Shown here piece by piece: positions 1-64,000 of a stretch of 64,000 bases of DNA (position 1 is the stretch's first letter; each line of letters begins with the position of its first letter). Location: positions 248,001 to 312,000 of the forward strand of contig NZ_JAMXST010000001.1 of assembly GCF_024124905.1 (NCBI RefSeq). Direction: 5' to 3'. A model generated the notes under the pieces. That model ran no database searches and had not been told where the DNA came from. It was given only the letters and a program-made list of their open reading frames with translations. A program made the translations under genes and the position numbers. The DNA comes from Cellulosimicrobium cellulans (GTDB taxonomy: Bacteria > Actinomycetota > Actinomycetes > Actinomycetales > Cellulomonadaceae).

Positions 1-1050
1 GTCGAAGTTCACGACGAGGCCGATGCGGTCCACGTCGAGGCCGCGCGCGGCGACGTCGGTCGCGACGAGGACGTCGAGCGCGCCGGAGCGCAGGCGCTCG
101 ACGATCTTCTCGCGCTCCTTCTGCGCGACGTCGCCCGAGATGGTGGCGGCGGAGATGCCGCGCTCGACGAGCGCGGACCCGACCTCCTCGGCGGCGCCGC
201 GCGTGCGGGTGAACACGATCGCGGCCTCGGCGTCGGAGGTGGCGAGGACGCGCACGAGCGAGCCGGTCTTGTGCCGGAACGGGACGACGGCGTACGTCTG
301 GCGCACGCTCGTCACCGTGGAGGACTGGCGGGCGACGGCGACCTCGACCGGGTCCGTGAGGTGCTCGTTCGCGACGCGGCGGATCGGGGCGGGCATCGTC
401 GCGGAGAAGAGGGCGACCTGACGCTCGCGCGGGGCGCGGGAGAAGATCGTGTCGACGTCCTCCGCGAAGCCCATGCGCAGCATCTCGTCAGCCTCGTCGA
501 GGACGAGGAAGCGCACGTCGTCGAGCACGAGGGTGCCGCGCTCGATGTGGTCGATGACGCGCCCGGGCGTGCCGACGACGACCTGCGCGCCGGCCGCGAG
601 CGCCCGCTGCTGCGGCTGGTAGGGCGAGCCGCCGTACACGGCGACGACGTCGACCTTGGGCAGGTGGGTCGCGAAGGACTCGACGGCGTCGGCGACCTGC
701 ATGGCGAGCTCGCGCGTCGGGGTCAGGACGACGGCCTGCACGCGGCGCAGGGACGGGTCGATCGCGGCGAGCAGCGGGAGGCCGAACGCGGCGGTCTTGC
801 CGGTGCCGGTCTGCGCGACGCCGGTGATGTCGCGGCCGCCGAGGAGCGCCGGGATGGCCTCGGCCTGGATCGCGGACGGGGTGACGAAGCCGAGGTCGGC
901 GACGGCGCGCTCGAGGGGAGCGGGCAGGCCGAGGTCGGCGAAGACGGGACCGGCGGGAGCGGCCGGCTCGGGGCGCGTGCGCTCCGCGCGCTCGGGGGCG
1001 TCGGCGGACTGGTCGAGGGCGTGCGAGGGCGCGAGGACGTCAGCAGTCAT
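1..1050 (-). CDS. DEAD-box RNA helicase, 3' end beyond window
   Basis: ATP-dependent RNA helicase that remodels mRNA or rRNA structure. The visible 350 codons hold an acidic, Pro/Ala-rich start, a Q motif (FADLGL, then GFVTPSAIQ), Walker A (AQTGTGKT), PTRELA, TPGRV, the DEAD box itself (LDEADEML), the SAT motif and the start of the second RecA-like domain with VFTRTR and ATDVAARGLD. The C-terminal tail lies outside the window, so CsdA-, DeaD- or RhlE-type cannot be separated. The ATG has no clear Shine-Dalgarno; a TAGGAT -10 candidate on the same strand (1230-1235) would give a leader of about 170 nt, as often seen in cold-regulated helicase genes. Function is certain, start fairly sure. Confidence 0.93.
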   Translation of the reverse strand, partial: MTADVLAPSHALDQSADAPERAERTRPEPAAPAGPVFADLGLPAPLERAVADLGFVTPSAIQAEAIPALLGGRDITGVAQTGTGKTAAFGLPLLAAIDPSLRRVQAVVLTPTRELAMQVADAVESFATHLPKVDVVAVYGGSPYQPQQRALAAGAQVVVGTPGRVIDHIERGTLVLDDVRFLVLDEADEMLRMGFAEDVDTIFSRAPRERQVALFSATMPAPIRRVANEHLTDPVEVAVARQSSTVTSVRQTYAVVPFRHKTGSLVRVLATSDAEAAIVFTRTRGAAEEVGSALVERGISAATISGDVAQKEREKIVERLRSGALDVLVATDVAARGLDVDRIGLVVNFD

Positions 1051-1450
1051 GAAGGGGTGAGGACCGTTCGTTTCGGGGTGTGGAGTGGCGTGCGGTCACC
1101 AGGACGGTTCTCGCAGGTCGCACTCCCGAACACACCAGGCCGGCCACCAGGACGATCAGGGACGATCGAGGGGGACGGCCGCTCTCACGGACACACGCGG
1201 GACGAGCGACGAACTCCAGAGGTGTGCCCATCCTACCGGAGGTCACGGCGGGCCGGCGGGCCGGCCCCGGTGACCTCCCTCACCGCGGCCGCCACCCGGT
1301 CGCCGGTCACGACGGACGAAACGGGTGATTTCCGCCCGCGGCGGGCGCCGCGCCGCGAAATGAGGGCCCGGGTGCGCGGGCCCGGTACGTAGGATGGTCC
1401 GCGCGCGGCAGGTCGCCGCGACGGCGCGACGTGAGCACGGGGCGGTGGGT
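1051..1450. promoter_or_regulatory. Divergent intergenic region, helicase / pgsA-like gene
   Basis: No gene is supported in these 400 bases. The region holds a minus-strand TAGGAT -10 candidate for the helicase at 1230-1235. Behind it is an inverted repeat (GGAGGTCAC at 1238-1246, GTGACCTCC at 1270-1278) whose loop is itself GC-rich and self-complementary. A plus-strand TAGGAT at about 1386-1391 is a -10 candidate for the phosphatidyltransferase operon. The hairpin could be an operator or a structural element; the bases do not decide. Confidence 0.45.
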
Positions 1451-2077
1451 GTGTCAGCAGGGCAGCAGGTCAGCTCCCGCGTCCTGACCGTCCCGAACGT
1501 CATCAGCCTCCTCCGGCTGCTCCTCGTGCCCGTGTTCGCGGTCCTCATCGTGCGCGGCGACGACGTGTGGGCGCTGGTCGTGCTCGCGGTGTCGGGGGCG
1601 TCGGACTGGCTCGACGGCGTCCTCGCGCGGCGCCTGGACCAGGTGAGCCGCCTCGGGCAGATGCTCGACCCGGCCGCGGACCGGCTCTTCATCCTCGTCA
1701 CCCTCCTGGGGCTCGCGTGGCGCGACGTCGTGCCCGTGTGGCTCGTCGTGGTCATCGTGGGACGCGACCTGCTCCTGGCCGGTCTCCTGCCGCTGCTGGC
1801 GCGTCACGGGTACGGGCCCCTGCCGGTGAGCTTCGCGGGCAAGGCCGGGACGTTCGCGCTGCTGTACGCGTTCCCGCTCCTGCTCCTGGCCGAGATGCCG
1901 GGCTGGCTGGGCGACGTCGCCGCGGTCACCGGGTGGGCGTTCACCTGGTGGGGCGTGGGGCTGTACTGGCTCGCGGGCGCGCAGTACGTGCTGCAGACCC
2001 GTTCGCTCGTGGTCCGCGACCGGGCGGCCGCCGCGGAGGGCGACGAGACCGGCACGACGACGCGGGAGGCGCCGTGA
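1451..2077 (+). CDS. CDP-alcohol phosphatidyltransferase (PgsA-like)
   Basis: Integral membrane enzyme that transfers a phosphatidyl group from CDP-diacylglycerol to an alcohol such as glycerol-3-phosphate in phospholipid synthesis. The full family signature D-x2-DG-x2-AR-x8-G-x3-D-x3-D is present (D52, D55, G56, A59, R60, G69, D73, D77), embedded in hydrophobic helices over about 208 residues, the usual length. I chose the GTG behind a GGGCGG-like ribosome site; an in-frame ATG 57 bases upstream adds an unconserved basic stretch. Its stop overlaps the next GTG start, opening a four-gene overlapping operon. In M. tuberculosis the gene at this place is pgsA2 (Rv1822); the exact alcohol substrate is not known from sequence. 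Confidence 0.88.
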   Translation: MSAGQQVSSRVLTVPNVISLLRLLLVPVFAVLIVRGDDVWALVVLAVSGASDWLDGVLARRLDQVSRLGQMLDPAADRLFILVTLLGLAWRDVVPVWLVVVIVGRDLLLAGLLPLLARHGYGPLPVSFAGKAGTFALLYAFPLLLLAEMPGWLGDVAAVTGWAFTWWGVGLYWLAGAQYVLQTRSLVVRDRAAAAEGDETGTTTREAP

Positions 2078-3045
2078 GCGAGAACCGTCAGGACCCGGGC
2101 GGCGCCGCGCGCCGCGCCCCCGTCGACGCGTCGATGACGCTCCTCAACGAGGTCATGCACCGCCCGCTCGACCCCGGGTACGCGGACGCCGCGGCACGCC
2201 GAGCCGCCGGGCAGGCGCCGCACCGTGGTCGCACCGGCACGGTGGTCCTCGTCGCCCTCGCGGTCGCGCTCGGGGTCGTGACGACGGCGGCGGCCGTCGA
2301 GCTGCGCGCCCCGCAACCGGGCGTCATCGCGGCGCGCGAGACCCTGGAGCAGGAGATCCTCGACCGGCAGGGCGCCGCCGAGGAGCTCGCCGCCCGCGGG
2401 GCGGAGCTGTCCGCGGAGATCGAGCAGCTCCAGGGCGCGGCGCTCAGCGGCGCGAGCGCCGACGTGCTGCAGGGACTCCAGGCGGAGGGCGCGCTGACCG
2501 GCACACAGGCGGTCGAGGGCCAGGGCGTCGTCGTCACGCTCGACGACACGAGCGGCGGCCTGTCCTCCGACACCGTGGACTCGAGCTCGCTCGTGCACGA
2601 CTCCGACCTGCAGCGCGTCGTCAACGCGCTCTGGGCCGGCGGCGCGGAGGCGGTCGCGATCAACGACCAGCGACTCACCGGGCTCTCGGCGATCCGCTCC
2701 GCCGGGGACGCGGTGCTCGTCGACCTGCAGCCCCTCGTCGGCCCGTACCGGGTCGAGGCGATCGGGGACCCGGACGCCCTGCGCACCTCGCTCCTGCGCT
2801 CCGGCACGTCGGACTACCTGCAGATCCTGGGCACCCAGTACGGCATCCGGTCGAGCGTGACGACGCAGAGCCGCCTCGACCTGCCCGGCCGGCCCGCGCC
2901 CACGCTGTTCTTCGCGAAGGCCCCGGCGGCGACCGTAGACTCCGACACGCCCGCCGGGAGCACCGACGGCACGACGGACGGCACGACCGACGGGTCCGGG
3001 ACGGGCCCGGAACCGCACGAGACAGGGCAGGAGATCGTCGAATGA
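2074..3045 (+). CDS. DUF881 family membrane protein (first of two)
   Basis: About 323 residues: a cytoplasmic N-terminal tail, one membrane helix near residues 54-75 (VVLVALAVALGVV), a coiled-coil stretch (LEQEILDRQGAAEEL), then the DUF881 domain with its conserved NALWAGGAEAVAINDQRL block. The tail ends in a Thr-Asp-Gly repeat (TDGTTDGTTDG). Start and stop both overlap neighbours by four bases, so it is translated with the phosphatidyltransferase and Sbp. The family is typical of Actinobacteria and Firmicutes and has no assigned biochemical role; placement beside a phospholipid enzyme suggests envelope or division work, which is inference. It matches Rv1823 in position. Confidence 0.85.
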   Translation: MSENRQDPGGAARRAPVDASMTLLNEVMHRPLDPGYADAAARRAAGQAPHRGRTGTVVLVALAVALGVVTTAAAVELRAPQPGVIAARETLEQEILDRQGAAEELAARGAELSAEIEQLQGAALSGASADVLQGLQAEGALTGTQAVEGQGVVVTLDDTSGGLSSDTVDSSSLVHDSDLQRVVNALWAGGAEAVAINDQRLTGLSAIRSAGDAVLVDLQPLVGPYRVEAIGDPDALRTSLLRSGTSDYLQILGTQYGIRSSVTTQSRLDLPGRPAPTLFFAKAPAATVDSDTPAGSTDGTTDGTTDGSGTGPEPHETGQEIVE

Positions 3046-3374
3046 TCGCAGTCGTCGGACTGGTGGTGGGCATCGTCGCGGGCCTCGTCCTGCAACCCAC
3101 CGTGCCCGTGTCGCTGCAGCCCTACCTGCCGATCGCCGTCGTGGCCGCGCTCGACGCGCTGTTCGGGGGCCTGCGGGCCCGGCTCGACGGGCTGTTCGAC
3201 GACAAGGTCTTCCTCGTCTCGTTCCTCTCGAACGTCGTCGTCGCCGCCCTCATCGTCTTCCTCGGCGACCAGCTCGGCGTCGGGAGCCAGCTCTCCACCG
3301 CCGTCGTCGTCGTGCTCGGCATCCGCATCTTCTCCAACGCCGCCGCGATCCGGCGCCACATCTTCAAGGCGTGA
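3042..3374 (+). CDS. sbp: Small basic protein Sbp (DUF1290)
   Basis: A 110-residue protein with three or four hydrophobic segments and the family hallmark AVVAALDALFGGLRARLDG in the middle, followed by FDDKVFLVSFLSN. Length and motif match the Sbp family, which in Bacillus sits near division genes and in Actinobacteria lies between two DUF881 genes, exactly as here. Both ends overlap neighbouring genes by four bases. The biochemical function is unknown; conserved linkage suggests a membrane complex with the two DUF881 proteins. Confidence 0.9.
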   Translation: MIAVVGLVVGIVAGLVLQPTVPVSLQPYLPIAVVAALDALFGGLRARLDGLFDDKVFLVSFLSNVVVAALIVFLGDQLGVGSQLSTAVVVVLGIRIFSNAAAIRRHIFKA

Positions 3375-4792
3375 GCGTGACCCGCGACCCCCAGGACCCG
3401 CGTGACGCGGCCACCGACGACGTGACGCCGGACCCCGCCCCGGACGACGCCCACGAGACCACGGACCCGACCGCCCGGCGGACCACCGACGACGCCGCGA
3501 CCGCCCGGCCGTCCCCCGCGGGCCCGGACGAGGGCGCCGTCGAGGCGGACAGCGAGCCCGAGCGTCAGCCCGAGGGCCCGGAAGAGCCCGCCGTCGCGCA
3601 CGCGGGTACCGGCGAGGCGGTCGACGGCGCGCCGGACGCGACCGGCGTCGAGGACGACGCCCCGACCGACGGTTCCGCGCGCGAGCCCGACGCCGCTCCC
3701 GGGGCAGCGGACCGGGACACCGACCAGGACGACGCGATCGGCGACGGCTCCTCGGTCGACGACGACGAGCGCGGCGAGCCCTCCGCGGCCGCGACCCCCG
3801 TGACGGGCGAGGAGCCCGAGGACGACCCGACCGGCACCGCACCGCCGGAGAACAGCGACGAGGGCCCGGAGACCCCGGACCGCGCCCCCCTCGCCGCGGC
3901 CGACGCACCGGCCGACGCACCGCACCCCGCCCCGCCGCACGACGACACGACCACCGGGGGCGGCACCACCGACAGCCCCGCCAGCACCGACGCGTCGACG
4001 CCGGGGGAGCCGCCCGCGACGACCGGGACGATCGGCGCCGTGGGCCGCCACGGCGCCCCCACCCGGCCGGAACCGCGGGGGCTGCGCGGGCTCGGCCGCG
4101 CGCTGCGCCCCCGCGCGTCCCGGTCCCAGATCGTCGTCGGCGTCCTGTGCGCGCTCCTCGGCTTCGCGCTCGTGGTCCAGGTGAGCCAGACGCAGGAGGA
4201 CCAGCTCTCGTCCCTGCGCCAGAGCGACCTTGTGCGCCTGCTCGACGACGTCACGCAGCGTTCCGGCGAGCTCGAGGACCAGGTCTCCTCGCTCGAGTCG
4301 ACGCGCGACGAGCTGCAGTCGGGGTCCGGGCGCGAGCGCGCGGCCCTCGAGCTCGCCGAGCAGCAGGCCGAGACGCTCGGCATCCTGTCCGGTCGGCTCC
4401 CCGCGGAGGGCCCGGGCGTCGAGATCGAGGTCGTCGAGGGCGCGGAGGCGCTCGACGCGTTCTCGCTCTTCAACGTGCTCGAGGAGCTGCGCAACGCGGG
4501 CGCGGAGGCGATGGAGGTCAACGGGGTCCGCCTCGTGGCGAGCAGCTACTTCGAGGACTCTGCCGAGGGCGTCGTCGTCGACGGGCAGACGATCTCCTCG
4601 CCGTACCGGTGGAACGTGATCGGTGACCCGTCCACGCTCGAGACGGCCCTCGAGATCCCCGGCGGCGCGATGGCGTCGCTGCGCGCCGACGGTGCGCGCA
4701 CGACGATCACCCAGCAGGACCGGGTCGAGGTCGCCGCGACCGTCGAGCCCGCTGCGCCGCAGTACGCCACCCCGGTCCCGGCCGACGAGTGA
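3371..4792 (+). CDS. DUF881 family protein with long acidic N-terminal tail
   Basis: The C-terminal part is an ordinary DUF881 protein: a membrane helix near residues 255-275 (VVGVLCALLGFALVV), a coiled coil, and the conserved LRNAGAEAMEVNGVRL block. The first 240 or so residues are a low-complexity, strongly acidic tail rich in Asp, Glu, Pro, Thr and Ala, about twice the total length of the paralogue at 2074-3045. Such tails in actinobacterial membrane proteins are usually disordered and cytoplasmic. The GTG start overlaps the sbp stop. The position equals Rv1825. Function unknown. Confidence 0.84.
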   Translation: MSVTRDPQDPRDAATDDVTPDPAPDDAHETTDPTARRTTDDAATARPSPAGPDEGAVEADSEPERQPEGPEEPAVAHAGTGEAVDGAPDATGVEDDAPTDGSAREPDAAPGAADRDTDQDDAIGDGSSVDDDERGEPSAAATPVTGEEPEDDPTGTAPPENSDEGPETPDRAPLAAADAPADAPHPAPPHDDTTTGGGTTDSPASTDASTPGEPPATTGTIGAVGRHGAPTRPEPRGLRGLGRALRPRASRSQIVVGVLCALLGFALVVQVSQTQEDQLSSLRQSDLVRLLDDVTQRSGELEDQVSSLESTRDELQSGSGRERAALELAEQQAETLGILSGRLPAEGPGVEIEVVEGAEALDAFSLFNVLEELRNAGAEAMEVNGVRLVASSYFEDSAEGVVVDGQTISSPYRWNVIGDPSTLETALEIPGGAMASLRADGARTTITQQDRVEVAATVEPAAPQYATPVPADE

Positions 4793-4969
4793 CCGCGGCT
4801 TCCCGCATCCCCGCAGGCCGGGGTAGGTTGGGACGACCGTGGGTCGCGCGCACCGCGTGACCTGCGGGTGTAGTAGTTTTCGAGCACGATTCCCGCGCGG
4901 CGGGGCCACGGCCCCGCGGTGCGGTGTTCCGAGGTCGAGCACGACGTGCGTGAGCCCCGAGGAGGCGAG

Positions 4970-5452
4970 ATGAGTGTCCCAGGCGGTCCTGAGGTGCCGA
5001 ACCGGGCGGGTAGCGACACGACGGTCAGCTTCGGCCGGATCGAGGCCCCGATCGAGGAGGGCGTGCAGCCCGGCGGCCTGAGCCCCGAGGAGCACGCCGC
5101 GGTCGCGGCCCTGCCGCGCCACTCCGCCCTGCTCATCATGCAGCGCGGTCCCGGGCAGGGGTCCCGCTTCCTCCTGGACGCCGAGCGCACCGTCGCCGGC
5201 CGGTCGGAGCGCGCGGACATCTTCCTCGACGACGTCACCGTCTCGCGCAAGCACGCCGAGTTCGTGCGCGAGGGCGAGCACTTCCTCGTGCGCGACGTCG
5301 GGTCGCTCAACGGCACGTACGTGAACCGCAGCCGCATCGACGCCGTCGCGCTCTCGACGGGCGACGAGGTGCAGATCGGCAAGTACCGGCTCACGTTCCA
5401 CGCCAGCCCGCACGCGGGGGCACCGGCGGGCGGCACGGCCCCCCGGTCGTGA
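4970..5452 (+). CDS. garA: GarA/OdhI-like FHA domain protein
   Basis: Cytoplasmic phosphothreonine-binding regulator. In mycobacteria GarA, and in corynebacteria OdhI, binds and inhibits 2-oxoglutarate dehydrogenase and acts on glutamate metabolism; phosphorylation of the N-terminal threonine motif by PknB/PknG switches it off. Here the N-terminus carries the matching SDTTVSF motif (T17, T18), and the FHA domain shows R78 (VAGRSE), S92 (VSRKH) and N114 (SLNGTY), the phosphopeptide-binding set. The ATG lies behind a clear GAGGAGG site; an in-frame upstream ATG is less likely. It overlaps the next gene by four bases. The gcvH gene that precedes garA in mycobacteria is absent. Confidence 0.9.
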   Translation: MSVPGGPEVPNRAGSDTTVSFGRIEAPIEEGVQPGGLSPEEHAAVAALPRHSALLIMQRGPGQGSRFLLDAERTVAGRSERADIFLDDVTVSRKHAEFVREGEHFLVRDVGSLNGTYVNRSRIDAVALSTGDEVQIGKYRLTFHASPHAGAPAGGTAPRS

Positions 5453-6210
5453 ACGCCTCGACGGGCGCGGCGCACGCCACGGTCCCCGAGCCCTCCGACC
5501 GCACGGAGCCGTGGCCGCAGGGCATCTCGCGCCGCGCGACCATGCGCATCTCCGACGTGCTGCGCGCGCTGCGGGCCGAGTTCCCGAACGTCAGCCACTC
5601 CAAGCTGCGCTTCCTCGAGGAGCAGGGCCTCATCGAGCCCGTGCGCACCGCGTCGGGCTACCGCCAGTACAGCCCCGCGGACGTCGAGCGGCTGCGGTTC
5701 GTGCTCGTCGAGCAGCGCGACCGGTACCTGCCGCTCAAGGTCATCAAGGAGCGCCTCGCCGCGCTCGACGCCGGCACCGAAGTCGAGGTCCTCGCCCCGC
5801 GCCTGGCGACGAACGACGGCGAACCCGGCTCGGCGACCGTCCGCCAGCGGTACACGGTGGACGCGCTCGTGTCCGCGGCGGGGGTGGAGCGCGACCTCGT
5901 GGAGGGGCTCATCGAGGCCGGCGTGCTGCGCCAGGCGCCCGGAGGCCAGCTCGACGCGCGCTCGCTCGACGTGGTCGTGCTGGCCGCCGGCCTGTCGGAG
6001 TACGGCATCGAGCCGCGGCACCTGCGCTCCCTGCGCACCGCCGCCGACCGGCACGTGAGCCTCGTGCACCAGGTCGTCTCCCCGTGGCGCGGGCAGCAGA
6101 GCGCGTCCGCCCGCGCCCACGCCGGCACTGTGGCCTCGGAGGTCGGGGAGCTGTGCGCGCAGCTGCACACGGTGTTCGTGCGCCAGGGGATCGACGACCT
6201 CACGCGCTGA
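5449..6210 (+). CDS. ftsR: FtsR-like MerR family regulator
   Basis: DNA-binding regulator of the MerR family, 253 residues. The N-terminal winged helix runs MRISDVLRALRAEFPNVSHS through KLRFLEEQGLIEPVRTASGY to the RYLPLKVIKERL dimerisation helix. The long C-terminal domain is typical of the Rv1828/FtsR group rather than of metal-sensing MerR proteins, and it lacks metal-binding cysteines. In Corynebacterium the orthologue FtsR activates ftsZ. The gene starts at a GTG overlapping the FHA gene stop. The name rests on domain plus synteny. Confidence 0.85.
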   Translation: MNASTGAAHATVPEPSDRTEPWPQGISRRATMRISDVLRALRAEFPNVSHSKLRFLEEQGLIEPVRTASGYRQYSPADVERLRFVLVEQRDRYLPLKVIKERLAALDAGTEVEVLAPRLATNDGEPGSATVRQRYTVDALVSAAGVERDLVEGLIEAGVLRQAPGGQLDARSLDVVVLAAGLSEYGIEPRHLRSLRTAADRHVSLVHQVVSPWRGQQSASARAHAGTVASEVGELCAQLHTVFVRQGIDDLTR

Positions 6211-6301
6211 CCGTCGCACCGGTTCCCCGGTCCCGCGAGGCACCCGGACGAGACGGGCCCCAACCCCTGCCGGATGCCGGTGGGCGACGTACCGTGGAGT
6301 G

Positions 6302-6793
6302 GTGAGCGACGACGTCCCGATGGTCCCCGTCGAGGTGCTGGGGGTCCGTCAGCAGCAGCGCGACCAGGAGATCGTGGTGCTGCTGCTCGACGACGCGTCC
6401 GAGCTCGTCGTGCCGATCGTCATCGGACCACGGGAGGCGAGCGCGATCGCCATGGCGCAGGCAGGCCTGCCGACACCGCGGCCCATGACCCACGACCTGC
6501 TGCGGGACCTCCTCGACGCCGTCGGGGTGCGCCTGGAGCGGGCGGAGATCGTCGCGCTCGACGGCGGCATCTTCTTCGCCGAGCTGGTCCTGAGCAACGG
6601 GGTCCGGCTCGACTCGCGCGCCTCGGACGCCATCGCCGTCGCGGTGCGCACCGGGAGCCCGGTGCTGTGCTCGGCGGAGGTCGTCGCGACGGCGGGGGTC
6701 GAGGTCGTCGACGTCGCGCAGCAGGAGGAGGTCGAGAAGTTCCGCGACTTCCTGGACCACGTCCAGCCGGAGGACTTCTCGGTGGACGAGTAG
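6302..6793 (+). CDS. Bifunctional nuclease family protein (DUF151)
   Basis: About 163 residues with the DUF151 core: VPIVIGPREASAIAMAQAG, the RPMTHDLLRDLLDAVG helix and SRASDAIAVAVRTGSPV. Plant and some bacterial members have DNase/RNase activity; the cellular role in Actinobacteria is unknown. A TACCGT hexamer ends six bases before the second of two adjacent GTG codons, which argues for a leaderless message starting at this GTG and not at 6299. It corresponds to Rv1829 in the conserved block. Confidence 0.86.
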   Translation: MSDDVPMVPVEVLGVRQQQRDQEIVVLLLDDASELVVPIVIGPREASAIAMAQAGLPTPRPMTHDLLRDLLDAVGVRLERAEIVALDGGIFFAELVLSNGVRLDSRASDAIAVAVRTGSPVLCSAEVVATAGVEVVDVAQQEEVEKFRDFLDHVQPEDFSVDE

Positions 6794-6906
6794 AGGGCGG
6801 TCCGCGCGGGACGGGCCGACCGTCGGGCGAGGACCAGCCCTCCGGACACAACGGACAAGGCAGACGTTCGACCTCAGGTCGAGGGTTGGGCGGCCGGACC
6901 GCCGGA

Positions 6907-6931
6907 CGTGCGGGCGCGACACGCCCGCACG
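6907..6931. repeat. Inverted repeat before second MerR gene
   Basis: CGTGCGGGC and GCCCGCACG, nine-base perfect arms around a seven-base spacer, lie downstream of the nuclease gene and about 17 bases ahead of the -35 box of the next gene. It may be a factor-independent terminator without a U-run, or an operator; the sequence alone does not settle this. Confidence 0.4.
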
Positions 6932-6947
6932 CTCGGGTCGTCGGTCG

Positions 6948-6976
6948 TTGACGACCCCCGACGGCGCCCATAGCGT
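6948..6976 (+). promoter_or_regulatory. SigA-type promoter of MerR gene
   Basis: TTGACG (6948-6953) and TAGCGT (6971-6976) are separated by exactly 17 bases, close to the housekeeping consensus. Transcription would start near 6983, giving a leader of about 23 nt with an AGGAGG ribosome site before the GTG at 7006. Confidence 0.75.
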
Positions 6977-7005
6977 GGTCGTGGACATCACCCCAGGAGG
7001 CGACA

Positions 7006-7596
7006 GTGAACAGCAGCGGTGAGGCGAGCGTCGGTGCCGGCGCGGCAGTTCCCCACGGTGCGCAGGGCCTCCTCTTCGGGGAGGACATCACCGAGCAGGA
7101 CACCACGACCGGCTACCGCGGCCCGACCGCGTGCCGCGCCGCAGGCATCACCTACCGCCAGCTCGACTACTGGGCCCGCACCGGGCTGGTCGAGCCCACC
7201 GTGCGACCCGCCTCGGGGTCGGGCTCCCACCGCCTGTACAGCTTCCGGGACATCCTCGTCCTCAAGGTCGTCAAGCGGCTCCTGGACACCGGGGTCTCGC
7301 TGCAGCAGATCCGCACGGCGGTCGAGCACCTGCGCGAGCGCGGCGTCGACGACCTCGCGCAGATCACCCTCATGAGCGACGGGGCGAGCGTGTACGAGTG
7401 CACGTCCCCCGACGAGGTCGTGGACCTCGTCCAGGGTGGTCAGGGCGTCTTCGGCATCGCGGTCGGGCGCGTGTGGCGCGAGGTCGAGGGCACGCTCGCC
7501 GAGCTGCCCACCGAGTCGCTCGACGACGAGGACGACACGACGGCGAGCCCGCAGGACGAGCTCGCGCAGCGCCGTCGGGCCCGCTCCGCCGGCTGA
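7006..7596 (+). CDS. MerR family regulator (Rv1830 type)
   Basis: A 196-residue regulator with an N-terminal MerR helix-turn-helix (GPTACRAAGITYRQLDYWAR, then TGLVEPTVRPASGSGSHRLY) and a dimerisation helix (ILVLKVVKRLLDTGVSLQQI). No effector-binding cysteines are seen. It closes the conserved Rv1822-Rv1830-like block and has its own strong promoter, so it can be expressed separately. The mycobacterial counterpart influences cell division; the exact target here is unknown. The GTG start follows AGGAGG at good spacing. Confidence 0.86.
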   Translation: MNSSGEASVGAGAAVPHGAQGLLFGEDITEQDTTTGYRGPTACRAAGITYRQLDYWARTGLVEPTVRPASGSGSHRLYSFRDILVLKVVKRLLDTGVSLQQIRTAVEHLRERGVDDLAQITLMSDGASVYECTSPDEVVDLVQGGQGVFGIAVGRVWREVEGTLAELPTESLDDEDDTTASPQDELAQRRRARSAG

Positions 7597-7668
7597 CGAC
7601 CGCGAGCGCCGCCGGCTCCTGAGGCGGGCGGGGAACACCGGGCCCGCCGAGGCCGGACGTCGTGACGC

Positions 7669-7694
7669 CCGGCTGTGGAGCACGTCACAGCCGG
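7669..7694. repeat. Inverted repeat upstream of pyc
   Basis: CCGGCTGTG and CACAGCCGG form nine-base perfect arms around eight bases, about 100 bases ahead of the pyruvate carboxylase start and 75 behind the MerR stop. It may terminate the MerR transcript or act as an operator for pyc. There is no U-run on either side. Confidence 0.4.
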
Positions 7695-7792
7695 TGCGAC
7701 GGCCTGCCCCGTGGGGCCGTGGGAGGATCGCCCGGTACGCGGCGCGTCACGCTCTCCCCGGCAGCGCCGCACGGTCGACGGATGGAGTGCCG

Positions 7793-10700
7793 GTGTTCTC
7801 GAAGGTCCTGGTCGCCAACCGCGCGGAGATCGCCGTCAGGGCGTTCCGCGCCGCCTACGAGCTGGGGGCCCGCACCGTCGCGGTGTTCCCGCAGGAGGAC
7901 CGCAACTCCGAGCACCGGCTCAAGGCCGACGAGGCGTACCTCATCGGGGAGCCCGGTCACCCGGTGCGTGCGTACCTCGACATCGAGGAGATCGTGCGCG
8001 TGGCGCGGGAGGCGGGCGCGGACGCCGTCTACCCGGGGTACGGGTTCCTCTCGGAGAACCCCGACCTGGCGCGCGCGTGCGCGGATGCCGGGCTGACGTT
8101 CGTCGGTCCGCCGCCGGAGGTGCTCGAGCTCGCGGGCAACAAGGTGCGCGCGCTCAAGGCCGCGCGCGAGGCGGGGCTGCCGGTGCTCGCGTCGAGCGAG
8201 CCGTCGTCGGACGTCGACGAGCTCGTCGCGGCGGCGGACGCGATCGGGTTCCCCGTGTTCGTCAAGGCCGTCGCCGGGGGCGGCGGTCGCGGGATGCGCC
8301 GCGTGGACACGCGGGAGGACCTGCCCGAGTCGCTGGCGGCCGCGATGCGCGAGGCCGACGGCGCGTTCGGGGACCCGACGGTGTTCCTGGAGCAGGCGGT
8401 GCTGCGCGCGCGGCACATCGAGGTGCAGATCCTCGCCGACGGCGCGGGGAACGTCGTGCACCTGTACGAGCGGGACTGCTCGCTGCAGCGCCGGCACCAG
8501 AAGGTCGTCGAGATCGCGCCGGCGCCCAACCTCGACCCGGCGGTCCGAGACGCGCTGTGCGCGGACGCGGTGAAGTTCGCCCGGCACATCGGGTACCAGA
8601 ACGCGGGCACGGTCGAGTTCCTCGTGGACACCGTGGGGGAGCGCGCCGGGCAGCACGTGTTCATCGAGATGAACCCGCGCATCCAGGTAGAGCACACCGT
8701 GACCGAGGAGGTCACCGACGTCGATCTCGTCTCGGCGCAGATGCGCATCGCGTCGGGGGAGACGCTGGAGGACCTGGGCATCCGGCAGGAGGACGTGCGC
8801 GTCAACGGCGCCGCCCTGCAGACCCGCATCACGACGGAGGACCCGGCGAACGGGTTTCGTCCCGACACGGGCCGCATCATCGCCTACCGCTCCCCGGGCG
8901 GGGCGGGGGTGCGGCTCGACGGCGCAACGGCGACGGCCGGGTCCGTCGTGTCGGGCCACTTCGACTCGATGCTCGTCAAGCTGACGTGCCGCGGCCGTGA
9001 CTTCCCGACGGCGGTGGGGCGCGCGCGGCGGGCCCTCGCCGAGTTCCGCATCCGCGGCATCCGCACCAACATCCCGTTCCTGCAGGCCGTGCTCGCGGAC
9101 CCGGAGTTCGTCGCGGGCAACGTCGCGACGTCGTTCATCGACGAGCGGCCCGAGCTGCTGGCCGCGCGCGAGAGCGCCGACCGTGGCACGCGCCTGCTCG
9201 CGTACGTGGGGGACACCACGGTCAACCGCCCGCACGGCGAGCCGCGGCGCACGACCGACCCCGCGACGAAGCTGCCCGCGGTCGACCTGTCGGTCGCGCC
9301 GCCGCCCGGGACGCGCCAGCAGCTCCTCGAGCTGGGCCCCGAGGGCTTCGCGCGCGCCCTGCGGGGCGAGCAGCGGCTGCGGGTCACGGACACCACGTTC
9401 CGCGACGCCCACCAGTCCCTGCTCGCGACGCGCGTGCGCACGCACGACCTGGCCGCCGTCGCGCCGTACGTGGCGCGGGCGACGCCGCAGCTGTGGTCGG
9501 TCGAGGCGTGGGGCGGGGCGACGTACGACGTCGCGCTGCGGTTCCTCGGCGAGGACCCGTGGGAGCGGCTCGCGACGCTGCGCGAGGCGATGCCGAACCT
9601 CGCGATCCAGATGCTCCTGCGCGGCCGCAACACGGTCGGGTACACGCCGTACCCGACGCGCGTCACCGAGGCGTTCGTCGCGGAGGCCGCGGCGACGGGC
9701 ATCGACGTGTTCCGCATCTTCGACGCGCTCAACGACGTCGACCAGATGCGGCCCGCGATCGAGGCGGTGCGCGCCACGGGCACGACCGTCGCGGAGGTCG
9801 CGCTGTGCTACACGGGCAACCTGCTGGACCCGGCCGAGGACCTGTACACGCTCGACTACTACCTGCGCCTCGCGGACCGCATCGTCGACGCCGGCGCGCA
9901 CGTGCTCGCGATCAAGGACATGGCGGGGCTGCTGCGCCCCGCGGCGGCGACGCGCCTCGTGACCGCGCTGCGCGAGCGCTTCGACCTGCCGGTGCACCTG
10001 CACACGCACGACACGTCCGGCGGTCAGATGGCCACGCTGCTCGCTGCGGCGGCCGCGGGCGTGGACGCGGTGGACGCCGCGAGCGCCGCCATGGCGGGCA
10101 CGACGAGCCAGCCGTCGCTGTCGGCGCTCGTCGCGGGCCTGGAGCACACCGAACGGGACACGGGCCTGTCGCTGGCCGCCGTCGCGGACCTGGAGCCGTA
10201 CTGGGAGGCGGTGCGTCGCGTCTACGCGCCGTTCGAGTCGGGGCTGCCCGGGCCGACGGGGCGCGTGTACGAGCACGAGATCCCGGGCGGGCAGCTGTCG
10301 AACCTGCGCCAGCAGGCGATCGCGCTGGGCCTGGGGGACAAGTTCGAGCAGATCGAGGCGATGTACGCCGCGGCGGACCGCATCCTGGGGCGCCTGGTGA
10401 AGGTGACGCCGTCGTCGAAGGTCGTGGGCGACCTCGCGCTGCACCTCGTTGCGGCGGGCGCGGACCCGGCGGAGTTCGCGGCCGACCCGCAGGCGTTCGA
10501 CATCCCGGACTCGGTGATCGGGTTCCTCGGCGGCGAGCTCGGCGACCCGCCCGGGGGCTGGCCGGAGCCGTTCCGCTCGCGCGCGCTCGCCGGACGTGCC
10601 GCGCGCGGCGGCGTGACCCCGCTCTCGTCGGAGGACGAGGCCGAGCTCGCGCAGGCCGGGGAGGTGCGGCGCCGGCGGCTGAACCACCTGCTGTTCGCGG

Positions 10701-11191
10701 GCCCGACCAAGGAGTTCGAGCAGGTGCGCCTGGCGTACGGCGACGTGTCCGTGCTCGACACCCCCACGTACCTGTACGGGCTCGAGCCCGGCCAGGAGGT
10801 CGCGGTCGCGCTCGGCAAGGGCGTGCGCCTGCTGGTGGGGCTCGAGGCGATCGGGACGCCCGACGAGCGGGGCATGCGCACGGTGATGTTCACCCTCAAC
10901 GGTCAGCTGCGCCCGATCCAGGTGCGCGACCGTGCGGTCGACGTCGACGCGCGCACGGCGGAGAAGGCGGACCCGTCGCAGGCCGGGCAGGTCGCGGCGC
11001 CGTTCGCGGGCGCGGTGACGCCGGTCGTCGTGGCCGGTGACGTCGTCGAGGCGGGGCAGACGGTCGCCACGGTCGAGGCGATGAAGATGGAGGCCGCGAT
11101 CACGACGCCGGTCGCGGGCACGGTCCAGCGCGTCGCGATCGGGGCGGTGCAGCAGCTCGAGGGCGGCGACCTGGTCCTCGTCGTGGGCTGA
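7793..11191 (+). CDS. pyc: Pyruvate carboxylase
   Basis: Biotin enzyme that carboxylates pyruvate to oxaloacetate with ATP and bicarbonate, an anaplerotic step. The single chain of 1132 residues has the normal order. The biotin carboxylase domain covers about residues 1-450 (VLVANRAEIAVRAFRAA, glycine loop AVAGGGGRGM, FIEMNPRIQVEHTVTE). The carboxyltransferase domain covers about 530-830 (RVTDTTFRDAHQSLLATRVR, and the metal-binding HLHTHDTSGGQ). The C-terminal biotin carrier domain has EAMKMEA, biotinylated at K1098. I chose the GTG behind GGAG because the protein then begins MFSKVLVANR as in the family. It stands alone as a transcription unit. Confidence 0.97.
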   Translation: MFSKVLVANRAEIAVRAFRAAYELGARTVAVFPQEDRNSEHRLKADEAYLIGEPGHPVRAYLDIEEIVRVAREAGADAVYPGYGFLSENPDLARACADAGLTFVGPPPEVLELAGNKVRALKAAREAGLPVLASSEPSSDVDELVAAADAIGFPVFVKAVAGGGGRGMRRVDTREDLPESLAAAMREADGAFGDPTVFLEQAVLRARHIEVQILADGAGNVVHLYERDCSLQRRHQKVVEIAPAPNLDPAVRDALCADAVKFARHIGYQNAGTVEFLVDTVGERAGQHVFIEMNPRIQVEHTVTEEVTDVDLVSAQMRIASGETLEDLGIRQEDVRVNGAALQTRITTEDPANGFRPDTGRIIAYRSPGGAGVRLDGATATAGSVVSGHFDSMLVKLTCRGRDFPTAVGRARRALAEFRIRGIRTNIPFLQAVLADPEFVAGNVATSFIDERPELLAARESADRGTRLLAYVGDTTVNRPHGEPRRTTDPATKLPAVDLSVAPPPGTRQQLLELGPEGFARALRGEQRLRVTDTTFRDAHQSLLATRVRTHDLAAVAPYVARATPQLWSVEAWGGATYDVALRFLGEDPWERLATLREAMPNLAIQMLLRGRNTVGYTPYPTRVTEAFVAEAAATGIDVFRIFDALNDVDQMRPAIEAVRATGTTVAEVALCYTGNLLDPAEDLYTLDYYLRLADRIVDAGAHVLAIKDMAGLLRPAAATRLVTALRERFDLPVHLHTHDTSGGQMATLLAAAAAGVDAVDAASAAMAGTTSQPSLSALVAGLEHTERDTGLSLAAVADLEPYWEAVRRVYAPFESGLPGPTGRVYEHEIPGGQLSNLRQQAIALGLGDKFEQIEAMYAAADRILGRLVKVTPSSKVVGDLALHLVAAGADPAEFAADPQAFDIPDSVIGFLGGELGDPPGGWPEPFRSRALAGRAARGGVTPLSSEDEAELAQAGEVRRRRLNHLLFAGPTKEFEQVRLAYGDVSVLDTPTYLYGLEPGQEVAVALGKGVRLLVGLEAIGTPDERGMRTVMFTLNGQLRPIQVRDRAVDVDARTAEKADPSQAGQVAAPFAGAVTPVVVAGDVVEAGQTVATVEAMKMEAAITTPVAGTVQRVAIGAVQQLEGGDLVLVVG

Positions 11192-11270
11192 GCGGTGGGC
11201 GCTCTCGTGATCGGGGTGGCAGCCTGAGGCGACGGCCGTCGCGCCGGGCAGGGTGAGCTGAGGAGGATCC

Positions 11271-12113
11271 ATGCGAGTCACGTTCCACGGCCACGCGTGC
11301 GTGTCGGTGCGCCACGGCGGGCAGGTCGTCGTGATCGACCCGGGCACGTTCAGCGACGCCGCGACAGCGCTGCGCGACGCCGACACGGTGCTCGTCACCC
11401 ACCAGCACCCGGACCACGTCGACGCGGCCGCGCTCGGCGCCGCCCTCGCCGCGCGGCCCGGGCTCGTGGTGTGGGCGCCCGAGGCGGTCGTCGCCGCACT
11501 GCGGACGTCGCTGCCGGAGGGCGCGTCGGCGCGCGTGCGCGTGGTCGTGCCGGGTGACGGGCTGGACCTCGGCGGGCTGGAGGTCGTGGTCGGCGGCGGG
11601 CAGCACGCGGTGATCCACCGTGACGTGCCCCGGATCGCGAACGTGACGTACCTCGTCCGCGGGGACGGCGCGACGCTCCTGCACCCGGGCGACTCGTTCG
11701 ACGCGCCCGACGACGCCGCGCTCGGGGGAAGGCGGCTCGACGTGCTCCTCGCACCGGTGGCCGCGCCGTGGCTCAAGCTCGCCGAGACGATCGACTTCGT
11801 GCGCGGGCTCGACCCGCGCGTCGTCGTCCCGATCCACGACGCCCTGCTCTCGGCGGCCGGGCACGGCCTCGTCGACCGTCTGCTCGGCGAGCAGCGCACC
11901 GGCGGGACCTACGCGTACCGGCCCCTCGCGCCCGGCGAGGCGCTCGACGTCGCCGCGGGGAGCCAGGACGGGACCGCGGACGCCGCGGCGCGGGCCCTGC
12001 GCGACGAGCACCCCGAGTACGGGGAGGTGACCCTGCTCGAGGCCGACGAGACGGTGCCCCCGCGCCCCGAGGAGGAGGCGGCCGACGTCGCCCGCGCGGA
12101 GACCGGCCGGTGA
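11271..12113 (+). CDS. Metallo-beta-lactamase fold hydrolase
   Basis: A 280-residue protein of the UlaG/YtnP-like MBL type. The N-terminal MRVTFHGHACVSV strand, the metal motif VTHQHPDHVD and a later LLHPGDSF aspartate support a binuclear metal site. The C-terminal half is a family-typical cap with no extra domain. The substrate cannot be told from sequence. The ATG has a strong GAGGAGG site, and the stop overlaps the start of the DUF2510 gene, so the two are cotranslated. Confidence 0.82.
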   Translation: MRVTFHGHACVSVRHGGQVVVIDPGTFSDAATALRDADTVLVTHQHPDHVDAAALGAALAARPGLVVWAPEAVVAALRTSLPEGASARVRVVVPGDGLDLGGLEVVVGGGQHAVIHRDVPRIANVTYLVRGDGATLLHPGDSFDAPDDAALGGRRLDVLLAPVAAPWLKLAETIDFVRGLDPRVVVPIHDALLSAAGHGLVDRLLGEQRTGGTYAYRPLAPGEALDVAAGSQDGTADAAARALRDEHPEYGEVTLLEADETVPPRPEEEAADVARAETGR

Positions 12114-12373
12114 GCGGCCCCCCGGTGCCAGGCTGGTACCCGGACCCGTGGGGCGTGCGAGCCGAGCGGTGGTTCGACGGGCGCGCGTGGACGCCGCACG
12201 TCCGGGACCGTCCCGCGGGCGCGGGCGGCCCTCGCACGATGCACCCCGGGGCGATCGTCGCGATCGTGCTGGGCGTGCTCCTCGCCCTCGCGGTCGTCGC
12301 CGCCGTCGTGGTGTTCTTCGTCCTCATGGTGCAGGGCGTCGTCTGCGGCGAGGCTCCCCACTACTGCGACTGA
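12110..12373 (+). CDS. DUF2510 small membrane protein
   Basis: 87 residues. The N-terminal DUF2510 motif is clear (PGWYPDPWG followed by RWFDGRAWTPHV), then a single membrane helix (AIVAIVLGVLLALAVVAAVV) and a short tail with two cysteines (VCGEAPHYCD). DUF2510 is a small domain found at the N-terminus of many actinobacterial membrane proteins, with no known activity. The GTG start overlaps the hydrolase stop by four bases. Confidence 0.8.
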   Translation: MSGPPVPGWYPDPWGVRAERWFDGRAWTPHVRDRPAGAGGPRTMHPGAIVAIVLGVLLALAVVAAVVVFFVLMVQGVVCGEAPHYCD

Positions 12374-12432
12374 CGCGACGCTGGTCCCGCGCCGGGCCCG
12401 GTCGGGACTCGTGACCCGTGCGGGCCCGCGCG

Positions 12433-13686
12433 TCAGAGCAGCGGACGCAGGGGCGTCAGGACGACCTCGCTGAGCTTCGCCGCCACCGAGCGGGAGTCCC
12501 ACTCGGCGAGCGTCAGCTCGCGCGAGTTCGACAGGTCGACCTCGAACACCTTCTCCATCTGCTCGGCCACCCCGGGGTCGGTGATCTCGAGGTTCACCTC
12601 GTAGTTGCCCGTCAGGGAGAGCCGGTCGATGTTCGCCGTCCCGATCGTCGTCCACGCGCCGTCGATCGTCGCCGTCTTCGCGTGCACCATCGCGTCCCGG
12701 TACAGGTGGATGCGCACCCCGCCCTTGAGCAGCGCCGTGTACAGGCCGCGCGAGAGCCAGTCGGCGAGCACGTGGTTGGAGCGCTCGGGCACCAGCACGC
12801 GGACGTCGACCCCGCGGGCAGCGGCGGCGAGGAGCGCCGCGAGGATCTCCCGGTCCGGGATGAAGTACGCCTGCGTGATGTAGACGTGCGAGCTCGCGCG
12901 GTCGATCGCGTCGAGGTAGATGCCGCGGATCGGGAAGACGAGGTGCGCGGGTGCGTTGCGCGCCGCGCGCAGGCGCGGCTCCCAGTGCACCGACCCCGGG
13001 TCCGCGAGGAGCGGCTGGCCGGGCTTGCGGTTCGCGTTCCAGAAGTCGACGAACGCGTTGCGCAGCTCCCACGCGCTCGGCCCCACGAGGCGCACGTGCG
13101 TGTCCCGCCACTGCGTCGCGTACAGGGCGCCGAGGTTGTACCCGCCGACGAACGCGATCTCGTCGTCGACCACGAGGATCTTGCGGTGGTCCCGGCCCGA
13201 CTTGCGCACGTTGAGCATGAGCACGCCCGGGCGGAACACCGGGTAGCGGATCACGTGGATCGGCTCCGGCAGGTCGAAGAACGACTGCGGGACGACGAGG
13301 TTGGCGAACCCGTCGTAGACGACGAACACCTCGACGCCGCGGTCGCTCGCCTCGACCAGCGCCTGCTTGAACTCCTCGCCGAGCGCGTCGGCCTTCCAGA
13401 TGTACGTCTCCAGCAGGATGCGGCGCCGCGCCCCGCGGATCGCCCCGAGCATCTCCCGGTACACGTCCTCGCCGTACGTGAAGACCGTGGTCGTGGTGCC
13501 CGCGACCTCCACGTCGGCGGGGGAGGAGCGGGGGAACGACGCCTCGGTCGTGTTGCGACGCTTGCGGATCGCGTCGGCGGTGACGAGCACGCCTGCCACC
13601 GTGACGGGCGCCGCGACGGCGACCACGAGCGCACGGGAGAGCAGACGGCGGGCGGTGCGCAGGGCGGAGTCGGCGGACAGGTGCAC
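12433..13686 (-). CDS. Phospholipase D superfamily / cardiolipin synthase-like
   Basis: 417 residues with an N-terminal membrane anchor (ALVVAVAAPVTVAGVLV) and two HKD motifs: DHRKILVVDDEIAFVGGYN in the first half and VHAKTATIDGAWTTIGTANI in the second. This is the layout of bacterial Cls enzymes, which make cardiolipin by transphosphatidylation at the membrane. Other PLD-type phosphodiesterases share it, so the product is tentative. A TACGGT hexamer ends six bases before the GTG start, indicating a leaderless message. Confidence 0.85.
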   Translation of the reverse strand: MHLSADSALRTARRLLSRALVVAVAAPVTVAGVLVTADAIRKRRNTTEASFPRSSPADVEVAGTTTTVFTYGEDVYREMLGAIRGARRRILLETYIWKADALGEEFKQALVEASDRGVEVFVVYDGFANLVVPQSFFDLPEPIHVIRYPVFRPGVLMLNVRKSGRDHRKILVVDDEIAFVGGYNLGALYATQWRDTHVRLVGPSAWELRNAFVDFWNANRKPGQPLLADPGSVHWEPRLRAARNAPAHLVFPIRGIYLDAIDRASSHVYITQAYFIPDREILAALLAAAARGVDVRVLVPERSNHVLADWLSRGLYTALLKGGVRIHLYRDAMVHAKTATIDGAWTTIGTANIDRLSLTGNYEVNLEITDPGVAEQMEKVFEVDLSNSRELTLAEWDSRSVAAKLSEVVLTPLRPLL

Positions 13687-13788
13687 GGACTCACCGTAGC
13701 GGGCGCGCCTCCCGGCGCGACCCGAGGGCGTGCGCGCCGCGGGTGAGATCTCGCACCCCCACCGCCGCCGGGGTCGACGAGCGTCCGG

Positions 13789-14058
13789 TCAGTGGGAGCG
13801 CAGGGCCTTGATCAGCTCGGCCTTGCGCATCGAGGAGCGGCCCTCGATGTCGATCTCCGCGGCACGCTTGCGCAGCTTCTCGACCGTCCAGTCGTCGTAG
13901 TCGCCGGCCTTGCCGCCCTTGCGGCCGACGCTCCGGCGGGACGAGCCCGCCGCGGCGTTCGCGATGCGCGCCGCCTTCTCCTTCGAGTCGCCCTCGTCCC
14001 GCAGCTTCTCGTACAGCTCGGGGTCCTTCACGCTGGGTCCCGGGTCGCGCTTCGGCAC
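13789..14058 (-). CDS. Small Rho-N domain protein
   Basis: 89 residues. The N-terminal half has a lysine-rich KDPELYEKLRDEGDSKEKAA stretch, as in plasmid-stabilisation or KGG-like small proteins. The C-terminal half, DDWTVEKLRKRAAEIDIEGR, matches the Rho N-terminal SAP-like fold. Such proteins probably bind nucleic acid; the role is unknown. The GTG start (protein begins MPKRDPG) follows a GGGAGGA site; a longer reading frame upstream has no conserved content. Confidence 0.75.
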   Translation of the reverse strand: MPKRDPGPSVKDPELYEKLRDEGDSKEKAARIANAAAGSSRRSVGRKGGKAGDYDDWTVEKLRKRAAEIDIEGRSSMRKAELIKALRSH

Positions 14059-14161
14059 GGCGTCCTCCCTCGTCTCGGCCCGGCCGCATCGGGGCGCGGC
14101 CGGTCTCCCGTCAGGCTCACCCCGACGCCGCGCGCTCGCACGCGGACCTCGCGCGGGCACC

Positions 14162-15631
14162 TCACCCGAGCACGACGACGCGCGACGTGCCCGGGTCCAC
14201 GTGCACGACCCGCCCCGTCACCGCGGCGAACCCGTGCGGGTCCGCGTCGTACCCGGCCTGCCAGCGCACCCCGCCGTCGTGGAGCGACAGGCCGACCAGG
14301 AGCGAGCGCCGCGAGGAGTCCGGGTCGGGCACGACCACGGCGAGCGTCGCGCCGTCGGTGAACGCGGCCGTCACGCCGCCCGCGAGGTCCGGCCCGACGC
14401 CGGGCTCGCCCGCGGACGTTCCCGGGGTGGACCCCGACCACGACCACACCCGCTCGCCCGTGCGGGCGTCCAGGGCGACGAGCGTGCCGCCGGTGGCGAG
14501 GACCGCGCGGTCGTCCGCGAGCGCCACGGCCTGCACGACGGGCACGTCGGCGCGCCACAGCTCGCGCGGGGCGCGAGCCACGCCGCCGGGCGGGGACGCG
14601 AGCGCGCGCACCCCGCCCGGGGTCGTGACGAGCCAGGTGGTCGCGTCGCGGCCCGGTCCGGCGAGCGGCACGAGCAGCCGTCCGGAGACGGCGACGCGGA
14701 CCGTCCCGTCGGGAGCGAGGAGCTGGGTGGACCCGGTGCGGTCCGGGGGCCGGGCGGTCGTGCGCCAGAACGTGCCGTCGGCGCGGGGCGTGACGGTCGT
14801 CGTGATCGCGTCGCCGGCGGCGTCCAGCCGGGTCCCGGCGAGGGTCAGGACCGCGCTGAGGCGGCAGCCGCGCACGACGAGCAGGCCGTCCTCGACGGCG
14901 ACGGCGGCCTGGCCGGCGACCTGGGGCCGGCACATCGCGGTGCGCTCCGCGTCGTCGGGCCGGACCTCCTGCTGCCAGCGCACGCCTGCGGTGCGGGCGT
15001 CCTGAAGCGCGAGGTGGACGACGCCGCCGGTGCGCGACCAGCGCAGCACGGTCGCGCCGGGGGCGGGGACCGCGCGCCCGAGCTCGTCGCCGAGGGGGAC
15101 CGGGTCCGTCGTCGGTCCTCCCGGGCCGAGGACGTGCGCGACGGGTGCGAGGGCGGGGCCGGTCAGGCACGTGATGACGGCCGGGTGGGGAGCCGGGGCC
15201 GACGTCTCGTCGGCGGCAGGCCCGCACCAGGCCGTCGGGTCGAGCGCCCGCCAGCGCCGCGCACCGGACCCGACGTCGTACGCCTCCACGCCCGCGCCGG
15301 TGACCACGGCGAGGGCCGCGTCGTCGCCGTCACCGACCACGGACAGCCGGGGCGCGGCGGCGTCCGTCTCCCAGTCGGGCGCCGGCGCCACCGCGAGGGA
15401 GGCGACGGCGCCGGGCCGGGCCAGGCGTTCCCGCTCGGCCGTGGTCGTGCGCCACGTCCCGACGGCGACGAGGGCGAGGACGAGGAGGACGAGCGGCGCG
15501 ACGACGCGCAGGAGCAGCGCACGTCGTCGGGCCGGTGCCGCGGGCCCGTGGGCCCCCTCCGCGGGTGCGCCGCGCCCGGCCGGCGCGGGCTCGTCGTCCG
15601 GGACGAGCTCCACCCGGTGGAGCGAGGTCAT
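14162..15631 (-). CDS. PQQ-like beta-propeller membrane protein
   Basis: 489 residues: a short acidic cytoplasmic tail, one membrane helix near residues 45-65 (VVAPLVLLVLALVAVG), then an extracytoplasmic region with propeller-type repeats such as ATGGTLVALDARTGERVWSW and DGGVRWQAGYDADPHG. Several internal cysteines may form disulfides outside the membrane. Relatives act as scaffolds or binding proteins rather than quinone enzymes; no PQQ-binding set is visible. The ATG lies seven bases after a TAGCGT hexamer, indicating a leaderless start. Confidence 0.75.
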   Translation of the reverse strand: MTSLHRVELVPDDEPAPAGRGAPAEGAHGPAAPARRRALLLRVVAPLVLLVLALVAVGTWRTTTAERERLARPGAVASLAVAPAPDWETDAAAPRLSVVGDGDDAALAVVTGAGVEAYDVGSGARRWRALDPTAWCGPAADETSAPAPHPAVITCLTGPALAPVAHVLGPGGPTTDPVPLGDELGRAVPAPGATVLRWSRTGGVVHLALQDARTAGVRWQQEVRPDDAERTAMCRPQVAGQAAVAVEDGLLVVRGCRLSAVLTLAGTRLDAAGDAITTTVTPRADGTFWRTTARPPDRTGSTQLLAPDGTVRVAVSGRLLVPLAGPGRDATTWLVTTPGGVRALASPPGGVARAPRELWRADVPVVQAVALADDRAVLATGGTLVALDARTGERVWSWSGSTPGTSAGEPGVGPDLAGGVTAAFTDGATLAVVVPDPDSSRRSLLVGLSLHDGGVRWQAGYDADPHGFAAVTGRVVHVDPGTSRVVVLG

Positions 15632-15665
15632 ACCGGTGACGCTACGCGCCCCGCCGGGCCTGGCG

Positions 15666-16730
15666 TCAGGTCTCGGCGGGCTCGAGCGCGGCCGAGAGGG
15701 GGTGGGCACGGATCGCCGCGGCGAGCTCGCCCTCGATCCGGTCGAGGTACACGCCGGTGGTCGCGATGGACGCGTGCCCGAGGAGCTCGGCGACGACCTT
15801 GACGTCCCACCCCTCGGCGGCGAGGAGGGTCGCGGTCGTGTGGCGCAGGGCGTGCGGCGTCGCCTCGCGCCGGTACTGCGCGGGCATGCGCGCGACGCAG
15901 CGTCGCAGGAGGCCGCGGACGGCCTGCGCGTCGATGCGGCGGCCCCGCCAGGACAGCAGGAGCGCGCGCCGCGCGTCCGGGTCGTCCGGGCGGCGGGCGA
16001 GCAGTGCGGGGCGCAGGCGCTCCAGGTACTCCTCGAGCGCCGCGGCGAGCGGGGGAGAGAGCGTCACGGTGCGGACGTGCCCGCCCTTGCCCTGGATGCG
16101 CCAGCGCGTCTGGTCGGGCTCGCGGGAGAAGTCGTCGAGGTTCGCGCGCTCGAGCTCGGAGACGCGGGGGCCGAGGACGAGCAGGAGTGCGACGACGAGT
16201 CGGTCGCGCAGCTGGAGGTCCTGGTCGCGGCGCGCCGCCGCGGCCGGGTCTCCTGGGGCCCGGGCGGCGGAGACCTCGAGCAGCGACGCCGCCGACCCCG
16301 CGGACAACGCGGTGCGCGCGACGCGCAGGCCGTCGCGCACGCGGGCCGGGGGAGAGGCCCACTGCATCGGGTCGGCCTGGACCCACCCCTCGCGCGCCGC
16401 GTGGGAGAAGAAGCGGGTGACGGACTGGCGGAACCGGTTGACCGTCGCGGCGGAGCGGCCCGAGCTCCCCGGCTTGCGCGACGCGTCCGCGTACCGGCCG
16501 TCGGGCGTCGTCTGGTAACGCAGGAGGACGTCGTCGACGTCCTCGCCGGCGACGTCGTCCAGCACCCGGGTCGGGCCGGCGAGCCGCGCGAACTCGGCCA
16601 CGTCCCGCTCGTAGCTGCGGCGCGTCGTCGGCGACAGGACGCCCCGGAGGGTCTGCGCGGCCACGGACGCGAGGTAGCGGTCGGCCGCCTCGGCGACGGT
16701 GATCCGCTCGAGGCGGGGCGGGGCGACCAT
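15666..16730 (-). CDS. Tyrosine recombinase, XerC/XerD-like
   Basis: Site-specific DNA recombinase of 354 residues. It has an N-terminal core-binding domain and a complete catalytic set: R189 (GPRVSEL), K215 (GKGGHVR), H293 and R296 (TPHALRHTTA), H319 (LLGHAS) and nucleophile Y328 (TTGVYLDR). The ATG follows AAGGAGG at ideal spacing. No phage, transposon or obvious att site surrounds it, so it is more likely a resident recombinase than a prophage integrase. Its upstream region carries a near-consensus PafBC/RecA-NDp promoter (16763-16785), so expression after DNA damage is expected. Whether it serves dimer resolution or another site is unknown. Confidence 0.9.
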   Translation of the reverse strand: MVAPPRLERITVAEAADRYLASVAAQTLRGVLSPTTRRSYERDVAEFARLAGPTRVLDDVAGEDVDDVLLRYQTTPDGRYADASRKPGSSGRSAATVNRFRQSVTRFFSHAAREGWVQADPMQWASPPARVRDGLRVARTALSAGSAASLLEVSAARAPGDPAAAARRDQDLQLRDRLVVALLLVLGPRVSELERANLDDFSREPDQTRWRIQGKGGHVRTVTLSPPLAAALEEYLERLRPALLARRPDDPDARRALLLSWRGRRIDAQAVRGLLRRCVARMPAQYRREATPHALRHTTATLLAAEGWDVKVVAELLGHASIATTGVYLDRIEGELAAAIRAHPLSAALEPAET

Positions 16731-16762
16731 GAGCGAGCCTCCTTCGGGGTGCGGTCGCGGCC

Positions 16763-16785
16763 AGCCTAGGTTGTGCCACCGACAA
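16763..16785 (-). promoter_or_regulatory. PafBC-dependent (RecA-NDp) promoter
   Basis: On the minus strand the bases read TTGTCGGTG, eight bases, then TAGGCT. This is an exact fit to the mycobacterial RecA-NDp pattern TTGTCRGTG-N8-TAnnnT, which is bound by PafBC in the LexA-independent DNA-damage response. The predicted start lies about 25 bases ahead of the recombinase ATG. pafB and pafC lie in this window at 36515-38621. Confidence 0.8.
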
Positions 16786-16843
16786 CGACGCGGCCGGGCG
16801 GCGCCCTGACCTGCACCGACGCCGGAACCGCGGGGTCGACGGC

Positions 16844-17548
16844 TCAGTGCCCCTCGTCGAGGTGCGCGACGTCCCCGACGTTCAGCACGGCACGGTTGTG
16901 GAAGAACCCGTCCTCGCGCAGGGTCGTGATGCTCCCGGAGGCGACCGGGAACGCGACGTGCCCGGCGGCCTCGACCGGCATCCCGATCCACGCCGCGACG
17001 ACGAACGTGGCCGCGAACCCGTGCGTGACCACCACCTGGTGGTCCGCGGCGCGACGGAGCAGATCCGTGGTCGCCGCGTACACGCGCAGCGCGACCTCGA
17101 GCCTCGTCTCCGCGCCGACGATGCCCAGGTCGTGCCGCAGGCGGTCGCCCACGGCCGGCGGCGGCACGAACCGGGCGTCGAGCCAGGACTGTGGCCGCCC
17201 GCCGGCGTCGCCGTAGGACGCCTCGCGCAGCCGCGCGTCCGGCGACGGCACGACGCCGAGCGCCTCGCCGATCGCGGTCGCGGTGCGGCGCGTGCGCAGG
17301 AGGTCGGACGTGACGACGTCGACGGCGGCGTCGTGCGGGATCCGGGCACGCAGCGCCGCGGCGACCAGGGCCGCCTGCCGTGCGCCGCGCGCGGTGAGGT
17401 CGGAGTCGTGGACGCCGCCGACCAGGCCCGCGACGTGGTGCGTCGCCTCGGGATGGGTCACGACGTGCACCGTGCGCTCGCGCGCGCCGACGACGTCGGG
17501 CAGGGGCGGGGGAGGGAAGGCGGTCCGGGAGCGGGTGGAGTCGGGCAC
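16844..17548 (-). CDS. Histidine phosphatase family protein, RHG motif altered
   Basis: About 234 residues with the phosphoglycerate-mutase-like fold: VVTHPEATHHVAGLVGG, DSDLTARGARQAALVAAAL, VTSDLLRTRRTATAI and VVVTHGFAATFVVAAW. The classical RHGE signature is replaced by THPE. The catalytic histidine is kept, but the following Gly and the preceding Arg are lost, so phosphatase activity may be altered. Two GTG starts are possible (17548 or 17566), neither with a good ribosome site. It is a single gene between the recombinase promoter and the AT-richer stretch at 17.74 kb. Confidence 0.72.
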   Translation of the reverse strand: MPDSTRSRTAFPPPPLPDVVGARERTVHVVTHPEATHHVAGLVGGVHDSDLTARGARQAALVAAALRARIPHDAAVDVVTSDLLRTRRTATAIGEALGVVPSPDARLREASYGDAGGRPQSWLDARFVPPPAVGDRLRHDLGIVGAETRLEVALRVYAATTDLLRRAADHQVVVTHGFAATFVVAAWIGMPVEAAGHVAFPVASGSITTLREDGFFHNRAVLNVGDVAHLDEGH

Positions 17549-17777
17549 GTGCCCAGGCTGGCACACGCTCGGGCGTCGGGACGCCGGAGGCGGTGCGGTC
17601 GGCCAGAGGGCAGGGGACCGGGCGTGGGCGCGATCCCGGCGCGGGCTCGGTCGGACGCAGCGACGTGCCCGCCGCTGGCTACCGGACCGCGGAGGACTGG
17701 CGAGGCCCGCCGGGCCGGCGATGCCGCGTCACCATGCTGTTGACCTAAACACAATGGTTTGCGTCGTATGTCCGATT

Positions 17778-18242
17778 CTAGGCATCGTAGCCCAGCGTGC
17801 GGTCGCGCACCAGACGTCGTCGAGGCGCTCGGACGCCTGGCGCGATCGACGGCTCGAGCTCGTCCCGTGGCGCGTCGACGTCGTCGGGCCCGGACCGCGG
17901 CGCCCGCGCGGGGGACACCGAGCGCCAGACCCACACGGCGACGGTCGCCGCGCCGGCGGCGGCACCGACGAGCACGAACGCCACGAGAGTCAGGACGAGG
18001 GCCGGGACCCAGGCCAGCGTCACCAGCGTCGCCGTGACGAGGCGTCGCGGACGACGGCCGTCCGGTGCGAGCCCGGTGAACGGCGACGTCGCCGCGAACG
18101 TCCTGGAGGCGGTTCCTGACGACGCCCGGGACGGCGCGAGCGCCACCAGACCTGCGAGCGGCCGCCGGCCGGCGCGTCGGTCCGTGCTCGGTGCGCCCGG
18201 GCGGCGCATGCCGAGCCGGGGTGCGTACGTCGTCGTGCTCAT
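17778..18242 (-). CDS. Hypothetical single-cluster membrane protein
   Basis: 154 residues starting MSTTTYAPRLGM. The first 75 residues are basic and low in complexity; then come one long or two short membrane helices (ATLVTLAWVPALVLTLVAFV and GAAAGAATVAVWVWR) and a charged tail with the repeated RR and RD pairs. I recognise no domain. No Shine-Dalgarno precedes the ATG. The 14-bp palindrome at 18309-18322 lies 67 bases upstream and may control it. The surrounding DNA is poorer in GC than the window average. Confidence 0.55.
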   Translation of the reverse strand: MSTTTYAPRLGMRRPGAPSTDRRAGRRPLAGLVALAPSRASSGTASRTFAATSPFTGLAPDGRRPRRLVTATLVTLAWVPALVLTLVAFVLVGAAAGAATVAVWVWRSVSPARAPRSGPDDVDAPRDELEPSIAPGVRAPRRRLVRDRTLGYDA

Positions 18243-18308
18243 GACGAAGGGGAGTGTGCGCGGGCCCTCCGTGATGCGTCGGAGCGACTCGTCCGACCTC
18301 GCGATGAC

Positions 18309-18322
18309 ATAATGTACATTAT
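18309..18322. promoter_or_regulatory. Perfect AT-rich palindrome, probable operator
   Basis: ATAATGTACATTAT is a perfect 14-base palindrome in a GC-rich genome, placed between two divergent membrane-protein genes. It contains -10-like hexamers on both strands. Its ATGTACAT core recurs in the palindrome ahead of the LLM oxygenase (25384-25395). It is likely a repressor site; PadR-type regulators are one possible class. Confidence 0.6.
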
Positions 18323-18430
18323 CGGCGCCCTGTCGGTGCAGGTGTCCGTAGCTCACCAAGGCTTCGCGCTGACGGACGATTCTCGGGAGCCACCGTTCAG
18401 TGCAGTCATCGCACCCGGGATACTTCATCC

Positions 18431-18820
18431 GTGAGCTCGCAGGCAGGAATCCCACAGGCACCGCGGTCGGTCCCGTGGTGGCGTGCGCTGCTCGGCCTGT
18501 TCGTGGCCGTCCTCGGCACCGTCGCGCTGTTCGTCCCGGCCGCGCTCTCGTTCGGCGTCGCGAAGGACTTCCAGAACGGCACCTGTCGGGAGTCGGGGCC
18601 GATCCCTGACACGTGCGACCACACGGCAGCTCAGGGGTATGCAGAGTCGATCGTGATGCTGGTCGCGCCCACCGTCGTCGGGCTCCTCATCACACGCCCC
18701 AGGCACGTGGGCAAGGTCGTTACCGTCATCCTCGCCGTCGCCCTGGTCATCTACCTGCTGCTGACGTTCACCGGCGAGACCACCCCACCGCCACCGGTCG
18801 AGCCGACCTACGGCGCGTAG
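18431..18820 (+). CDS. Hypothetical membrane protein
   Basis: 129 residues with three hydrophobic helices: ALLGLFVAVLGTVALFVPAA, SIVMLVAPTVVGLLI and VVTVILAVALVIYLLLTF. Two cysteines in the first extracytoplasmic loop (NGTCRES, PDTCDHT) could pair. The tail ends in a proline-rich TPPPPVEP. It matches no family I know. The GTG start is the first in frame after the intergenic region. Its last codons overlap the antisense 55-residue frame at 18808-18975. Confidence 0.65.
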   Translation: MSSQAGIPQAPRSVPWWRALLGLFVAVLGTVALFVPAALSFGVAKDFQNGTCRESGPIPDTCDHTAAQGYAESIVMLVAPTVVGLLITRPRHVGKVVTVILAVALVIYLLLTFTGETTPPPPVEPTYGA

Positions 18821-18975
18821 TGGTCGTCACGGTGGTCGAGAGGGTCGCCCTTCTCGGTCTGCCGACGGATGTCGAGACGTGACGCCCGGGCTGCGTACCA
18901 GCCGATCAGGAGGGCCAGGACGATGATGCCGCCACCGAGCACGAGCCACCCGCTGCCGTCCCCACCACCGTCCAC
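18808..18975 (-). CDS. Small single-helix membrane protein, 55 residues
   Basis: A short frame starting at GTG: a glycine-rich N-terminus (VDGGGDGSG), one convincing membrane helix (WLVLGGGIIVLALLIGWYAA), then a basic and acidic cytoplasmic tail (RASRLDIRRQTEKGDPLDHR). The positive-inside pattern and charged tail look like a real protein and not chance, but the start is weak and it overlaps the tail of the convergent gene by 13 bases. No family is recognised. Confidence 0.5.
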   Translation of the reverse strand: MDGGGDGSGWLVLGGGIIVLALLIGWYAARASRLDIRRQTEKGDPLDHRDDHYAP

Positions 18976-19023
18976 GAGCCCGACCGTACCCGCGCCGGTA
19001 GGGCCGGGTGTCTACTGAGACCT

Positions 19024-19446
19024 ATGGATTCCTCAGGCGTCGCTCCGACGACCCGGTGCGCGATCGACGCCGTCACGGCGCTGCGCCTGGTGCGCGACGA
19101 CGTCGGCCTCGGTGCGCGGCGCCCGCTCGTCGGCCCCGTCGTGCTGCGCAGCCACGCGCTGTCGATGCTCTACCGCGACGTGCGCCGCGGCGTGCTCGAC
19201 GAGACGACGGCACGCGCACGCCTGGAGGGCCTCGCCACGCTGAAGATCCGCCTGCTCGGCGACCGCGTCTCGCGGGCCACGGCGTGGCGGATCGCGCGCG
19301 AGCTCGACGCGGACGACACGGCGCTGACCGAGTACGTCGCCGTGGCCGTGCTGCAGGCCGACGTCCTCGTCGCCGGCGACGAGCGCGTCGCGGCCGCCGC
19401 GGACGGCCGGGTTCCCCTCGTCTCCTACGACGACCTCCTGCGCTGA
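19024..19446 (+). CDS. PIN-like domain protein, orphan
   Basis: 140 residues resembling VapC-type PIN nucleases. The first strand carries the acidic residue (RCAIDAVTALRLV), a central helix follows, then TALTEYVAVAVLQADVLVAG and GDERVAAAADGRVPLVSYDD fit the C-terminal half of the fold. The usual second acidic residue in the first helix is not obvious, so catalysis is uncertain. No antitoxin gene lies directly upstream, where VapB would normally overlap. The gene may be an orphan toxin relative or a structural PIN protein. Confidence 0.6.
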   Translation: MDSSGVAPTTRCAIDAVTALRLVRDDVGLGARRPLVGPVVLRSHALSMLYRDVRRGVLDETTARARLEGLATLKIRLLGDRVSRATAWRIARELDADDTALTEYVAVAVLQADVLVAGDERVAAAADGRVPLVSYDDLLR

Positions 19447-19493
19447 GTCCCCCGCGACGACCGCTCCGGTCTCGTCCGCCGACCGGTCCGGTC

Positions 19494-20018
19494 TTAGTCG
19501 TCGAACACGTCCCAGCAGATCGCGCTGCGCCGCCGCTGGTCGTCGAGCACGAGCTCGCGCAGCTCCGCCGGGATGCGCTCGCGCTGCCAGTCCCGCTCCG
19601 CGAGCCGTGCGGCCTCCGGGTCCTCGCCCCGGGCGGCGGCGTCCGCGGCGGCAGCCCGGATCGCGTAGGCCGCGGCGCCGAGGTCGTGCGCCGCGACGTG
19701 CGCGACCGCGACGGCCTGCCCGGCCGCGAGCGCCGCGAACTTGACGGGTGCGGGCTGGTCGCGGCCGGCGGCGTTGGCGACGAACGCGGTGCTGTGGGCG
19801 GTCTTCATGGGGACGTCGCCGCGGATCCAGGCGCGGGCGACGTCGAGGGCGTCGCGGGGTCGGGTGTCGTCGGGCCGGGCGTGCTCGAAGATCGGCAGGA
19901 CGTGCTCGGTGCAGTCGACGGCCCACTGGGCGAGCTGGCGGTGGTGGTCGTCGGTGAGGGTGCCGCCGCGGCGGACGGTGACGAGTCGCGGGTCGCGTGC
20001 GGTGGGCAGGATCGGCAT
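19494..20018 (-). CDS. Imm5-like putative immunity protein
   Basis: 174 residues of alanine-rich helical sequence. The RPRDALDVARAWIRGDVPMK segment, followed by STAFVANAAG, AAGQAVAVAHVAAHDLGAAA and YAIRAAAADAAAR, resembles the Imm_5 family (PF14423) of predicted immunity proteins against polymorphic toxins. Many actinobacterial members are stand-alone genes with no toxin nearby, and none is seen here. The ATG is chosen because the conserved part begins soon after. The name is tentative. Confidence 0.6.
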   Translation of the reverse strand: MPILPTARDPRLVTVRRGGTLTDDHHRQLAQWAVDCTEHVLPIFEHARPDDTRPRDALDVARAWIRGDVPMKTAHSTAFVANAAGRDQPAPVKFAALAAGQAVAVAHVAAHDLGAAAYAIRAAAADAAARGEDPEAARLAERDWQRERIPAELRELVLDDQRRRSAICWDVFDD

Positions 20019-20289
20019 GGTCCGATGCTCCCGCAGGTCGACGCCTGCCGACCACCCTGGTGGTGGCCGTTGTCCATGAGAGCGGTGGGGTTGCGGGGTC
20101 GCGTCCCCCCTCTGGTGGGCGTGGGTGGAGAGGCGTACGGTGCGTTCGTCGTCCCCGCTCGTCGTGACCGTCGACGAGGTGCACGCCTCTCCCCCGCCCG
20201 GGTGCCCTGGTGCGGCGCTGTCGCCGCTCGGAGGCCGCTCCCCCGGGCTGGTCGGCTGCTGCGGGCGGGTGGCTCCCGAGGAGGCGTTC

Positions 20290-21048
20290 ATGGCCCGGTT
20301 CACCCGCTCTGACGACCTGCGCGGCGCGAGGTTCGACGGTGCGGACCTGCGCGGTGCGCGGTTCGTGGAGTCCGATCTGTCTGGTGCGGTGATGCGGGGC
20401 GTGCAGGTGGAGGGTGTCGACATCGACGCGCCCTGGCTCGCGGACGGCGACGCGTCGTTCCGGGTGAACGGGGTGGACGTGACGGGCTTCGTGGAGGCGG
20501 AGCTGGACCGCCGGTTCCCGGGCCGGGAGCTGCGCCGTGCCGGCGACCCGGCGGGGCTGCGCGTGGCGTGGTCGGCGCTGGAGTCGACGTGGGCCGTGAC
20601 GCTGGACCGGGTGGCGGCGCTGCCCGCGAGCGCCGTGGACGTGTCGGTGGACGGTGAGTGGTCGTTCGCGCAGACGGTGCGGCACCTGGTGCTGGCGACG
20701 GACGCGTGGTTGGGGCGGGCGGTGCTGGGGATCGCGCAGCCGTTCCACCCGTTGGGTCTGGCGGGACCGCAGGCGGCGGAGGACGGGCTGGACCTGTCGT
20801 TGTTCGTGACGGGGACGCCGCCCTACGGGGAGGTGCTGGAGGCGCGTGCGGGTCGGGTGGCGATGGTGCGGGAGTTCCTGGCGGGCGTGACGCCGGAGGA
20901 GCTGGTGGTGGTGCGGCGCAACCCGTGGTCGCCGGAGTATCCGGAGACGACGTTGTCGTGCCTGCACGTGATCCTGGAGGAGGAGTGGGAGCACCACCGC
21001 TTCGCGGTGCGGGACCTGGAGGCGGTGGAGGCGTCCTGGGGTGCGTGA
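20290..21048 (+). CDS. Pentapeptide repeat plus DinB-type domain protein
   Basis: 252 residues. The N-terminal 50 residues are four to five pentapeptide repeats (LRGARFDGADLRGARFVESD, then LSGAVMRGV). The rest is a DinB/YfiT-like helical bundle with VDGEWSFAQTVRHLVLATDA and the late EEEWEHHRFAVRDLE, which carries candidate metal histidines. DinB-fold enzymes include mycothiol- and bacillithiol-dependent transferases; the substrate is not predictable. The ATG follows GAGGAGG at 8-base spacing; an upstream in-frame ATG gives unconserved sequence. Confidence 0.78.
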   Translation: MARFTRSDDLRGARFDGADLRGARFVESDLSGAVMRGVQVEGVDIDAPWLADGDASFRVNGVDVTGFVEAELDRRFPGRELRRAGDPAGLRVAWSALESTWAVTLDRVAALPASAVDVSVDGEWSFAQTVRHLVLATDAWLGRAVLGIAQPFHPLGLAGPQAAEDGLDLSLFVTGTPPYGEVLEARAGRVAMVREFLAGVTPEELVVVRRNPWSPEYPETTLSCLHVILEEEWEHHRFAVRDLEAVEASWGA

Positions 21049-21054
21049 GGAGGT

Positions 21055-21889
21055 CTATCGTCCGCCGTCGACGACGCGGTCCTCCGGGTACGACGGCTCC
21101 CCGCCGGTCGATGCGACGTCTGTGGTGGGGCGGCGGTACACGGACACGTGGGAGCGGGACTCGGCCGTGAACGGCTCCCCTGCCCATCCGGCGTGCCGGG
21201 TCTCGGGCTCGAGCCCGGCGAGGCGGGCCATGAGGTCGAGCTCGGCGGGCCAGACGTACCGGTGGGGCGAGCGTCCTACCGTGGCGCTGCCGTCGTCGTC
21301 GAACCGGACGTGGTGGGACACGACGCGCTGGTGGAGGACGTCGTAGGTGTCGACGCCGAGGTAGCAGGGCTCGTCGTGCCAGACGGTCGCGGTGCGCCCG
21401 GGCGGGAGGGCGCGCAGCTCGGGGACCCAGAGCTCGACGACGAACCGGCCCCCGGGGGCGAGGTGGCGGGCGGCGTTGCGGAAGCACTCGACCTGGGCTT
21501 CCTGGGTGAGCAGGTTCGAGATCGTGTTGTCCACGAGGTAGACGAGCGCGTGCTCCCCCGGCACCCGGGCGGTGGCCATGTCGCCGACGACGACGGGCAG
21601 GGTCGTCTCGTCGGCCTTCTCACGCAGCCGGGCGACCATGTGCCGGGAGATCTCGATGCCGGTGACGGGCACGCCGCGTGCGGCGAGCGGGATCGCGACG
21701 CGGCCGGTGCCGACGGCGAGCTCGACGGCGCTCCCCCGGCCTGCGAGCGCCTGCGAGCCGGTCGACGGCGGGGTCGAGGACGTCGGGGGCGAACATGCCC
21801 TCGCCGGGGGTGTCGTACCGGGCGGCGGCGCCGGCGTCCCAGAGGCGTTCCTGGTCGGTGCCGGCGAGGTCGGTGCGGGGGTGGGCCAT
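21055..21889 (-). pseudogene. Class I SAM methyltransferase, frameshifted
   Basis: The N-terminal frame (starting MAHPRTDLAGTDQERLWD) runs well to LDPAVDRLA near 21752. The next frame then continues ALAGRGSAVELAVGTGRVAI, which is methyltransferase motif I, and goes on through GIEISRHMVARL and LAPGGRFVVELWVPELRALP to the end. Dropping one base near 21751 joins both into a normal 277-residue enzyme. So this is either a recent single-base pseudogene or a sequencing error in a GCGCC context. The remaining frame shows no decay. It is divergent from the PPOX gene. Confidence 0.8.
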
Positions 21890-21980
21890 CGGGTCGACGG
21901 TGCCAGGTGGCGTCTGCGGTGGTCCAGGGTTTTCGTGTCGTCGCGCCTCGTGTCGGGAGCGCGGCCGCTACGGTGGCGGC

Positions 21981-22421
21981 ATGGATCGTGAGGCGTTCGT
22001 CGGCTATGTCCGTTCGCAGGGGTGGGGCGTCGTCGCGTCGTTGGGCGACGACGGCGGGCCCCAGGCCGCGTTCCTCGCGGTGGCCGCGACGGGCGCGGGC
22101 GAGCTGGTGTTCGACGCGCGCGCGACGTCGCGCAAGGTGGCGAACCTGGCCCGGGACGCGCGCGTCGCCGTGACGGTGGGCGGGACGGACGGGACGACGC
22201 TGCAGTGCGAGGGCCTGGCGGACGTCCCGGTCGGGGCGGACCGGGACCGGTGCGCGGCGGCGTACGCGGCGGCGTTCCCGCAGTTCGCCGCCTCGCTGAC
22301 CGACGAGGGCATCGTGCTGCTGCGCGTCGCGGTGACGTGGGCGCGGTACGGGGACTTCCGCGACGGCCGGTCCGTCATGACGGAGCTCGACGTGACCGGG
22401 TGGGGTCCGCTCTCGGGCTGA
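21981..22421 (+). CDS. Pyridoxamine 5'-phosphate oxidase-like protein
   Basis: 146 residues of the split-barrel flavin-binding fold: FVGYVRSQGWGVVASL, the strand ELVFDARATSRKVANLARDA and RVAVTVGG. This is typical of small PPOX or general-stress FMN/F420-binding proteins. True PNPOx residues are not apparent, so the substrate is open. TACGGT ends six bases before the ATG, so the message is probably leaderless. Confidence 0.75.
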   Translation: MDREAFVGYVRSQGWGVVASLGDDGGPQAAFLAVAATGAGELVFDARATSRKVANLARDARVAVTVGGTDGTTLQCEGLADVPVGADRDRCAAAYAAAFPQFAASLTDEGIVLLRVAVTWARYGDFRDGRSVMTELDVTGWGPLSG

Positions 22422-22447
22422 CGGCCCGCCCGTCCTCGATCGACTCC

Positions 22448-23197
22448 TCAGCCGAGCAGCGCCTGCTTCGCGCGCGCGAACTCGGTGTCGGTGAGGTCGC
22501 CGGCGCGGTGCAGGGCGGCGAGCCGTTCGAGGCGGCCGACGAGGGCTGCTCCCCCATCGCCCGTGGTGGCGCTCGCGGCGGGTGCGCCGCGCCCGACGAC
22601 GCGCCACAGCGCGCGGGCGAACACGCCCGGGCGCCGGGTGGTGCCCGCCTGGCCGGGGTGCAGGCGCGGTACGCGCGGCGAGGGCACGGTCCGGTCGTCG
22701 ACGACGATGCTCCCGGGGCGCGTGTCGGCGAGCGAGCGGGCGAAGCGTGCGAACCGGGCGGACGACCCGTCGAGGAGGACGGCGCGGGTGGTCCGGGCCC
22801 CGGGGTGCTCGTCCCGCCAGGTCACGACGACGGTGGGCCCGTCGCCGGTGACGGTCACGACGGGTCGCCCGGCGGGCTCGAGCACGGTGTCGTCGCCGCG
22901 GACGAGGCGCAGCCGTGCGCCGTCCCACACGAGCCGGCCGCCCGCGACGTGGAACATGGCCGGGTAGCGGGGCGCGGCGGCGAAGCGCGACGTGTCGGGC
23001 GCGCGGCCGGGGATCGTGACGACGCCGACGGTCCGCCGTCGGGGCGGGACCGCGGGGATGGTTCCGTGCGCGTGCGCCGCGAGGGTCTCCACGACGGGGA
23101 CCGCGACCGTGACGGGGGCGACGGGCTCGGCACCGGGCTCCGGGGCGGGTCCTGCCGGGTGCTGCCCGGCGTGGTCCTCGGTCGCGCTCGTGCTCAT
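22448..23197 (-). CDS. SHOCT-domain protein
   Basis: 249 residues. The first 65 are Pro/Ala/Val-rich and disordered. The middle is a beta-rich region (HVAGGRLVWDGARLRLVRGD, VVTWRDEHPGARTTRAVLLD) that resembles a PH-like or DUF domain. The C-terminal 32 residues are a SHOCT helix pair (LVGRLERLAALHRAGDLTDT, then EFARAKQALLG). SHOCT domains often tether or oligomerise proteins. I do not know the function. A strong terminator sits just upstream, so it has its own promoter. Confidence 0.68.
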   Translation of the reverse strand: MSTSATEDHAGQHPAGPAPEPGAEPVAPVTVAVPVVETLAAHAHGTIPAVPPRRRTVGVVTIPGRAPDTSRFAAAPRYPAMFHVAGGRLVWDGARLRLVRGDDTVLEPAGRPVVTVTGDGPTVVVTWRDEHPGARTTRAVLLDGSSARFARFARSLADTRPGSIVVDDRTVPSPRVPRLHPGQAGTTRRPGVFARALWRVVGRGAPAASATTGDGGAALVGRLERLAALHRAGDLTDTEFARAKQALLG

Positions 23198-23294
23198 GGT
23201 GCTCCCCCGTCGTCGTCGGTCCCCCGATCCTGCCGCGCGACCCCTGCGGAGAGCAACCCCTCGGGTGGTGTCGCCGCAGGTCAGGGAGACATGA

Positions 23295-23334
23295 GCGCGC
23301 CCCCGGCCGGGAGCACCGGTGGCCGGGGGCGCGC
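23295..23334 (-). terminator. Strong GC hairpin between minus-strand genes
   Basis: Perfect 14-base arms (GCGCGCCCCCGGCC and its complement) around a 12-base loop lie 14 bases beyond the stop of the FMN reductase and about 100 bases before the SHOCT gene on the same strand. No U-run follows, as is common in high-GC actinobacterial terminators. Confidence 0.65.
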
Positions 23335-23347
23335 AGCGTGGGGGCGG

Positions 23348-23986
23348 TCAGAGCCCGCCGAGGAGCGCCGTGAAGTCGGGCGTGGCGGCGAACGGGTCGG
23401 CGGGCCCGGAGTTCTTGCGCAGGGCGACCTTCTCCGCGAGCTCGCGGCCCGCGCGCGCGATCCGGGCGGGCAGACCGCCACCGGAGTCGGCCTCGGCGGC
23501 CGCCCAGTCGTCGGTGGCGGCGAACACGGACGTCGTGGCGACGTCGGCCCGCAGGTAGGTGAACAGCGGGCGCAGGGAGTACTCGAGCGCGAGCGAGTGG
23601 CGGGCGGTGCCGCCGGTCGCGCCGAGCAGGACGGGCGTGCCGGTGAGCGAGTCCTTGTCGAGGACGTCGACGAACGACTTGAGCAGCCCGGAGTACGTGG
23701 TCGTGAACAGCGGGGTCGTCACGACGATCCCGTCGGCGGCGGTGAGGCGCTCGAGGACCCCGGCGAGGTCGCCCGTGGGGAACCCGGTGAGCATGGCGTC
23801 CACGACGGCGTGCGCGTGGTCGCGCAGCTCGACGGTCTCGACCTCGGCGCTCACGCCGAGACCCTGCAGCTCGCGCACCGTGGCCTCGCCGAGCCGGTCG
23901 GCGAGCAGGCGCGTGGAGGACGGCTTGGACAGCCCGGCGGACACCACGACGAGGCGGCGGTCCGGGGCGGGGGTGCTGGCGGTCAT
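23348..23986 (-). CDS. NADPH-dependent FMN reductase, CE1759 family
   Basis: 212 residues with the flavodoxin-like reductase fold: RRLVVVSAGLSKPSSTRLLA (phosphate loop), a central VVTTPLFTTTYSGLLKSFVD and the late VLLGATGGTARHSLALEYSL. This is the group that accompanies LLM flavin monooxygenases (CE1758/CE1759 pair of corynebacteria), supplying reduced FMN. The partner lies immediately upstream on the same strand, 175 bases away. The ATG follows AGGAG. The shared substrate is unknown. Confidence 0.83.
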   Translation of the reverse strand: MTASTPAPDRRLVVVSAGLSKPSSTRLLADRLGEATVRELQGLGVSAEVETVELRDHAHAVVDAMLTGFPTGDLAGVLERLTAADGIVVTTPLFTTTYSGLLKSFVDVLDKDSLTGTPVLLGATGGTARHSLALEYSLRPLFTYLRADVATTSVFAATDDWAAAEADSGGGLPARIARAGRELAEKVALRKNSGPADPFAATPDFTALLGGL

Positions 23987-24161
23987 GCGGTGCTCCTGAG
24001 GTCTGGCGTGCGGTGCGGGTGCGGCCCGTCACCGGGCCGGGTGGTGCGGTCGCCCGACGGCGGCCGGTCGCCCGGGTGCGCGGGGCACCTGTCGACCGTA
24101 CGCCGTCGGGCGGGTGGTCGTGCGGCTCGTGCGCCCGGGTGGGCGCGGCCGCGAGGTCCGG

Positions 24162-25349
24162 CTACAGGCCGAACGCGGCGCCGGCCTTCGCCGGCTCCTG
24201 GTCGTCCTCGGCGGTGCGCCCGGTCCAGCGGTCCTCGGTGCCGCCGACGTGCGCGGCGCCCTCGGTCCCGGAGGCCCTGGCGGCGGCGACGCGCTCGGCG
24301 TGGCTCGGCGGGTTCGCCGGCACGTGCGCGGGGCGCGCGGCCTCCATCTCCTTGCGGAGCACGGGCACGACCTCGCCCGCGAGGAGGTCGATCTGCTCGA
24401 GCACCGTCTTGAGCGGCAGGCCGGCGTGGTCCATGAGGAACAGCTGGCGCTGGTAGTCGCCCACGTGCTCGCGCATCGCGGCGTACCGGTCGATGACCTG
24501 CTGCGGGGAGCCGACGGTGAGCGGCGTCTCGCGCGTGAAGTCCTCCATCGACGGGCCGTGCCCGTACACGGGCGCGTTGTCGAAGTAGGGCCGGAACTCG
24601 TCCCACGCCTTCTGGGAGTCCTTGCGCATGAACACCTGGCCGCCGAGCCCGACGATCGCGGTGTCCGCAGGGCCGTGGCCGTGGTGCTCCCAGCGCTGGC
24701 GGTAGAACTGCACCATCTGCTTCGTGTGGCTGATGGGCCAGAAGATGTTGTTGTGGAAGAACCCGTCGCCGTAGTAGGCGGCCTGCTCGGCGATCTCGGG
24801 GCTGCGGATCGACCCGTGCCACACGAACGGCGGCACGCCGTCCAGCGGCCGCGGGGTCGAGGTGAAGCCCTGCAGCGGGGTGCGGAACTTGCCCTCCCAG
24901 TCCACGACGTCCTCGGTCCACAGGCGGCGCAGCAGCGCGTAGTTCTCGATCGCGAGCGGGATCCCGTTGCGGATGTCCTGACCGAACCACGGGTACACCG
25001 GGCCCGTGTTGCCGCGGCCCATCATGAGGTCCATGCGGCCGTCCGAGATGACCTGGAGCATCGCGTACTCCTCCGCGAGGCGCACGGGGTCGTTCGTCGT
25101 GATGAGGGTCGTGGACGTCGACAGGACGATGTTCTTCGTCACACCAGCGAGGTAGCCGAGCATGGTCGTCGGCGAGGACGGCACGAACGGCGGGTTGTGG
25201 TGCTCGCCCGTGGCGAAGACGTCCAGGCCCGCCTCGTCCGCGTGCTTCGCGATGGTCAGCATCGAGCGCACGCGCTCGGTGTCGTCGGGGGTCCGGCCCG
25301 TCGTGGGGTCCGTCGTGACGTCGCCGACGGTGAAGATGCCGAACTGCAT
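24162..25349 (-). CDS. LLM class flavin-dependent monooxygenase, CE1758 family
   Basis: 395 residues with the luciferase-like TIM barrel: MQFGIFTVGDVTTDPTTGRT, VFATGEHHNPPFVPSSPT, the barrel strand GRMDLMMGRGNTGPVYPWFG and the VWHGSIRSPEIAEQAAYYGD segment. It needs reduced FMN, expected from the adjacent FMN reductase. The last 50 residues are a Pro/Ala-rich tail. The GGGAGC ribosome site is good. The GCATGTACATGC palindrome 35 bases upstream is a likely operator. Family members act on xenobiotics or sulfur compounds; nothing here decides the substrate. Confidence 0.88.
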   Translation of the reverse strand: MQFGIFTVGDVTTDPTTGRTPDDTERVRSMLTIAKHADEAGLDVFATGEHHNPPFVPSSPTTMLGYLAGVTKNIVLSTSTTLITTNDPVRLAEEYAMLQVISDGRMDLMMGRGNTGPVYPWFGQDIRNGIPLAIENYALLRRLWTEDVVDWEGKFRTPLQGFTSTPRPLDGVPPFVWHGSIRSPEIAEQAAYYGDGFFHNNIFWPISHTKQMVQFYRQRWEHHGHGPADTAIVGLGGQVFMRKDSQKAWDEFRPYFDNAPVYGHGPSMEDFTRETPLTVGSPQQVIDRYAAMREHVGDYQRQLFLMDHAGLPLKTVLEQIDLLAGEVVPVLRKEMEAARPAHVPANPPSHAERVAAARASGTEGAAHVGGTEDRWTGRTAEDDQEPAKAGAAFGL

Positions 25350-25383
25350 GGTGTGCTCCCGTGGGTCCTAGGTCGATGCGTTT

Positions 25384-25395
25384 GCATGTACATGC
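25384..25395. promoter_or_regulatory. Palindromic operator candidate of LLM/FMN-reductase genes
   Basis: GCATGTACATGC is a perfect 12-base palindrome 35 bases ahead of the LLM start. The ATGTACAT core is the same as in the site at 18309-18322. Its location near the expected promoter suggests repressor control of the flavin monooxygenase unit. Confidence 0.55.
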
Positions 25396-25614
25396 GCCTC
25401 AACCGGGTGTCCCCCGGGTTTGTTCCCGGGCCCTCCCGGCACGGGTGTGAGCGTGCGCACGTCGGGGGCCGTGGCGACCGTGACGAGTTGCGTCGGGCAT
25501 CGAAACCCGGGAGCCTGGGACCGCGACGCGCCGAGGCGGACCGGATCGACGCCGTGGGCGGCGGCCAGGCCGTGGACACACCCCGCGACGTTCACCGGAC
25601 CTTCACGGCGCGCC

Positions 25615-25640
25615 GGAACACCGACCGACGGTGAGGCGTT
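25615..25640 (+). promoter_or_regulatory. SigR/SigH-type promoter of rbpA
   Basis: GGAAC (25615-25619) and GTT (25638-25640) are separated by 18 bases, matching the thiol-stress sigma factor pattern GGAAY-N18-GTT. In Streptomyces coelicolor rbpA belongs to the SigR regulon. The leader would be about 70 nt with AGGAGG before the ATG. Confidence 0.65.
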
Positions 25641-25717
25641 GCCTCTCGTAGACCGGGCCGCTGCCCGCACCCACCGGGCGCGCCCACCCACCCCCGAAGA
25701 CCCCTCAGGAGGACACC

Positions 25718-26062
25718 ATGGCCGACCGTTCGCTGCGCGGGATGAGCATCGGTGCGAAGAGCATGGAGTCGGACGAGGGCGTCGACTTCGCCCCCCGCTT
25801 CCAGGCGCACTACGACTGCCCCAACGGGCACACCATCATCCTGCCGTTCTCGACCGACGCCGAGGTCCCCCCGGTGTGGGAGTGCCGCTGCGGCGCCGAG
25901 GCGCTCCTGCGCGACGCCGAGCGCCCCGAGCCCAAGGCCGGCAAGCCGGCCCGCACCCACTGGGACATGCTGCTCGAGCGGCGCACGATCTCCGAGCTCG
26001 AGGAGCTGCTCGACGAGCGCCTCGGCCTGCTGCGCGCCGGCAAGCTGCGCCGCAGCGCCTGA
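25718..26062 (+). CDS. rbpA: RNA polymerase-binding protein RbpA
   Basis: Actinobacteria-specific RNA polymerase partner that stabilises the SigA/SigB holoenzyme and open complex. The 114 residues show the N-terminal tail (RSLRGMSIGAKSMESD), the core beta barrel with zinc-type ligands (C34, H38, C56, C58), the basic linker (KAGKPARTHWDMLLERR) and the C-terminal sigma-interaction helix (ELEELLDERLGLLRAGK). Length and every block match the family. The ATG follows AGGAGG. A perfect 36-base palindromic terminator closes the gene. Confidence 0.97.
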   Translation: MADRSLRGMSIGAKSMESDEGVDFAPRFQAHYDCPNGHTIILPFSTDAEVPPVWECRCGAEALLRDAERPEPKAGKPARTHWDMLLERRTISELEELLDERLGLLRAGKLRRSA

Positions 26063-26077
26063 CCGCCCGCGACCACT

Positions 26078-26113
26078 GAGAGGCCCGGACCCCCGCGGGG
26101 GTCCGGGCCTCTC
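26078..26113 (+). terminator. Terminator after rbpA, bidirectional
   Basis: A perfect 36-base palindrome (arms beginning GAGAGGCCCGGACCCCC) folds into a 17-pair stem with almost no loop, 16 bases after the rbpA stop. It lies between convergent genes and could serve both strands. Confidence 0.85.
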
Positions 26114-26230
26114 TGCGTCGCGGCCGGGGCCGTCGCCCTCGCACGGGCCCGTGCGCGCCGACGCGGCCCGGCACGGCCCGGGCTCGCTCGGCACGTCGCG
26201 GACTCACGCGACCCGCACCACGGCGACGCC

Positions 26231-27049
26231 TCAGCGCGGGCCGCGCCGCCCCGCGACCGACCGCGCGAGGCTCGCGAGCTGGGCCGCGCGCCGTCGAGCA
26301 CCCCAGACCGTGACCTTCCACAGCGCCTCGGTGACGATCGCGCGGCTCATCTTCGACCGCCCCGCCGTGCGCTCGACGAACGTGATCGGCACCTCCGTCG
26401 CGCGACCCCCCGCCCGCACGACCCGCCACGCCATGTCGACCTGGAAGCAGTACCCGTGCGACTCCACGCTCGCGAGGTCGACGGCGCGCAGCGCGGACGC
26501 GCGGTAGGCGCGGTAGCCCGCCGTCGCGTCGCCCAGGTGCAGCCCCAGCGCGAGGCGCACGTACGCGTTGCCCGCGCGCGAGAGCACCTCGCGGTGCCGC
26601 GGCCAGTTCTCCACGCGCCCGCCCGGGACCCAGCGCGACCCGATGACGAGGTCCGCGCCGTCGTGCGCGCCGTCCCCCGTGGCGGGGCCGAGGGCGGCGA
26701 GCAGGGACGGCAGCTGCTCCGGCTGGTGGGAGCCGTCGGCATCCATCTCCACGAGCACGTCGTACCCGGCGTCCAGGCCCCACCCGAACCCCGCGACGTA
26801 CGCGGCGCCCAGGCCCTCCTTCCCGGCCCGGTGCAGCACGTGCACGCCCGGGTCGACGGCGGCGGCGGCGTCGGCGAGGTCGCCCGTCCCGTCCGGGCTG
26901 GCGTCGTCCACCACGAGCACGTCCGCGTCCGGGACCGCGGCGCGCAGGCGTGCCAGCGTGCCCGGCAGGGTCAGCGCCTCGTCGTACGTGGGCACGACGA
27001 CGAGCACGCGCCCGCCCGGGACGCCGCCCTCCCCCGCCGGCCCGCTCAC
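26231..27049 (-). CDS. ppm1: Polyprenol monophosphomannose synthase (GT2)
   Basis: Transfers mannose from GDP-mannose to polyprenyl phosphate, the donor for membrane-side mannosylation of glycolipids and proteins. The 272 residues have the GT2 order: [52 protein letters not shown] (metal site), [20 protein letters not shown] and [12 protein letters not shown]. The GTG start overlaps the lnt stop by four bases. In M. tuberculosis both activities are fused in one protein; here they are two cotranslated genes. The lnt linkage favours Ppm1 over other GT2 enzymes. Confidence 0.9.
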
Positions 27050-28797
27050 GGCGCCTCGTCTCCGGCCGGGGCCGCGGCGGTCGGGGTGCGGCGCTCGCGG
27101 ACCGCGGTGACGACGCCCGCGGCGAGGAGCCCGAGGGCGAGGAGCTCGACGACGCGGCCCGGCCAGTCCCCAGCCCGCACGGCCGGGGTCAGGCTCGTGC
27201 GCAGCGGCAGGTCGGCGACCATCTGGTCGGCGGTGAACAGGTCGGTGCTCTGCAGGAGCTCGCCGTCGGGGGCGATGACGCCGCTGACGCCGACGGTCGA
27301 GACCTGCACGGTCGCGCGCCCGGTCGACACGGCGCGCAGGCGCGACATCGCGAGCTGCTGCGTGGACTCGGCGGTGTACCCGAAGGAGGCGTTGTTGGTC
27401 TGCACGACGAGCACCTCGGCGCCCGCGTCCACGGCGTCGTTCACGAGGCCGTCGTAGGCGACCTCGAAGCAGATGACGACGCCGAGCGGCACGGTGCGCC
27501 CGAGGCGCTCGGACGCGAGGTCCACGACCCCGGTCTCGGTGCCGGGGATCATGTCGATGGTGACCCGGTCGACCTGGTCGGAGAAGATCCGCAGCAGGGA
27601 CCGCAGGGGGATGTACTCGCCGAACGGCGCGGGGTGCTGCTTGGCGTAGCGGTCCACGACGCCCGCGCCGGGCTCCCACAGCAGCGACACGTTGTACCGG
27701 CCGCCGGTCTCGGGGTACTCCTGCGCGCCGACGAGGATCGGGGCCCCGACCTCGCGCGCGGCGTCGTCGATGGCGCGCGCCACGTCGGGCGCGGTCTGCG
27801 GGTCGAGGTCGGAGCCGTTCTCGGGCCACAGCACCACGTCGAGGTCGCCGGGCTCCACCTGGTCCAGCAGCGCGACCGTCCCCTGCAGGTGGTTGTTGAG
27901 CACCTCGGCCCGGTTCGCGAACGACCCGAGCCCGGGCTCGCCCACGTTGCCCTGCACCGCCCCGACGGCGAGCGTGCCGGCCTCGGCACGCGTGTCGAGC
28001 GGCACGAGCAGGGGCGCGGCCACGAGCGCACCGGCCACGGCGGCCGGGACGACGGCGCCCGTGACGACGTCGCGGCGGCGCACCAGCGCGAGCACCGCGA
28101 CCGCGAGCAGCGACCCGGCGAGCGCGACGAGCAGGGACACGAGGACCTCGCCCCCGAGCCAGGCCGCGCGCCCCAGCGGGGAGTCCGCCTGGGAGAACGC
28201 GAGCCGGCCCCAGGGGAAGCCGCCGAACGGGACCTCGGTGCGCGCCTGCTCGACGCCGACGAACAGCAGCGCGAACGCGACGGCCTGCGCCCCCGGGCGC
28301 CCGGCCAGCCACGACCACCGGCGGGCCCACGCCCAGGCGGCACCGAGCACGGCGACGAAGCACGCCTCCATGACGGACAGCGCGGCCCACGGCACGGTCT
28401 CGGTCGCGTAGTTGGCCCACCACAGGTGCGGCAGGAAGAACGCCAGACCCCACACGAGCCCGACGAGGAAGCCCCAGCGGGCGCCGTCGCGCCGCAGCCC
28501 CCAGAACAGCGCGGCGACGCCGACGAACGCGAGGGGCCACCACCCGCGGTCGGGGAAGGCCGCGTCCGTGGCGAGGCCGCCCGCGAGGGCCAGGAGGAGC
28601 GAGAGCGGCCGCGACGGGGGCCCGACGGGGCTGCCGCCGTCCACCACCGCGGGGGTCCCGCGTCCGTTCTCGGCGCGCACCGGCGCGGGGGGCGCCGGGG
28701 ACGAGGCGTGCGACGACCGGGTCTCCGGTCCTGAGGTGGCCGGTCCTGCGGGGCGGGGTCGCCCGGCCGGGGTGGCCGCGGGCTCGGGGGCGTGCAC
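27046..28797 (-). CDS. lnt: Apolipoprotein N-acyltransferase
   Basis: Membrane enzyme that N-acylates the lipid-modified cysteine of lipoproteins. The 583 residues comprise a Pro/Ala-rich 60-residue N-terminal tail, about six membrane helices (including [38 protein letters not shown]) and the nitrilase-like domain. Its triad is visible: Glu in VLWPENGSD, Lys in [15 protein letters not shown] and Cys in [10 protein letters not shown]. One last helix precedes the C-terminus. The GTG start is the first that includes the whole tail; a later start is possible. It forms a translational pair with ppm1. Confidence 0.92.
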
Positions 28798-29082
28798 GGG
28801 TGCACCCTACGCCACGCACCTGCGCGGACCGGGGTCCGCGGCGTCGGCCCGGCGGGTGATCCGCAGGCGGCCCGAGGGTGGTGTGTGCGGGCTCGCGCGC
28901 CCTTCGGCCCGTACGCCGCCGCCACCGGCGGAGCACGTTTTCTACTGAGCGCGCGAGCCCGGCCAGGTACCCGGCGCGGAACGCCGAGGGGTCGTCGTCG
29001 GTGGCTGATCCCCCTGCGGCCGCGGGGGCCGGAACACCCTGTCGAACCTACTCCGGCTCACGGCCCTGTCAAGCGGTAGCGG
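28798..29082. other. Intergenic stretch between lnt and amidohydrolase
   Basis: 285 bases without a supported gene. A short AT-richer spot near 28936-28947 (TTTTCTACTGA on the plus strand) could hold the lnt promoter read leftward. No terminator with a clear stem and no RNA gene were seen. Confidence 0.4.
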
Positions 29083-30723
29083 TCACACGAACGTGTCGAA
29101 CAGGGGGACGCCGTCGCGCACCGTCTGCAGGCACCGGGGTCGCGGCACGTCGGGGCCGAGCTCCGGCAGGAGCGGCTGCCCGGCGCGCGCGTCCGTGCTC
29201 CACGACGACGTCGTGCGCCCGAGCGCGCCCTGCACCACGAGGTGCTCGCCCCGCCACACCGCGAGGTGCGCGGGCGCCCCGACGCGCAGCTGGCCGGCCC
29301 CCGTGTGGTCCAGGCCCGCGATGCGCCACCCGCCGCGCGTGTGCGCGCGGAACGCCGCCCGCGCCGAGATCTGCTGGTCGGGGTCCACGTGCGACATCGC
29401 CGCGAGCACGCCCGCCCACGGGTCGAGGCGCGTGACGGGCGCGTCCGACCCGAACGCGAGCGGGACGCCCGCCCCCGCCAGGTCCGCGAACGGGCTCAGG
29501 CCCTCGGCCCGGGTCGCGCCCACGCGCGCCGCGTACATGCCCTGCGGCCCGCCCCACGCGGCGTCGAACCCCGGCTGGATGCTCAGGCTCACGCCGAACA
29601 GCAGCAGCGACGCCAGCGCCGTCGCGTCCACGAACAACGCGTGCTCCACCCGGTGCCGCGCCGCGCGCACCGCGCCCTGGCCGTGGACCTGCGCGGCGAC
29701 CTCGAGCCCGAGGACGAGCTCGTCCATCGCGCGGTCCCCGATGACGTGGAAGCCGCCCTGCGTGCCCGCCGCCCCGACCGCGGACAGGTGGTTCGCGATC
29801 TGCTCCGCGCTCAGGTAGAGGTTCCCCCGGTCGGTGGGGTCGGGCCCGTCCTGGTAGGGCAGGCGCATCGCCGCGGTGCGCGACCCGATCGACCCGTCCA
29901 CGTTGAGGTCGCCCGCGAGCCCCGTCAGTCCCGGCACGTCCGCGAGGACCTCGCGCGCGTCGTCGACCGTGGTGCACAGCTCGCCCCGGTACCCGACGAC
30001 GTGCGCCAGCCCCGAGGACGCGTCGCCCGTGAGCGCGAGGAGCTCGCGCAGCCCGGCGCGCGTGTCGATGTGCGGGGCGCTCATCTCGTGCACCGACACG
30101 ATCCCCTGCTCCGCCGCCGCGCGCAGCGCCGCACGGTACAGGGCGGTGCGCCGCGCGGGCGACACGTCGCGCGCGACGTCCCGGGCGACGTGGTGCGCCT
30201 CCCCCGTGACCCAGCCCGACTCGTCCCACCCGGGGCGCTCCGCCAGGGCGCAGCGCCGCGCGAGCGTCGTGGAGACCACGGCGGAGTGCACGTCGACCCG
30301 CGCCGCGTACACCGCGCGCCCGCCCGCGGCCGCGTCGAGCTCGTCGCGCGTCGGCGGACGCCCCTCGGGCCAGGACCGCTCGTCCCACCCGAACGCCAGC
30401 ACGACGTCGTCGTCCCCGACGCCCGCCGCGGCCTTCGCGACCGCCTCCAGCGCCGCCGCGAGCGTCGTCACGCCGGCGCTCGCGGACAGGTCGACGCCCG
30501 CGAGGGCGAGCCCGACCTCGAACAGGTGGACGTGCGCGTCGACGAACCCGGGCGCGACGAGCGCGCCGTCGAGGTCGATCACGCGGTCGGCGCGGGCGGC
30601 GAGCCCGTCGGCCGTGTCGTCGGCGCCGATCCAGGCGATGACGCCGTCGTCGACGAGGAGCGCTTCTGCGAACGGGTCGGCCTGGGAGTGGATCACGCCG
30701 CCGCGGTACAGGGTTGAGGCCAC
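29083..30723 (-). CDS. Amidohydrolase, YtcJ-like
   Basis: 546-residue metal-dependent hydrolase of the amidohydrolase 3 family. The first metal motif is DAHVHLFEVG, later histidines lie in GGFHVIGDRAMDEL and ARHRVEHALFVD, and the late aspartate in FGSDAPVTRLDPW. The N- and C-terminal strands form the usual small beta domain. Substrates of this family vary (formamides, hydantoin-like or aryl amides), so it stays general. A GAAGGA site precedes the GTG, and a TATCGT hexamer lies eight bases upstream. The 285-base gap to lnt downstream holds nothing recognisable. Confidence 0.85.
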   Translation of the reverse strand: MASTLYRGGVIHSQADPFAEALLVDDGVIAWIGADDTADGLAARADRVIDLDGALVAPGFVDAHVHLFEVGLALAGVDLSASAGVTTLAAALEAVAKAAAGVGDDDVVLAFGWDERSWPEGRPPTRDELDAAAGGRAVYAARVDVHSAVVSTTLARRCALAERPGWDESGWVTGEAHHVARDVARDVSPARRTALYRAALRAAAEQGIVSVHEMSAPHIDTRAGLRELLALTGDASSGLAHVVGYRGELCTTVDDAREVLADVPGLTGLAGDLNVDGSIGSRTAAMRLPYQDGPDPTDRGNLYLSAEQIANHLSAVGAAGTQGGFHVIGDRAMDELVLGLEVAAQVHGQGAVRAARHRVEHALFVDATALASLLLFGVSLSIQPGFDAAWGGPQGMYAARVGATRAEGLSPFADLAGAGVPLAFGSDAPVTRLDPWAGVLAAMSHVDPDQQISARAAFRAHTRGGWRIAGLDHTGAGQLRVGAPAHLAVWRGEHLVVQGALGRTTSSWSTDARAGQPLLPELGPDVPRPRCLQTVRDGVPLFDTFV

Positions 30724-30850
30724 AATCCTTCACGATACCGCCACAACCGCCCGAACCTCGCCGTTCCGGCGCGACGTCCGCGCAGGTGGCGGCGGGTGTC
30801 GTGCACGTCACGCGCCCGCGCGGGCTCCCGGCGGTGCGGGCGCGGGCGGC

Positions 30851-33826
30851 TCAGACGCTCGAGTACGCGACGACGCCGCGCCGCAGCTTCTCGATCGCCT
30901 GGTGCGCGGTGCGCCGCACGGCGTGCGTGGGCGCGGCGGTCGCGACCTGGTCGAGGACGTCGATCACCTGCTTGCACCAGCGCACGAAGTCGCCGGCCGC
31001 GATCTCGGAGCCGCGCAGCACGGCGTCGAGGCTGCGGCCCACGGCCCACCGGTGCACGGCGGTGACGAGGCCCTCGTCGAGGGCGCCGGTGGCGTCGATG
31101 TCGTGGGCCTCCTCGAGGTCGTCCACCTCGGACCACACGCGCGTGGTCGCCTCGAGCGCACGGGCGAGCGTGCCGTGCGGCCCGCCGGGGACGTCGGGCT
31201 CGCCGCGGTCCTCACGCCGTCCCGCGTACACGCACGTGGACACCACCGCGGCGAGGGCGGGGGCGTCGAGGTCCTCCCACACGCCGCGGCGCAGGCACTC
31301 GGCGAGCAGCAGGTCGTTCTCGGCATACAGGCGCCGCAGCCACTGTCCGTCGCGCGTGACGCGCAACCCGGCCCGCCCCGCGCGGTCGCGCTCGCCGCCG
31401 GCCCGGGCCCCGTGGGCGGGCTCCTCCGCGTCCAGGGCGTCCTCGAGCGGTGCGGCCGGGTCGTCCGCGACCTCGCCGGGGGCGAGGTAGCCGAGGGTGA
31501 GCAGGACGTCGCAGATGCGGTCGAACACGCGCGCGATGGACCCGGTGCGGCCCTCGACGCGGCGCACGAGCTGGTCGTGCTCCTTCTTGAGCCGGGCCCA
31601 CCGCTCGGCCCAGCGGGCGTGGTCCTCGCGGTCGGGGCAGTCGTGGCACGGGTGGGCGCGCAGCTGCGCGCGCAGGCGGGAGAGCTCGGCGTCGTCCGCG
31701 GCGGCGGACCGGGTGCGGGTGGTGCGCCCGGGTCGCGTGCCGGGCTCGTCGAGCGCCCCGAGGGCGTTGCGCAGCGTGGACGCGAGGTCGCGCCGCTGCG
31801 CCGGGACGCGCGGGTTGAACGACTTCGGCACCCGGACCGTGGCGACGGTGCGGATGCCGCCGGGCGCGTCGGCCACGGTGAGCTTCTTCACCTGCCGGTC
31901 CTGCGTGAGCACGGTGGGGCGCGGGCCGTCGAACCCGGCCCCCTCCCCCGGGTCGAGCACGACGACGTAGCCCGCGCGCCGCCCCGACGGCACCTCGACC
32001 ACGTCCCCGGGCCGCAGCCGCTCGAACGCCGCCACGACCTCCGCGCGCCGGGACCGGCTCGCGGCGCGCGACAGGTCGCCCTCGCGCGCGGTGATGCGCC
32101 GCCGCAGCGCCGCGTACTGGGCGAAGTCGCCCCGGTCGCACGTCATGGCCTGCGCGTACCCGTCGAGCGCCTCGGCGTGCGCCTGCGCCTGCTTCGCGAG
32201 GCCGACGACCCCGCGGTCGGCCTGGAACTGCGCGAACGACGTCTCCAGCACCTCGCGCGCCCGGTCCCGCCCGACCTGCGCGACGAGGTTGACCGCCATG
32301 TTGTACGTGGGCCGGAAGCTGGAGCGCAGCGGGTACAGGCGCTTGGACGCCAGGCCCGCGAGGTGCACGGGGTCGAGGCCCGCGTGGTCGACGACGACGG
32401 CGTGCCCCTCGACGTCGATGCCGCGCCGCCCCGCCCGGCCGGTGAGCTGGGTGTACTCGCCGGGGGTGACGTCGACGTGCGCCGTCCCGTCCCACTTGAC
32501 GAGCTTCTCCAGCGCGACGGACCGGGCGGGCATGTTGATGCCGAGCGCGAGCGTCTCGGTGGCGAACACGACCTTGACCAGGCCGCGGCTGAACAGCTCC
32601 TCGACCGTCTCCTTGAACACGGGCAGCAGGCCGGCGTGGTGCGCCGCGATCCCGCGCGCGAGCGACTCCGTCCACGTCCAGTACCCGAGCACCTCGAGGT
32701 CCTCCGCGGGGATGGTCTCGGTGCGTTCCTCGGCGACGCGCCGGATCTCCGCCTCCTCCGCGGGCGAGGTGAGGCGCAGCCCCGCCGCGAGGCACTGCTG
32801 CACGGCGCCCTCGCACCCGGCGCGGGAGAAGATGAAGTAGATCGCGGGCAGCAGCCCGTCCGCGTCCAGGGCGTCCACGACGGCGAACCGCGCCGGGGTG
32901 CGGCGCGCCCCGAGCCCGGACCGGTCGGGACCGGGGCGCCGCCCGCCCCGCCCCCGGTACCCGCGGTCGCCCGCGCCGCGCCGCCCGCCCGGGCCCGACG
33001 CGCTCGTGCGCGGGGCCGCGCGGAACGCGGCCAGCAGGTCCGGGTTGATGGGCGGGTTCACGCCCGGGTCCGTGGGGTCCACGTGCCCGGCGTAGAGGTC
33101 GAGCAGGTCCGCGCCGAGCGCCCGCCCGCCGCCCGCGTGCGCGACCCCGGTCGCCGGGTTCGCCGACGCGACGAGCACGTGCTGCCACAGCGGCACGGGC
33201 CGGCGCTCGCTGACGACGACGGTGGTGTCGCCGCGCACCATCTCCAGCCAGTCGCCGAACTCCTCGGCGTTCGACACGGTCGCGGACAGGGACACGAGCT
33301 GGACGTCGTCGGGCAGGTGGATGATGACCTCCTCCCACACCGGCCCGCGGAACCGGTCGGCGAGGTAGTGCACCTCGTCCATGACGACGAACGCGAGGCC
33401 GTCGAGCGTGCGCGAGCCCGCGTACAGCATGTTGCGCAGCACCTCGGTCGTCATGACGACGACGGGCGCCTCCCCGTTGATCGTCGTGTCGCCGGTGAGC
33501 AGACCCACGGAGTCGGCGCCGTAGCGGCGCACGAGGTCGCCGTACTTCTGGTTCGACAGCGCCTTAATCGGGGTGGTGTAGAACGCCTTGCGCCCGCCCG
33601 CGAGGGCGAGGTGGACGGCGAACTCGCCCACGACCGTCTTGCCCGCGCCCGTCGGCGCGGCGACGAGGACGCCGCGGCCCTCCTCGAGCGCCTCGCACGC
33701 GCGCTCCTGGAAGTCGTCGAGGGGGAAGTCGAGGACCTGCCGGAACTCCGCGAGCCGGGTGCGGGACGCCGCCTGGCGGGCCCGGGACGCGGCATAACGG
33801 GCGGCGGGCGATTCAGCGGCCGTCAT
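30851..33826 (-). CDS. helY: Ski2-like DEAD/DEAH helicase HelY
   Basis: 991-residue superfamily 2 RNA helicase of the HelY/Ski2/Mtr4 type. Walker A (AAPTGAGKTVVGEFAVH), PIKALSNQKY, motif II (FVVMDEVHYLADRFRGPVWE), SLSATVSNAEEFG, motif VI region (QLTGRAGRRGIDVEGHAVVV) and the long C-terminal helical DUF3516/DSHCT part are all present. A Gly/Arg-rich insertion (GPGGRRGAGDRGYRGRGG) sits between the RecA domains. The gene is in the tatC/pafB neighbourhood, as Rv2092c is in M. tuberculosis. TAGGCT ends six bases before the ATG, so it is probably leaderless. It likely acts in RNA turnover; this is family inference. Confidence 0.93.
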   Translation of the reverse strand: MTAAESPAARYAASRARQAASRTRLAEFRQVLDFPLDDFQERACEALEEGRGVLVAAPTGAGKTVVGEFAVHLALAGGRKAFYTTPIKALSNQKYGDLVRRYGADSVGLLTGDTTINGEAPVVVMTTEVLRNMLYAGSRTLDGLAFVVMDEVHYLADRFRGPVWEEVIIHLPDDVQLVSLSATVSNAEEFGDWLEMVRGDTTVVVSERRPVPLWQHVLVASANPATGVAHAGGGRALGADLLDLYAGHVDPTDPGVNPPINPDLLAAFRAAPRTSASGPGGRRGAGDRGYRGRGGRRPGPDRSGLGARRTPARFAVVDALDADGLLPAIYFIFSRAGCEGAVQQCLAAGLRLTSPAEEAEIRRVAEERTETIPAEDLEVLGYWTWTESLARGIAAHHAGLLPVFKETVEELFSRGLVKVVFATETLALGINMPARSVALEKLVKWDGTAHVDVTPGEYTQLTGRAGRRGIDVEGHAVVVDHAGLDPVHLAGLASKRLYPLRSSFRPTYNMAVNLVAQVGRDRAREVLETSFAQFQADRGVVGLAKQAQAHAEALDGYAQAMTCDRGDFAQYAALRRRITAREGDLSRAASRSRRAEVVAAFERLRPGDVVEVPSGRRAGYVVVLDPGEGAGFDGPRPTVLTQDRQVKKLTVADAPGGIRTVATVRVPKSFNPRVPAQRRDLASTLRNALGALDEPGTRPGRTTRTRSAAADDAELSRLRAQLRAHPCHDCPDREDHARWAERWARLKKEHDQLVRRVEGRTGSIARVFDRICDVLLTLGYLAPGEVADDPAAPLEDALDAEEPAHGARAGGERDRAGRAGLRVTRDGQWLRRLYAENDLLLAECLRRGVWEDLDAPALAAVVSTCVYAGRREDRGEPDVPGGPHGTLARALEATTRVWSEVDDLEEAHDIDATGALDEGLVTAVHRWAVGRSLDAVLRGSEIAAGDFVRWCKQVIDVLDQVATAAPTHAVRRTAHQAIEKLRRGVVAYSSV

Positions 33827-33914
33827 GGTGCCAGCCTACGGTCCACCGCCGACCTCGCCGGTCGGCGCGCGGGCCGCCTCGCCGACCAGCCGCCTCCCGG
33901 TCGCCGGCGGGGTG

Positions 33915-35030
33915 TCAGCGCTGCGCGGCGGGACGGGCCGGGGCGTCGAGGACGTGCAGCGCGCCCGGGACGACGTCGACCCGCAGCGGCAGGGGGCCGA
34001 GGTGCTCCCCGTCGGCGAACGCGTGCGGCGGGGTCGCGCCCGCCTCGGTCGCCGCGACCGTCACCGACGTCGCGCGCAGCGTCCCCACGCCCGGGTTCGC
34101 CAGGTGCCGCCCCGCGTACATGCCGGGGAAGATGCGGGTCGCGCCCCAGCGCCCGAACGGGCCCGCGACGACGACGTCGAGCAGGCCGTCGTCGAGCGCC
34201 GCGCCCGGCGCGATCCGGATGCCGCCGCCGATCCGCGGACCGTTCGCGACCGACACGAGCGCGCCCGGCGACTCCCACACCACGGTCCGCCCGCCCTGCG
34301 TGCCGCCGCCGTCGGGGCTCGTCCCGACGGCGGCGCCGTCGAGCAGGAGGGGCGCCCCGGCGAGCAGGTCGGGCAGCTGGTCGCCCGCGGGGACGCCGTG
34401 CAGCGTGACCCGGTACCCGTAGGGGCGGTAGCGCGTGATCTCCGTGAGGGCCGAGCGCGCGTACCGGGACCGGCCGCGGGGCCACGTGGCCGCGTTCGCG
34501 TGCGCGTTGACGGCGGCGTCGATCCCCGCGGACAGCACGCCCGCGTACCAGCGGGGCGCTGCCAGGTGCTCGCCCGTGACGCGCGCGGCGTCGACCGCGC
34601 GCACGGACGGCGGCGCGCTCGCCGAGGACACGGTGCTCGTGGCGGTGCCGAGGGCCGCGAGGAGGGCGTCCACGCACCGGTCGGTGCGGGTCGTGGGCAG
34701 CCCGAGGCCGTGCGCGAAGTCGTTGCCCGTCCCGACCGCGACGATCCCGAGCGGGACGCCGGTCCCGGCGGTCGCGTTGACGCCGAGGTGCACCATGCCG
34801 TCCCCGCCCACGACGACGAGCGCGTCCACCCCGGGCCGTGCTCCCGCGCCGTTGCCGCCCGGGCCGCGCACGGCGGCGTCGGCCGACTCCAGGGCGAGGG
34901 GCAGGCTCGGGGCGCTGAGGTCGACGACGGCGTGCCCGGCGGCGCGCAGCGCGTCGGCGGTGCGGTCCCCGGCCGCGCGGCCGCGGCCGCGCCCCGCCGT
35001 CGGGTTGACGACGAGGGCGACCGTGCTCAC
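33915..35030 (-). CDS. Diacylglycerol/lipid kinase (YegS/BmrU type)
   Basis: 371 residues of the DAGK catalytic family. It opens with STVALVVNPTAGRGRGRAA, then the nucleotide loop VVVGGDGMVHLGVNATAG and GIVAVGTGNDFAHGLGLP, and ends with the ATPHAFADGEHLGPLP-like C-terminal motif (here ATPPHAFADGEHLG). These enzymes phosphorylate diacylglycerol or related lipids at the cytoplasmic membrane face. Position between helY and tatC suggests a shared operon. The GTG start gives the canonical N-terminus. Confidence 0.88.
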   Translation of the reverse strand: MSTVALVVNPTAGRGRGRAAGDRTADALRAAGHAVVDLSAPSLPLALESADAAVRGPGGNGAGARPGVDALVVVGGDGMVHLGVNATAGTGVPLGIVAVGTGNDFAHGLGLPTTRTDRCVDALLAALGTATSTVSSASAPPSVRAVDAARVTGEHLAAPRWYAGVLSAGIDAAVNAHANAATWPRGRSRYARSALTEITRYRPYGYRVTLHGVPAGDQLPDLLAGAPLLLDGAAVGTSPDGGGTQGGRTVVWESPGALVSVANGPRIGGGIRIAPGAALDDGLLDVVVAGPFGRWGATRIFPGMYAGRHLANPGVGTLRATSVTVAATEAGATPPHAFADGEHLGPLPLRVDVVPGALHVLDAPARPAAQR

Positions 35031-35073
35031 GCGCGACCCCCGCGCCCGCGGGGGCGCGGCCGGGGCGGGGCGC

Positions 35074-35850
35074 TCACAGGGCGAGCCGTGCGGCGTCGAG
35101 CTTGTCGACGCGCCGGTCGTGGAGGTAGCTGATGCCGAGCGCCGCGAAGTACAGGCCGCAGATCGGCAGCGCCACGAAGATCATCGTCAGCGCGTCCGGG
35201 GTCGGGGTCATCACGGCCGCGAACACGAAGGCGATGAGCACCGCCCACCGCCAGCCCTTGGCCATCGCGGACGCCCGCAGGATCCCGGCCGCGTTGAGCG
35301 CGACGAGGACGACGGGCAGCACGAACGCGAGCCCGAACGCCAGCACGAGGCGCATGACGAAGCTCAGGTAGCCCTGCGCGTCGGCCAGGTTGGTCGCGCC
35401 GTCGGGCACGAACCCGGCGAGGATGTCGACCGCGTGCGGCAGCACCCACCAGGCGAGGAACGCGCCCCCGAGGAACAGCGGGACCGACGCACCGAGGAAC
35501 GCGAACGCGTACCGCTTCTCCCGGGTGGTCAGGCCCGGCGTGATGAACGCCCACAGCTGGTAAAGCCACCACGGGCAGGTGACGATGACGCCGAGGAAGA
35601 GGGAGACCTTGACCTTCATGTCGAGCGCGGAGGCCAGGCCCGAGAAGTTCAGGCTGATGACCTTGCCCTGCTCCTCCGCCGCCTTGAGCAGCGGCGCCTG
35701 CAGCGCCTCGAGCAGCGGCTCGTAGAGGAACCACCCGACGATCGCGCCGACCACGAGGCCGCACGCGGCGAGGAACAGCCGCTTGCGCAGCTCCAGGAGG
35801 TGCTCGCGGAGCGGCATCCGCCCCTCGGGGTCACGGGACGTACGTGACAC
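35074..35850 (-). CDS. tatC: Twin-arginine translocase subunit TatC
   Basis: Polytopic receptor of the Tat pathway, which exports folded proteins with RR signal peptides. The 258 residues show the cytoplasmic N-terminus MPLREHLLELRKRLFLAA with the conserved LxELRxR motif, six helices including LFLGVIVTCPWWLYQLWAFI and the ITPGLTTREKRY loop, and AVMTPTPDALTMIFVALPI near the end. It lies 3 bases after tatA, so the two form an operon. TatB is not in the window, as usual in this group. Confidence 0.96.
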   Translation of the reverse strand: MSRTSRDPEGRMPLREHLLELRKRLFLAACGLVVGAIVGWFLYEPLLEALQAPLLKAAEEQGKVISLNFSGLASALDMKVKVSLFLGVIVTCPWWLYQLWAFITPGLTTREKRYAFAFLGASVPLFLGGAFLAWWVLPHAVDILAGFVPDGATNLADAQGYLSFVMRLVLAFGLAFVLPVVLVALNAAGILRASAMAKGWRWAVLIAFVFAAVMTPTPDALTMIFVALPICGLYFAALGISYLHDRRVDKLDAARLAL

Positions 35851-35853
35851 CGA

Positions 35854-36120
35854 CTATCCCTTCGAGGTGTCGCCCGGGTCGGGCGACGTCGTCCCTCCGG
35901 TCACGGTCGGCGAGGACGTGCCGGTCGACGCGGACGACGACCCGGCGCCACCCGCCGCGGGCGGCGTGGCGTCGTCCTCGCGCAGGTCCTTGACCTCGCT
36001 CTTGAAGATCTTCAGCGACTGCCCGACGCTCTTGGCCAGGTCGGGGAGCCGACGCGCACCGAACAGGAGCAGGATGACGACGACCAGCACGATGATGTGC
36101 CAGGGCTTGAGCATGCCCAT
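35854..36120 (-). CDS. tatA: Twin-arginine translocase subunit TatA
   Basis: 88 residues: one membrane helix (WHIIVLVVVILLLFGARRLP) with the conserved FGxxxLP hinge, an amphipathic helix (DLAKSVGQSLKIFKSEVKDL), and a Ser/Thr/Pro-rich tail. This is the standard TatA plan. The first of two close ATG codons is behind GAGGAGG. It precedes tatC with 3 bases between them. Confidence 0.96.
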   Translation of the reverse strand: MGMLKPWHIIVLVVVILLLFGARRLPDLAKSVGQSLKIFKSEVKDLREDDATPPAAGGAGSSSASTGTSSPTVTGGTTSPDPGDTSKG

Positions 36121-36177
36121 GGGCTAACTCCTCCTCGAGGCGAACGGCGCTACGCGAGCGAGTCTACGTGGTGAACC

Positions 36178-36504
36178 CTACGCGTTGAACCGGCGCCAGC
36201 GGGACCAGACCTGCTCGTCGCGCCGGCGCCGCTGGACACGCCGCTCCGCCCGCTCGGCGCGCAGCAGGTCCACGCGCTCCTGGAGCACGACCGGGTCGTC
36301 GAACAGGGTCGGCGCGGTCGACGGCTGCGCCTCCTCCAGGGCGCGCGACAGCTCGTCCGCCCGCGCGCTCATGTCCGCCGCCACCTGCGACGCGCGCGAC
36401 AGCTCGCGCCCCAGCCCCTTCACGGACCGCCACAGGCGCCGCGCGAGGAAGAACGCGCCCACGAGCGTGCCCACGACGAGCAGCGTCCAGACCCAGAACC
36501 ACAT
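36178..36504 (-). CDS. Hypothetical membrane-anchored coiled-coil protein
   Basis: 108 residues: an N-terminal membrane helix (MWFWVWTLLVVGTLVGAFFL) followed by a long charged coiled coil and a basic C-terminus (ERRVQRRRRDEQVWSRWRRF). No family is recognised. TAGGGT ends seven bases before the ATG, so the start is likely leaderless. It sits between pafC and tatA on the same strand, which suggests cotranscription but no function. Confidence 0.65.
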   Translation of the reverse strand: MWFWVWTLLVVGTLVGAFFLARRLWRSVKGLGRELSRASQVAADMSARADELSRALEEAQPSTAPTLFDDPVVLQERVDLLRAERAERRVQRRRRDEQVWSRWRRFNA

Positions 36505-36514
36505 GCCGCCCACC

Positions 36515-37528
36515 CTAGCCAGCAGCCGTGCCGCCGGACGCGACGCCACCCGACGCGCCGTCGGGCTCGCCCGGCAGGTGCGCGTACGCGGACAGGGCGG
36601 CGCTCGCGGCCTCGCGCACGTCGCGCGCGACCGAGGCCGGCTCGACGGCGAGCACGTGCCGCGCCCGCTCCGTGAGGAGCTGGCGCAGCCACACCGGGTT
36701 GGTGACGCGCAGGCGCACCTCGAACGCGCCGTCGGGCAGGTTGCGCACGGACTCGACGGGGACCTGCTCCGCGACGGCGCGCGCGGGGCTGGCGAACGTG
36801 ATCGTCGCGAGCGGCGCGTCGCCGGTGGGCGTGAAGTCGACGTCGGGGTCGACGTCGTGCCCCTCGACGGGCTGGTCGAGCTCGGTGGCGGCGAGGATCC
36901 GGTCGACGCGGAACGTGCGCCGGCCCTGCGCGCGGTGGCACCAGGCGAGCAGGTAGGCGTGCTCGTCCTGGGTGTGCAGGGACACGGGGTCGACCTCGCG
37001 CTCGGACTCCTCGTCCGCGGCCGTCACGTACCGGATGCGCAGCCGGTGTCCCGCGACGAGCGCGCTCGTGATCGCCGCGACCACGCGCGGGTCGCCCTCG
37101 GGCGCGAGCTGCACGTCGAGCGCCGCCGCGGCCTCGCCGGTCGCGTCGGTGAGCTTGCGCAGCACCGACTCCACGACGCCCGCGCGCTCGGGGTCGGCCT
37201 GCACCGCCGCCGTCTCCCGCATGGCGCGCAGCGCCGCGATGAGCGCCACCGCCTCGCGCGTGCCGAGCCGCAGGGGCCGGGTCATGCCGCGCGCCTCGGT
37301 GAGCCGCACGACGCCGCGCTCGATCGAGTCGGCGTCGAAGTCGATGAGGTCGTCCGGCCAGTACCCGGGCGTGCCGGACACCCACAGGGCGTCGACGTCG
37401 TCCAGGACCTGGCGCTCGCTCACGCCGAAGTGCCGGGCGAGCTCGCCCACCGGCACCGGCCCCGCCCCGTCCAGGTACGCGACGATGCCCAGCAGGCGCA
37501 CCAGCCGGTCGTCCGCACGCTCAGCCAT
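36515..37528 (-). CDS. pafC: WYL-domain DNA-damage regulator PafC
   Basis: Subunit of the PafBC transcription factor, which activates the LexA-independent DNA-damage genes in mycobacteria. The 337 residues carry an N-terminal winged helix (VPVGELARHFGVSERQVLDD), a WYL core (LRIRYVTAADEESEREVDPV, then YLLAWCHRAQGRRTFRVDRI) and the C-terminal WCX extension. Its start lies inside the end of pafB, overlapping by 8 bases, which supports coupled translation of the heterodimer. Confidence 0.9.
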   Translation of the reverse strand: MAERADDRLVRLLGIVAYLDGAGPVPVGELARHFGVSERQVLDDVDALWVSGTPGYWPDDLIDFDADSIERGVVRLTEARGMTRPLRLGTREAVALIAALRAMRETAAVQADPERAGVVESVLRKLTDATGEAAAALDVQLAPEGDPRVVAAITSALVAGHRLRIRYVTAADEESEREVDPVSLHTQDEHAYLLAWCHRAQGRRTFRVDRILAATELDQPVEGHDVDPDVDFTPTGDAPLATITFASPARAVAEQVPVESVRNLPDGAFEVRLRVTNPVWLRQLLTERARHVLAVEPASVARDVREAASAALSAYAHLPGEPDGASGGVASGGTAAG

Positions 37529-38621
37529 GCCCCGCCACCTCCGTCGACCCCTCGCCCTGCCCGGAACCCGGCACGGGTGCCGACGACGATCCCATCGCCG
37601 CCGCGTCCCGCAGCCGGCGCACGACCGCCGCGCGCAGGTCCGGCGGCCCGAGCACGAGCACCGCGTCCCCGTACCCCACGACCTCGTCCGCCAGCGCGTA
37701 CCGCACGTCGTACGCCACCTCCAGCACGTCGCGGCCCGCGCCGTCGCCCGCCCGCGCGTCCGGCACCGACCCCACGACCGTGCCGCGCGCCCGCAGCGCA
37801 CCCGCACGCTCCGGCACCACCGCCAGACGCGCCACCCCGCCCGCGTCGCGCGTGCCCAGCGCCGCGTCCACGTCCACCTCCGCCGGCACCTCGAACGCGT
37901 CGCGCGGACCCGTCGCCCGCACCCGGCCCTCGACCCGGCTCAGCCGGTACGACCGCGGCGCCCCCCGGTCCAGGTCGAACCCCACGAGGTACCAGCCCCC
38001 GCGCCGCGCCGCGATCCGCCACGGCTGCGCCCGCCGCGCCCGCACCTCGCCCGTGCTCGCCGCCCGGTACGTGAACGACACCGCGCGCCGCGCCGAGATC
38101 GCGTCCATCAGCGTCGCGTACGCGTCCCCCACCGGCCGCACCTGCGGCGCCAGACCCGCCACCACGTCCATCGCGGTCTCCCCCGCGCCCGCCGCCCGCA
38201 GCTTCGTCAGCGCCCGCGAGATGTCCGTCCGCAGCGTCTTGTCCTGCCAGAACTGCGCCGCCAGCGCCAGCACCCCCAGCTCCGCCGGCGTCAGGTCCAC
38301 CGCGGGCAGCGCGTACGCGTCCTGGTCGATCCGGTACCCCACCTCGTCCGCGTGCCCGCCCGCGTCCACCGTCACGATCGGGATCCCCAGGTCGCGCAAC
38401 GTGTCCTTGTCGCGCTCGAACATCCGTTCGAACGCGTCCGGGGACGGGGCGTCGCCGTACCCCGCCACGCTGACGCGGATCTGCTGCTTCGTCATCGACG
38501 CGTTCGTGTTCACCAGCGCGATCACCAGGTTCAGCAGACGCGCGGCCGGGTTCGTCGGCGACGACCCCGACGACGACGGCGCAGGGTCGGGCACGGACGA
38601 GGGGGGCGTGGGCTCGGACAT
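37521..38621 (-). CDS. pafB: WYL-domain DNA-damage regulator PafB
   Basis: Partner of PafC. The 366 residues start with a Pro/Ser-rich tail, then ARLLNLVIALVNTNASMTKQ and the DAFERMFERDKDTLRDLGIP helix-turn-helix region. The WYL block is AISARRAVSFTYRAASTGEV with WYLVGFDLDRGAPRSYRLSR, followed by the WCX domain. TAGCGT lies eight bases before the ATG. The pafA ligase gene, usually upstream, is not present in the window. A perfect SOS-box-like palindrome lies inside the reading frame at 38416-38431. Confidence 0.9.
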   Translation of the reverse strand: MSEPTPPSSVPDPAPSSSGSSPTNPAARLLNLVIALVNTNASMTKQQIRVSVAGYGDAPSPDAFERMFERDKDTLRDLGIPIVTVDAGGHADEVGYRIDQDAYALPAVDLTPAELGVLALAAQFWQDKTLRTDISRALTKLRAAGAGETAMDVVAGLAPQVRPVGDAYATLMDAISARRAVSFTYRAASTGEVRARRAQPWRIAARRGGWYLVGFDLDRGAPRSYRLSRVEGRVRATGPRDAFEVPAEVDVDAALGTRDAGGVARLAVVPERAGALRARGTVVGSVPDARAGDGAGRDVLEVAYDVRYALADEVVGYGDAVLVLGPPDLRAAVVRRLRDAAAMGSSSAPVPGSGQGEGSTEVAGHG

Positions 38622-38657
38622 CGGGCACCACGCTAGTCGGTCGATAGGGTGTGCCGC

Positions 38658-39827
38658 GTGATCACGTGGCGGACCGCGACCGTGGTGTCGCACGCGAAGA
38701 CCTGGACCGGCGCCCAGGAGCTGCACGTGCGGCTCCACACCCCCCTGCCCGGGCGCGACGACGACCCCGACGCGACCGTGCGCGCCCTCGCCTACACCCA
38801 GCTCGTCGGCACCCCCGGACCCGGCGACCACGTGCTCCTCAACGTCTCCGCCCTCGCCCGCGGCCTCGGCACCGGCGGGTACGCCGTCGTCGTCGGCCCC
38901 GCCGAGCCCGGCACACCCCTCCCGCCCGACCCCGCACCCGGGCCCGGCCACCTCGTCAAGGCCCGCTACACCCCCCTCCAGGCCCTCGTCCTCGGCGTCG
39001 ACGAGCAGGAGTCCCCCCACCACGACACCCTCCGCGACGCCGACGACCTCGACGGCACCCCCGTCGTCGTCGCCGACCTCCACTCCGCCCTCCCCGCCGT
39101 CGTCGCCGGCGCCCGCCACGCCGCGGCGCTCGCGGGCCGCCCCACGCCACGGGTCGCCTACGTCATGACCGACGGCGGCGCCCTCCCCGCCGCGTTCTCC
39201 CGCACCGTCGCCACCCTGCGCGACACCGGCTGGATCGACACCTGCCTCACCGTCGGGCAGGCGTTCGGCGGAGACCTCGAGGCCGTCACCGTGCACACCG
39301 GACTCCTCGCCGCCCGCCACGTCACCGGCGCCGACCTCGTCGTCGTCGCCCAAGGACCCGGCAACCTCGGCACCGGCACCCGCTGGGGCTTCTCCGGCGT
39401 CGCCGCCGGCGAGGCCCTCAACGCCGTCGCCGCCCTCCGCGGCCGCCCCGTCGCCTCCCTGCGCGTCTCCGGCGCCGACGCCCGCGACCGCCACCTCGGC
39501 GTCTCCCACCACTCCCTCACCGCCTACGGCCGCGTCGCCCTCGCCCCCAGCGACGTCCCCGTGCCCGTCCCCACGCCCGACCTCGAAGCCCTCACCGGGT
39601 GGGGCGCCGACCTCACCCGCCGCGTCACCCAGCAGGCCGCGACCCTCGCCGCCCCCACCGGCCGCCACCACCTCGTCGACGTCCCCGCCGACCCCGACCT
39701 CCTCGACGCCCTCCACGACGCCCCCGTCCGGCTGTCCACCATGGGCCGCGGCCTCGACACCGACCCCGCCGCGTTCGTCGCCGCCGCCGTCGCCGGCGTC
39801 CACGCAGAGTCGCTCCGACCCGCATGA
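38658..39827 (+). CDS. DUF3866 family protein
   Basis: 389 residues of a conserved family without known function. Blocks seen include LVGTPGPGDHVLLNVSALAR, GHLVKARYTPLQALVLGVDE, VAYVMTDGGALPAAFSRTVA and DLVVVAQGPGNLGTGTRWGF. It is divergent from pafB, an arrangement seen in other actinomycetes as far as I recall. TAGGGT ends seven bases before the GTG, a leaderless start; a second GTG nine bases upstream is less likely. Its stop overlaps the next gene. Confidence 0.8.
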   Translation: MITWRTATVVSHAKTWTGAQELHVRLHTPLPGRDDDPDATVRALAYTQLVGTPGPGDHVLLNVSALARGLGTGGYAVVVGPAEPGTPLPPDPAPGPGHLVKARYTPLQALVLGVDEQESPHHDTLRDADDLDGTPVVVADLHSALPAVVAGARHAAALAGRPTPRVAYVMTDGGALPAAFSRTVATLRDTGWIDTCLTVGQAFGGDLEAVTVHTGLLAARHVTGADLVVVAQGPGNLGTGTRWGFSGVAAGEALNAVAALRGRPVASLRVSGADARDRHLGVSHHSLTAYGRVALAPSDVPVPVPTPDLEALTGWGADLTRRVTQQAATLAAPTGRHHLVDVPADPDLLDALHDAPVRLSTMGRGLDTDPAAFVAAAVAGVHAESLRPA

Positions 39828-40624
39828 CCGCACCGCAGGGGGACGACCACCGCCGGCCCGGACCGGCCCGCTTCGCCGCCGTCACGGCGCTGGCGCTCGC
39901 GGCCGTGCTCGCCGCGGCCGTCGGCGCGCCGTGGGGCTGGGACGCGCCCGGCTGGTTCGACGACGTCGCGCGGGACCCGGTCGCGCCGCCGCCGGACACC
40001 GCCGCGACCGACGTCCTGTCGCAGGAGCGGGAGGACCTCCGGGCACTGACCGACACCGGGGGCCTGTCGTTCGACGCGTACCTGCTCTGGTCCCTGGGCG
40101 TGGTCGTGCTCGTGGTCCTCGTCGTGCTGGCGCGCCGCTACCTCCCGGCCCTCCTCGTGCGGCGACGCCGACGCGACCTCCTCGTCACGGCGCCGGGCGA
40201 CGTCTCCGTCCACGCTGCCGAGGACCCGGTCGTGCCGGAGCTGCGGGAGGCGGTCGAGCGGGCGCAGGACGACCTGCGTGCGCCGGACGCGGACCCGCAC
40301 GACGCCGTCGTCGCCGCCTGGGTCGCGCTCGAGCGCGCCGCGGAGCGGGCGGGCACCCGGCGCGACCCCGCACAGACGCCCACGGAGTTCACGACGGCGG
40401 TGCTGGCGAGCACCCGGGTGGACGCGGACGCGGTCGCGACGCTGCGCGGCCTGTACCACCGGGCCCGGTTCGGCGAGACGCCGCTCGGGGAGAGCGACCT
40501 GGAGGCGGCGCGCGCGGCGCTCGCCCGCATCGCGGCGGACCTCACGACGCGGGTCGTCGGCACCCGGGACCCCGACACGGCCGCGTCCCACGACCGCCCG
40601 CTCCACGACGAGGCGCGGCCGTGA
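39824..40624 (+). CDS. DUF4129 domain protein
   Basis: 266 residues: an N-terminal signal or anchor helix, an extracytoplasmic loop (residues 40-75), a second helix (LLWSLGVVVLVVLVVLARRY) and a cytoplasmic DUF4129 domain (AVVAAWVALERAAERAGTRR, PTEFTTAVLASTRVDADAVA, LYHRARFGETPLGESDLEAA). This domain is a regular partner of MoxR/DUF58 operons. Both ends overlap neighbouring genes by four bases. The function in those operons is unknown. Confidence 0.82.
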   Translation: MTAPQGDDHRRPGPARFAAVTALALAAVLAAAVGAPWGWDAPGWFDDVARDPVAPPPDTAATDVLSQEREDLRALTDTGGLSFDAYLLWSLGVVVLVVLVVLARRYLPALLVRRRRRDLLVTAPGDVSVHAAEDPVVPELREAVERAQDDLRAPDADPHDAVVAAWVALERAAERAGTRRDPAQTPTEFTTAVLASTRVDADAVATLRGLYHRARFGETPLGESDLEAARAALARIAADLTTRVVGTRDPDTAASHDRPLHDEARP

Positions 40625-41181
40625 GGGCGCGCGGACGCTGGGACCGGCTGCGCCCGGCGGACCGGCGCGCCCTGCTCGCGGCCACCGCGGCCGTCGGGTT
40701 CGGCGTCGTCCTCGTGCTGCTCGGCTCCTCGCCCGCGCACGCCCTCATGCTCACCGCCCTCGGCGTCGCGGGCGTCGTGCTGTGGCACCGCACCGGGTAC
40801 GCCGGGGACACCGTGTGGCCGCGCGTCCCCGACGTGCGGCGCGACGGCAACCGGCGCGACGTGTCCGACCTCGGCTGGTCGGTCCTGGGCCGCGACGGAC
40901 GCGTCACGGTCGGCGCCGCCCGCCGGGTGCGCCACCTCACGGAGCGTCGCCTGTCACGCCACGGCATCGACGATCTCGCCGTCCCCGGAGCCGCGACCGA
41001 CGTGGCCCGTCTCCTCGGCCCCCGCGTCGCGCGCACCGTCCACGACCTCGTCGCCGACGGGCGCCTCCCCACGCCCGCCGAGCTCGACGCCTGGCTCGCT
41101 GCGCTCGACCGGCTCGACCGGCTCGACCCGACGACCATCCACGACCACCCGGACCGCCCCGACGGAGGGACACCCCGATGA
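40621..41181 (+). CDS. Hypothetical membrane protein of MoxR operon
   Basis: 186 residues with two adjacent N-terminal membrane helices (ALLAATAAVGFGVVLVLLGS and ALMLTALGVAGVVLW) and a soluble cytoplasmic part of about 120 residues. I do not recognise the family. It lies in the MoxR/DUF58 operon at the place where a DUF4350 or similar accessory gene often sits, with four-base overlaps on both sides. Confidence 0.65.
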   Translation: MRARGRWDRLRPADRRALLAATAAVGFGVVLVLLGSSPAHALMLTALGVAGVVLWHRTGYAGDTVWPRVPDVRRDGNRRDVSDLGWSVLGRDGRVTVGAARRVRHLTERRLSRHGIDDLAVPGAATDVARLLGPRVARTVHDLVADGRLPTPAELDAWLAALDRLDRLDPTTIHDHPDRPDGGTPR

Positions 41182-42185
41182 CCGCCGACCCCGCCCCCCG
41201 CACCGCCGGACCGGGCACGACCCTCGACGTGCCCACCGTCGCCGCGCACGGCCGCGCCGTCCTCGACGAGGTCGCGACCGCCGTCGTCGGCGCCCGCGAA
41301 CCCCTCACCCTCGCGCTCGCCACCGTCCTCGCCGGCGGGCACGTGCTGTTCGAGGACGTCCCCGGGCTCGGCAAGACCCTCGCCGCCCGCAGCCTCGCCC
41401 GGGCCCTCGGCCTCGACTTCACCCGCCTGCAGTGCACCCCCGACCTCCTGCCGTCGGACGTCACCGGGTCCTCCGTGTACGACCCCGCGACCCGCACGTT
41501 CGAGTTCCGGCCCGGGCCCGTCTTCACCGGGCTGCTGCTCGCCGACGAGATCAACCGCACCGCCCCCAAGACGCAGTCCGCGCTGCTCGAGTCCATGGCC
41601 GAGCGCCAGGTCACCGTCGAGGGCACCACCCACGCGCTGCCCCGCCCCTTCCACGTCGTCGCGACGTCCAACCCCGTCGAGCACGAGGGCACCTACCCGC
41701 TCCCCGAGGCGCAGCTCGACCGCTTCATGGTGCGTCTCTCCGTCGGGTACCCCGGCCGCGACGAGGAGCGCGAGGTCCTCACCCGCCGCATCGCCCGCCG
41801 CCACGACGACCCCGTCGTGCGCCAGGTCGTCGACCGCGACACCGTCCTCGCCATGCAGGCCGCCGTCGAGCAGGTCGACGTCCACCCCGACGTCGTCGCC
41901 TACTGCGTCGACCTCGCCGCCGCCACCCGCACCCACCGCGACCTCGAGGTCGGCGCGTCGCCCCGCGGCTCGCAGAACCTCGCTCTCCTCGCCCGTGGCG
42001 TCGCCGTCCTCGACGGACGTGACGTCGTCCTGCCCGAGGACGTCAAGCGCGTCGCCGTCCCCGTGCTCGCCCACCGCCTCACCCTCACCCCCGGGGCCTG
42101 GGCCGCCGACCTGCGGCCCGAGACCGTCGTCGCCGGCATCCTCCAGACCGTCCCCGGACCCGCCACCGTCGGCGACCGCGGATGA
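41178..42185 (+). CDS. MoxR family AAA+ ATPase
   Basis: 335-residue chaperone-like ATPase. Walker A is FEDVPGLGKTLAARSLARAL, Walker B LLLADEINRTAPKTQSALLE, sensor 1 HVVATSNPVEHEGTYPLPEA followed by QLDRFM, and the C-terminal lid domain ends with RPETVVAGILQTVPGP. MoxR proteins help mature or insert protein complexes together with VWA/DUF58 proteins; the client here is unknown. GGAGGGA precedes the ATG, and the stop overlaps the DUF58 gene. Confidence 0.92.
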   Translation: MTADPAPRTAGPGTTLDVPTVAAHGRAVLDEVATAVVGAREPLTLALATVLAGGHVLFEDVPGLGKTLAARSLARALGLDFTRLQCTPDLLPSDVTGSSVYDPATRTFEFRPGPVFTGLLLADEINRTAPKTQSALLESMAERQVTVEGTTHALPRPFHVVATSNPVEHEGTYPLPEAQLDRFMVRLSVGYPGRDEEREVLTRRIARRHDDPVVRQVVDRDTVLAMQAAVEQVDVHPDVVAYCVDLAAATRTHRDLEVGASPRGSQNLALLARGVAVLDGRDVVLPEDVKRVAVPVLAHRLTLTPGAWAADLRPETVVAGILQTVPGPATVGDRG

Positions 42186-43537
42186 GCACCACCACGGCGG
42201 ACCGGGACAACGACGCGCCCCGCTGGCGCACCACCGTCCACCTCGCCACCGGTGTCCTCCTCGGCACCACGCTCCTCGCCCTCGGCGTCCTCCTCCGCCG
42301 CCCCGACGCCGCCCTCCTCGGGGTCGCGCCCCTGCTCGGCGCCGTCTGGGGCTGGACCCGCCGCCCCCACGGACCCGTCACCGTGCGCGTCGTCCTCGAC
42401 GTCGACGCCCCACCCGGCACCCTCGCAGCCCGCACCGTCGCCGACGTGCCGCCCGGCGTCGAGCTCCTGCGGCTGCGCGCCCTCGCCCCCGGCGGGCTCG
42501 TCACCGAACGCCTCGTCGACGCGACCCACGGCCCCCGCGAGCTCACCTGGCGCGCGCCCTCCGCACGCACCGGCGTCACCGACACCCTCCGCGTCGACTA
42601 CGCCGCCTACGGGCCCGACGGCGTCGAGGAGCAGGTCGCCCGTGTCGCCCACGGCCCGCGCCGACTCGTCCTGCCCCGCCCCCGACCCCTCGGACGCCTG
42701 CCCCTCGCCTCCCGCCTGCGCGGCCTCTCCGGGCCCCACACCTCCCGACGCCCCGGCGACGGCACCGAGCTCCGCGACGTCGACGTCTTCCGCCCGGGCG
42801 ACCGGCTCCGCCGCATCGACTGGCGCGCCACCGCCCGCCGCTCACCCACCCTCGACACGCTGTACGTCCGCCGCACCTTCGGCACCGCCGAGGCGACCGT
42901 CGTCCTCGTCGTCGACTCCCGCGACGACGTCGCCCCCGACCTCGCCACCTGGAGCGGCGTCGGCGCCCAACGCCCCGACGAGGCCACGTCCCTCGACCTC
43001 GCGCGCCACGCCGCCGCCTCCGTCGCCCAGGCCGTCCTCGCCGACGGCAACCGTGTCGCCCTCGACGACCTCGGCCGCCTCGCCCGACCCGTCCGTCCCG
43101 GCGGCGGACGACGCCACCTTCGCCGCATCCTCCACGGCCTCGCCCTCGCCCGACCCGTCGGCGACCCCTCCGCCCGCCACCGCCCGCCCCAGGTCCCCGC
43201 CGGCGCCGCCGTCTACCTCTTCTCGACCCTCCTCGACGACGAGGCGCCCCGCCTCGCCCGCCAGTGGCACGACACCGGGCACGTGGTCGTCGTCGTCGAC
43301 GTCCTCCCACCCGTCTCCCTCGCCGAGGTCGACGACCACGTCGCGACCGCCTGGGCCGTCACGCGCCACGAGCGCGCGGACCGCGTGGACGACCTGCGCG
43401 AGCGCGGGATCGTCGTCGCTCGCTGGCACGACGGCACACCCGGCGCCGACGGCGCTCGCGGGACGCTCGAGCTCGCGGCACGACGGCTCGACCGGCAGGG
43501 CCCCGGTCGACCGGGCCCTCTCGGGGGTGCCCGATGA
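42182..43537 (+). CDS. DUF58 domain protein
   Basis: 451 residues: two N-terminal membrane helices (TGVLLGTTLLALGVLL, ALLGVAPLLGAVWGW), a beta domain, and the DUF58 signature GDGTELRDVDVFRPGDRLRR followed by IDWRATARR. Then comes a VWA-like domain with the partial metal site VVLVVDSRDD. It is the usual partner of the MoxR ATPase just upstream. The operon belongs to a widespread but little-understood maturation system. Confidence 0.88.
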   Translation: MSTTTADRDNDAPRWRTTVHLATGVLLGTTLLALGVLLRRPDAALLGVAPLLGAVWGWTRRPHGPVTVRVVLDVDAPPGTLAARTVADVPPGVELLRLRALAPGGLVTERLVDATHGPRELTWRAPSARTGVTDTLRVDYAAYGPDGVEEQVARVAHGPRRLVLPRPRPLGRLPLASRLRGLSGPHTSRRPGDGTELRDVDVFRPGDRLRRIDWRATARRSPTLDTLYVRRTFGTAEATVVLVVDSRDDVAPDLATWSGVGAQRPDEATSLDLARHAAASVAQAVLADGNRVALDDLGRLARPVRPGGGRRHLRRILHGLALARPVGDPSARHRPPQVPAGAAVYLFSTLLDDEAPRLARQWHDTGHVVVVVDVLPPVSLAEVDDHVATAWAVTRHERADRVDDLRERGIVVARWHDGTPGADGARGTLELAARRLDRQGPGRPGPLGGAR

Positions 43538-44088
43538 GACGCCTCGTCCGACGCGAGGTCGTCACCGCAGGGCCGCGTCCCCGCCTCGAGGTCGAGACCG
43601 GGCGCGCCGTCGCGGGCTGGTGGCCGCGCGTCGTCCTCCTCGTCCTCGCCACCGCCTTCACCGGAGCCGCGCTCCAGACGACGGGTCTCGCACCGTCGTT
43701 CGTCGGGGGCACCGCCGTCGCCCTCGGGACCGCGACGGCCACCCTCCCCGCGCCGCCGGTCCCGCACGTGCTCGTGCTCCTCGGCGGCCTCCTCCTGATC
43801 GTGGAGGGGGACGGCCCCTTCGACCCCGTCGTGTTCGCGCTCCTCCCGCTGGGCCACCTCGTCCTGCGCGCCGCCTGGTGGGCGGACCACGTGCCACCCG
43901 ACGCGCGCGCCGAGCTGCGGGCGGTCCTGCCGGACCTCCGTCGGGTCGTCGTGCTGCAGGCCGCGCTGCTCGTGGTGGCACTCGGCGTCCAGGCGGTCAC
44001 CGCGCGAGAGGTCTCGTCCGCGGTCGCGAGCGCGCTCGGCGGTGTCGTCGTGCTGGGCCTCGTGCTGCTCGTCACGCCGCGGGACTGA
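43534..44088 (+). CDS. Hypothetical membrane protein, end of MoxR operon
   Basis: 184 residues with about five helices, such as VVLLVLATAFTGAALQTTGL, VPHVLVLLGGLLLIVEGDGP, VVVLQAALLVVALGVQAV and ALGGVVVLGLVLLV. No domain is recognised. The ATG overlaps the DUF58 stop by four bases, so it is the last gene of the operon. A membrane partner of the MoxR/DUF58 system is the simplest idea. Confidence 0.65.
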   Translation: MRRLVRREVVTAGPRPRLEVETGRAVAGWWPRVVLLVLATAFTGAALQTTGLAPSFVGGTAVALGTATATLPAPPVPHVLVLLGGLLLIVEGDGPFDPVVFALLPLGHLVLRAAWWADHVPPDARAELRAVLPDLRRVVVLQAALLVVALGVQAVTAREVSSAVASALGGVVVLGLVLLVTPRD

Positions 44089-44191
44089 CCTCGCCCTGCG
44101 AGCGGCCGAGGACCGCCCGACGATGGCGGGGACGGCACCCGAGACCGTCCCGCCGCCGCCGCGGCGCACGAACCGACCCGAGGAGGCACCC

Positions 44192-44770
44192 ATGGCCGCT
44201 CGCTCCGACCTGCCGAAGTACACCGTCCCGTCGCTCACCCCCGAGGAAGGGGCGAAGGTCGCCGGGATCCTCCAGGAGCGCCTGCACGCGCTCAACGACC
44301 TGCAGCTCACGCTCAAGCACATCCACTGGAACGTCGTCGGGCCGCACTTCATCGCGGTGCACGAGATGATCGACCCGCAGGTCGACGCCGTCCGCGCCAT
44401 GGTCGACGCCGTCGCGGAGCGCATCGCGACCCTCGGCGTCTCCCCGAAGGGCACTCCCGGCGCGCTCGTCGCGGAGCGGACCTGGGAGGACTACTCCCTC
44501 GGCCGCGCCTCGACCATCGCCCACCTGGGGGCTCTCGACGAGGTGTACGTCGGGGTCATCACGGCGCACCGCGAGGCGGCGTCCGCCACCGAGGGCCTCG
44601 ACGACGTCACGAACGACCTGCTCATCGGACACCTGCACGACCTCGAGCTGTTCCACTGGTTCGTCCGGGCGCACCTCGAGTCGACCGGCGGCGACCTCTC
44701 CACCGACGGCGCGCGCACCGAGACGGGCGCGGCGCGCAAGGCCGAGCAGGCGGCCGCCGGCCAGCCCTGA
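44192..44770 (+). CDS. dps: Dps-family ferritin-like DNA protection protein
   Basis: Iron-storing dodecamer that protects DNA from Fenton chemistry. The 192 residues carry the intersubunit ferroxidase site: TLKHIHWNVVGPHFIAVHEM, then DPQVDAVRAMVDAVAERIAT, and the last helices NDLLIGHLHDLELFHWFVRA. The final 25 residues are a Gly/Ala/Lys-containing tail that may bind DNA. AGGAGG precedes the ATG; a GC-hairpin with U-run follows the gene. Confidence 0.9.
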   Translation: MAARSDLPKYTVPSLTPEEGAKVAGILQERLHALNDLQLTLKHIHWNVVGPHFIAVHEMIDPQVDAVRAMVDAVAERIATLGVSPKGTPGALVAERTWEDYSLGRASTIAHLGALDEVYVGVITAHREAASATEGLDDVTNDLLIGHLHDLELFHWFVRAHLESTGGDLSTDGARTETGAARKAEQAAAGQP

Positions 44771-44808
44771 CGCCCGCTCCCCTGCCGGACCGCTGCTCCA
44801 CAGCTCAG

Positions 44809-44857
44809 AGCCGGCCGCGCGCCACGGTCCACCCGACCCGGCGCGCGGCCGGCTTTT
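44809..44857 (+). terminator. Rho-independent terminator after dps
   Basis: Fifteen-base perfect arms (AGCCGGCCGCGCGCC and its complement at 44840-44854) with a 16-base loop end in TTTT. It is one of the few terminators in this window with a U-run. Confidence 0.85.
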
Positions 44858-44904
44858 CCGTGCTGTGTGGTGAGTTGTGTCCGGCGGGTGGGGTTGGTTG
44901 GGGG

Positions 44905-44920
44905 CGCTTGGCACACTATT
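44905..44920 (+). repeat. 16-bp direct repeat, left copy
   Basis: CGCTTGGCACACTATT, exact copy of 46068-46083 in the same orientation. It ends 16 bases before the -10 hexamer of the VOC gene. Together the copies bracket a 1163-base repeat-to-repeat unit with two convergent genes. They could be att-like recombination sites or shared regulatory boxes. Confidence 0.7.
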
Positions 44921-45308
44921 TTTCTCCGATGTGACGTAGTGTCGCCGGATGAGCGACAGCACTCCTCGCCAGCCCACCGTCCGCCAGCTCCGTCTCGTCG
45001 TGGAGGCGGAGGACTACGACGTCGCTCTCGCCTTCTATCGCGACGTCCTGGGCCTCCCCGAGCGCATCGCGTACGCCGACGGCGAGGAGGACCGGGTGGC
45101 CATCCTCGACGTCGGGCACGCGACGCTCGAGATCGCGAACCCGGCCCACAAGCGGGCGATCGACGACGTCGAGGTCGGGCGCCAAGTGGCCGGCCACCTG
45201 CGCGTGGCGTTCGAGGTGGACGATGCGCGGGCCGCCACCGAGCGCGCCGTCGAGGCCGGGGCAGACCTCGTCGCTCCCCCGACCCGCACGCCGTGGGGCT
45301 CGCTCAAC

Positions 45309-47621
<2,313 letters not shown>

Positions 47622-47638
47622 CCCCGGTGGCCGCACCC

Positions 47639-47704
47639 GCCGAGAGAGCGACGGGCGACCGCACGGAACGCCGGTTCCGCACGGTCGCCCGTCGCTCTCT
47701 CGGC
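47639..47704 (+). terminator. Long hairpin after argG
   Basis: Perfect 23-base arms (left arm begins GCCGAGAGAGCGACGGG) around a 20-base loop that itself holds a small CGGAAC/GTTCCG stem. It starts 18 bases after the argG stop and ends before the -10 of the next gene. No U-run is present, but the stem is very stable. Confidence 0.75.
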
Positions 47705-47763
47705 GGCAGGCCGCTCGCTCGCCGGTTGCTCCGGGCGACCGCACCCACGGATAGGCTCGCGGG

Positions 47764-48420
47764 ATGAGCGCGGGCACCGGTGAGCTGTGGGGGACGATCG
47801 CCGGACCCGTCGACCACGAGCTGGTCGTCAAGAAGTCCCGGTTCCTCGCGCACCTCTCCCCGGTCATGTCGGTCGCCGACGCCGACGTCGTGATCGCGCG
47901 CGTCCGCAAGGAGCACTGGGACGCGCGGCACCACTGCGTCGCGCTCGTCGTCGGCGCCCACGCCGACCAGCAGCGCTCCACCGACGACGGCGAGCCCTCC
48001 GGCACCGCGGGCGTCCCCATGCTCGAGGTGCTGCGGCACCGTCAGGTCACGGACCTCGTCGCCGTCGTCACGCGCTACTTCGGGGGCGTCCTGCTGGGCG
48101 CGGGCGGGCTCGTCCGGGCGTACTCGTCCGCGGTGAGCGAGGCGCTCGACGTCGCGCGCCCCGTCCGTCGCGCGGTGCTCACCGAGGTGCGCGTCGACGT
48201 CCCGCACGCCGACGCCGGCCGCCTGCACGGCGTCCTGCGCGACTGGTGCGCTCAGCACGACGGCACCCTCGACGACGTCACGTACGGCACCGAGGCGCGG
48301 TTCACCGTCCTCGTCCCGCCCACCGAGCTCGACCGTTTCGACGCCGACCTCGCCGCCGCCACCTCGGGCGCCCTCACCGCCTGGCGCGGCACCGACCGCG
48401 TCGTCGACCTCCCCGCCTGA
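47764..48420 (+). CDS. yigZ: IMPACT family protein YigZ
   Basis: 218 residues with the UPF0029 N-terminal domain: KKSRFLAHLSPVMSVADADV, ARHHCVALVVGAHADQQRST, DDGEPSGTAGVPMLEVLRHR and TRYFGGVLLGAGGLVRAYSS. The C-terminal DUF1949 ferredoxin-like domain is shorter. Eukaryotic IMPACT proteins regulate Gcn2; the bacterial role is unclear, perhaps translation-linked. TAGGCT ends six bases before the ATG, so it is probably leaderless. Confidence 0.9.
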   Translation: MSAGTGELWGTIAGPVDHELVVKKSRFLAHLSPVMSVADADVVIARVRKEHWDARHHCVALVVGAHADQQRSTDDGEPSGTAGVPMLEVLRHRQVTDLVAVVTRYFGGVLLGAGGLVRAYSSAVSEALDVARPVRRAVLTEVRVDVPHADAGRLHGVLRDWCAQHDGTLDDVTYGTEARFTVLVPPTELDRFDADLAAATSGALTAWRGTDRVVDLPA

Positions 48421-48575
48421 ACACGATCCGCCGAGATAGAACCGCGGTCACCCGCGGCAAGAACCCTGCTCGCCGTGCTTCGCGGCTCACTGTATGAGTT
48501 GGTGGTCGCGGCGGGTCGTGATGCGGCATCCGTCATCCGCCGCTCGTCCGTGCGGCCGCTCGCCCCAGCGATGGT

Positions 48576-49376
48576 CTACTCGCCCGCGCGCCACCTGCTG
48601 ACGATCGTCTCAGTGGGGCGACCCCAGTCGTCATCGATCCAGAGGCAGTCGTCGAACGCATCCGCGGGAGCCGGTGCGACTCCTTGACGCCGAGCGAACG
48701 CGACCACCGTGGCCAGCTCGCTGAGTGACCATCTGCTCTCGAGCCGACCGAACAGTCCGCCGTAGGTGATCTCGATGAGAGAGTCGATGACCGACCTGAG
48801 TTCCTCCGGCTCGATGCCGGACGCTTCGAGCGTGCGGAGCAGCGACACAGGTAGCGGCTCGGACGAGCCCAGTCGTGCCAGGGGATCGGCCTCGTGCCAC
48901 TCGTCGAACGTTTCAGGGGTGACGAGCGCGTACTGCCACAGATGCTCCTCGAGCGCGTCGAGCTCGGGGGCGGTCAACCCGACGGAAGCTCGCCAACGGC
49001 GAAAGGTCACGAGGCCCGCCGCCTGGCGGGCTCGAACCGAGAGGTCGGAGTACGCCGCCGGACGCGCCCAGGTCAGGTTCTCTCGGCCGATCGCGTAGAC
49101 GACGTCATCGTCACCGATCCCCCAGGGTGACAAGTCCACGACGTTGACCCGGCCCCTGGCGTCGAGACCGGGGTACTGCGTGCGAGGTCGGCAGGCGGGG
49201 TCGACAGTGATCGGAAAGCTCCCATCGCGACGGACGGCCCCGGTCGAGTCGACGATCGCGGACTTCTCGACGAGGCGGTGCGTGCGGCCCTCGACATCGT
49301 CGAGCTGGATCTCGACCAGCCCTGGCTGCGGCACGTCGGTCAACCACCGCGTGACACGAGCCCTCACGAGAATCAT
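48576..49376 (-). CDS. Hypothetical protein in lower-GC DNA
   Basis: 266 residues starting MILVRARVTRWLTDVPQPGL. The first 45 residues resemble a small beta domain found in some uncharacterised immunity-like proteins, but I cannot assign a family with confidence. The rest is helical and acidic (APELDALEEHLWQYALVTPE, SLIEITYGGLFGRLESRWSL). GGAGGA precedes the ATG. The stretch from about 48.45 to 49.55 kb has visibly lower GC (near 60 percent in sampled lines), and codon choice differs from neighbours, suggesting recent transfer. Confidence 0.65.
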   Translation of the reverse strand: MILVRARVTRWLTDVPQPGLVEIQLDDVEGRTHRLVEKSAIVDSTGAVRRDGSFPITVDPACRPRTQYPGLDARGRVNVVDLSPWGIGDDDVVYAIGRENLTWARPAAYSDLSVRARQAAGLVTFRRWRASVGLTAPELDALEEHLWQYALVTPETFDEWHEADPLARLGSSEPLPVSLLRTLEASGIEPEELRSVIDSLIEITYGGLFGRLESRWSLSELATVVAFARRQGVAPAPADAFDDCLWIDDDWGRPTETIVSRWRAGE

Positions 49377-49563
49377 GTCAGCATCCTCCCAGTGGGGCAG
49401 GCTCGCTCTCCCTGCCTCCGGCTCGCCAAGGCTTCTTCCCCGGGGCCGAAACTCTGGGCGCGATCCTCGACGTCGTGCACAGAGCACCGGCAGCCCTGCT
49501 ACGACGAAGATCCCTCCTCCAGCGAAAGGGCTCTTCCTCGGCCCACCGCGAGTCTCCCCCGGG

Positions 49564-50985
49564 TCAGTCGCTGACTCCGTCCGGGCCGACGACCGCGCCG
49601 TCGGGGACGCGCGAGGAGCCGCCCGGGTCGGCGAGCTCGGCGTCGCCGGTGACGGTGACGCCCGAGCCGAAGGTCCAGTCGCCGCGGACCGTGAGGGAGC
49701 GTGCGGCGCGCAGGGACGGGGTGCCGTCGTCGAACCGGGCGTCGAACGCCGCGATGGTCTTGTAGTGGGCCGGGTCGAGGTCGACGAGCGGCGCCTCGGT
49801 CCGGGCCACGAAGCGGTAGTGGTCGTCGAGGTCGTAGACGTCGGAGCGCAGGACGAGGAGGTCGTTCGTCGTCTTGACGGGCAGGAACCGGTCGCGCCCG
49901 ACCGCGATGGCGACGGCGCCGTCGAACACCTCGACGGCGGCGCCCATGGCGGACTCGATCTGCACGACCTCGGGCGACGACGGGTCGGTCGGGTCGACGG
50001 TCTTGGTGTTCTTGATGAGCGGGAGCTCGAGCACGCCGCCGGTGCGGTCGAGCTCGGCCGCGAGCGCCTCGAGGTCGAACCAGAGGTTGTTGGTGTTGAA
50101 GTACCGGTGCCGGCCGATGTCGGCGGCGGCGTCCTGGTCGTCGGCGGGGGTCTGCGCGGTCTCGCGCAGGACGAGGCGCCCGTCGCTGCGGCGCACGACG
50201 AGGTGGCCGCCCTTGCGGTCGGCGGGGGTGCGGCGCGCGACCTCGGCGGCGAAGGGGGCGCCGCTGGCGGCGAACCAGCCGGCCATGGCGGCGTCGGGGG
50301 CGGCGCCGAGGTTGTCGGAGTTGGAGACGGCGGCGTAGCGGTAGCCGGCGTCGAGGAGGGCGCGGAGCGCGCCGGAGGCGTAGAGGGCGGTGTAGAGGTC
50401 GCCGTGGCCGGGCGGGCACCATTCGAGCTCGGGGTCGGCGGGCCAGTCGACGGGGGTGAGGTCGTCGGCGCGGAGCTTGGGCTCGCGGTTCTGGAGGAAG
50501 TCGAGCGGGAGCCCGGCGACAGGGAGGTCGTCGTGGGGGGCGAGCGCGGCGAGGGTGTCGTCCTGGGTGCGGAACGAGTTCATGAGGAGGAGCGGCAGGG
50601 GTGCTCCGGTGGTGTGCCGGGCGGCGCGGACCTGGGCGACGATGACGTCGAGGAAGGTGAGGGGGCCGCTGTCGGGGCGCTGCGGGTCGGCGTCGCGCAC
50701 GGTGAGGAGGGACTTCGCGCGGTCCATGCCCATGGAGGTGCCGAGGCCCCCGTTGAGCTTGATGATCGCGGTGCGCTGGAGGGCGTCGCGGGCGGCGGCG
50801 TCGGGGACGTCGAGCTGGTCGCGGTGGGCGACGTCGGTGAGGGGCTCGACGTCGGTCTCGGGGATCATGCCGGTCGCGCCGGACTCGAGGAGCCGGTAGA
50901 AGCGCGTGAAGACGTCGATGGCGGCGGGGGCGACTCCGGCGTCGCGCATGCGGTCGGTGGACTGGGTGAGGCCCTGGCTGCTCAT
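49564..50985 (-). CDS. UTP-glucose-1-phosphate uridylyltransferase (UGPase type)
   Basis: 473-residue nucleotidyltransferase of the eukaryote-like UDPGP family, making UDP-glucose. The nucleotide loop is IIKLNGGLGTSMGMDRAKSL, with LLLMNSFRTQDDTLAALA, WCPPGHGDLYTALYASGAL, YAAVSNSDNLGAAPDAAMAG and the FLPVKTTNDLLVLRSDVYDL lysine block. The C-terminal strand region is short. TACGAT ends six bases before the ATG, giving a leaderless start at MSSQGL rather than the upstream codon. It differs from the bacterial GalU fold. Confidence 0.9.
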   Translation of the reverse strand: MSSQGLTQSTDRMRDAGVAPAAIDVFTRFYRLLESGATGMIPETDVEPLTDVAHRDQLDVPDAAARDALQRTAIIKLNGGLGTSMGMDRAKSLLTVRDADPQRPDSGPLTFLDVIVAQVRAARHTTGAPLPLLLMNSFRTQDDTLAALAPHDDLPVAGLPLDFLQNREPKLRADDLTPVDWPADPELEWCPPGHGDLYTALYASGALRALLDAGYRYAAVSNSDNLGAAPDAAMAGWFAASGAPFAAEVARRTPADRKGGHLVVRRSDGRLVLRETAQTPADDQDAAADIGRHRYFNTNNLWFDLEALAAELDRTGGVLELPLIKNTKTVDPTDPSSPEVVQIESAMGAAVEVFDGAVAIAVGRDRFLPVKTTNDLLVLRSDVYDLDDHYRFVARTEAPLVDLDPAHYKTIAAFDARFDDGTPSLRAARSLTVRGDWTFGSGVTVTGDAELADPGGSSRVPDGAVVGPDGVSD

Positions 50986-51079
50986 GCCCCGATCGTAGGG
51001 GCGGGGCATGGTCCGGGGCAGGGCGGCGGGTGCTCACCGCGGCCGGGTGAGACACGGGTCACACGCCTACCGTGGAGGG

Positions 51080-52618
51080 ATGGCGGACGGGTGGCCCGGC
51101 CGCGTGGCGACGTGGCTGGGGTCGTGGTTCTGGGCGCCGGACTACGACGTGGCGCGCGAGGTGCTGCAGCGGGGCACGGCGGCCGTGCTCGTGGTGGCGT
51201 TCGTCGTCGTGGTGCGGCAGTGGCGGCCGCTGCTGGGCGAGCACGGGCTGCTGCCCGTGGCGGCGTTCGTGGACCGCACGTCGTGGCGGGACGGGCCGAG
51301 CGTGCTCCGGTGGCGGTGCGGCGACCGGTTCGTGACGGGGATGGCGTGGTGCGGGGCGGTCCTCGCGGGGCTGCTCGTCGTGGGGCTCCCCCAGCGCGGC
51401 CCGTGGTGGGTGACGACGCTCGCGTTCCTGCTCCTGTGGGCGGCGTACCTGTCGGTGGTGAACGTCGGGCAGCGGTTCTACGGGTTCGGCTGGGAGTCGC
51501 TGCTGTGCGAGGTGACGTTCCTCGTGGGCTGGCTGGGGTCGTCGGGCGGGGGCGTCGCTCCCCCGGTGTTGGTGCTGCTGGCGGCCCGGTGGTGCCTGTT
51601 CCGGGTCGAGCTGGGCGCGGGGCTCATCAAGATCCGCGGCGACCGGGTCTGGCGTGACCTGACGGCCCTGTACTACCACCACGAGACGCAGCCGCTGCCC
51701 GGCCCGTTCTCGTGGCACGCGCACCACCTGCCGCGGTGGTGGCACCGGGTGGAGGTGGCGGGCAACCACGTGACGCAGCTCGTGGTGCCGTTCGCGCTGT
51801 TCGCGCCGCAGCCGGTGGCGAGCGTCGCGGGCGGCGTCGTGGTGCTCACGCAGGCGTGGCTGCTGGTGACGGGGAACTTCGCGTGGCTGAACTGGCTGAC
51901 GGTCGTGCTCGGGCTGGGGGTGGTGAGCGACGGCGCGTGGGCGGCGGTGGGGTCGTGGCTGGTGCCGGCGCTCGGGAGCGGCGAGCGGTTGCCCGACGGC
52001 GGGGCGGACCTGGGTGGCCCGGCCGCCCTGGTCGTGGCCGTGCTGGGGGTGTCGGCGCTGCTGCTCGCGCTGAGCGTGCGCCCGGCGCGCAACCTGGTCG
52101 CGCGCCGGCAGCTCATGAACGCGAGCTTCGAGCCGTTCCGGCTCGTCAACGCCTACGGGGCGTTCGGCTCCGTGTCGCGGCGACGGGACGAGGTCGTGAT
52201 CGAGGGGTCGACAGCCGGTTCCCCCGGGCCGGACGACTGGGTCGAGTACGCGTTCCGCGGCAAGCCCGGCGACGTGGGGCGGCGCCCGCCGCAGGTCGCG
52301 CCGTACCACCTGCGACTGGACTGGCAGATGTGGTTCCTCGCGCTCGGGTCGCCGGGCACACGGTGGTTCGAGGTGCTGCCGCTCCGGCTCCTGGAGGCCG
52401 ACCGCCCGACCCTGCGTCTGCTCGCCGCAGACCCGTTCGCGGACGACCCCGCCGGCCCGGCCCCGCGGTGGGTGCGGGCCCGCGTCTTCCGCTACCGGTA
52501 CACGACGCGCGACGAGCGGCGGCGCTCGGGCGACTGGTGGGTGCGCGAGGAGCGCGGCACGCTCGTCGACCCGATCGACAACGCGCGCCTGCGCCGCCTC
52601 CTCGGCCCGGAGGCCTGA
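51080..52618 (+). CDS. Lipase maturation factor family protein
   Basis: 512-residue polytopic membrane protein of the LMF1 family. About eight helices are visible, with QRFYGFGWESLLCEVTFLVG, LGAGLIKIRGDRVWRDLTAL and YYHHETQPLPGPFSWHAHHL. The C-terminal domain holds NAYGAFGSVSRRRDEVVIEG and RLDWQMWFLALGSPG. In animals LMF1 helps fold lipases in the ER; bacterial members are of unknown function. TACCGT lies six bases before the ATG. The gene is divergent from the UGPase gene. Confidence 0.85.
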   Translation: MADGWPGRVATWLGSWFWAPDYDVAREVLQRGTAAVLVVAFVVVVRQWRPLLGEHGLLPVAAFVDRTSWRDGPSVLRWRCGDRFVTGMAWCGAVLAGLLVVGLPQRGPWWVTTLAFLLLWAAYLSVVNVGQRFYGFGWESLLCEVTFLVGWLGSSGGGVAPPVLVLLAARWCLFRVELGAGLIKIRGDRVWRDLTALYYHHETQPLPGPFSWHAHHLPRWWHRVEVAGNHVTQLVVPFALFAPQPVASVAGGVVVLTQAWLLVTGNFAWLNWLTVVLGLGVVSDGAWAAVGSWLVPALGSGERLPDGGADLGGPAALVVAVLGVSALLLALSVRPARNLVARRQLMNASFEPFRLVNAYGAFGSVSRRRDEVVIEGSTAGSPGPDDWVEYAFRGKPGDVGRRPPQVAPYHLRLDWQMWFLALGSPGTRWFEVLPLRLLEADRPTLRLLAADPFADDPAGPAPRWVRARVFRYRYTTRDERRRSGDWWVREERGTLVDPIDNARLRRLLGPEA

Positions 52619-52648
52619 CGCGGGCCGCTCGTGCGCGTGCGGCGTCCC

Positions 52649-53269
52649 CTACTCGAAGCGGGAGGGGTCGCCCGCACCCACGCGGACGACCTCGGGGGCG
52701 CCGTCGGAGAAGTCCACGACCGTCGTCGGCGCGCTGCCTCGCTCGCCGCCGTCGACGACGGCGTCCACGACGTGGTCGAGCTCTTCCTTGATCGCCCACC
52801 CGTCGGTGAGCGCCTCGGCGGAACCGGGGAGGATGAGCGAGCTCGACAGGATGGGCTCGCCGAGCGCGGCCACGATGGCCTGCGCGACCGTGTCGTCGGG
52901 GATGCGCACGCCGACGGTCTTCTTCTTGGGGTGGGCGAGGCGCCGCGGCACCTCGGACGTCGCGCGCAGGATGAACGTGTACGGGCCGGGCGTGGCGGCC
53001 TTGATGGAGCGGAACGCGGAGTTGTCGACCATGACGAAGTGGCCGAGCTGCGCGAAGTCGGCGCACACGAGCGTGAAGTGGTGCCGGTCGTCGAGGTGCC
53101 GGATCCGGCGGATGCGGTCCGCGCCCTCCCGGTCGTCCATGCGGCACCCGAGGGCGTAGCCGGAGTCGGTCGGGTAGGCGACGAGCCCGCCGTCCTCGAG
53201 GAGGGCGACGACCTGCGCGATCGCGCGCGGCTGCGGGTTGTCGGGGTGGACGTCGAGGTAGCGGGCCAT
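52649..53269 (-). CDS. Sua5/YciO/YrdC family protein
   Basis: 206 residues of the threonylcarbamoyl-AMP synthase fold: DGGLVAYPTDSGYALGCRMD, RHHFTLVCADFAQLGHFVMV, AATPGPYTFILRATSEVPRR and KKTVGVRIPDDTVAQAIVAA. These are YciO/YrdC marks. The form without a C-terminal Sua5 domain and with the HHFTLVC block resembles YciO, so a role in the universal tRNA t6A modification is possible but not certain. TAGGCT ends seven bases before the ATG, a leaderless start. Confidence 0.85.
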   Translation of the reverse strand: MARYLDVHPDNPQPRAIAQVVALLEDGGLVAYPTDSGYALGCRMDDREGADRIRRIRHLDDRHHFTLVCADFAQLGHFVMVDNSAFRSIKAATPGPYTFILRATSEVPRRLAHPKKKTVGVRIPDDTVAQAIVAALGEPILSSSLILPGSAEALTDGWAIKEELDHVVDAVVDGGERGSAPTTVVDFSDGAPEVVRVGAGDPSRFE

Positions 53270-53346
53270 GGCCCCGAGCCTAGGCCCGTCCAGCGGGAGG
53301 GCCCGGTGCGCGTGCCCGGCGTGCCGTGACCGCGACGCGACCCGAG

Positions 53347-54327
53347 CTACCCCGGCAGGTGCGCGGCGACCCGGCGCAGCTCCGCCGGGCTCGCGTTGCC
53401 GCCCGAGCACACGACCCCGACCCGACGTCCGGCGAACCGCTCCGGGTCGGCGAGCACGGCGGCGAGCGCCGCCGCTCCCGCGCCCTCGGCGACGGTGCGC
53501 GCGGCGGTGAGGTAGAGCGCGGCGGCGCGGTCGATCGCGTCGTCCTCGACGAGGACGAAGTCGGCGAGGTGCTCGCGCAGCATCGCCTGGGTGAGCGCGA
53601 AGCCGGTGCCGGTGGCGAGGCCTTCGGCGCGCGAGGCGTTGGGCCGCGCGAGGAGGTCCCCGGCGCGCCAGGAGTCGTGCGCCGCCGGCGATGCGGTGGA
53701 CTGCACGGCGACCACGTCGAGGTCGGGGGCGAGCGCGCGGGCGACGAGGCACGCGGCCGCGGCGCCGCTGCCCCCGCCGACGGGCACGACGAGCACGTCG
53801 AGTTCCGGCGCGCGTTCGAGCAGCTCGAGGTAGGCCGTCGCGACGCCGGCGACGAGCAGCGGCTCGTTGGCGGCGCTGACGAGCCGGGACCCGTCGTCGG
53901 CCGCGAGCGCCGTGGCGTGCTCGCGTGCGTCGTCGAACGTGGTGCCGGCGACGACGAGGCGGGCGCCGAGGTCGCGGACGGCGTCGGCCTTGGTGGGGTT
54001 GGGGCTCGTGGGCATGACGATGGTGCAGGGGGTGGCGGTGGTGCGGGCGGCGTGGGCGACGGCCTGGGCGTGGTTGCCGGTGGAGAACGCGGTGACGCCG
54101 CGGGCGCGCTCGTCGGGCGTGAGGCGCTGGAGGAGGTTGAGGGCGCCGCGGACCTTGAACGCGCCGGTGGGCTGGAGGTTCTCGTGCTTGACGACGACGT
54201 GGGCGCGGGTGGCGTGGTCGAGGGCCGCGTAGGTGCGCGCGGGGGTGGGGTCAAGATGTGCGGCGAGGAGGCGGCGGGCGTCGAGGACGTCGCGCATCGT
54301 GGGCGGGGCGAGGTCTGCGGGGGCCAT
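53347..54327 (-). CDS. Threonine/serine dehydratase, PLP-dependent
   Basis: 326-residue fold-type II PLP enzyme. The cofactor lysine is K58 in KHENLQPTGAFKVRGALN, the phosphate loop is VPVGGGSGAAAACLVARA, TAFSTGNHAQAVAHAARTTA binds substrate, and GVVCSGGNASP ends the chain. It lacks the regulatory ACT domain of IlvA, so it is the catabolic or racemase-like type; threonine, serine or hydroxyaspartate are possible substrates. It is divergent from a LysR gene that probably controls it. Confidence 0.87.
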   Translation of the reverse strand: MAPADLAPPTMRDVLDARRLLAAHLDPTPARTYAALDHATRAHVVVKHENLQPTGAFKVRGALNLLQRLTPDERARGVTAFSTGNHAQAVAHAARTTATPCTIVMPTSPNPTKADAVRDLGARLVVAGTTFDDAREHATALAADDGSRLVSAANEPLLVAGVATAYLELLERAPELDVLVVPVGGGSGAAAACLVARALAPDLDVVAVQSTASPAAHDSWRAGDLLARPNASRAEGLATGTGFALTQAMLREHLADFVLVEDDAIDRAAALYLTAARTVAEGAGAAALAAVLADPERFAGRRVGVVCSGGNASPAELRRVAAHLPG

Positions 54328-54378
54328 GCGTCCACGGTGACGCGTGCCGTCCCATAGGTCCAATGCCTGTTCTGAGTG

Positions 54379-54390
54379 GATCGATCGATC
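54379..54390. promoter_or_regulatory. Palindrome between dehydratase and LysR genes
   Basis: GATCGATCGATC is a perfect 12-base palindrome in the 94-base divergent region. It ends five bases before the TATGCT hexamer (54396-54401) of the LysR gene. It is a plausible binding site for the regulator, though the classic T-N11-A pattern was not separately confirmed. Confidence 0.45.
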
Positions 54391-54421
54391 GGATCTATGC
54401 TTCGTCGGTGAGGGAGTCGAG

Positions 54422-55330
54422 ATGGACCTGACACGGCTGCGCGTCCTGGCGGCCGTGGCCCGCGAGGGGTCGGTGACGGCCGCGGCGCGGTCGCTGCACT
54501 ACGCGCAGCCGTCGGTGAGCCACCACCTGGCGCGGCTGGAGGCGGAGGTGGGCGTGCCCCTGCTGGAGCGGCACGGGCGCGGGGTGCGACTGACGGCAGC
54601 GGGGCGGCTCCTGGCGACGCGCGCGGAGGAGATCCTGGGGCGCGTGGGCGCGGCACGGGACGAGCTGGACGCGCTGGTGTCGCTCTCGGCGGGGCGGGTG
54701 CGGCTGGCGGCGTTCCCCTCGGCGCTCGCGACGCTCGTGCCCGACGTCGTCGCGCGGCTCGCGGGGGACCATCCGGGCCTGGGCGTGGGCCTCGTGGAGG
54801 CGGAGCCGCCGGAGGCGCTGGAGGCGCTGCGGCGTGGCGTGGTGGACGTGGCGCTGGTGTTCGAGCACGACCGCTCCCCCGTCGACGTGGAGGGCCTGCG
54901 CGCGGTGCCGGTCCTCGCCGAGGAGCTGTTCCTCGTGCGTGCGGCGGACGCCGCGCCGACCCCCGGCGGGCGCGAGCGCGTGCCGGGGGCGGACGCCGCG
55001 CCGGGGGACCTCGCGACGCTCGCGGACGCGGCGTGGATCGCGGGCTGCGAGCGGTGCCGCGCCGACCTGGTGGGCCGGTGCGAGCGCGCGGGCTTCACGC
55101 CACGGGTCGCGTTCGAGACGGACGACTACGTCGCGGTGCAGTCCCTCGTGGCGGCCGGGGTCGGGGTCTCGCTCCTGCCCGCCCTGGCGCTGCGCGCCCA
55201 CCGCGACCCGCGCGTGGACGTGCGGGCCCTGCCTGGCGCGGCCCGCCGCGTCCTCGCGGTCACGTACGGGGACCGCCCCGCGCCGGGCACGGCGGCCGTC
55301 GTCGAGGGCCTGGTGCGCGCGGCGGCGTGA
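54422..55330 (+). CDS. LysR family transcriptional regulator
   Basis: 302 residues: the winged helix MDLTRLRVLAAVAREGSVTA with SLHYAQPSVSHHLARLEAEV, the linker helix, and the periplasmic-binding-like effector domain (RVRLAAFPSALATLVPDVVA to SLVAAGVGVSLLPALALRAH). A pair of cysteines in WIAGCERCRAD is a feature of some members. Divergent placement beside the PLP dehydratase suggests that it regulates that gene in response to an amino acid. Confidence 0.88.
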   Translation: MDLTRLRVLAAVAREGSVTAAARSLHYAQPSVSHHLARLEAEVGVPLLERHGRGVRLTAAGRLLATRAEEILGRVGAARDELDALVSLSAGRVRLAAFPSALATLVPDVVARLAGDHPGLGVGLVEAEPPEALEALRRGVVDVALVFEHDRSPVDVEGLRAVPVLAEELFLVRAADAAPTPGGRERVPGADAAPGDLATLADAAWIAGCERCRADLVGRCERAGFTPRVAFETDDYVAVQSLVAAGVGVSLLPALALRAHRDPRVDVRALPGAARRVLAVTYGDRPAPGTAAVVEGLVRAAA

Positions 55331-55378
55331 CGCCGCCGCGCGGGTGCGCTCCCCCGGCACGCGTGGCACGCTCGCCTC

Positions 55379-56497
55379 GTGCCGCAGAACACGACCCAGG
55401 GAACCGGCGCGAGCATCGGCGTGCCGGCCGACGTCCCGGAGCCGCAGCCCGTCCTGGGCGGTCTCACCGAGTCCGCGGTGTTCCTCGTCGTCAGCGCGAC
55501 GGGCTCGCCCGGGTCGCGCGAGCGCCTGCTCGACGTCGCCTCGTCGGTCAACGACCTGGTGCGCGCGGTGGGGTTCCGCCAGTCGGCCGCGGGGCTCACG
55601 TGCGTCGTGGGGCTGGGTGCGGCGTTCTGGGACGCCGTGCGCCCGCCCGGGGCGCCGCGGCCCGACGGCCTGCACCCGTTCCGCGCCGTGCAGGGCGCCG
55701 TGCACGACGCCCCCTCGACCCCGGGCGACGTGCTGTTCCACGTCCGGGCCGACCGCGCCGACCTCACGTTCGAGCTGACCCGGCAGGTCATGGCCGCGCT
55801 CGGCGACGCGGTGCGGGTCGACGACCACGTGACGGGCTTCCGCTACTTCGACTCGCGCGACCTGCTCGGCTTCGTCGACGGCACCGAGAACCCGACGGGC
55901 CGCTCAGCCGCGGGCGCCGCGATCATCCCGGACGGCCCGTTCGCGGGCGGCAGCCACGTCGTCGTGCAGAAGTACGTGCACGACCTCGCGGCCTGGGGCG
56001 CGCTGCCCGTCGAGGCGCAGGAGCGCATCATCGGGCGGACCAAGCTCGACGACGTCGAGCTCGCGGACGACGTGCAGCCCCCGGACTCGCACGTGTCGCT
56101 CAACACGATCGTCGACGACGACGGGACCGAGCGTGACGTCCTGCGCGACAACATGGCGTTCGGCGACCCGTCGACCGGAGAGTTCGGCACCTACTACATC
56201 GCCTACGCCGCGGACGTCGGCGTCGTGGAGCGCATGCTGGACAACATGTTCGTGGGGAACCCGCCGGGGCGCTACGACCACATCCTCGACGTGTCCACCG
56301 CGCTGACCGGGACGTCGTTCTTCGTCCCCTCGCTCGACCTGCTCGAGTCGCTGGCCGACGACGCCCCGGACGAGGCCGGACGGCCCGCGCCCACCGCACC
56401 CGGCACCGCGACCGCGACCGCGCAGCCTGCCGCACCCGCCACCACCGCGCCCGTCGGGACTCTCGCGATCGGGTCGTTGAAGGGAGAACCGTCGTGA
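55379..56497 (+). CDS. Dye-decolourising peroxidase with encapsulin tag
   Basis: Heme peroxidase of the DyP family, 372 residues. The signature GFVDGTENPTG holds the distal Asp, DSHVSLNTI the proximal His, and VLRDNMAFG the distal Arg. A Pro/Ala/Thr linker of about 40 residues leads to LAIGSLKG (362-369), the cargo-loading peptide that binds the inside of encapsulin shells. The encapsulin gene follows with a four-base overlap. So the enzyme is expected inside a protein nanocompartment, acting on peroxide. The GTG start has only a poor CACGCT hexamer upstream. Confidence 0.94.
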   Translation: MPQNTTQGTGASIGVPADVPEPQPVLGGLTESAVFLVVSATGSPGSRERLLDVASSVNDLVRAVGFRQSAAGLTCVVGLGAAFWDAVRPPGAPRPDGLHPFRAVQGAVHDAPSTPGDVLFHVRADRADLTFELTRQVMAALGDAVRVDDHVTGFRYFDSRDLLGFVDGTENPTGRSAAGAAIIPDGPFAGGSHVVVQKYVHDLAAWGALPVEAQERIIGRTKLDDVELADDVQPPDSHVSLNTIVDDDGTERDVLRDNMAFGDPSTGEFGTYYIAYAADVGVVERMLDNMFVGNPPGRYDHILDVSTALTGTSFFVPSLDLLESLADDAPDEAGRPAPTAPGTATATAQPAAPATTAPVGTLAIGSLKGEPS

Positions 56498-57354
56498 GCA
56501 CCTCGGAACCGGACCTGGGCTCGGTCGTCCCCACGAGCGGCGCGGGCGCGCCCGGGGACTCGAACCTGCACCGCTGGCTCGCGCCCGTCACGGACGCCGC
56601 GTGGGAGGAGATCGCGGACGAGGCGCGGCGCACGTTCGTGCGCAACGTCGCCGGGCGGCGCGTGGTCGACGTGACGGGCCCGCTCGGCTTCGGCACGGCG
56701 TCCGCCCGCACGGGACACGTCACCGACGTCGAGGCCCCGCACGACGGCATCCGGGCGCGCCTGCGCGACGTCGTGCCGCTCGTCGAGCTGCAGGTGCCGT
56801 TCACGGTGTCGCGGCAGGCGGTCGACGACGTCGCGCGCGGCTCGAAGGACTCGGACTGGCAGCCGGTCAAGGACGCCGCCACGGCGCTCGCGCGCGCCGA
56901 AGACCGGGCCGTGTTCGAGGGGTACGCGGCCGCCGGGATCCGCGGCATCGGCCCCGGGTCGGACAACCCGCCGATCGCGGTCCCCGCCGACCCGCGCGAC
57001 CTGCCCGACGCCGTCGCCGCCGCGCAGACCGAGCTGCGCCTCGCGGGCGTGGAGGGCCCGTACGCGCTCGTGCTCGACGCCGACCTGTACACGGCGGTGT
57101 CCGAGACCCGCGACCACGGGTACCCGATCCGCGAGCAGCTCGAGCGCATGGTGCAGCGCGACATCGTGTGGGCGCCCGCGCTGCGCGGCGGGTACCTGCT
57201 CACCACGCGCGGCGGCGACCACGAGCTGACGATCGGGCAGGACGTGTCCATCGGCTACCTCGACCACACGGCCGACGAGGTCCGCCTCTACCTGTTCGCC
57301 TCGCTCACGTTCCAGACCTACACCGCCGAGGCGTCCGTCCACCTCACGCGCTGA
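56494..57354 (+). CDS. Encapsulin shell protein, family 1
   Basis: HK97-fold shell protein, 286 residues, of the linocin M18 type. Family blocks are NLHRWLAPVTDAAWEEIADE, TFVRNVAGRRVVDVTGPLGF, PFTVSRQAVDDVARGSKDSD and the C-terminal FASLTFQTYTAEASVHLTR. A 22-residue Ser/Gly/Pro tail precedes the usual NLHR start; no internal ATG or GTG would remove it, so the extension seems real. The GTG overlaps the DyP stop and follows AAGGGAGA. It assembles the shell that carries the peroxidase. Confidence 0.95.
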   Translation: MSTSEPDLGSVVPTSGAGAPGDSNLHRWLAPVTDAAWEEIADEARRTFVRNVAGRRVVDVTGPLGFGTASARTGHVTDVEAPHDGIRARLRDVVPLVELQVPFTVSRQAVDDVARGSKDSDWQPVKDAATALARAEDRAVFEGYAAAGIRGIGPGSDNPPIAVPADPRDLPDAVAAAQTELRLAGVEGPYALVLDADLYTAVSETRDHGYPIREQLERMVQRDIVWAPALRGGYLLTTRGGDHELTIGQDVSIGYLDHTADEVRLYLFASLTFQTYTAEASVHLTR

Positions 57355-57397
57355 CCCGCTTCTGAGGCTCGCGTCGGTCGCCTCCTGCGCCGCCCGC

Positions 57398-58252
57398 TCA
57401 GCCCGCGACGACGACGGCGGGCGCCGCGAGCACGAGCAGCACGACGCACACGCCCGCCACCGCCATCGACAGCGCGAACGGGGCCCGGCTGCGGGGCCGC
57501 AGCACGCCCACGACCCCCGCCGCGACGGCGAGGAGCAAACCTGCTCCGCCCAGCACCCAGGCCGCGGCGTCCGGCGCACCCGGGGGCGCCAGGACGACGA
57601 GGAGCGCGGCCACGCCGAGCAGCGCGGGCGCGAGGACGCTGCTCGCGCGCCGCCCGAGCCGGTGCGGCAGGCCGCGGACCCCGGTCGCGGCGTCGTCCTC
57701 GAGGTCCGGCAGCGTGTTCGCGACGTGCGCGCCCACGCCGAGCAGCACCGCGGCGGCCACCGCCCACGGAGCCGGCCGGCCGTCCCCGGGCGCGGCGAGC
57801 ACGACGAACACCGCGAGCAGCCCGAACGAGAGGGCGTACGGGGCCCAGGACCACCACGTCGCCTTGAGCGCCGCGTTGTACGACCATGCGATCGCGACGG
57901 CGACGACGTGCACGAGCCCCGGCACCACGCCGGTCGCGAGCGAGAGCACCACGCACGCGCCGAGGGCCGCGAGCGCCGCCGTGCGCAGGGTCGCGGGCGT
58001 GACGAGTCCGGTCACGACGGGCTTGTCGGCACGCCCCACCGCGAGGTCGCGGCGCGCGTCGAGCCAGTCGTTGCTCCACCCGACCGAGAGCTGGCCGGTG
58101 AGGACCGCGAGCGCCACGAGCGTCGTCGTGCGGGCACCCGCACCGATCCCGGCCGAGAGCGCGAGCGCGAACAGGGTGACCATCACCGTGGGCGGGAAGT
58201 GGCTCGCGACGACCAGCCCCCGCACGAGCCCCCGCGACCGCCCCGACGCCAT
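57398..58252 (-). CDS. UbiA family prenyltransferase (SCO3242 type)
   Basis: Integral membrane prenyltransferase, 284 residues and about eight helices. The first prenyl-diphosphate motif is GWSNDWLDARRDLAVGRADK and the second is near ANTLPDLEDDAATGVRGLPH. TACGGT lies six bases before the ATG. It is divergent from a type III polyketide synthase 147 bases away. Prenylation of a PKS product is a fair guess; a menaquinone or other lipid role is the alternative. Confidence 0.85.
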   Translation of the reverse strand: MASGRSRGLVRGLVVASHFPPTVMVTLFALALSAGIGAGARTTTLVALAVLTGQLSVGWSNDWLDARRDLAVGRADKPVVTGLVTPATLRTAALAALGACVVLSLATGVVPGLVHVVAVAIAWSYNAALKATWWSWAPYALSFGLLAVFVVLAAPGDGRPAPWAVAAAVLLGVGAHVANTLPDLEDDAATGVRGLPHRLGRRASSVLAPALLGVAALLVVLAPPGAPDAAAWVLGGAGLLLAVAAGVVGVLRPRSRAPFALSMAVAGVCVVLLVLAAPAVVVAG

Positions 58253-58399
58253 GGCCGCACCGTAGTCCGGCTGCGGGTGCGGTGCCCGCCGTCGGGACGC
58301 CTGAGCGCGGCTCGTCACCCGTCGGACGTCGACGCGGCCGACCGCGCGGCGCAGCTCGCCCCCCGCGCGGGCGGCGCAGGCCGGTGGGACGATGCGGGC

Positions 58400-59536
58400 A
58401 TGTCGCGCGTCGTCGCCGTCGGGACCTCGCTTCCCGACCATGCGTACCGCCAGGACGAGATCTCCCGGGTCACGAGCGAGCTGCTCACGGACGACCCGGT
58501 GCGGCGTGCGCTCACGCGCCGCCTGCACGCCCACGCGGGAGTGGAGACCCGTCATCTCGCCCTGCCGGTCGAGGACTACGGCGGGCTGTCGTTCGGGTCG
58601 GCCAACGACGTGTTCCTCGCGCTCGGCACGGACCTCGCGGAGCGGGCGTGCCGGGCGGCGCTCGACGACGCGGGGCTGCGCGCGGACGCGGTGGACCACG
58701 TCGTCCTGACGACCGTCACGGGCGTCGGCGCGCCCACGCTCGACGTGCTGGTCGCCGCCCGGCTGGGCCTGCGCTCCGACGTGCGGCGCACGCCGTCGTT
58801 CGGGTGGGGCTGCGCCGGGGGCGCCGCGGGCCTGGCGCGCGCGGACGACCTGCTGCGGGGCCGGCCGCGCGACGTCGCGCTCCTCGTGGCGGTCGAGCTG
58901 TGCTCCCTGACGCTGCAGCGCGGCGACCCGTCGACGGCGAACCTCGTCGCGTCGGGCCTGTTCGGCGACGGCGCGGCGGCGGCGGTCCTCGTGGGCGACG
59001 AGCACCCGCTCGCGCGGCGCCCCGGTCCGTACGGGCGGGCCGCGCGCGACGGGGGGCGGGCGTGCGGCGCGCGCGTCGTCGACTCGCGCTCCCACCTGCA
59101 CCCCGGCACGACGGGCGACCTCGGGTGGCGCGTGGGCGACACGGGGTTCGAGATCGTGCTGTCCGCGCGCCTGCCGGAGCTCATCGGGGCGCACCTGCTC
59201 GGGGACGTCAAGGCGCTCCTCGCCGAGCACGACCTCGAGCCGGCCGACGTCGGAGCGTGGGTCGTGCACGCGGGCGGCCCCCGCGTCCTGGACGCCGTGC
59301 GCGACGCGCTGGGCCTCGCCGAGGAGGACCTCGCGCTCAGCCGCGCGTCCCTGCGCGACGTCGGGAACCTGTCGTCGGCGTCCGTGCTGCACGTGCTCGC
59401 CGCGACGCTCGGACGCGACCGCACGCCGCCCGGCACGCCCGCCGTCCTCCTGGCGTTCGGCCCCGGGGTCAGCACCGAGCTCGTGCTCCTGCGCCTCGAC
59501 GGGCGCGGTGCACCCCGCGCGGGGGCGGACGGATGA
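58400..59536 (+). CDS. Type III polyketide synthase
   Basis: 378-residue chalcone-synthase-like enzyme that condenses malonyl-CoA units on an acyl starter. The triad is complete: C138 (GWGCAGGAAG), H290 (VVHAGGPRVL) and N323 (VGNLSSAS), with FGDGAAAAVLVG before. The following methyltransferase and flavin oxygenase match the order of phenolic lipid operons (srsABC of Streptomyces), so an alkylresorcinol or alkylpyrone product is likely. The ATG starts six bases after GACGAT, an imperfect leaderless hexamer. The stop overlaps the methyltransferase gene. Confidence 0.93.
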   Translation: MSRVVAVGTSLPDHAYRQDEISRVTSELLTDDPVRRALTRRLHAHAGVETRHLALPVEDYGGLSFGSANDVFLALGTDLAERACRAALDDAGLRADAVDHVVLTTVTGVGAPTLDVLVAARLGLRSDVRRTPSFGWGCAGGAAGLARADDLLRGRPRDVALLVAVELCSLTLQRGDPSTANLVASGLFGDGAAAAVLVGDEHPLARRPGPYGRAARDGGRACGARVVDSRSHLHPGTTGDLGWRVGDTGFEIVLSARLPELIGAHLLGDVKALLAEHDLEPADVGAWVVHAGGPRVLDAVRDALGLAEEDLALSRASLRDVGNLSSASVLHVLAATLGRDRTPPGTPAVLLAFGPGVSTELVLLRLDGRGAPRAGADG

Positions 59537-60093
59537 GCCTCGCCTGGTACGTCGTGCTCGTCGGCGCCACGGCGGTGGAACGCCTCGCGGAGCTCGTGGT
59601 GTCCGCGCGCAACGCGCGCTGGTCCTTCGCGCGCGGCGGCGTGGAGTCGGGCCGGGGGCACTTCCCCGCCATGGTCGCCCTGCACACCGGGCTCCTGGTC
59701 GCGTGCGTCGCCGAGGCGTGGCTCGCGGACCGGCCCTTCCTGCCCTGGCTCGGCTGGCCCATGCTCGCCCTGGTGCTCGCGAGCCAGGGGCTGCGCTGGT
59801 GGTGCATCGCGACGCTCGGACCGCGGTGGAACACGCGCGTCATCGTCGTGCCCGGCCTCCCGCTCGTGGCGCGCGGTCCGTACCGGTGGCTGCGTCACCC
59901 CAACTACGTCGCGGTCGTCGTCGAGGGTTTCGCCCTCCCGCTCGTGCACTCGTGCTGGGTCACGGCTCTCGCGTTCACCGTCCTCAACGCCGTGCTGCTG
60001 GCCCGGTTCCGCATCCCCGCCGAGGAGCGTGCGCTCGCGCTCGCCACCGCGGCGGGGGCGAGCGCCGACGGCCCGCCGCGCCCCCGGTCGTGA
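59533..60093 (+). CDS. ICMT-like methyltransferase of the PKS operon
   Basis: 186 residues with an isoprenylcysteine carboxyl methyltransferase domain: ALVLASQGLRWWCIATLGPR, WNTRVIVVPGLPLVARGPY, then RWLRHPNYVAVVVEGFALPL, and about five membrane helices. Homologues beside type III PKS genes (BpsB of Bacillus, SrsB of Streptomyces) methylate the alkylpyrone or resorcinol product. The ATG overlaps the PKS stop by four bases. Confidence 0.87.
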   Translation: MSLAWYVVLVGATAVERLAELVVSARNARWSFARGGVESGRGHFPAMVALHTGLLVACVAEAWLADRPFLPWLGWPMLALVLASQGLRWWCIATLGPRWNTRVIVVPGLPLVARGPYRWLRHPNYVAVVVEGFALPLVHSCWVTALAFTVLNAVLLARFRIPAEERALALATAAGASADGPPRPRS

Positions 60094-60103
60094 CGGGCGC
60101 GAC

Positions 60104-61216
60104 GTGAGCGTCCCGGCACGCACCGAGGTCCTCGTCGTGGGCGGCGGCCCCGTCGGCCTGGCGGCGGCGCTGCACGCCCGGCGGGCCGGGCGCGAGGTCG
60201 TCGTGGTCGACCGGCGCGCGGGCGTCATCGACAAGGCGTGCGGGGAGGGCCTGCTTCCCGGCGCGCTCGCCGCCGTGCTCGACCTCGGCGTCGACCCGCC
60301 CGGGCACCGGCTCGCGGGCATCAGCTACCGCGACGCGACCCGCCACGCCGACCACCCCTTCGCCGCCGGACCGGGGCGCGGCGTGCGACGCACCGCCCTG
60401 CACGCGGCGCTGCGCGAGCGCGCGCTGGCCGAGGGCGTCCTGATCGAGCAGGCGACCCTCCGCGGGCTGAGCCAGGACGACCGCGGCGTCGACGTCGCGC
60501 TCGACACCTCGCCCCGCGCCGCGCACCGCCTCGGCCAGGACGCGGGCGGCACACGCACGCACGTGCGCGCGTCCTGGGTGCTCGGGTGCGACGGCCTGCA
60601 CTCCACGGTCCGGCGCCTCACCGGGCTCGACGCCCCCGCCCACGGCCGCGCCCGGTTCGGGCTGCGCACCCACTACCGCACGACGCCGTGGAGCGACCTC
60701 GTCGAGGTGCACTGGGCCCCGCACGCCGAGGCGTACGTGACCCCCGTCGCGCCCGACGTCGTCGGCGTCGCCGTGCTGGCGCGGCGCGGCGACGCGAGCC
60801 CGGCGCGGGGGGACGGCGACGGCGCGCGGGCGGGGCTCGACGCGTTCGCCGAGCTCGCCGACCGGCTGCGCGACGCCCCCGCGGTGGGGCAGGTGCGCGG
60901 CGCCGGGCCGCTGCGCCAGCGCGCCCGACGGCGCACCGCCGGGCGGGTGCGGCTCGTCGGCGACGCGTCCGGGTACGTCGACGCGCTCACGGGCGAGGGC
61001 GTGCGCGTCGGGCTCGCCCAGGCCGACGCCGCGGTGCGCCACCTCGACGACGCGGGAGCGTACGAGCGGGCGTGGTCGCGCGCCACGCGGGACTACCGCG
61101 TCCTGACGACCGGCCTGCTCGCATGGGCGGGCAGCCCGGCCCGCGGGGCGATCGTGCCCGCGGCGAGCGTCGCCCCGTGGCTGTACGGCGCGGTCGTCGA
61201 GCGCCTCGCCCGCTGA
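60104..61216 (+). CDS. FAD-dependent monooxygenase of the PKS operon
   Basis: 370-residue flavoprotein of the aromatic hydroxylase/GGR-like class. The dinucleotide fold is EVLVVGGGPVGLAAALHARR, the second motif VLGCDGLHSTVRRLTG, and the FAD-phosphate motif LVGDASGYVDALTGEGVRVG. In srsABC-type operons the third gene hydroxylates the phenolic lipid ring, a fitting role here. The GTG lies 11 bases after the methyltransferase stop. Confidence 0.87.
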   Translation: MSVPARTEVLVVGGGPVGLAAALHARRAGREVVVVDRRAGVIDKACGEGLLPGALAAVLDLGVDPPGHRLAGISYRDATRHADHPFAAGPGRGVRRTALHAALRERALAEGVLIEQATLRGLSQDDRGVDVALDTSPRAAHRLGQDAGGTRTHVRASWVLGCDGLHSTVRRLTGLDAPAHGRARFGLRTHYRTTPWSDLVEVHWAPHAEAYVTPVAPDVVGVAVLARRGDASPARGDGDGARAGLDAFAELADRLRDAPAVGQVRGAGPLRQRARRRTAGRVRLVGDASGYVDALTGEGVRVGLAQADAAVRHLDDAGAYERAWSRATRDYRVLTTGLLAWAGSPARGAIVPAASVAPWLYGAVVERLAR

Positions 61217-61246
61217 CGAGCCGCGCCCGGCCGGTAGGGTCGGCGC

Positions 61247-61795
61247 GTGACACGGTCCCGGCAGCGCCTCGGCGCGGGCGCGCGCGGCCAGTGGTGGGCG
61301 CTCGTCGCGGGCGTCGTCGGGCTCGGCGCCGTCGAGGTGCTCACGGTGCACCTCGTCGCGGGGGCGCTGCTGCCGGACGTCGCGGCCCTCGTCGTCGACG
61401 TCGTCCTCGGCCTCGCGACGCTCGCCCTGGTCCTCGCCCTCGCCTCGCCCCTCTGGGCGTCGGTCCGCCTCGGCCCCGACGCGCTCGTCGTGCGGTTCGG
61501 CTGGGTCGGCGGCGTCGTCGTGCCCCGGGCGGACGTCGTGGCCGCCGGCACCTGGACGGGGACAGCAGTGCGGCCCGTCGAGATCGGCGCGGGTCACGAC
61601 GACCCGGCGGACGGCGGGGAGCGCACCGGCGCGCACGGCGTCGTGTCGTTCGTGCGGTCCGCGCGCTCACCCGTGGTCCGCCTCGACCTCGCCGCCCCGG
61701 TCGCGGCCCGGGTCGCGGGGACCCGTCGCGTGACCGCGACCACCGTCCTCGTCGGGGTCGACGACCCCGAGCCGCTGCTCGCGCTCGCCCCGTAG
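61247..61795 (+). CDS. DUF3093 family membrane protein
   Basis: 182 residues: two N-terminal helices (ALVAGVVGLGAVEVLTVHLV, VVLGLATLALVLALASPLWA), then a PH-like domain with LGPDALVVRFGWVGGVVVPR and the terminal VLVGVDDPEPLLALAP. This is an Actinobacteria-specific family with no known function. TAGGGT lies six bases before the GTG, a leaderless start. It may be independent of the PKS operon. Confidence 0.78.
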   Translation: MTRSRQRLGAGARGQWWALVAGVVGLGAVEVLTVHLVAGALLPDVAALVVDVVLGLATLALVLALASPLWASVRLGPDALVVRFGWVGGVVVPRADVVAAGTWTGTAVRPVEIGAGHDDPADGGERTGAHGVVSFVRSARSPVVRLDLAAPVAARVAGTRRVTATTVLVGVDDPEPLLALAP

Positions 61796-61860
61796 CGCAC
61801 GCGCCCGCGGACGCCGGGGCGACGACGGCCGTGTGGGCGCAGGCGGATACCGTCCCGCGC

Positions 61861-62220
61861 ATGACCTCGCTCGACCTCCACGTCGTCCCCGACCGCTTCC
61901 TCCTCGCCCACGTCCCCGGCGCCACGTTCCCCGAGGACGACGAGTGGGTCGCGCTCGTGCGTGCCCCCGAGGGCCTGACGGTCGTGCGGCACGCGTCGCC
62001 CTTCGACGACGCCGAGCGGTGGGCCGGGTTCTACGGCTCGGCGCACGACCTGACGACGACCGGGGTGCTCGCCTCCGTCGTCGGGCCCCTCGCCGACGCG
62101 GGCATCGCCGTGTTCGTCGCGTCCACGTTCCACGCGGACCTCGTGCTCGTGCCCGAGGACCGCCTCGACCAGGCCACGCACGCTCTCCGCGACGCCGGTC
62201 ACGCCGTCGCCCCCCGCTGA
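61861..62220 (+). CDS. ACT-domain-like protein
   Basis: 119 residues with two ACT-like halves: LHVVPDRFLLAHVPGATFPE, then LVRAPEGLTVVRHASPFDDA, and TTTGVLASVVGPLADAGIAV FVAST with the final VPEDRLDQATHALRDAGHAV. Proteins of this kind (the CASTOR/ACT_7 group) bind amino acids as regulators or sensors. No enzyme domain is attached. TACCGT lies seven bases before the ATG, a leaderless start. Confidence 0.75.
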   Translation: MTSLDLHVVPDRFLLAHVPGATFPEDDEWVALVRAPEGLTVVRHASPFDDAERWAGFYGSAHDLTTTGVLASVVGPLADAGIAVFVASTFHADLVLVPEDRLDQATHALRDAGHAVAPR

Positions 62221-62289
62221 GGCGCGCACCGGGACGGGGGCACCGCGCGCCCCCGCGCCCGACCCCGTCGACGACGTCGCGCGCGGGAG

Positions 62290-63009
62290 TCAGTCGCGCG
62301 ACACCGCCGCCGCCGCGGCGAGGAGGTCCCGGGCGCGCTCGCGGGTGAGGAACGCGAGCACCGCGTCCTTCTCCCCGACGCGCACGCGGCCCGCGGTCTC
62401 GAAGCCGAGCGCGCGCATCCGGGCGTGCGCCCTCGCGTTCGCCGCGTCCGGCTCGACGACGACGCGGTCGACGCGCGGGTCCGCGAAGCAGAACGCGACC
62501 ATCAGCGGCCCGACGGCACCCCACAGGTCCGCGCCGCGGGGGCCCCGCGCCCCGAGCAGGAGGTGCGCGCCCACGTCGCCGGGCCGCACCGGGTACGCCT
62601 CGCCCACCGGGTCGTGCTCCGGCTCGTACGTCTGCAGCAACGCGACGGGCGTCTCGTCCCACCGCACGAGGAACGCGTGGTGCGTGGGCAGCGAGCCGAC
62701 GTACGCGTACAGGTCGCGCAGCTCGGCCCGGGACAGCTCCGCCAGACCCCAGAAGCGCGCCCGCGGCCGGGTCACCCAGTCGTGCAGCACGTCGAGGTCG
62801 GCATCGGGGTCGAGCACGCGCAGCGTCAGCCGGCCACCGCCCGGGGCGGCGTGCGTTAGCAGGAGCTCGCCCGGCGCCCCCGTCCGCAGCCGCCTGCTCC
62901 CGGGGGGAGCGACGTCGCCAGCGGGAGCGGCGAGGTCGGCCTCGCCACCCGGTCCGGTCGGCACGTCGGGGAAGGTCGCGGTCGTCGCGGTCCTCGCGGG
63001 GGTCGTCAT
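62290..63009 (-). CDS. GNAT acyltransferase, siderophore type
   Basis: 239 residues of the AlcB/IucB/MbtK group. After a 75-residue Pro/Ala-rich tail come RPRARFWGLAELSRAELRDL, VALLQTYEPEHDPVGEAYPV, RPGDVGAHLLLG, DPRVDRVVVEPDAANARAHA and RMRALGFETAG. These transferases acylate N-hydroxylysine or hydroxydiamines in hydroxamate siderophores. The ATG follows GAGGAGA and overlaps the stop of the penicillin-acylase-like gene. The rest of the locus is beyond the window. Confidence 0.82.
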   Translation of the reverse strand: MTTPARTATTATFPDVPTGPGGEADLAAPAGDVAPPGSRRLRTGAPGELLLTHAAPGGGRLTLRVLDPDADLDVLHDWVTRPRARFWGLAELSRAELRDLYAYVGSLPTHHAFLVRWDETPVALLQTYEPEHDPVGEAYPVRPGDVGAHLLLGARGPRGADLWGAVGPLMVAFCFADPRVDRVVVEPDAANARAHARMRALGFETAGRVRVGEKDAVLAFLTRERARDLLAAAAAVSRD

Positions 63010-64000
63010 CGGGTCTCCTCGTGGCGCAGCAGGGTCCAGTCGGTCACGACGGGCACGGTCTCCCCGACCGCCCACGCCGTGAGCTGGTCGGCGAAGTGCG
63101 GCGAGCGCGGGTCCCCGCTCGCGCCGAACGGCACGCCCCAGCGGCTCGCGTCGCGGTCGGCCAGGTCCCACGCCCAGCGCGCGACCGACCCGCGCAGGCA
63201 CACGTCGCTGATCCCGGGCACGCTCGCGGTGCAGCACACGGTGTCCGTGTCGCCGCCGAGCGGCAGCGACGGCACGCGCGGCGCCGTGGCGCCCGGGACG
63301 TCGAGGAGCACGTGCAGGCCGAGCACGCGGTGGGTCGCGCCCCACACCGGCACGGTGCTCGCGGGCACGGTGCTCGCGCCGTCGGGGTCCGGCGGCACCC
63401 GGTCCGGCCCGTCGGGGCCGTCGACACGCGCGCCCGCGGGAGCACGCACGACCTCGCGCAGCGCGGCCCACGCCTCGCCCGTCCCGTCGATCCCCAGCCA
63501 CGCGGCGCCGAGCAGCGCCGGCAGCGCGTCCGCGACGCGTGCCGTGACCGACAGCCACGGGGCGAAGACGGTGTCGAGCCCGTGCGGCGCGCGCAGGGGC
63601 GCCAGGGCGGGATGCGTGGCGACCCGGCGCACGAGCGCCGCACGCCACGCGGCGAACAGGGCTGCGTCCGCGCTGTCCGCGTCCATGCGACGGTCCCACG
63701 CGCGCAGGCGGCGGGCCGCTCGCGCCGATGCGGGGTCGCCGTCCATCGCGCCGACGGTCGTACCGGACGCGCCCTCGCCACCCGTCTCCCCGCCGCGCCC
63801 GGACCCGCCAGCCGCGGACCCGCCGAGCCAGCGCAGCAGATCGTCCGCGCCGCCGAGCAGCGTGTCCGCGTGCACCCGGGTCTGGTCGGCTGCCGTCCCG
63901 TCGTCGCCCGCGGCGTCGAGCAGCGCGCGGATCCGCCGCGCGCGATGGGGCGGCGCGTAGGTGTGGCCCAGGTCGAGCCCCGGTCGTCCCGGGCGCTCGT
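63006..64000 (-). CDS. Penicillin acylase family protein, 5' end beyond window
   Basis: The visible C-terminal 330 or so residues match the beta subunit of N-terminal-nucleophile acylases: LRAWDRRMDADSADAALFAA, VWGATHRVLGLHVLLDVPG, PSLPLGGDTDTVCCTASVPG, then GSVARWAWDLADRDASRWGV and ASGDPRSPHFADQLTAWAVG. The catalytic serine lies upstream, outside the window. A Gly/Ser-rich insertion is present near 63.8 kb. Four-base overlap with the GNAT gene suggests a shared role, possibly deacylation in siderophore maturation (as PvdQ does) or amide turnover. Confidence 0.85.
   Translation of the reverse strand, partial: ERPGRPGLDLGHTYAPPHRARRIRALLDAAGDDGTAADQTRVHADTLLGGADDLLRWLGGSAAGGSGRGGETGGEGASGTTVGAMDGDPASARAARRLRAWDRRMDADSADAALFAAWRAALVRRVATHPALAPLRAPHGLDTVFAPWLSVTARVADALPALLGAAWLGIDGTGEAWAALREVVRAPAGARVDGPDGPDRVPPDPDGASTVPASTVPVWGATHRVLGLHVLLDVPGATAPRVPSLPLGGDTDTVCCTASVPGISDVCLRGSVARWAWDLADRDASRWGVPFGASGDPRSPHFADQLTAWAVGETVPVVTDWTLLRHEETR

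Follow-up and report, generated by a model that had tools for sequence, protein, structure and literature searches.

A candidate damage-inducible tyrosine recombinase paired with a second dif-like site beside XerCD dif in Cellulosimicrobium and related actinobacteria

Introduction

Xer/dif systems are usually described as one per chromosome, either XerCD or a single-recombinase substitute. The 64-kb stretch of Cellulosimicrobium cellulans DNA analysed here (the window) encodes a further Xer-type recombinase behind a promoter of the DNA-damage response type. A first-pass annotation had placed the gene under PafBC (RecA-NDp) control, regarded the recombinase as stand-alone and proposed that it resolves, for example, chromosome dimers or acts on an unknown element. 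This interpretation is partly supported. The second dif-like site and the canonical dif lay outside that annotation, and the term stand-alone proved wrong: at the replication terminus, next to the dif of XerCD, there is a dif-like site in single copy to which the recombinase gene is linked. As the gene has its own terminus-borne site, dimer resolution is therefore favoured over the unknown element.

Results

Recombinase gene and protein

The features of the locus are listed in Table 1. Coding sequence and promoter together span 15666..16785 from the stop codon to the promoter.

Table 1. Features of the recombinase locus and the PafBC genes in the window
Feature	Positions	Strand	Description
Tyrosine recombinase gene	15666..16730	-	ATG start, 354 aa; third of the genome's Xer-type recombinases
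Ribosome-binding site AAGGAGG	16738..16744	-	From sequence
PafBC-type (RecA-NDp) promoter TTGTCGGTG-N8-TAGGCT	16763..16785	-	Ahead of the recombinase
Conserved element GTCGGTGCAGGTCAGGG	16804..16820	-	Upstream of the promoter; from sequence conservation
Second dif-like site ACCATTGTGTT-TAGGTC-AACAGCATGGT	17731..17758	-	28 bp, 11-6-11 inverted repeat, single genomic copy
CGGACATA block	17767..17774	-	On the 5' side of the second site; six of eight bases kept in 72–88% of 60 loci, last two less
Canonical actinobacterial XerCD dif CGCCGATAATGTACATTATGTCATCG	18302..18327	-	Seed sequence from PMC3025954
PafC	within 36518..37807	-	HTH_PafC, WYL and WCX; true start inside the ORF
PafB-like protein	within 37524..38633	-	WYL and WCX; true start inside the stretch

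The protein carries a Phage_integrase domain (95.6 bits, Pfam). Its R-K-H-R-H-Y set had been annotated as complete, and all six residues (R189, K215, H293, R296, H319 and Y328) are indeed present and invariant in alignments of 11 and 29 sequences. The gene is under purifying selection (dN/dS 0.07–0.25 against five congeners) and its product is 98% identical to the homologue of Cellulosimicrobium funkei U11. On the curated models, the recombinase stayed below the cut-offs with 131.7 bits for XerC (cut-off 335.15), 124.5 bits for XerD (329.6), 62.6 bits for XerS (NF003462; 267) and 56.9 bits for the integron integrase (TIGR02249; 265), and it was below the XerA cut-off as well. The same genome encodes an XerD with 335.0 bits, above its cut-off of 329.6, and an XerC with 294.3 bits on its best model, XerC, yet under the cut-off of 335.15.

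A tree built from 35 selected rows set 27 of them apart from the eight XerC/XerD rows with a support of 100/99, and the recombinase branched outside both the XerC and the XerD clade; the branches are long, so the finer branching order is unsafe. Structure prediction gave a middling model (pLDDT 82, pTM 0.59). Its top fold match in the PDB was XerH with difH at a best TM-score of 0.42, followed by XerD and, close behind, lambda integrase and archaeal XerA; TM-scores were only about 0.4 throughout. A locus 95% identical to the Cellulosimicrobium one was encountered in a record titled Sphaerisporangium cinnabarinum ATCC 31213 (QAPD01000045.1, L055); it branches with the Cellulosimicrobium locus and the record is likely mislabelled.

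PafBC-type promoter and further motif sites

As annotated, the promoter lies on the minus strand just upstream of the recombinase. The strict pattern has a single match in the window (0 across 100 shuffles), which is also the only one in the whole genome of 4.67 Mb in ten contigs; the looser pattern TGTCRG-N10-TANNNT is found 22 times in the genome versus twice for the reversed pattern. Conservation ahead of orthologues, which had been named as a check, was borne out. Of the 62 family orthologues, 55 have an exact match to the looser pattern within 150 nt upstream and the remaining seven deviate from it at one position; among 4991 control windows, 7 had a match. These 62 loci (71 fetched loci minus one from Raineyella and eight from Kocuria) are related by descent and hence are not 62 independent cases. 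In a second family of the same class (f32), the motif is located 29–76 nt upstream in 18/18 recombinase homologues. It is also present ahead of distant homologues in two genomes (G218 and G222), but was absent ahead of the only homologue of family f48 (G389) and was not found ahead of the homologues in Kocuria (eight loci) and Raineyella (one).

The genes behind 18 of the 21 other motif sites, chosen by codon-position GC, were run against NCBIfam (L037, L040 and L052 were left out). Seven belong to DNA repair or topology, namely recA, radA, recQ, polA, nth, a DEDD exonuclease with a UvrC-like part and a type IIA topoisomerase A subunit. Further genes encode a succinic semialdehyde dehydrogenase (L041), ABC transporters (two genes) and an ECF-type sigma factor; NCBIfam gave no match for six genes and a weak one for another. 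The expectation that the motif marks repair genes across the genome held for recA, radA, recQ and others, but non-repair genes follow it too. Both PafC and the PafB-like protein are encoded in the window, as had been stated, with matches to HTH_PafC, WYL and WCX. For mycobacteria, passages of PMC6789036, PMC11804915 and PMC8223512 describe that PafBC acts at such promoters via sensing of single-stranded DNA and sigma adaptation. Judged by motif and conservation, the PafBC-type promoter ahead of the recombinase is real, and control of the gene by PafBC is well supported at the sequence level.

Near the promoter of many orthologues, the element GWCGNYGCAGGTCASNG was observed, in either orientation and both upstream and downstream of the promoter. 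In 25 family genomes, recombinase-free ones included, it gave 0–8 matches per genome versus 0–1 for the reversed control. The element GCAGGTCA was considered as a recombinase half-site and rejected: it is conserved near the promoter but not part of a two-arm site, none of the 21 other sites of the PafBC motif has it within 220 nt, and its longer form is found elsewhere too, including in genomes without the recombinase.

A second dif-like site linked to the recombinase

About 1.0 kb upstream of the recombinase start codon, the second site lies between a gene for a histidine phosphatase and an ORF with no assigned family. The consensus AAACCATTGTGTW-TRNNNC-AACACMRTGGT, in which a centre of 6 bp fits best, was derived from loci of the host family, and the site was found in 60 of the 62 family loci; presence counts in this family are partly built in by the origin of the consensus, unlike its absence elsewhere and its single copy. 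Of the two exceptions, L081 ends right at the second site, and its genome (G210, identified by matching coordinates) has the site 6.0 kb upstream, while L120 offers only 2.8 kb of upstream sequence.

With up to three mismatches, the site was detected in 75 of 221 family genomes at one place each (matches on the opposite strand are the same palindrome), and the control pattern in none. The recombinase profile (E≤1e-60) matched 80 of the 221 genomes. All 75 site-bearing genomes have the recombinase and 0/141 recombinase-free genomes have the site (Fisher p 1e-53, kinship ignored), counts that stem from related genomes and are not independent events. Five recombinase genomes were missed at this threshold; the site is present with five mismatches in G208 and with four in G226. 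G180, the genome of L104 by matching coordinates, has it with five mismatches, and G218 and G222 with their distant homologues contain another palindrome, ACTACGYTGTA-CGCTGC-AAGAACGTAGT, 191 nt upstream. On the basis of this co-occurrence, the pairing of gene and site is near certain, and the second site is probably the cognate site of the recombinase.

The CGGACATA block precedes the second site by 9–16 nt in most loci and, as seen by eye, often has a TANNNT hexamer just upstream; it is not found in the four rows inspected from Promicromonospora and Myceligenerans (two each). It raises the question of an accessory element or a promoter.

Carriage of site or gene by phages or plasmids was rejected, as searches of phage, plasmid and viral-contig sequences gave nothing convincing. 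The stretch from dif to the site had no match among 72,556 plasmid records (E≤1e-5), the protein had none among 50,697 phage records (E≤1e-20), and each of the 26 matches of the site core in viral contigs had at least three arm mismatches.

Position relative to dif and the replication terminus

Canonical dif, located with the actinobacterial seed sequence from PMC3025954, lies 543 bp beyond the second site in the window. With up to three mismatches in 26 bp, dif was detected in 95 of 221 family genomes, a pattern too strict for many of them, and linkage was judged by a looser scan of the loci. Here, dif was seen in 59 of 60 site-bearing loci and always in the same orientation relative to the site; the sole locus without it (L102) is truncated and starts 507 bp ahead of the gene. 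In three Myceligenerans loci, dif and second site are inverted as a pair relative to the gene. The DNA between dif and site measures 282–677 bp in 54 of the 59 loci (282–1867 across all) and has little similarity between genera. The distance from site to gene is much looser with 104–4398 bp within the loci and the 6.0 kb of G210. For the 38 genomes with both patterns at up to three mismatches, the offset between dif and site was 451–1232 with a median of 574.5. A conserved cargo between the two was rejected, since a good match between genera was limited to Isoptericola and one Xylanimonas row, besides a few single hits. In the window, an ORF at 17781–18461 runs through dif and has no Pfam match. 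A tRNA-Gly(tcc) of 95 nt, called by ARAGORN at 22035–22129 (+), overlaps long ORFs and is doubtful.

In 16 of 17 genomes, the second site and dnaA are separated by 0.46–0.50 of the chromosome, with several of the chromosome lengths taken to the nearest 0.1 Mb. G146 of the same species is the exception, with a separation of just 0.158. GC skew turns from positive to negative between 2.65 and 2.89 Mb in G009, where the site is at 2.77 Mb, and it turns near the site in G146 too, the signal being weak and noisy in both. As sole proof of the terminus, it was dropped for its noise in these two sampled genomes, and the distance to dnaA was used instead.

A blind search for palindromes near dif (9/11 arm matches, AT≥0.42) was positive in 34/59 family recombinase loci, 9/12 loci of other clades and 3/20 recombinase-free loci. 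The latter belong to 20 family genomes with dif and without the recombinase, and their three AT-rich 11-6-11 palindromes are all unrelated in sequence. Because the blind search recovers only these fractions, the consensus-based site counts are the stronger evidence.

Putative enzyme-site pairs in other clades

The f32 family, perhaps Streptosporangiaceae, was sampled with 18 genomes of 6–10.7 Mb. A recognisable dif (up to two mismatches; matches with three were set aside) was present in nine, and in eight of these the recombinase is encoded 1.6–22 kb from dif on the same contig; in G363, dif and recombinase are on different contigs. The palindrome ACCRGACAGAA-TYCACC-TTCTGTCCGGT is situated 0.4–0.8 kb from dif in 8/9 dif loci, and in the ninth only as a version with six mismatches. 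It sits on the other side of dif than the second site of the host family. Seven of the nine genomes without a dif match were fetched: three have the f32 palindrome, one of them 101 nt from the gene, and in the other four neither dif nor palindrome was found in the 19-kb stretch at the thresholds used. The genomes G582, G470 and G551 (loci L222, L315 and L318), which have no dif match, show an AT-rich palindrome, GGATAA-N6-TTATCC or GCATAA-N6-TTATGC, 0.7–1.2 kb from the second site, which is perhaps a diverged dif.

The homologue of Kocuria palustris, with 38% identity, has dif at -783 and the palindrome GTGTCGTAGTA-GATAAA-TAGAACGACAC at -263. For the Raineyella homologue, with 52% identity, dif is at -471, and G218 and G222 have a dif-like sequence with three mismatches 563 and 645 nt upstream of theirs. 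Kocuria dechangensis encodes at least five homologues (L114, L116, L117, L119 and L121) with no dif in the examined flank. All of them except L114 have GTGTCGTAGTA-N6-TANNACGACAC about 220 nt upstream; they are possibly mobile relatives.

Discussion

Recombinase and second site probably form a self-contained, damage-inducible single-recombinase Xer module that resolves chromosome dimers beside an intact XerCD/dif. The 354-aa enzyme would recognise the one 28-bp 11-6-11 repeat in the terminus, about 0.5 kb from dif. DNA damage would produce single-stranded DNA and thereby activate PafBC, which would allow the sigma-A RNA polymerase to use the recombinase promoter. The same damage would lead to more RecA-driven crossing over between sister chromosomes and thus to dimers, which the recombinase would resolve by recombining the site copies in the two termini. 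This would be an inducible second track beside XerCD/dif, and one might speculate that it is needed as XerCD requires FtsK at an active septum, which is delayed by damage. The dual-site layout and the damage-type promoter of the recombinase gene suggest an emergency system for the separation of joined chromosomes after DNA damage.

Dimer resolution is the preferred reading because a terminus palindrome tied to one recombinase matches single-recombinase systems described elsewhere; passages of PMC5357621 and PMC9765430 present this combination as known dimer resolution. From the sequences, which document the promoter motif and its conservation, the co-occurrence of gene and site, the single copy of the site, its terminus position and constant nearness to dif, the intact catalytic residues and the purifying selection, we infer that the recombinase acts on the second site, that PafBC induces it and that resolved dimers are the product of recombination. 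As in a module of this kind, one gene is linked to one inverted repeat, and the site is at the terminus in 16/17 genomes; it is, however, not the only Xer system of the chromosome, where XerC, XerD and dif coexist. With XerC and XerD present, the need for another resolution system is not obvious, which counts against such a module, as do the 141 of 221 family genomes that lack the recombinase, the dnaA position in G146, the f32 gene at up to 22 kb from dif or on another contig, the half of the 18 f32 genomes with no recognisable dif, the missing PafBC motif in Kocuria and Raineyella and the middling structure model.

Prophage genes are classically damage-induced. The palindrome could be an attachment site for an element that inserts beside dif and the recombinase a domesticated or resident mobile-element integrase, with damage triggering excision or integration of the element as in prophages. 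The Phage_integrase domain, lambda integrase among the best fold matches, the several Kocuria dechangensis homologues without nearby dif and the genes that may intervene between site and recombinase would all agree with this. It is nevertheless unlikely, given that 75/75 genomes have a single site (up to three mismatches) with no two-ended integrated element seen, that phage records, plasmid records and the mismatched viral-contig cores gave no convincing carrier, that the downstream neighbourhood is partly conserved across genera and that the recombinase is under purifying selection.

The spacing of about 0.5 kb to dif and the fixed relative orientation in 59 loci could also mean that the recombinase assists XerCD/dif and that its site serves as an accessory sequence for the topology or timing of recombination at dif, like the PepA/ArgR sites at plasmid cer. 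At cer, however, the accessory sequences directly adjoin the core, whereas the second site here is itself a full two-arm core, it is found on the opposite side of dif in f32, and the recombinase retains all six catalytic residues; a helper role is quite improbable. Autoregulation with the palindrome as operator and no recombination site is suggested by 10 of 11 Oerskovia, Paraoerskovia and Luteimicrobium loci, in which the palindrome is 114–132 nt upstream of the gene. In Promicromonospora, however, it is 2–6 kb away from the gene, and in f32 it stays near dif with the gene up to 22 kb off. The distance to dif is kept and that to the gene is not, and Xer sites have the same 11-6-11 layout, which makes an operator highly improbable.

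If dimer resolution is the correct reading, it would be regulated within the LexA-independent damage response, and transcription would tie recombinational repair directly to chromosome dimers, the chief topological consequence of such repair. This would also explain the purifying selection on a damage-inducible Xer-like gene. Both kinds of Xer system coexist here within about 0.5 kb and the second carries a promoter of the PafBC response. There is a fair likelihood that several actinobacterial lineages combine XerCD/dif with a damage-inducible single recombinase and its own dif about 0.5 kb away, with a site specificity that has diverged between clades and a place beside dif that has been kept. 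The spacing between dif and site is preserved despite the little-conserved DNA in between and raises the question of why the sites must adjoin. The four natural enzyme-site pairs, which apparently differ in specificity, might be of use as new recombinase tools. Among the titles and abstract openings listed for open-access papers (subscription papers and preprints apart), no report of such a dual Xer system was found, and of the whole words recombinase, integrase, xer and dif, PMC5656591 has matches that concern RecA only.

Among known systems, XerS/difSL of Streptococcus and Lactococcus and XerH/difH of Helicobacter and Campylobacter are similar in that a single recombinase of about 350 aa stands beside its own dif-like site; according to passages of PMC5357621, XerS has 356 aa and XerH 354–362 aa, each encoded next to its site. 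XerH/difH is also the best fold match. Unlike these systems, which replace XerCD, the present one is accompanied by XerC, XerD and canonical dif and has a PafBC-type damage promoter, and the recombinase is distinct from XerS by its score below that cut-off. For XerL/dif of Legionella, passages of PMC9765430 list a site of about 30 bp with low GC that is partly palindromic, near the terminus and non-coding with varying flanks, all of which fits the second site. The host lineage is different, however, and Legionella has a lone recombinase, whereas XerCD/dif is present here too. With XerC/XerD and dif, the pair shares the kind of fold, the catalytic set and a 28-bp two-arm terminus site with a 6-bp centre, but it differs by the tree split of 100/99, the scores below both curated cut-offs and unrelated arm sequences. 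Integron IntI/attI is likewise a tyrosine recombinase adjoining its own site under damage control, there through the SOS response (PMC3108266). It is regulated by LexA in contrast to the PafBC motif here, and the recombinase scored below the integron integrase cut-off. No cassette array was seen, and there is one site whose placement follows dif and not the gene.
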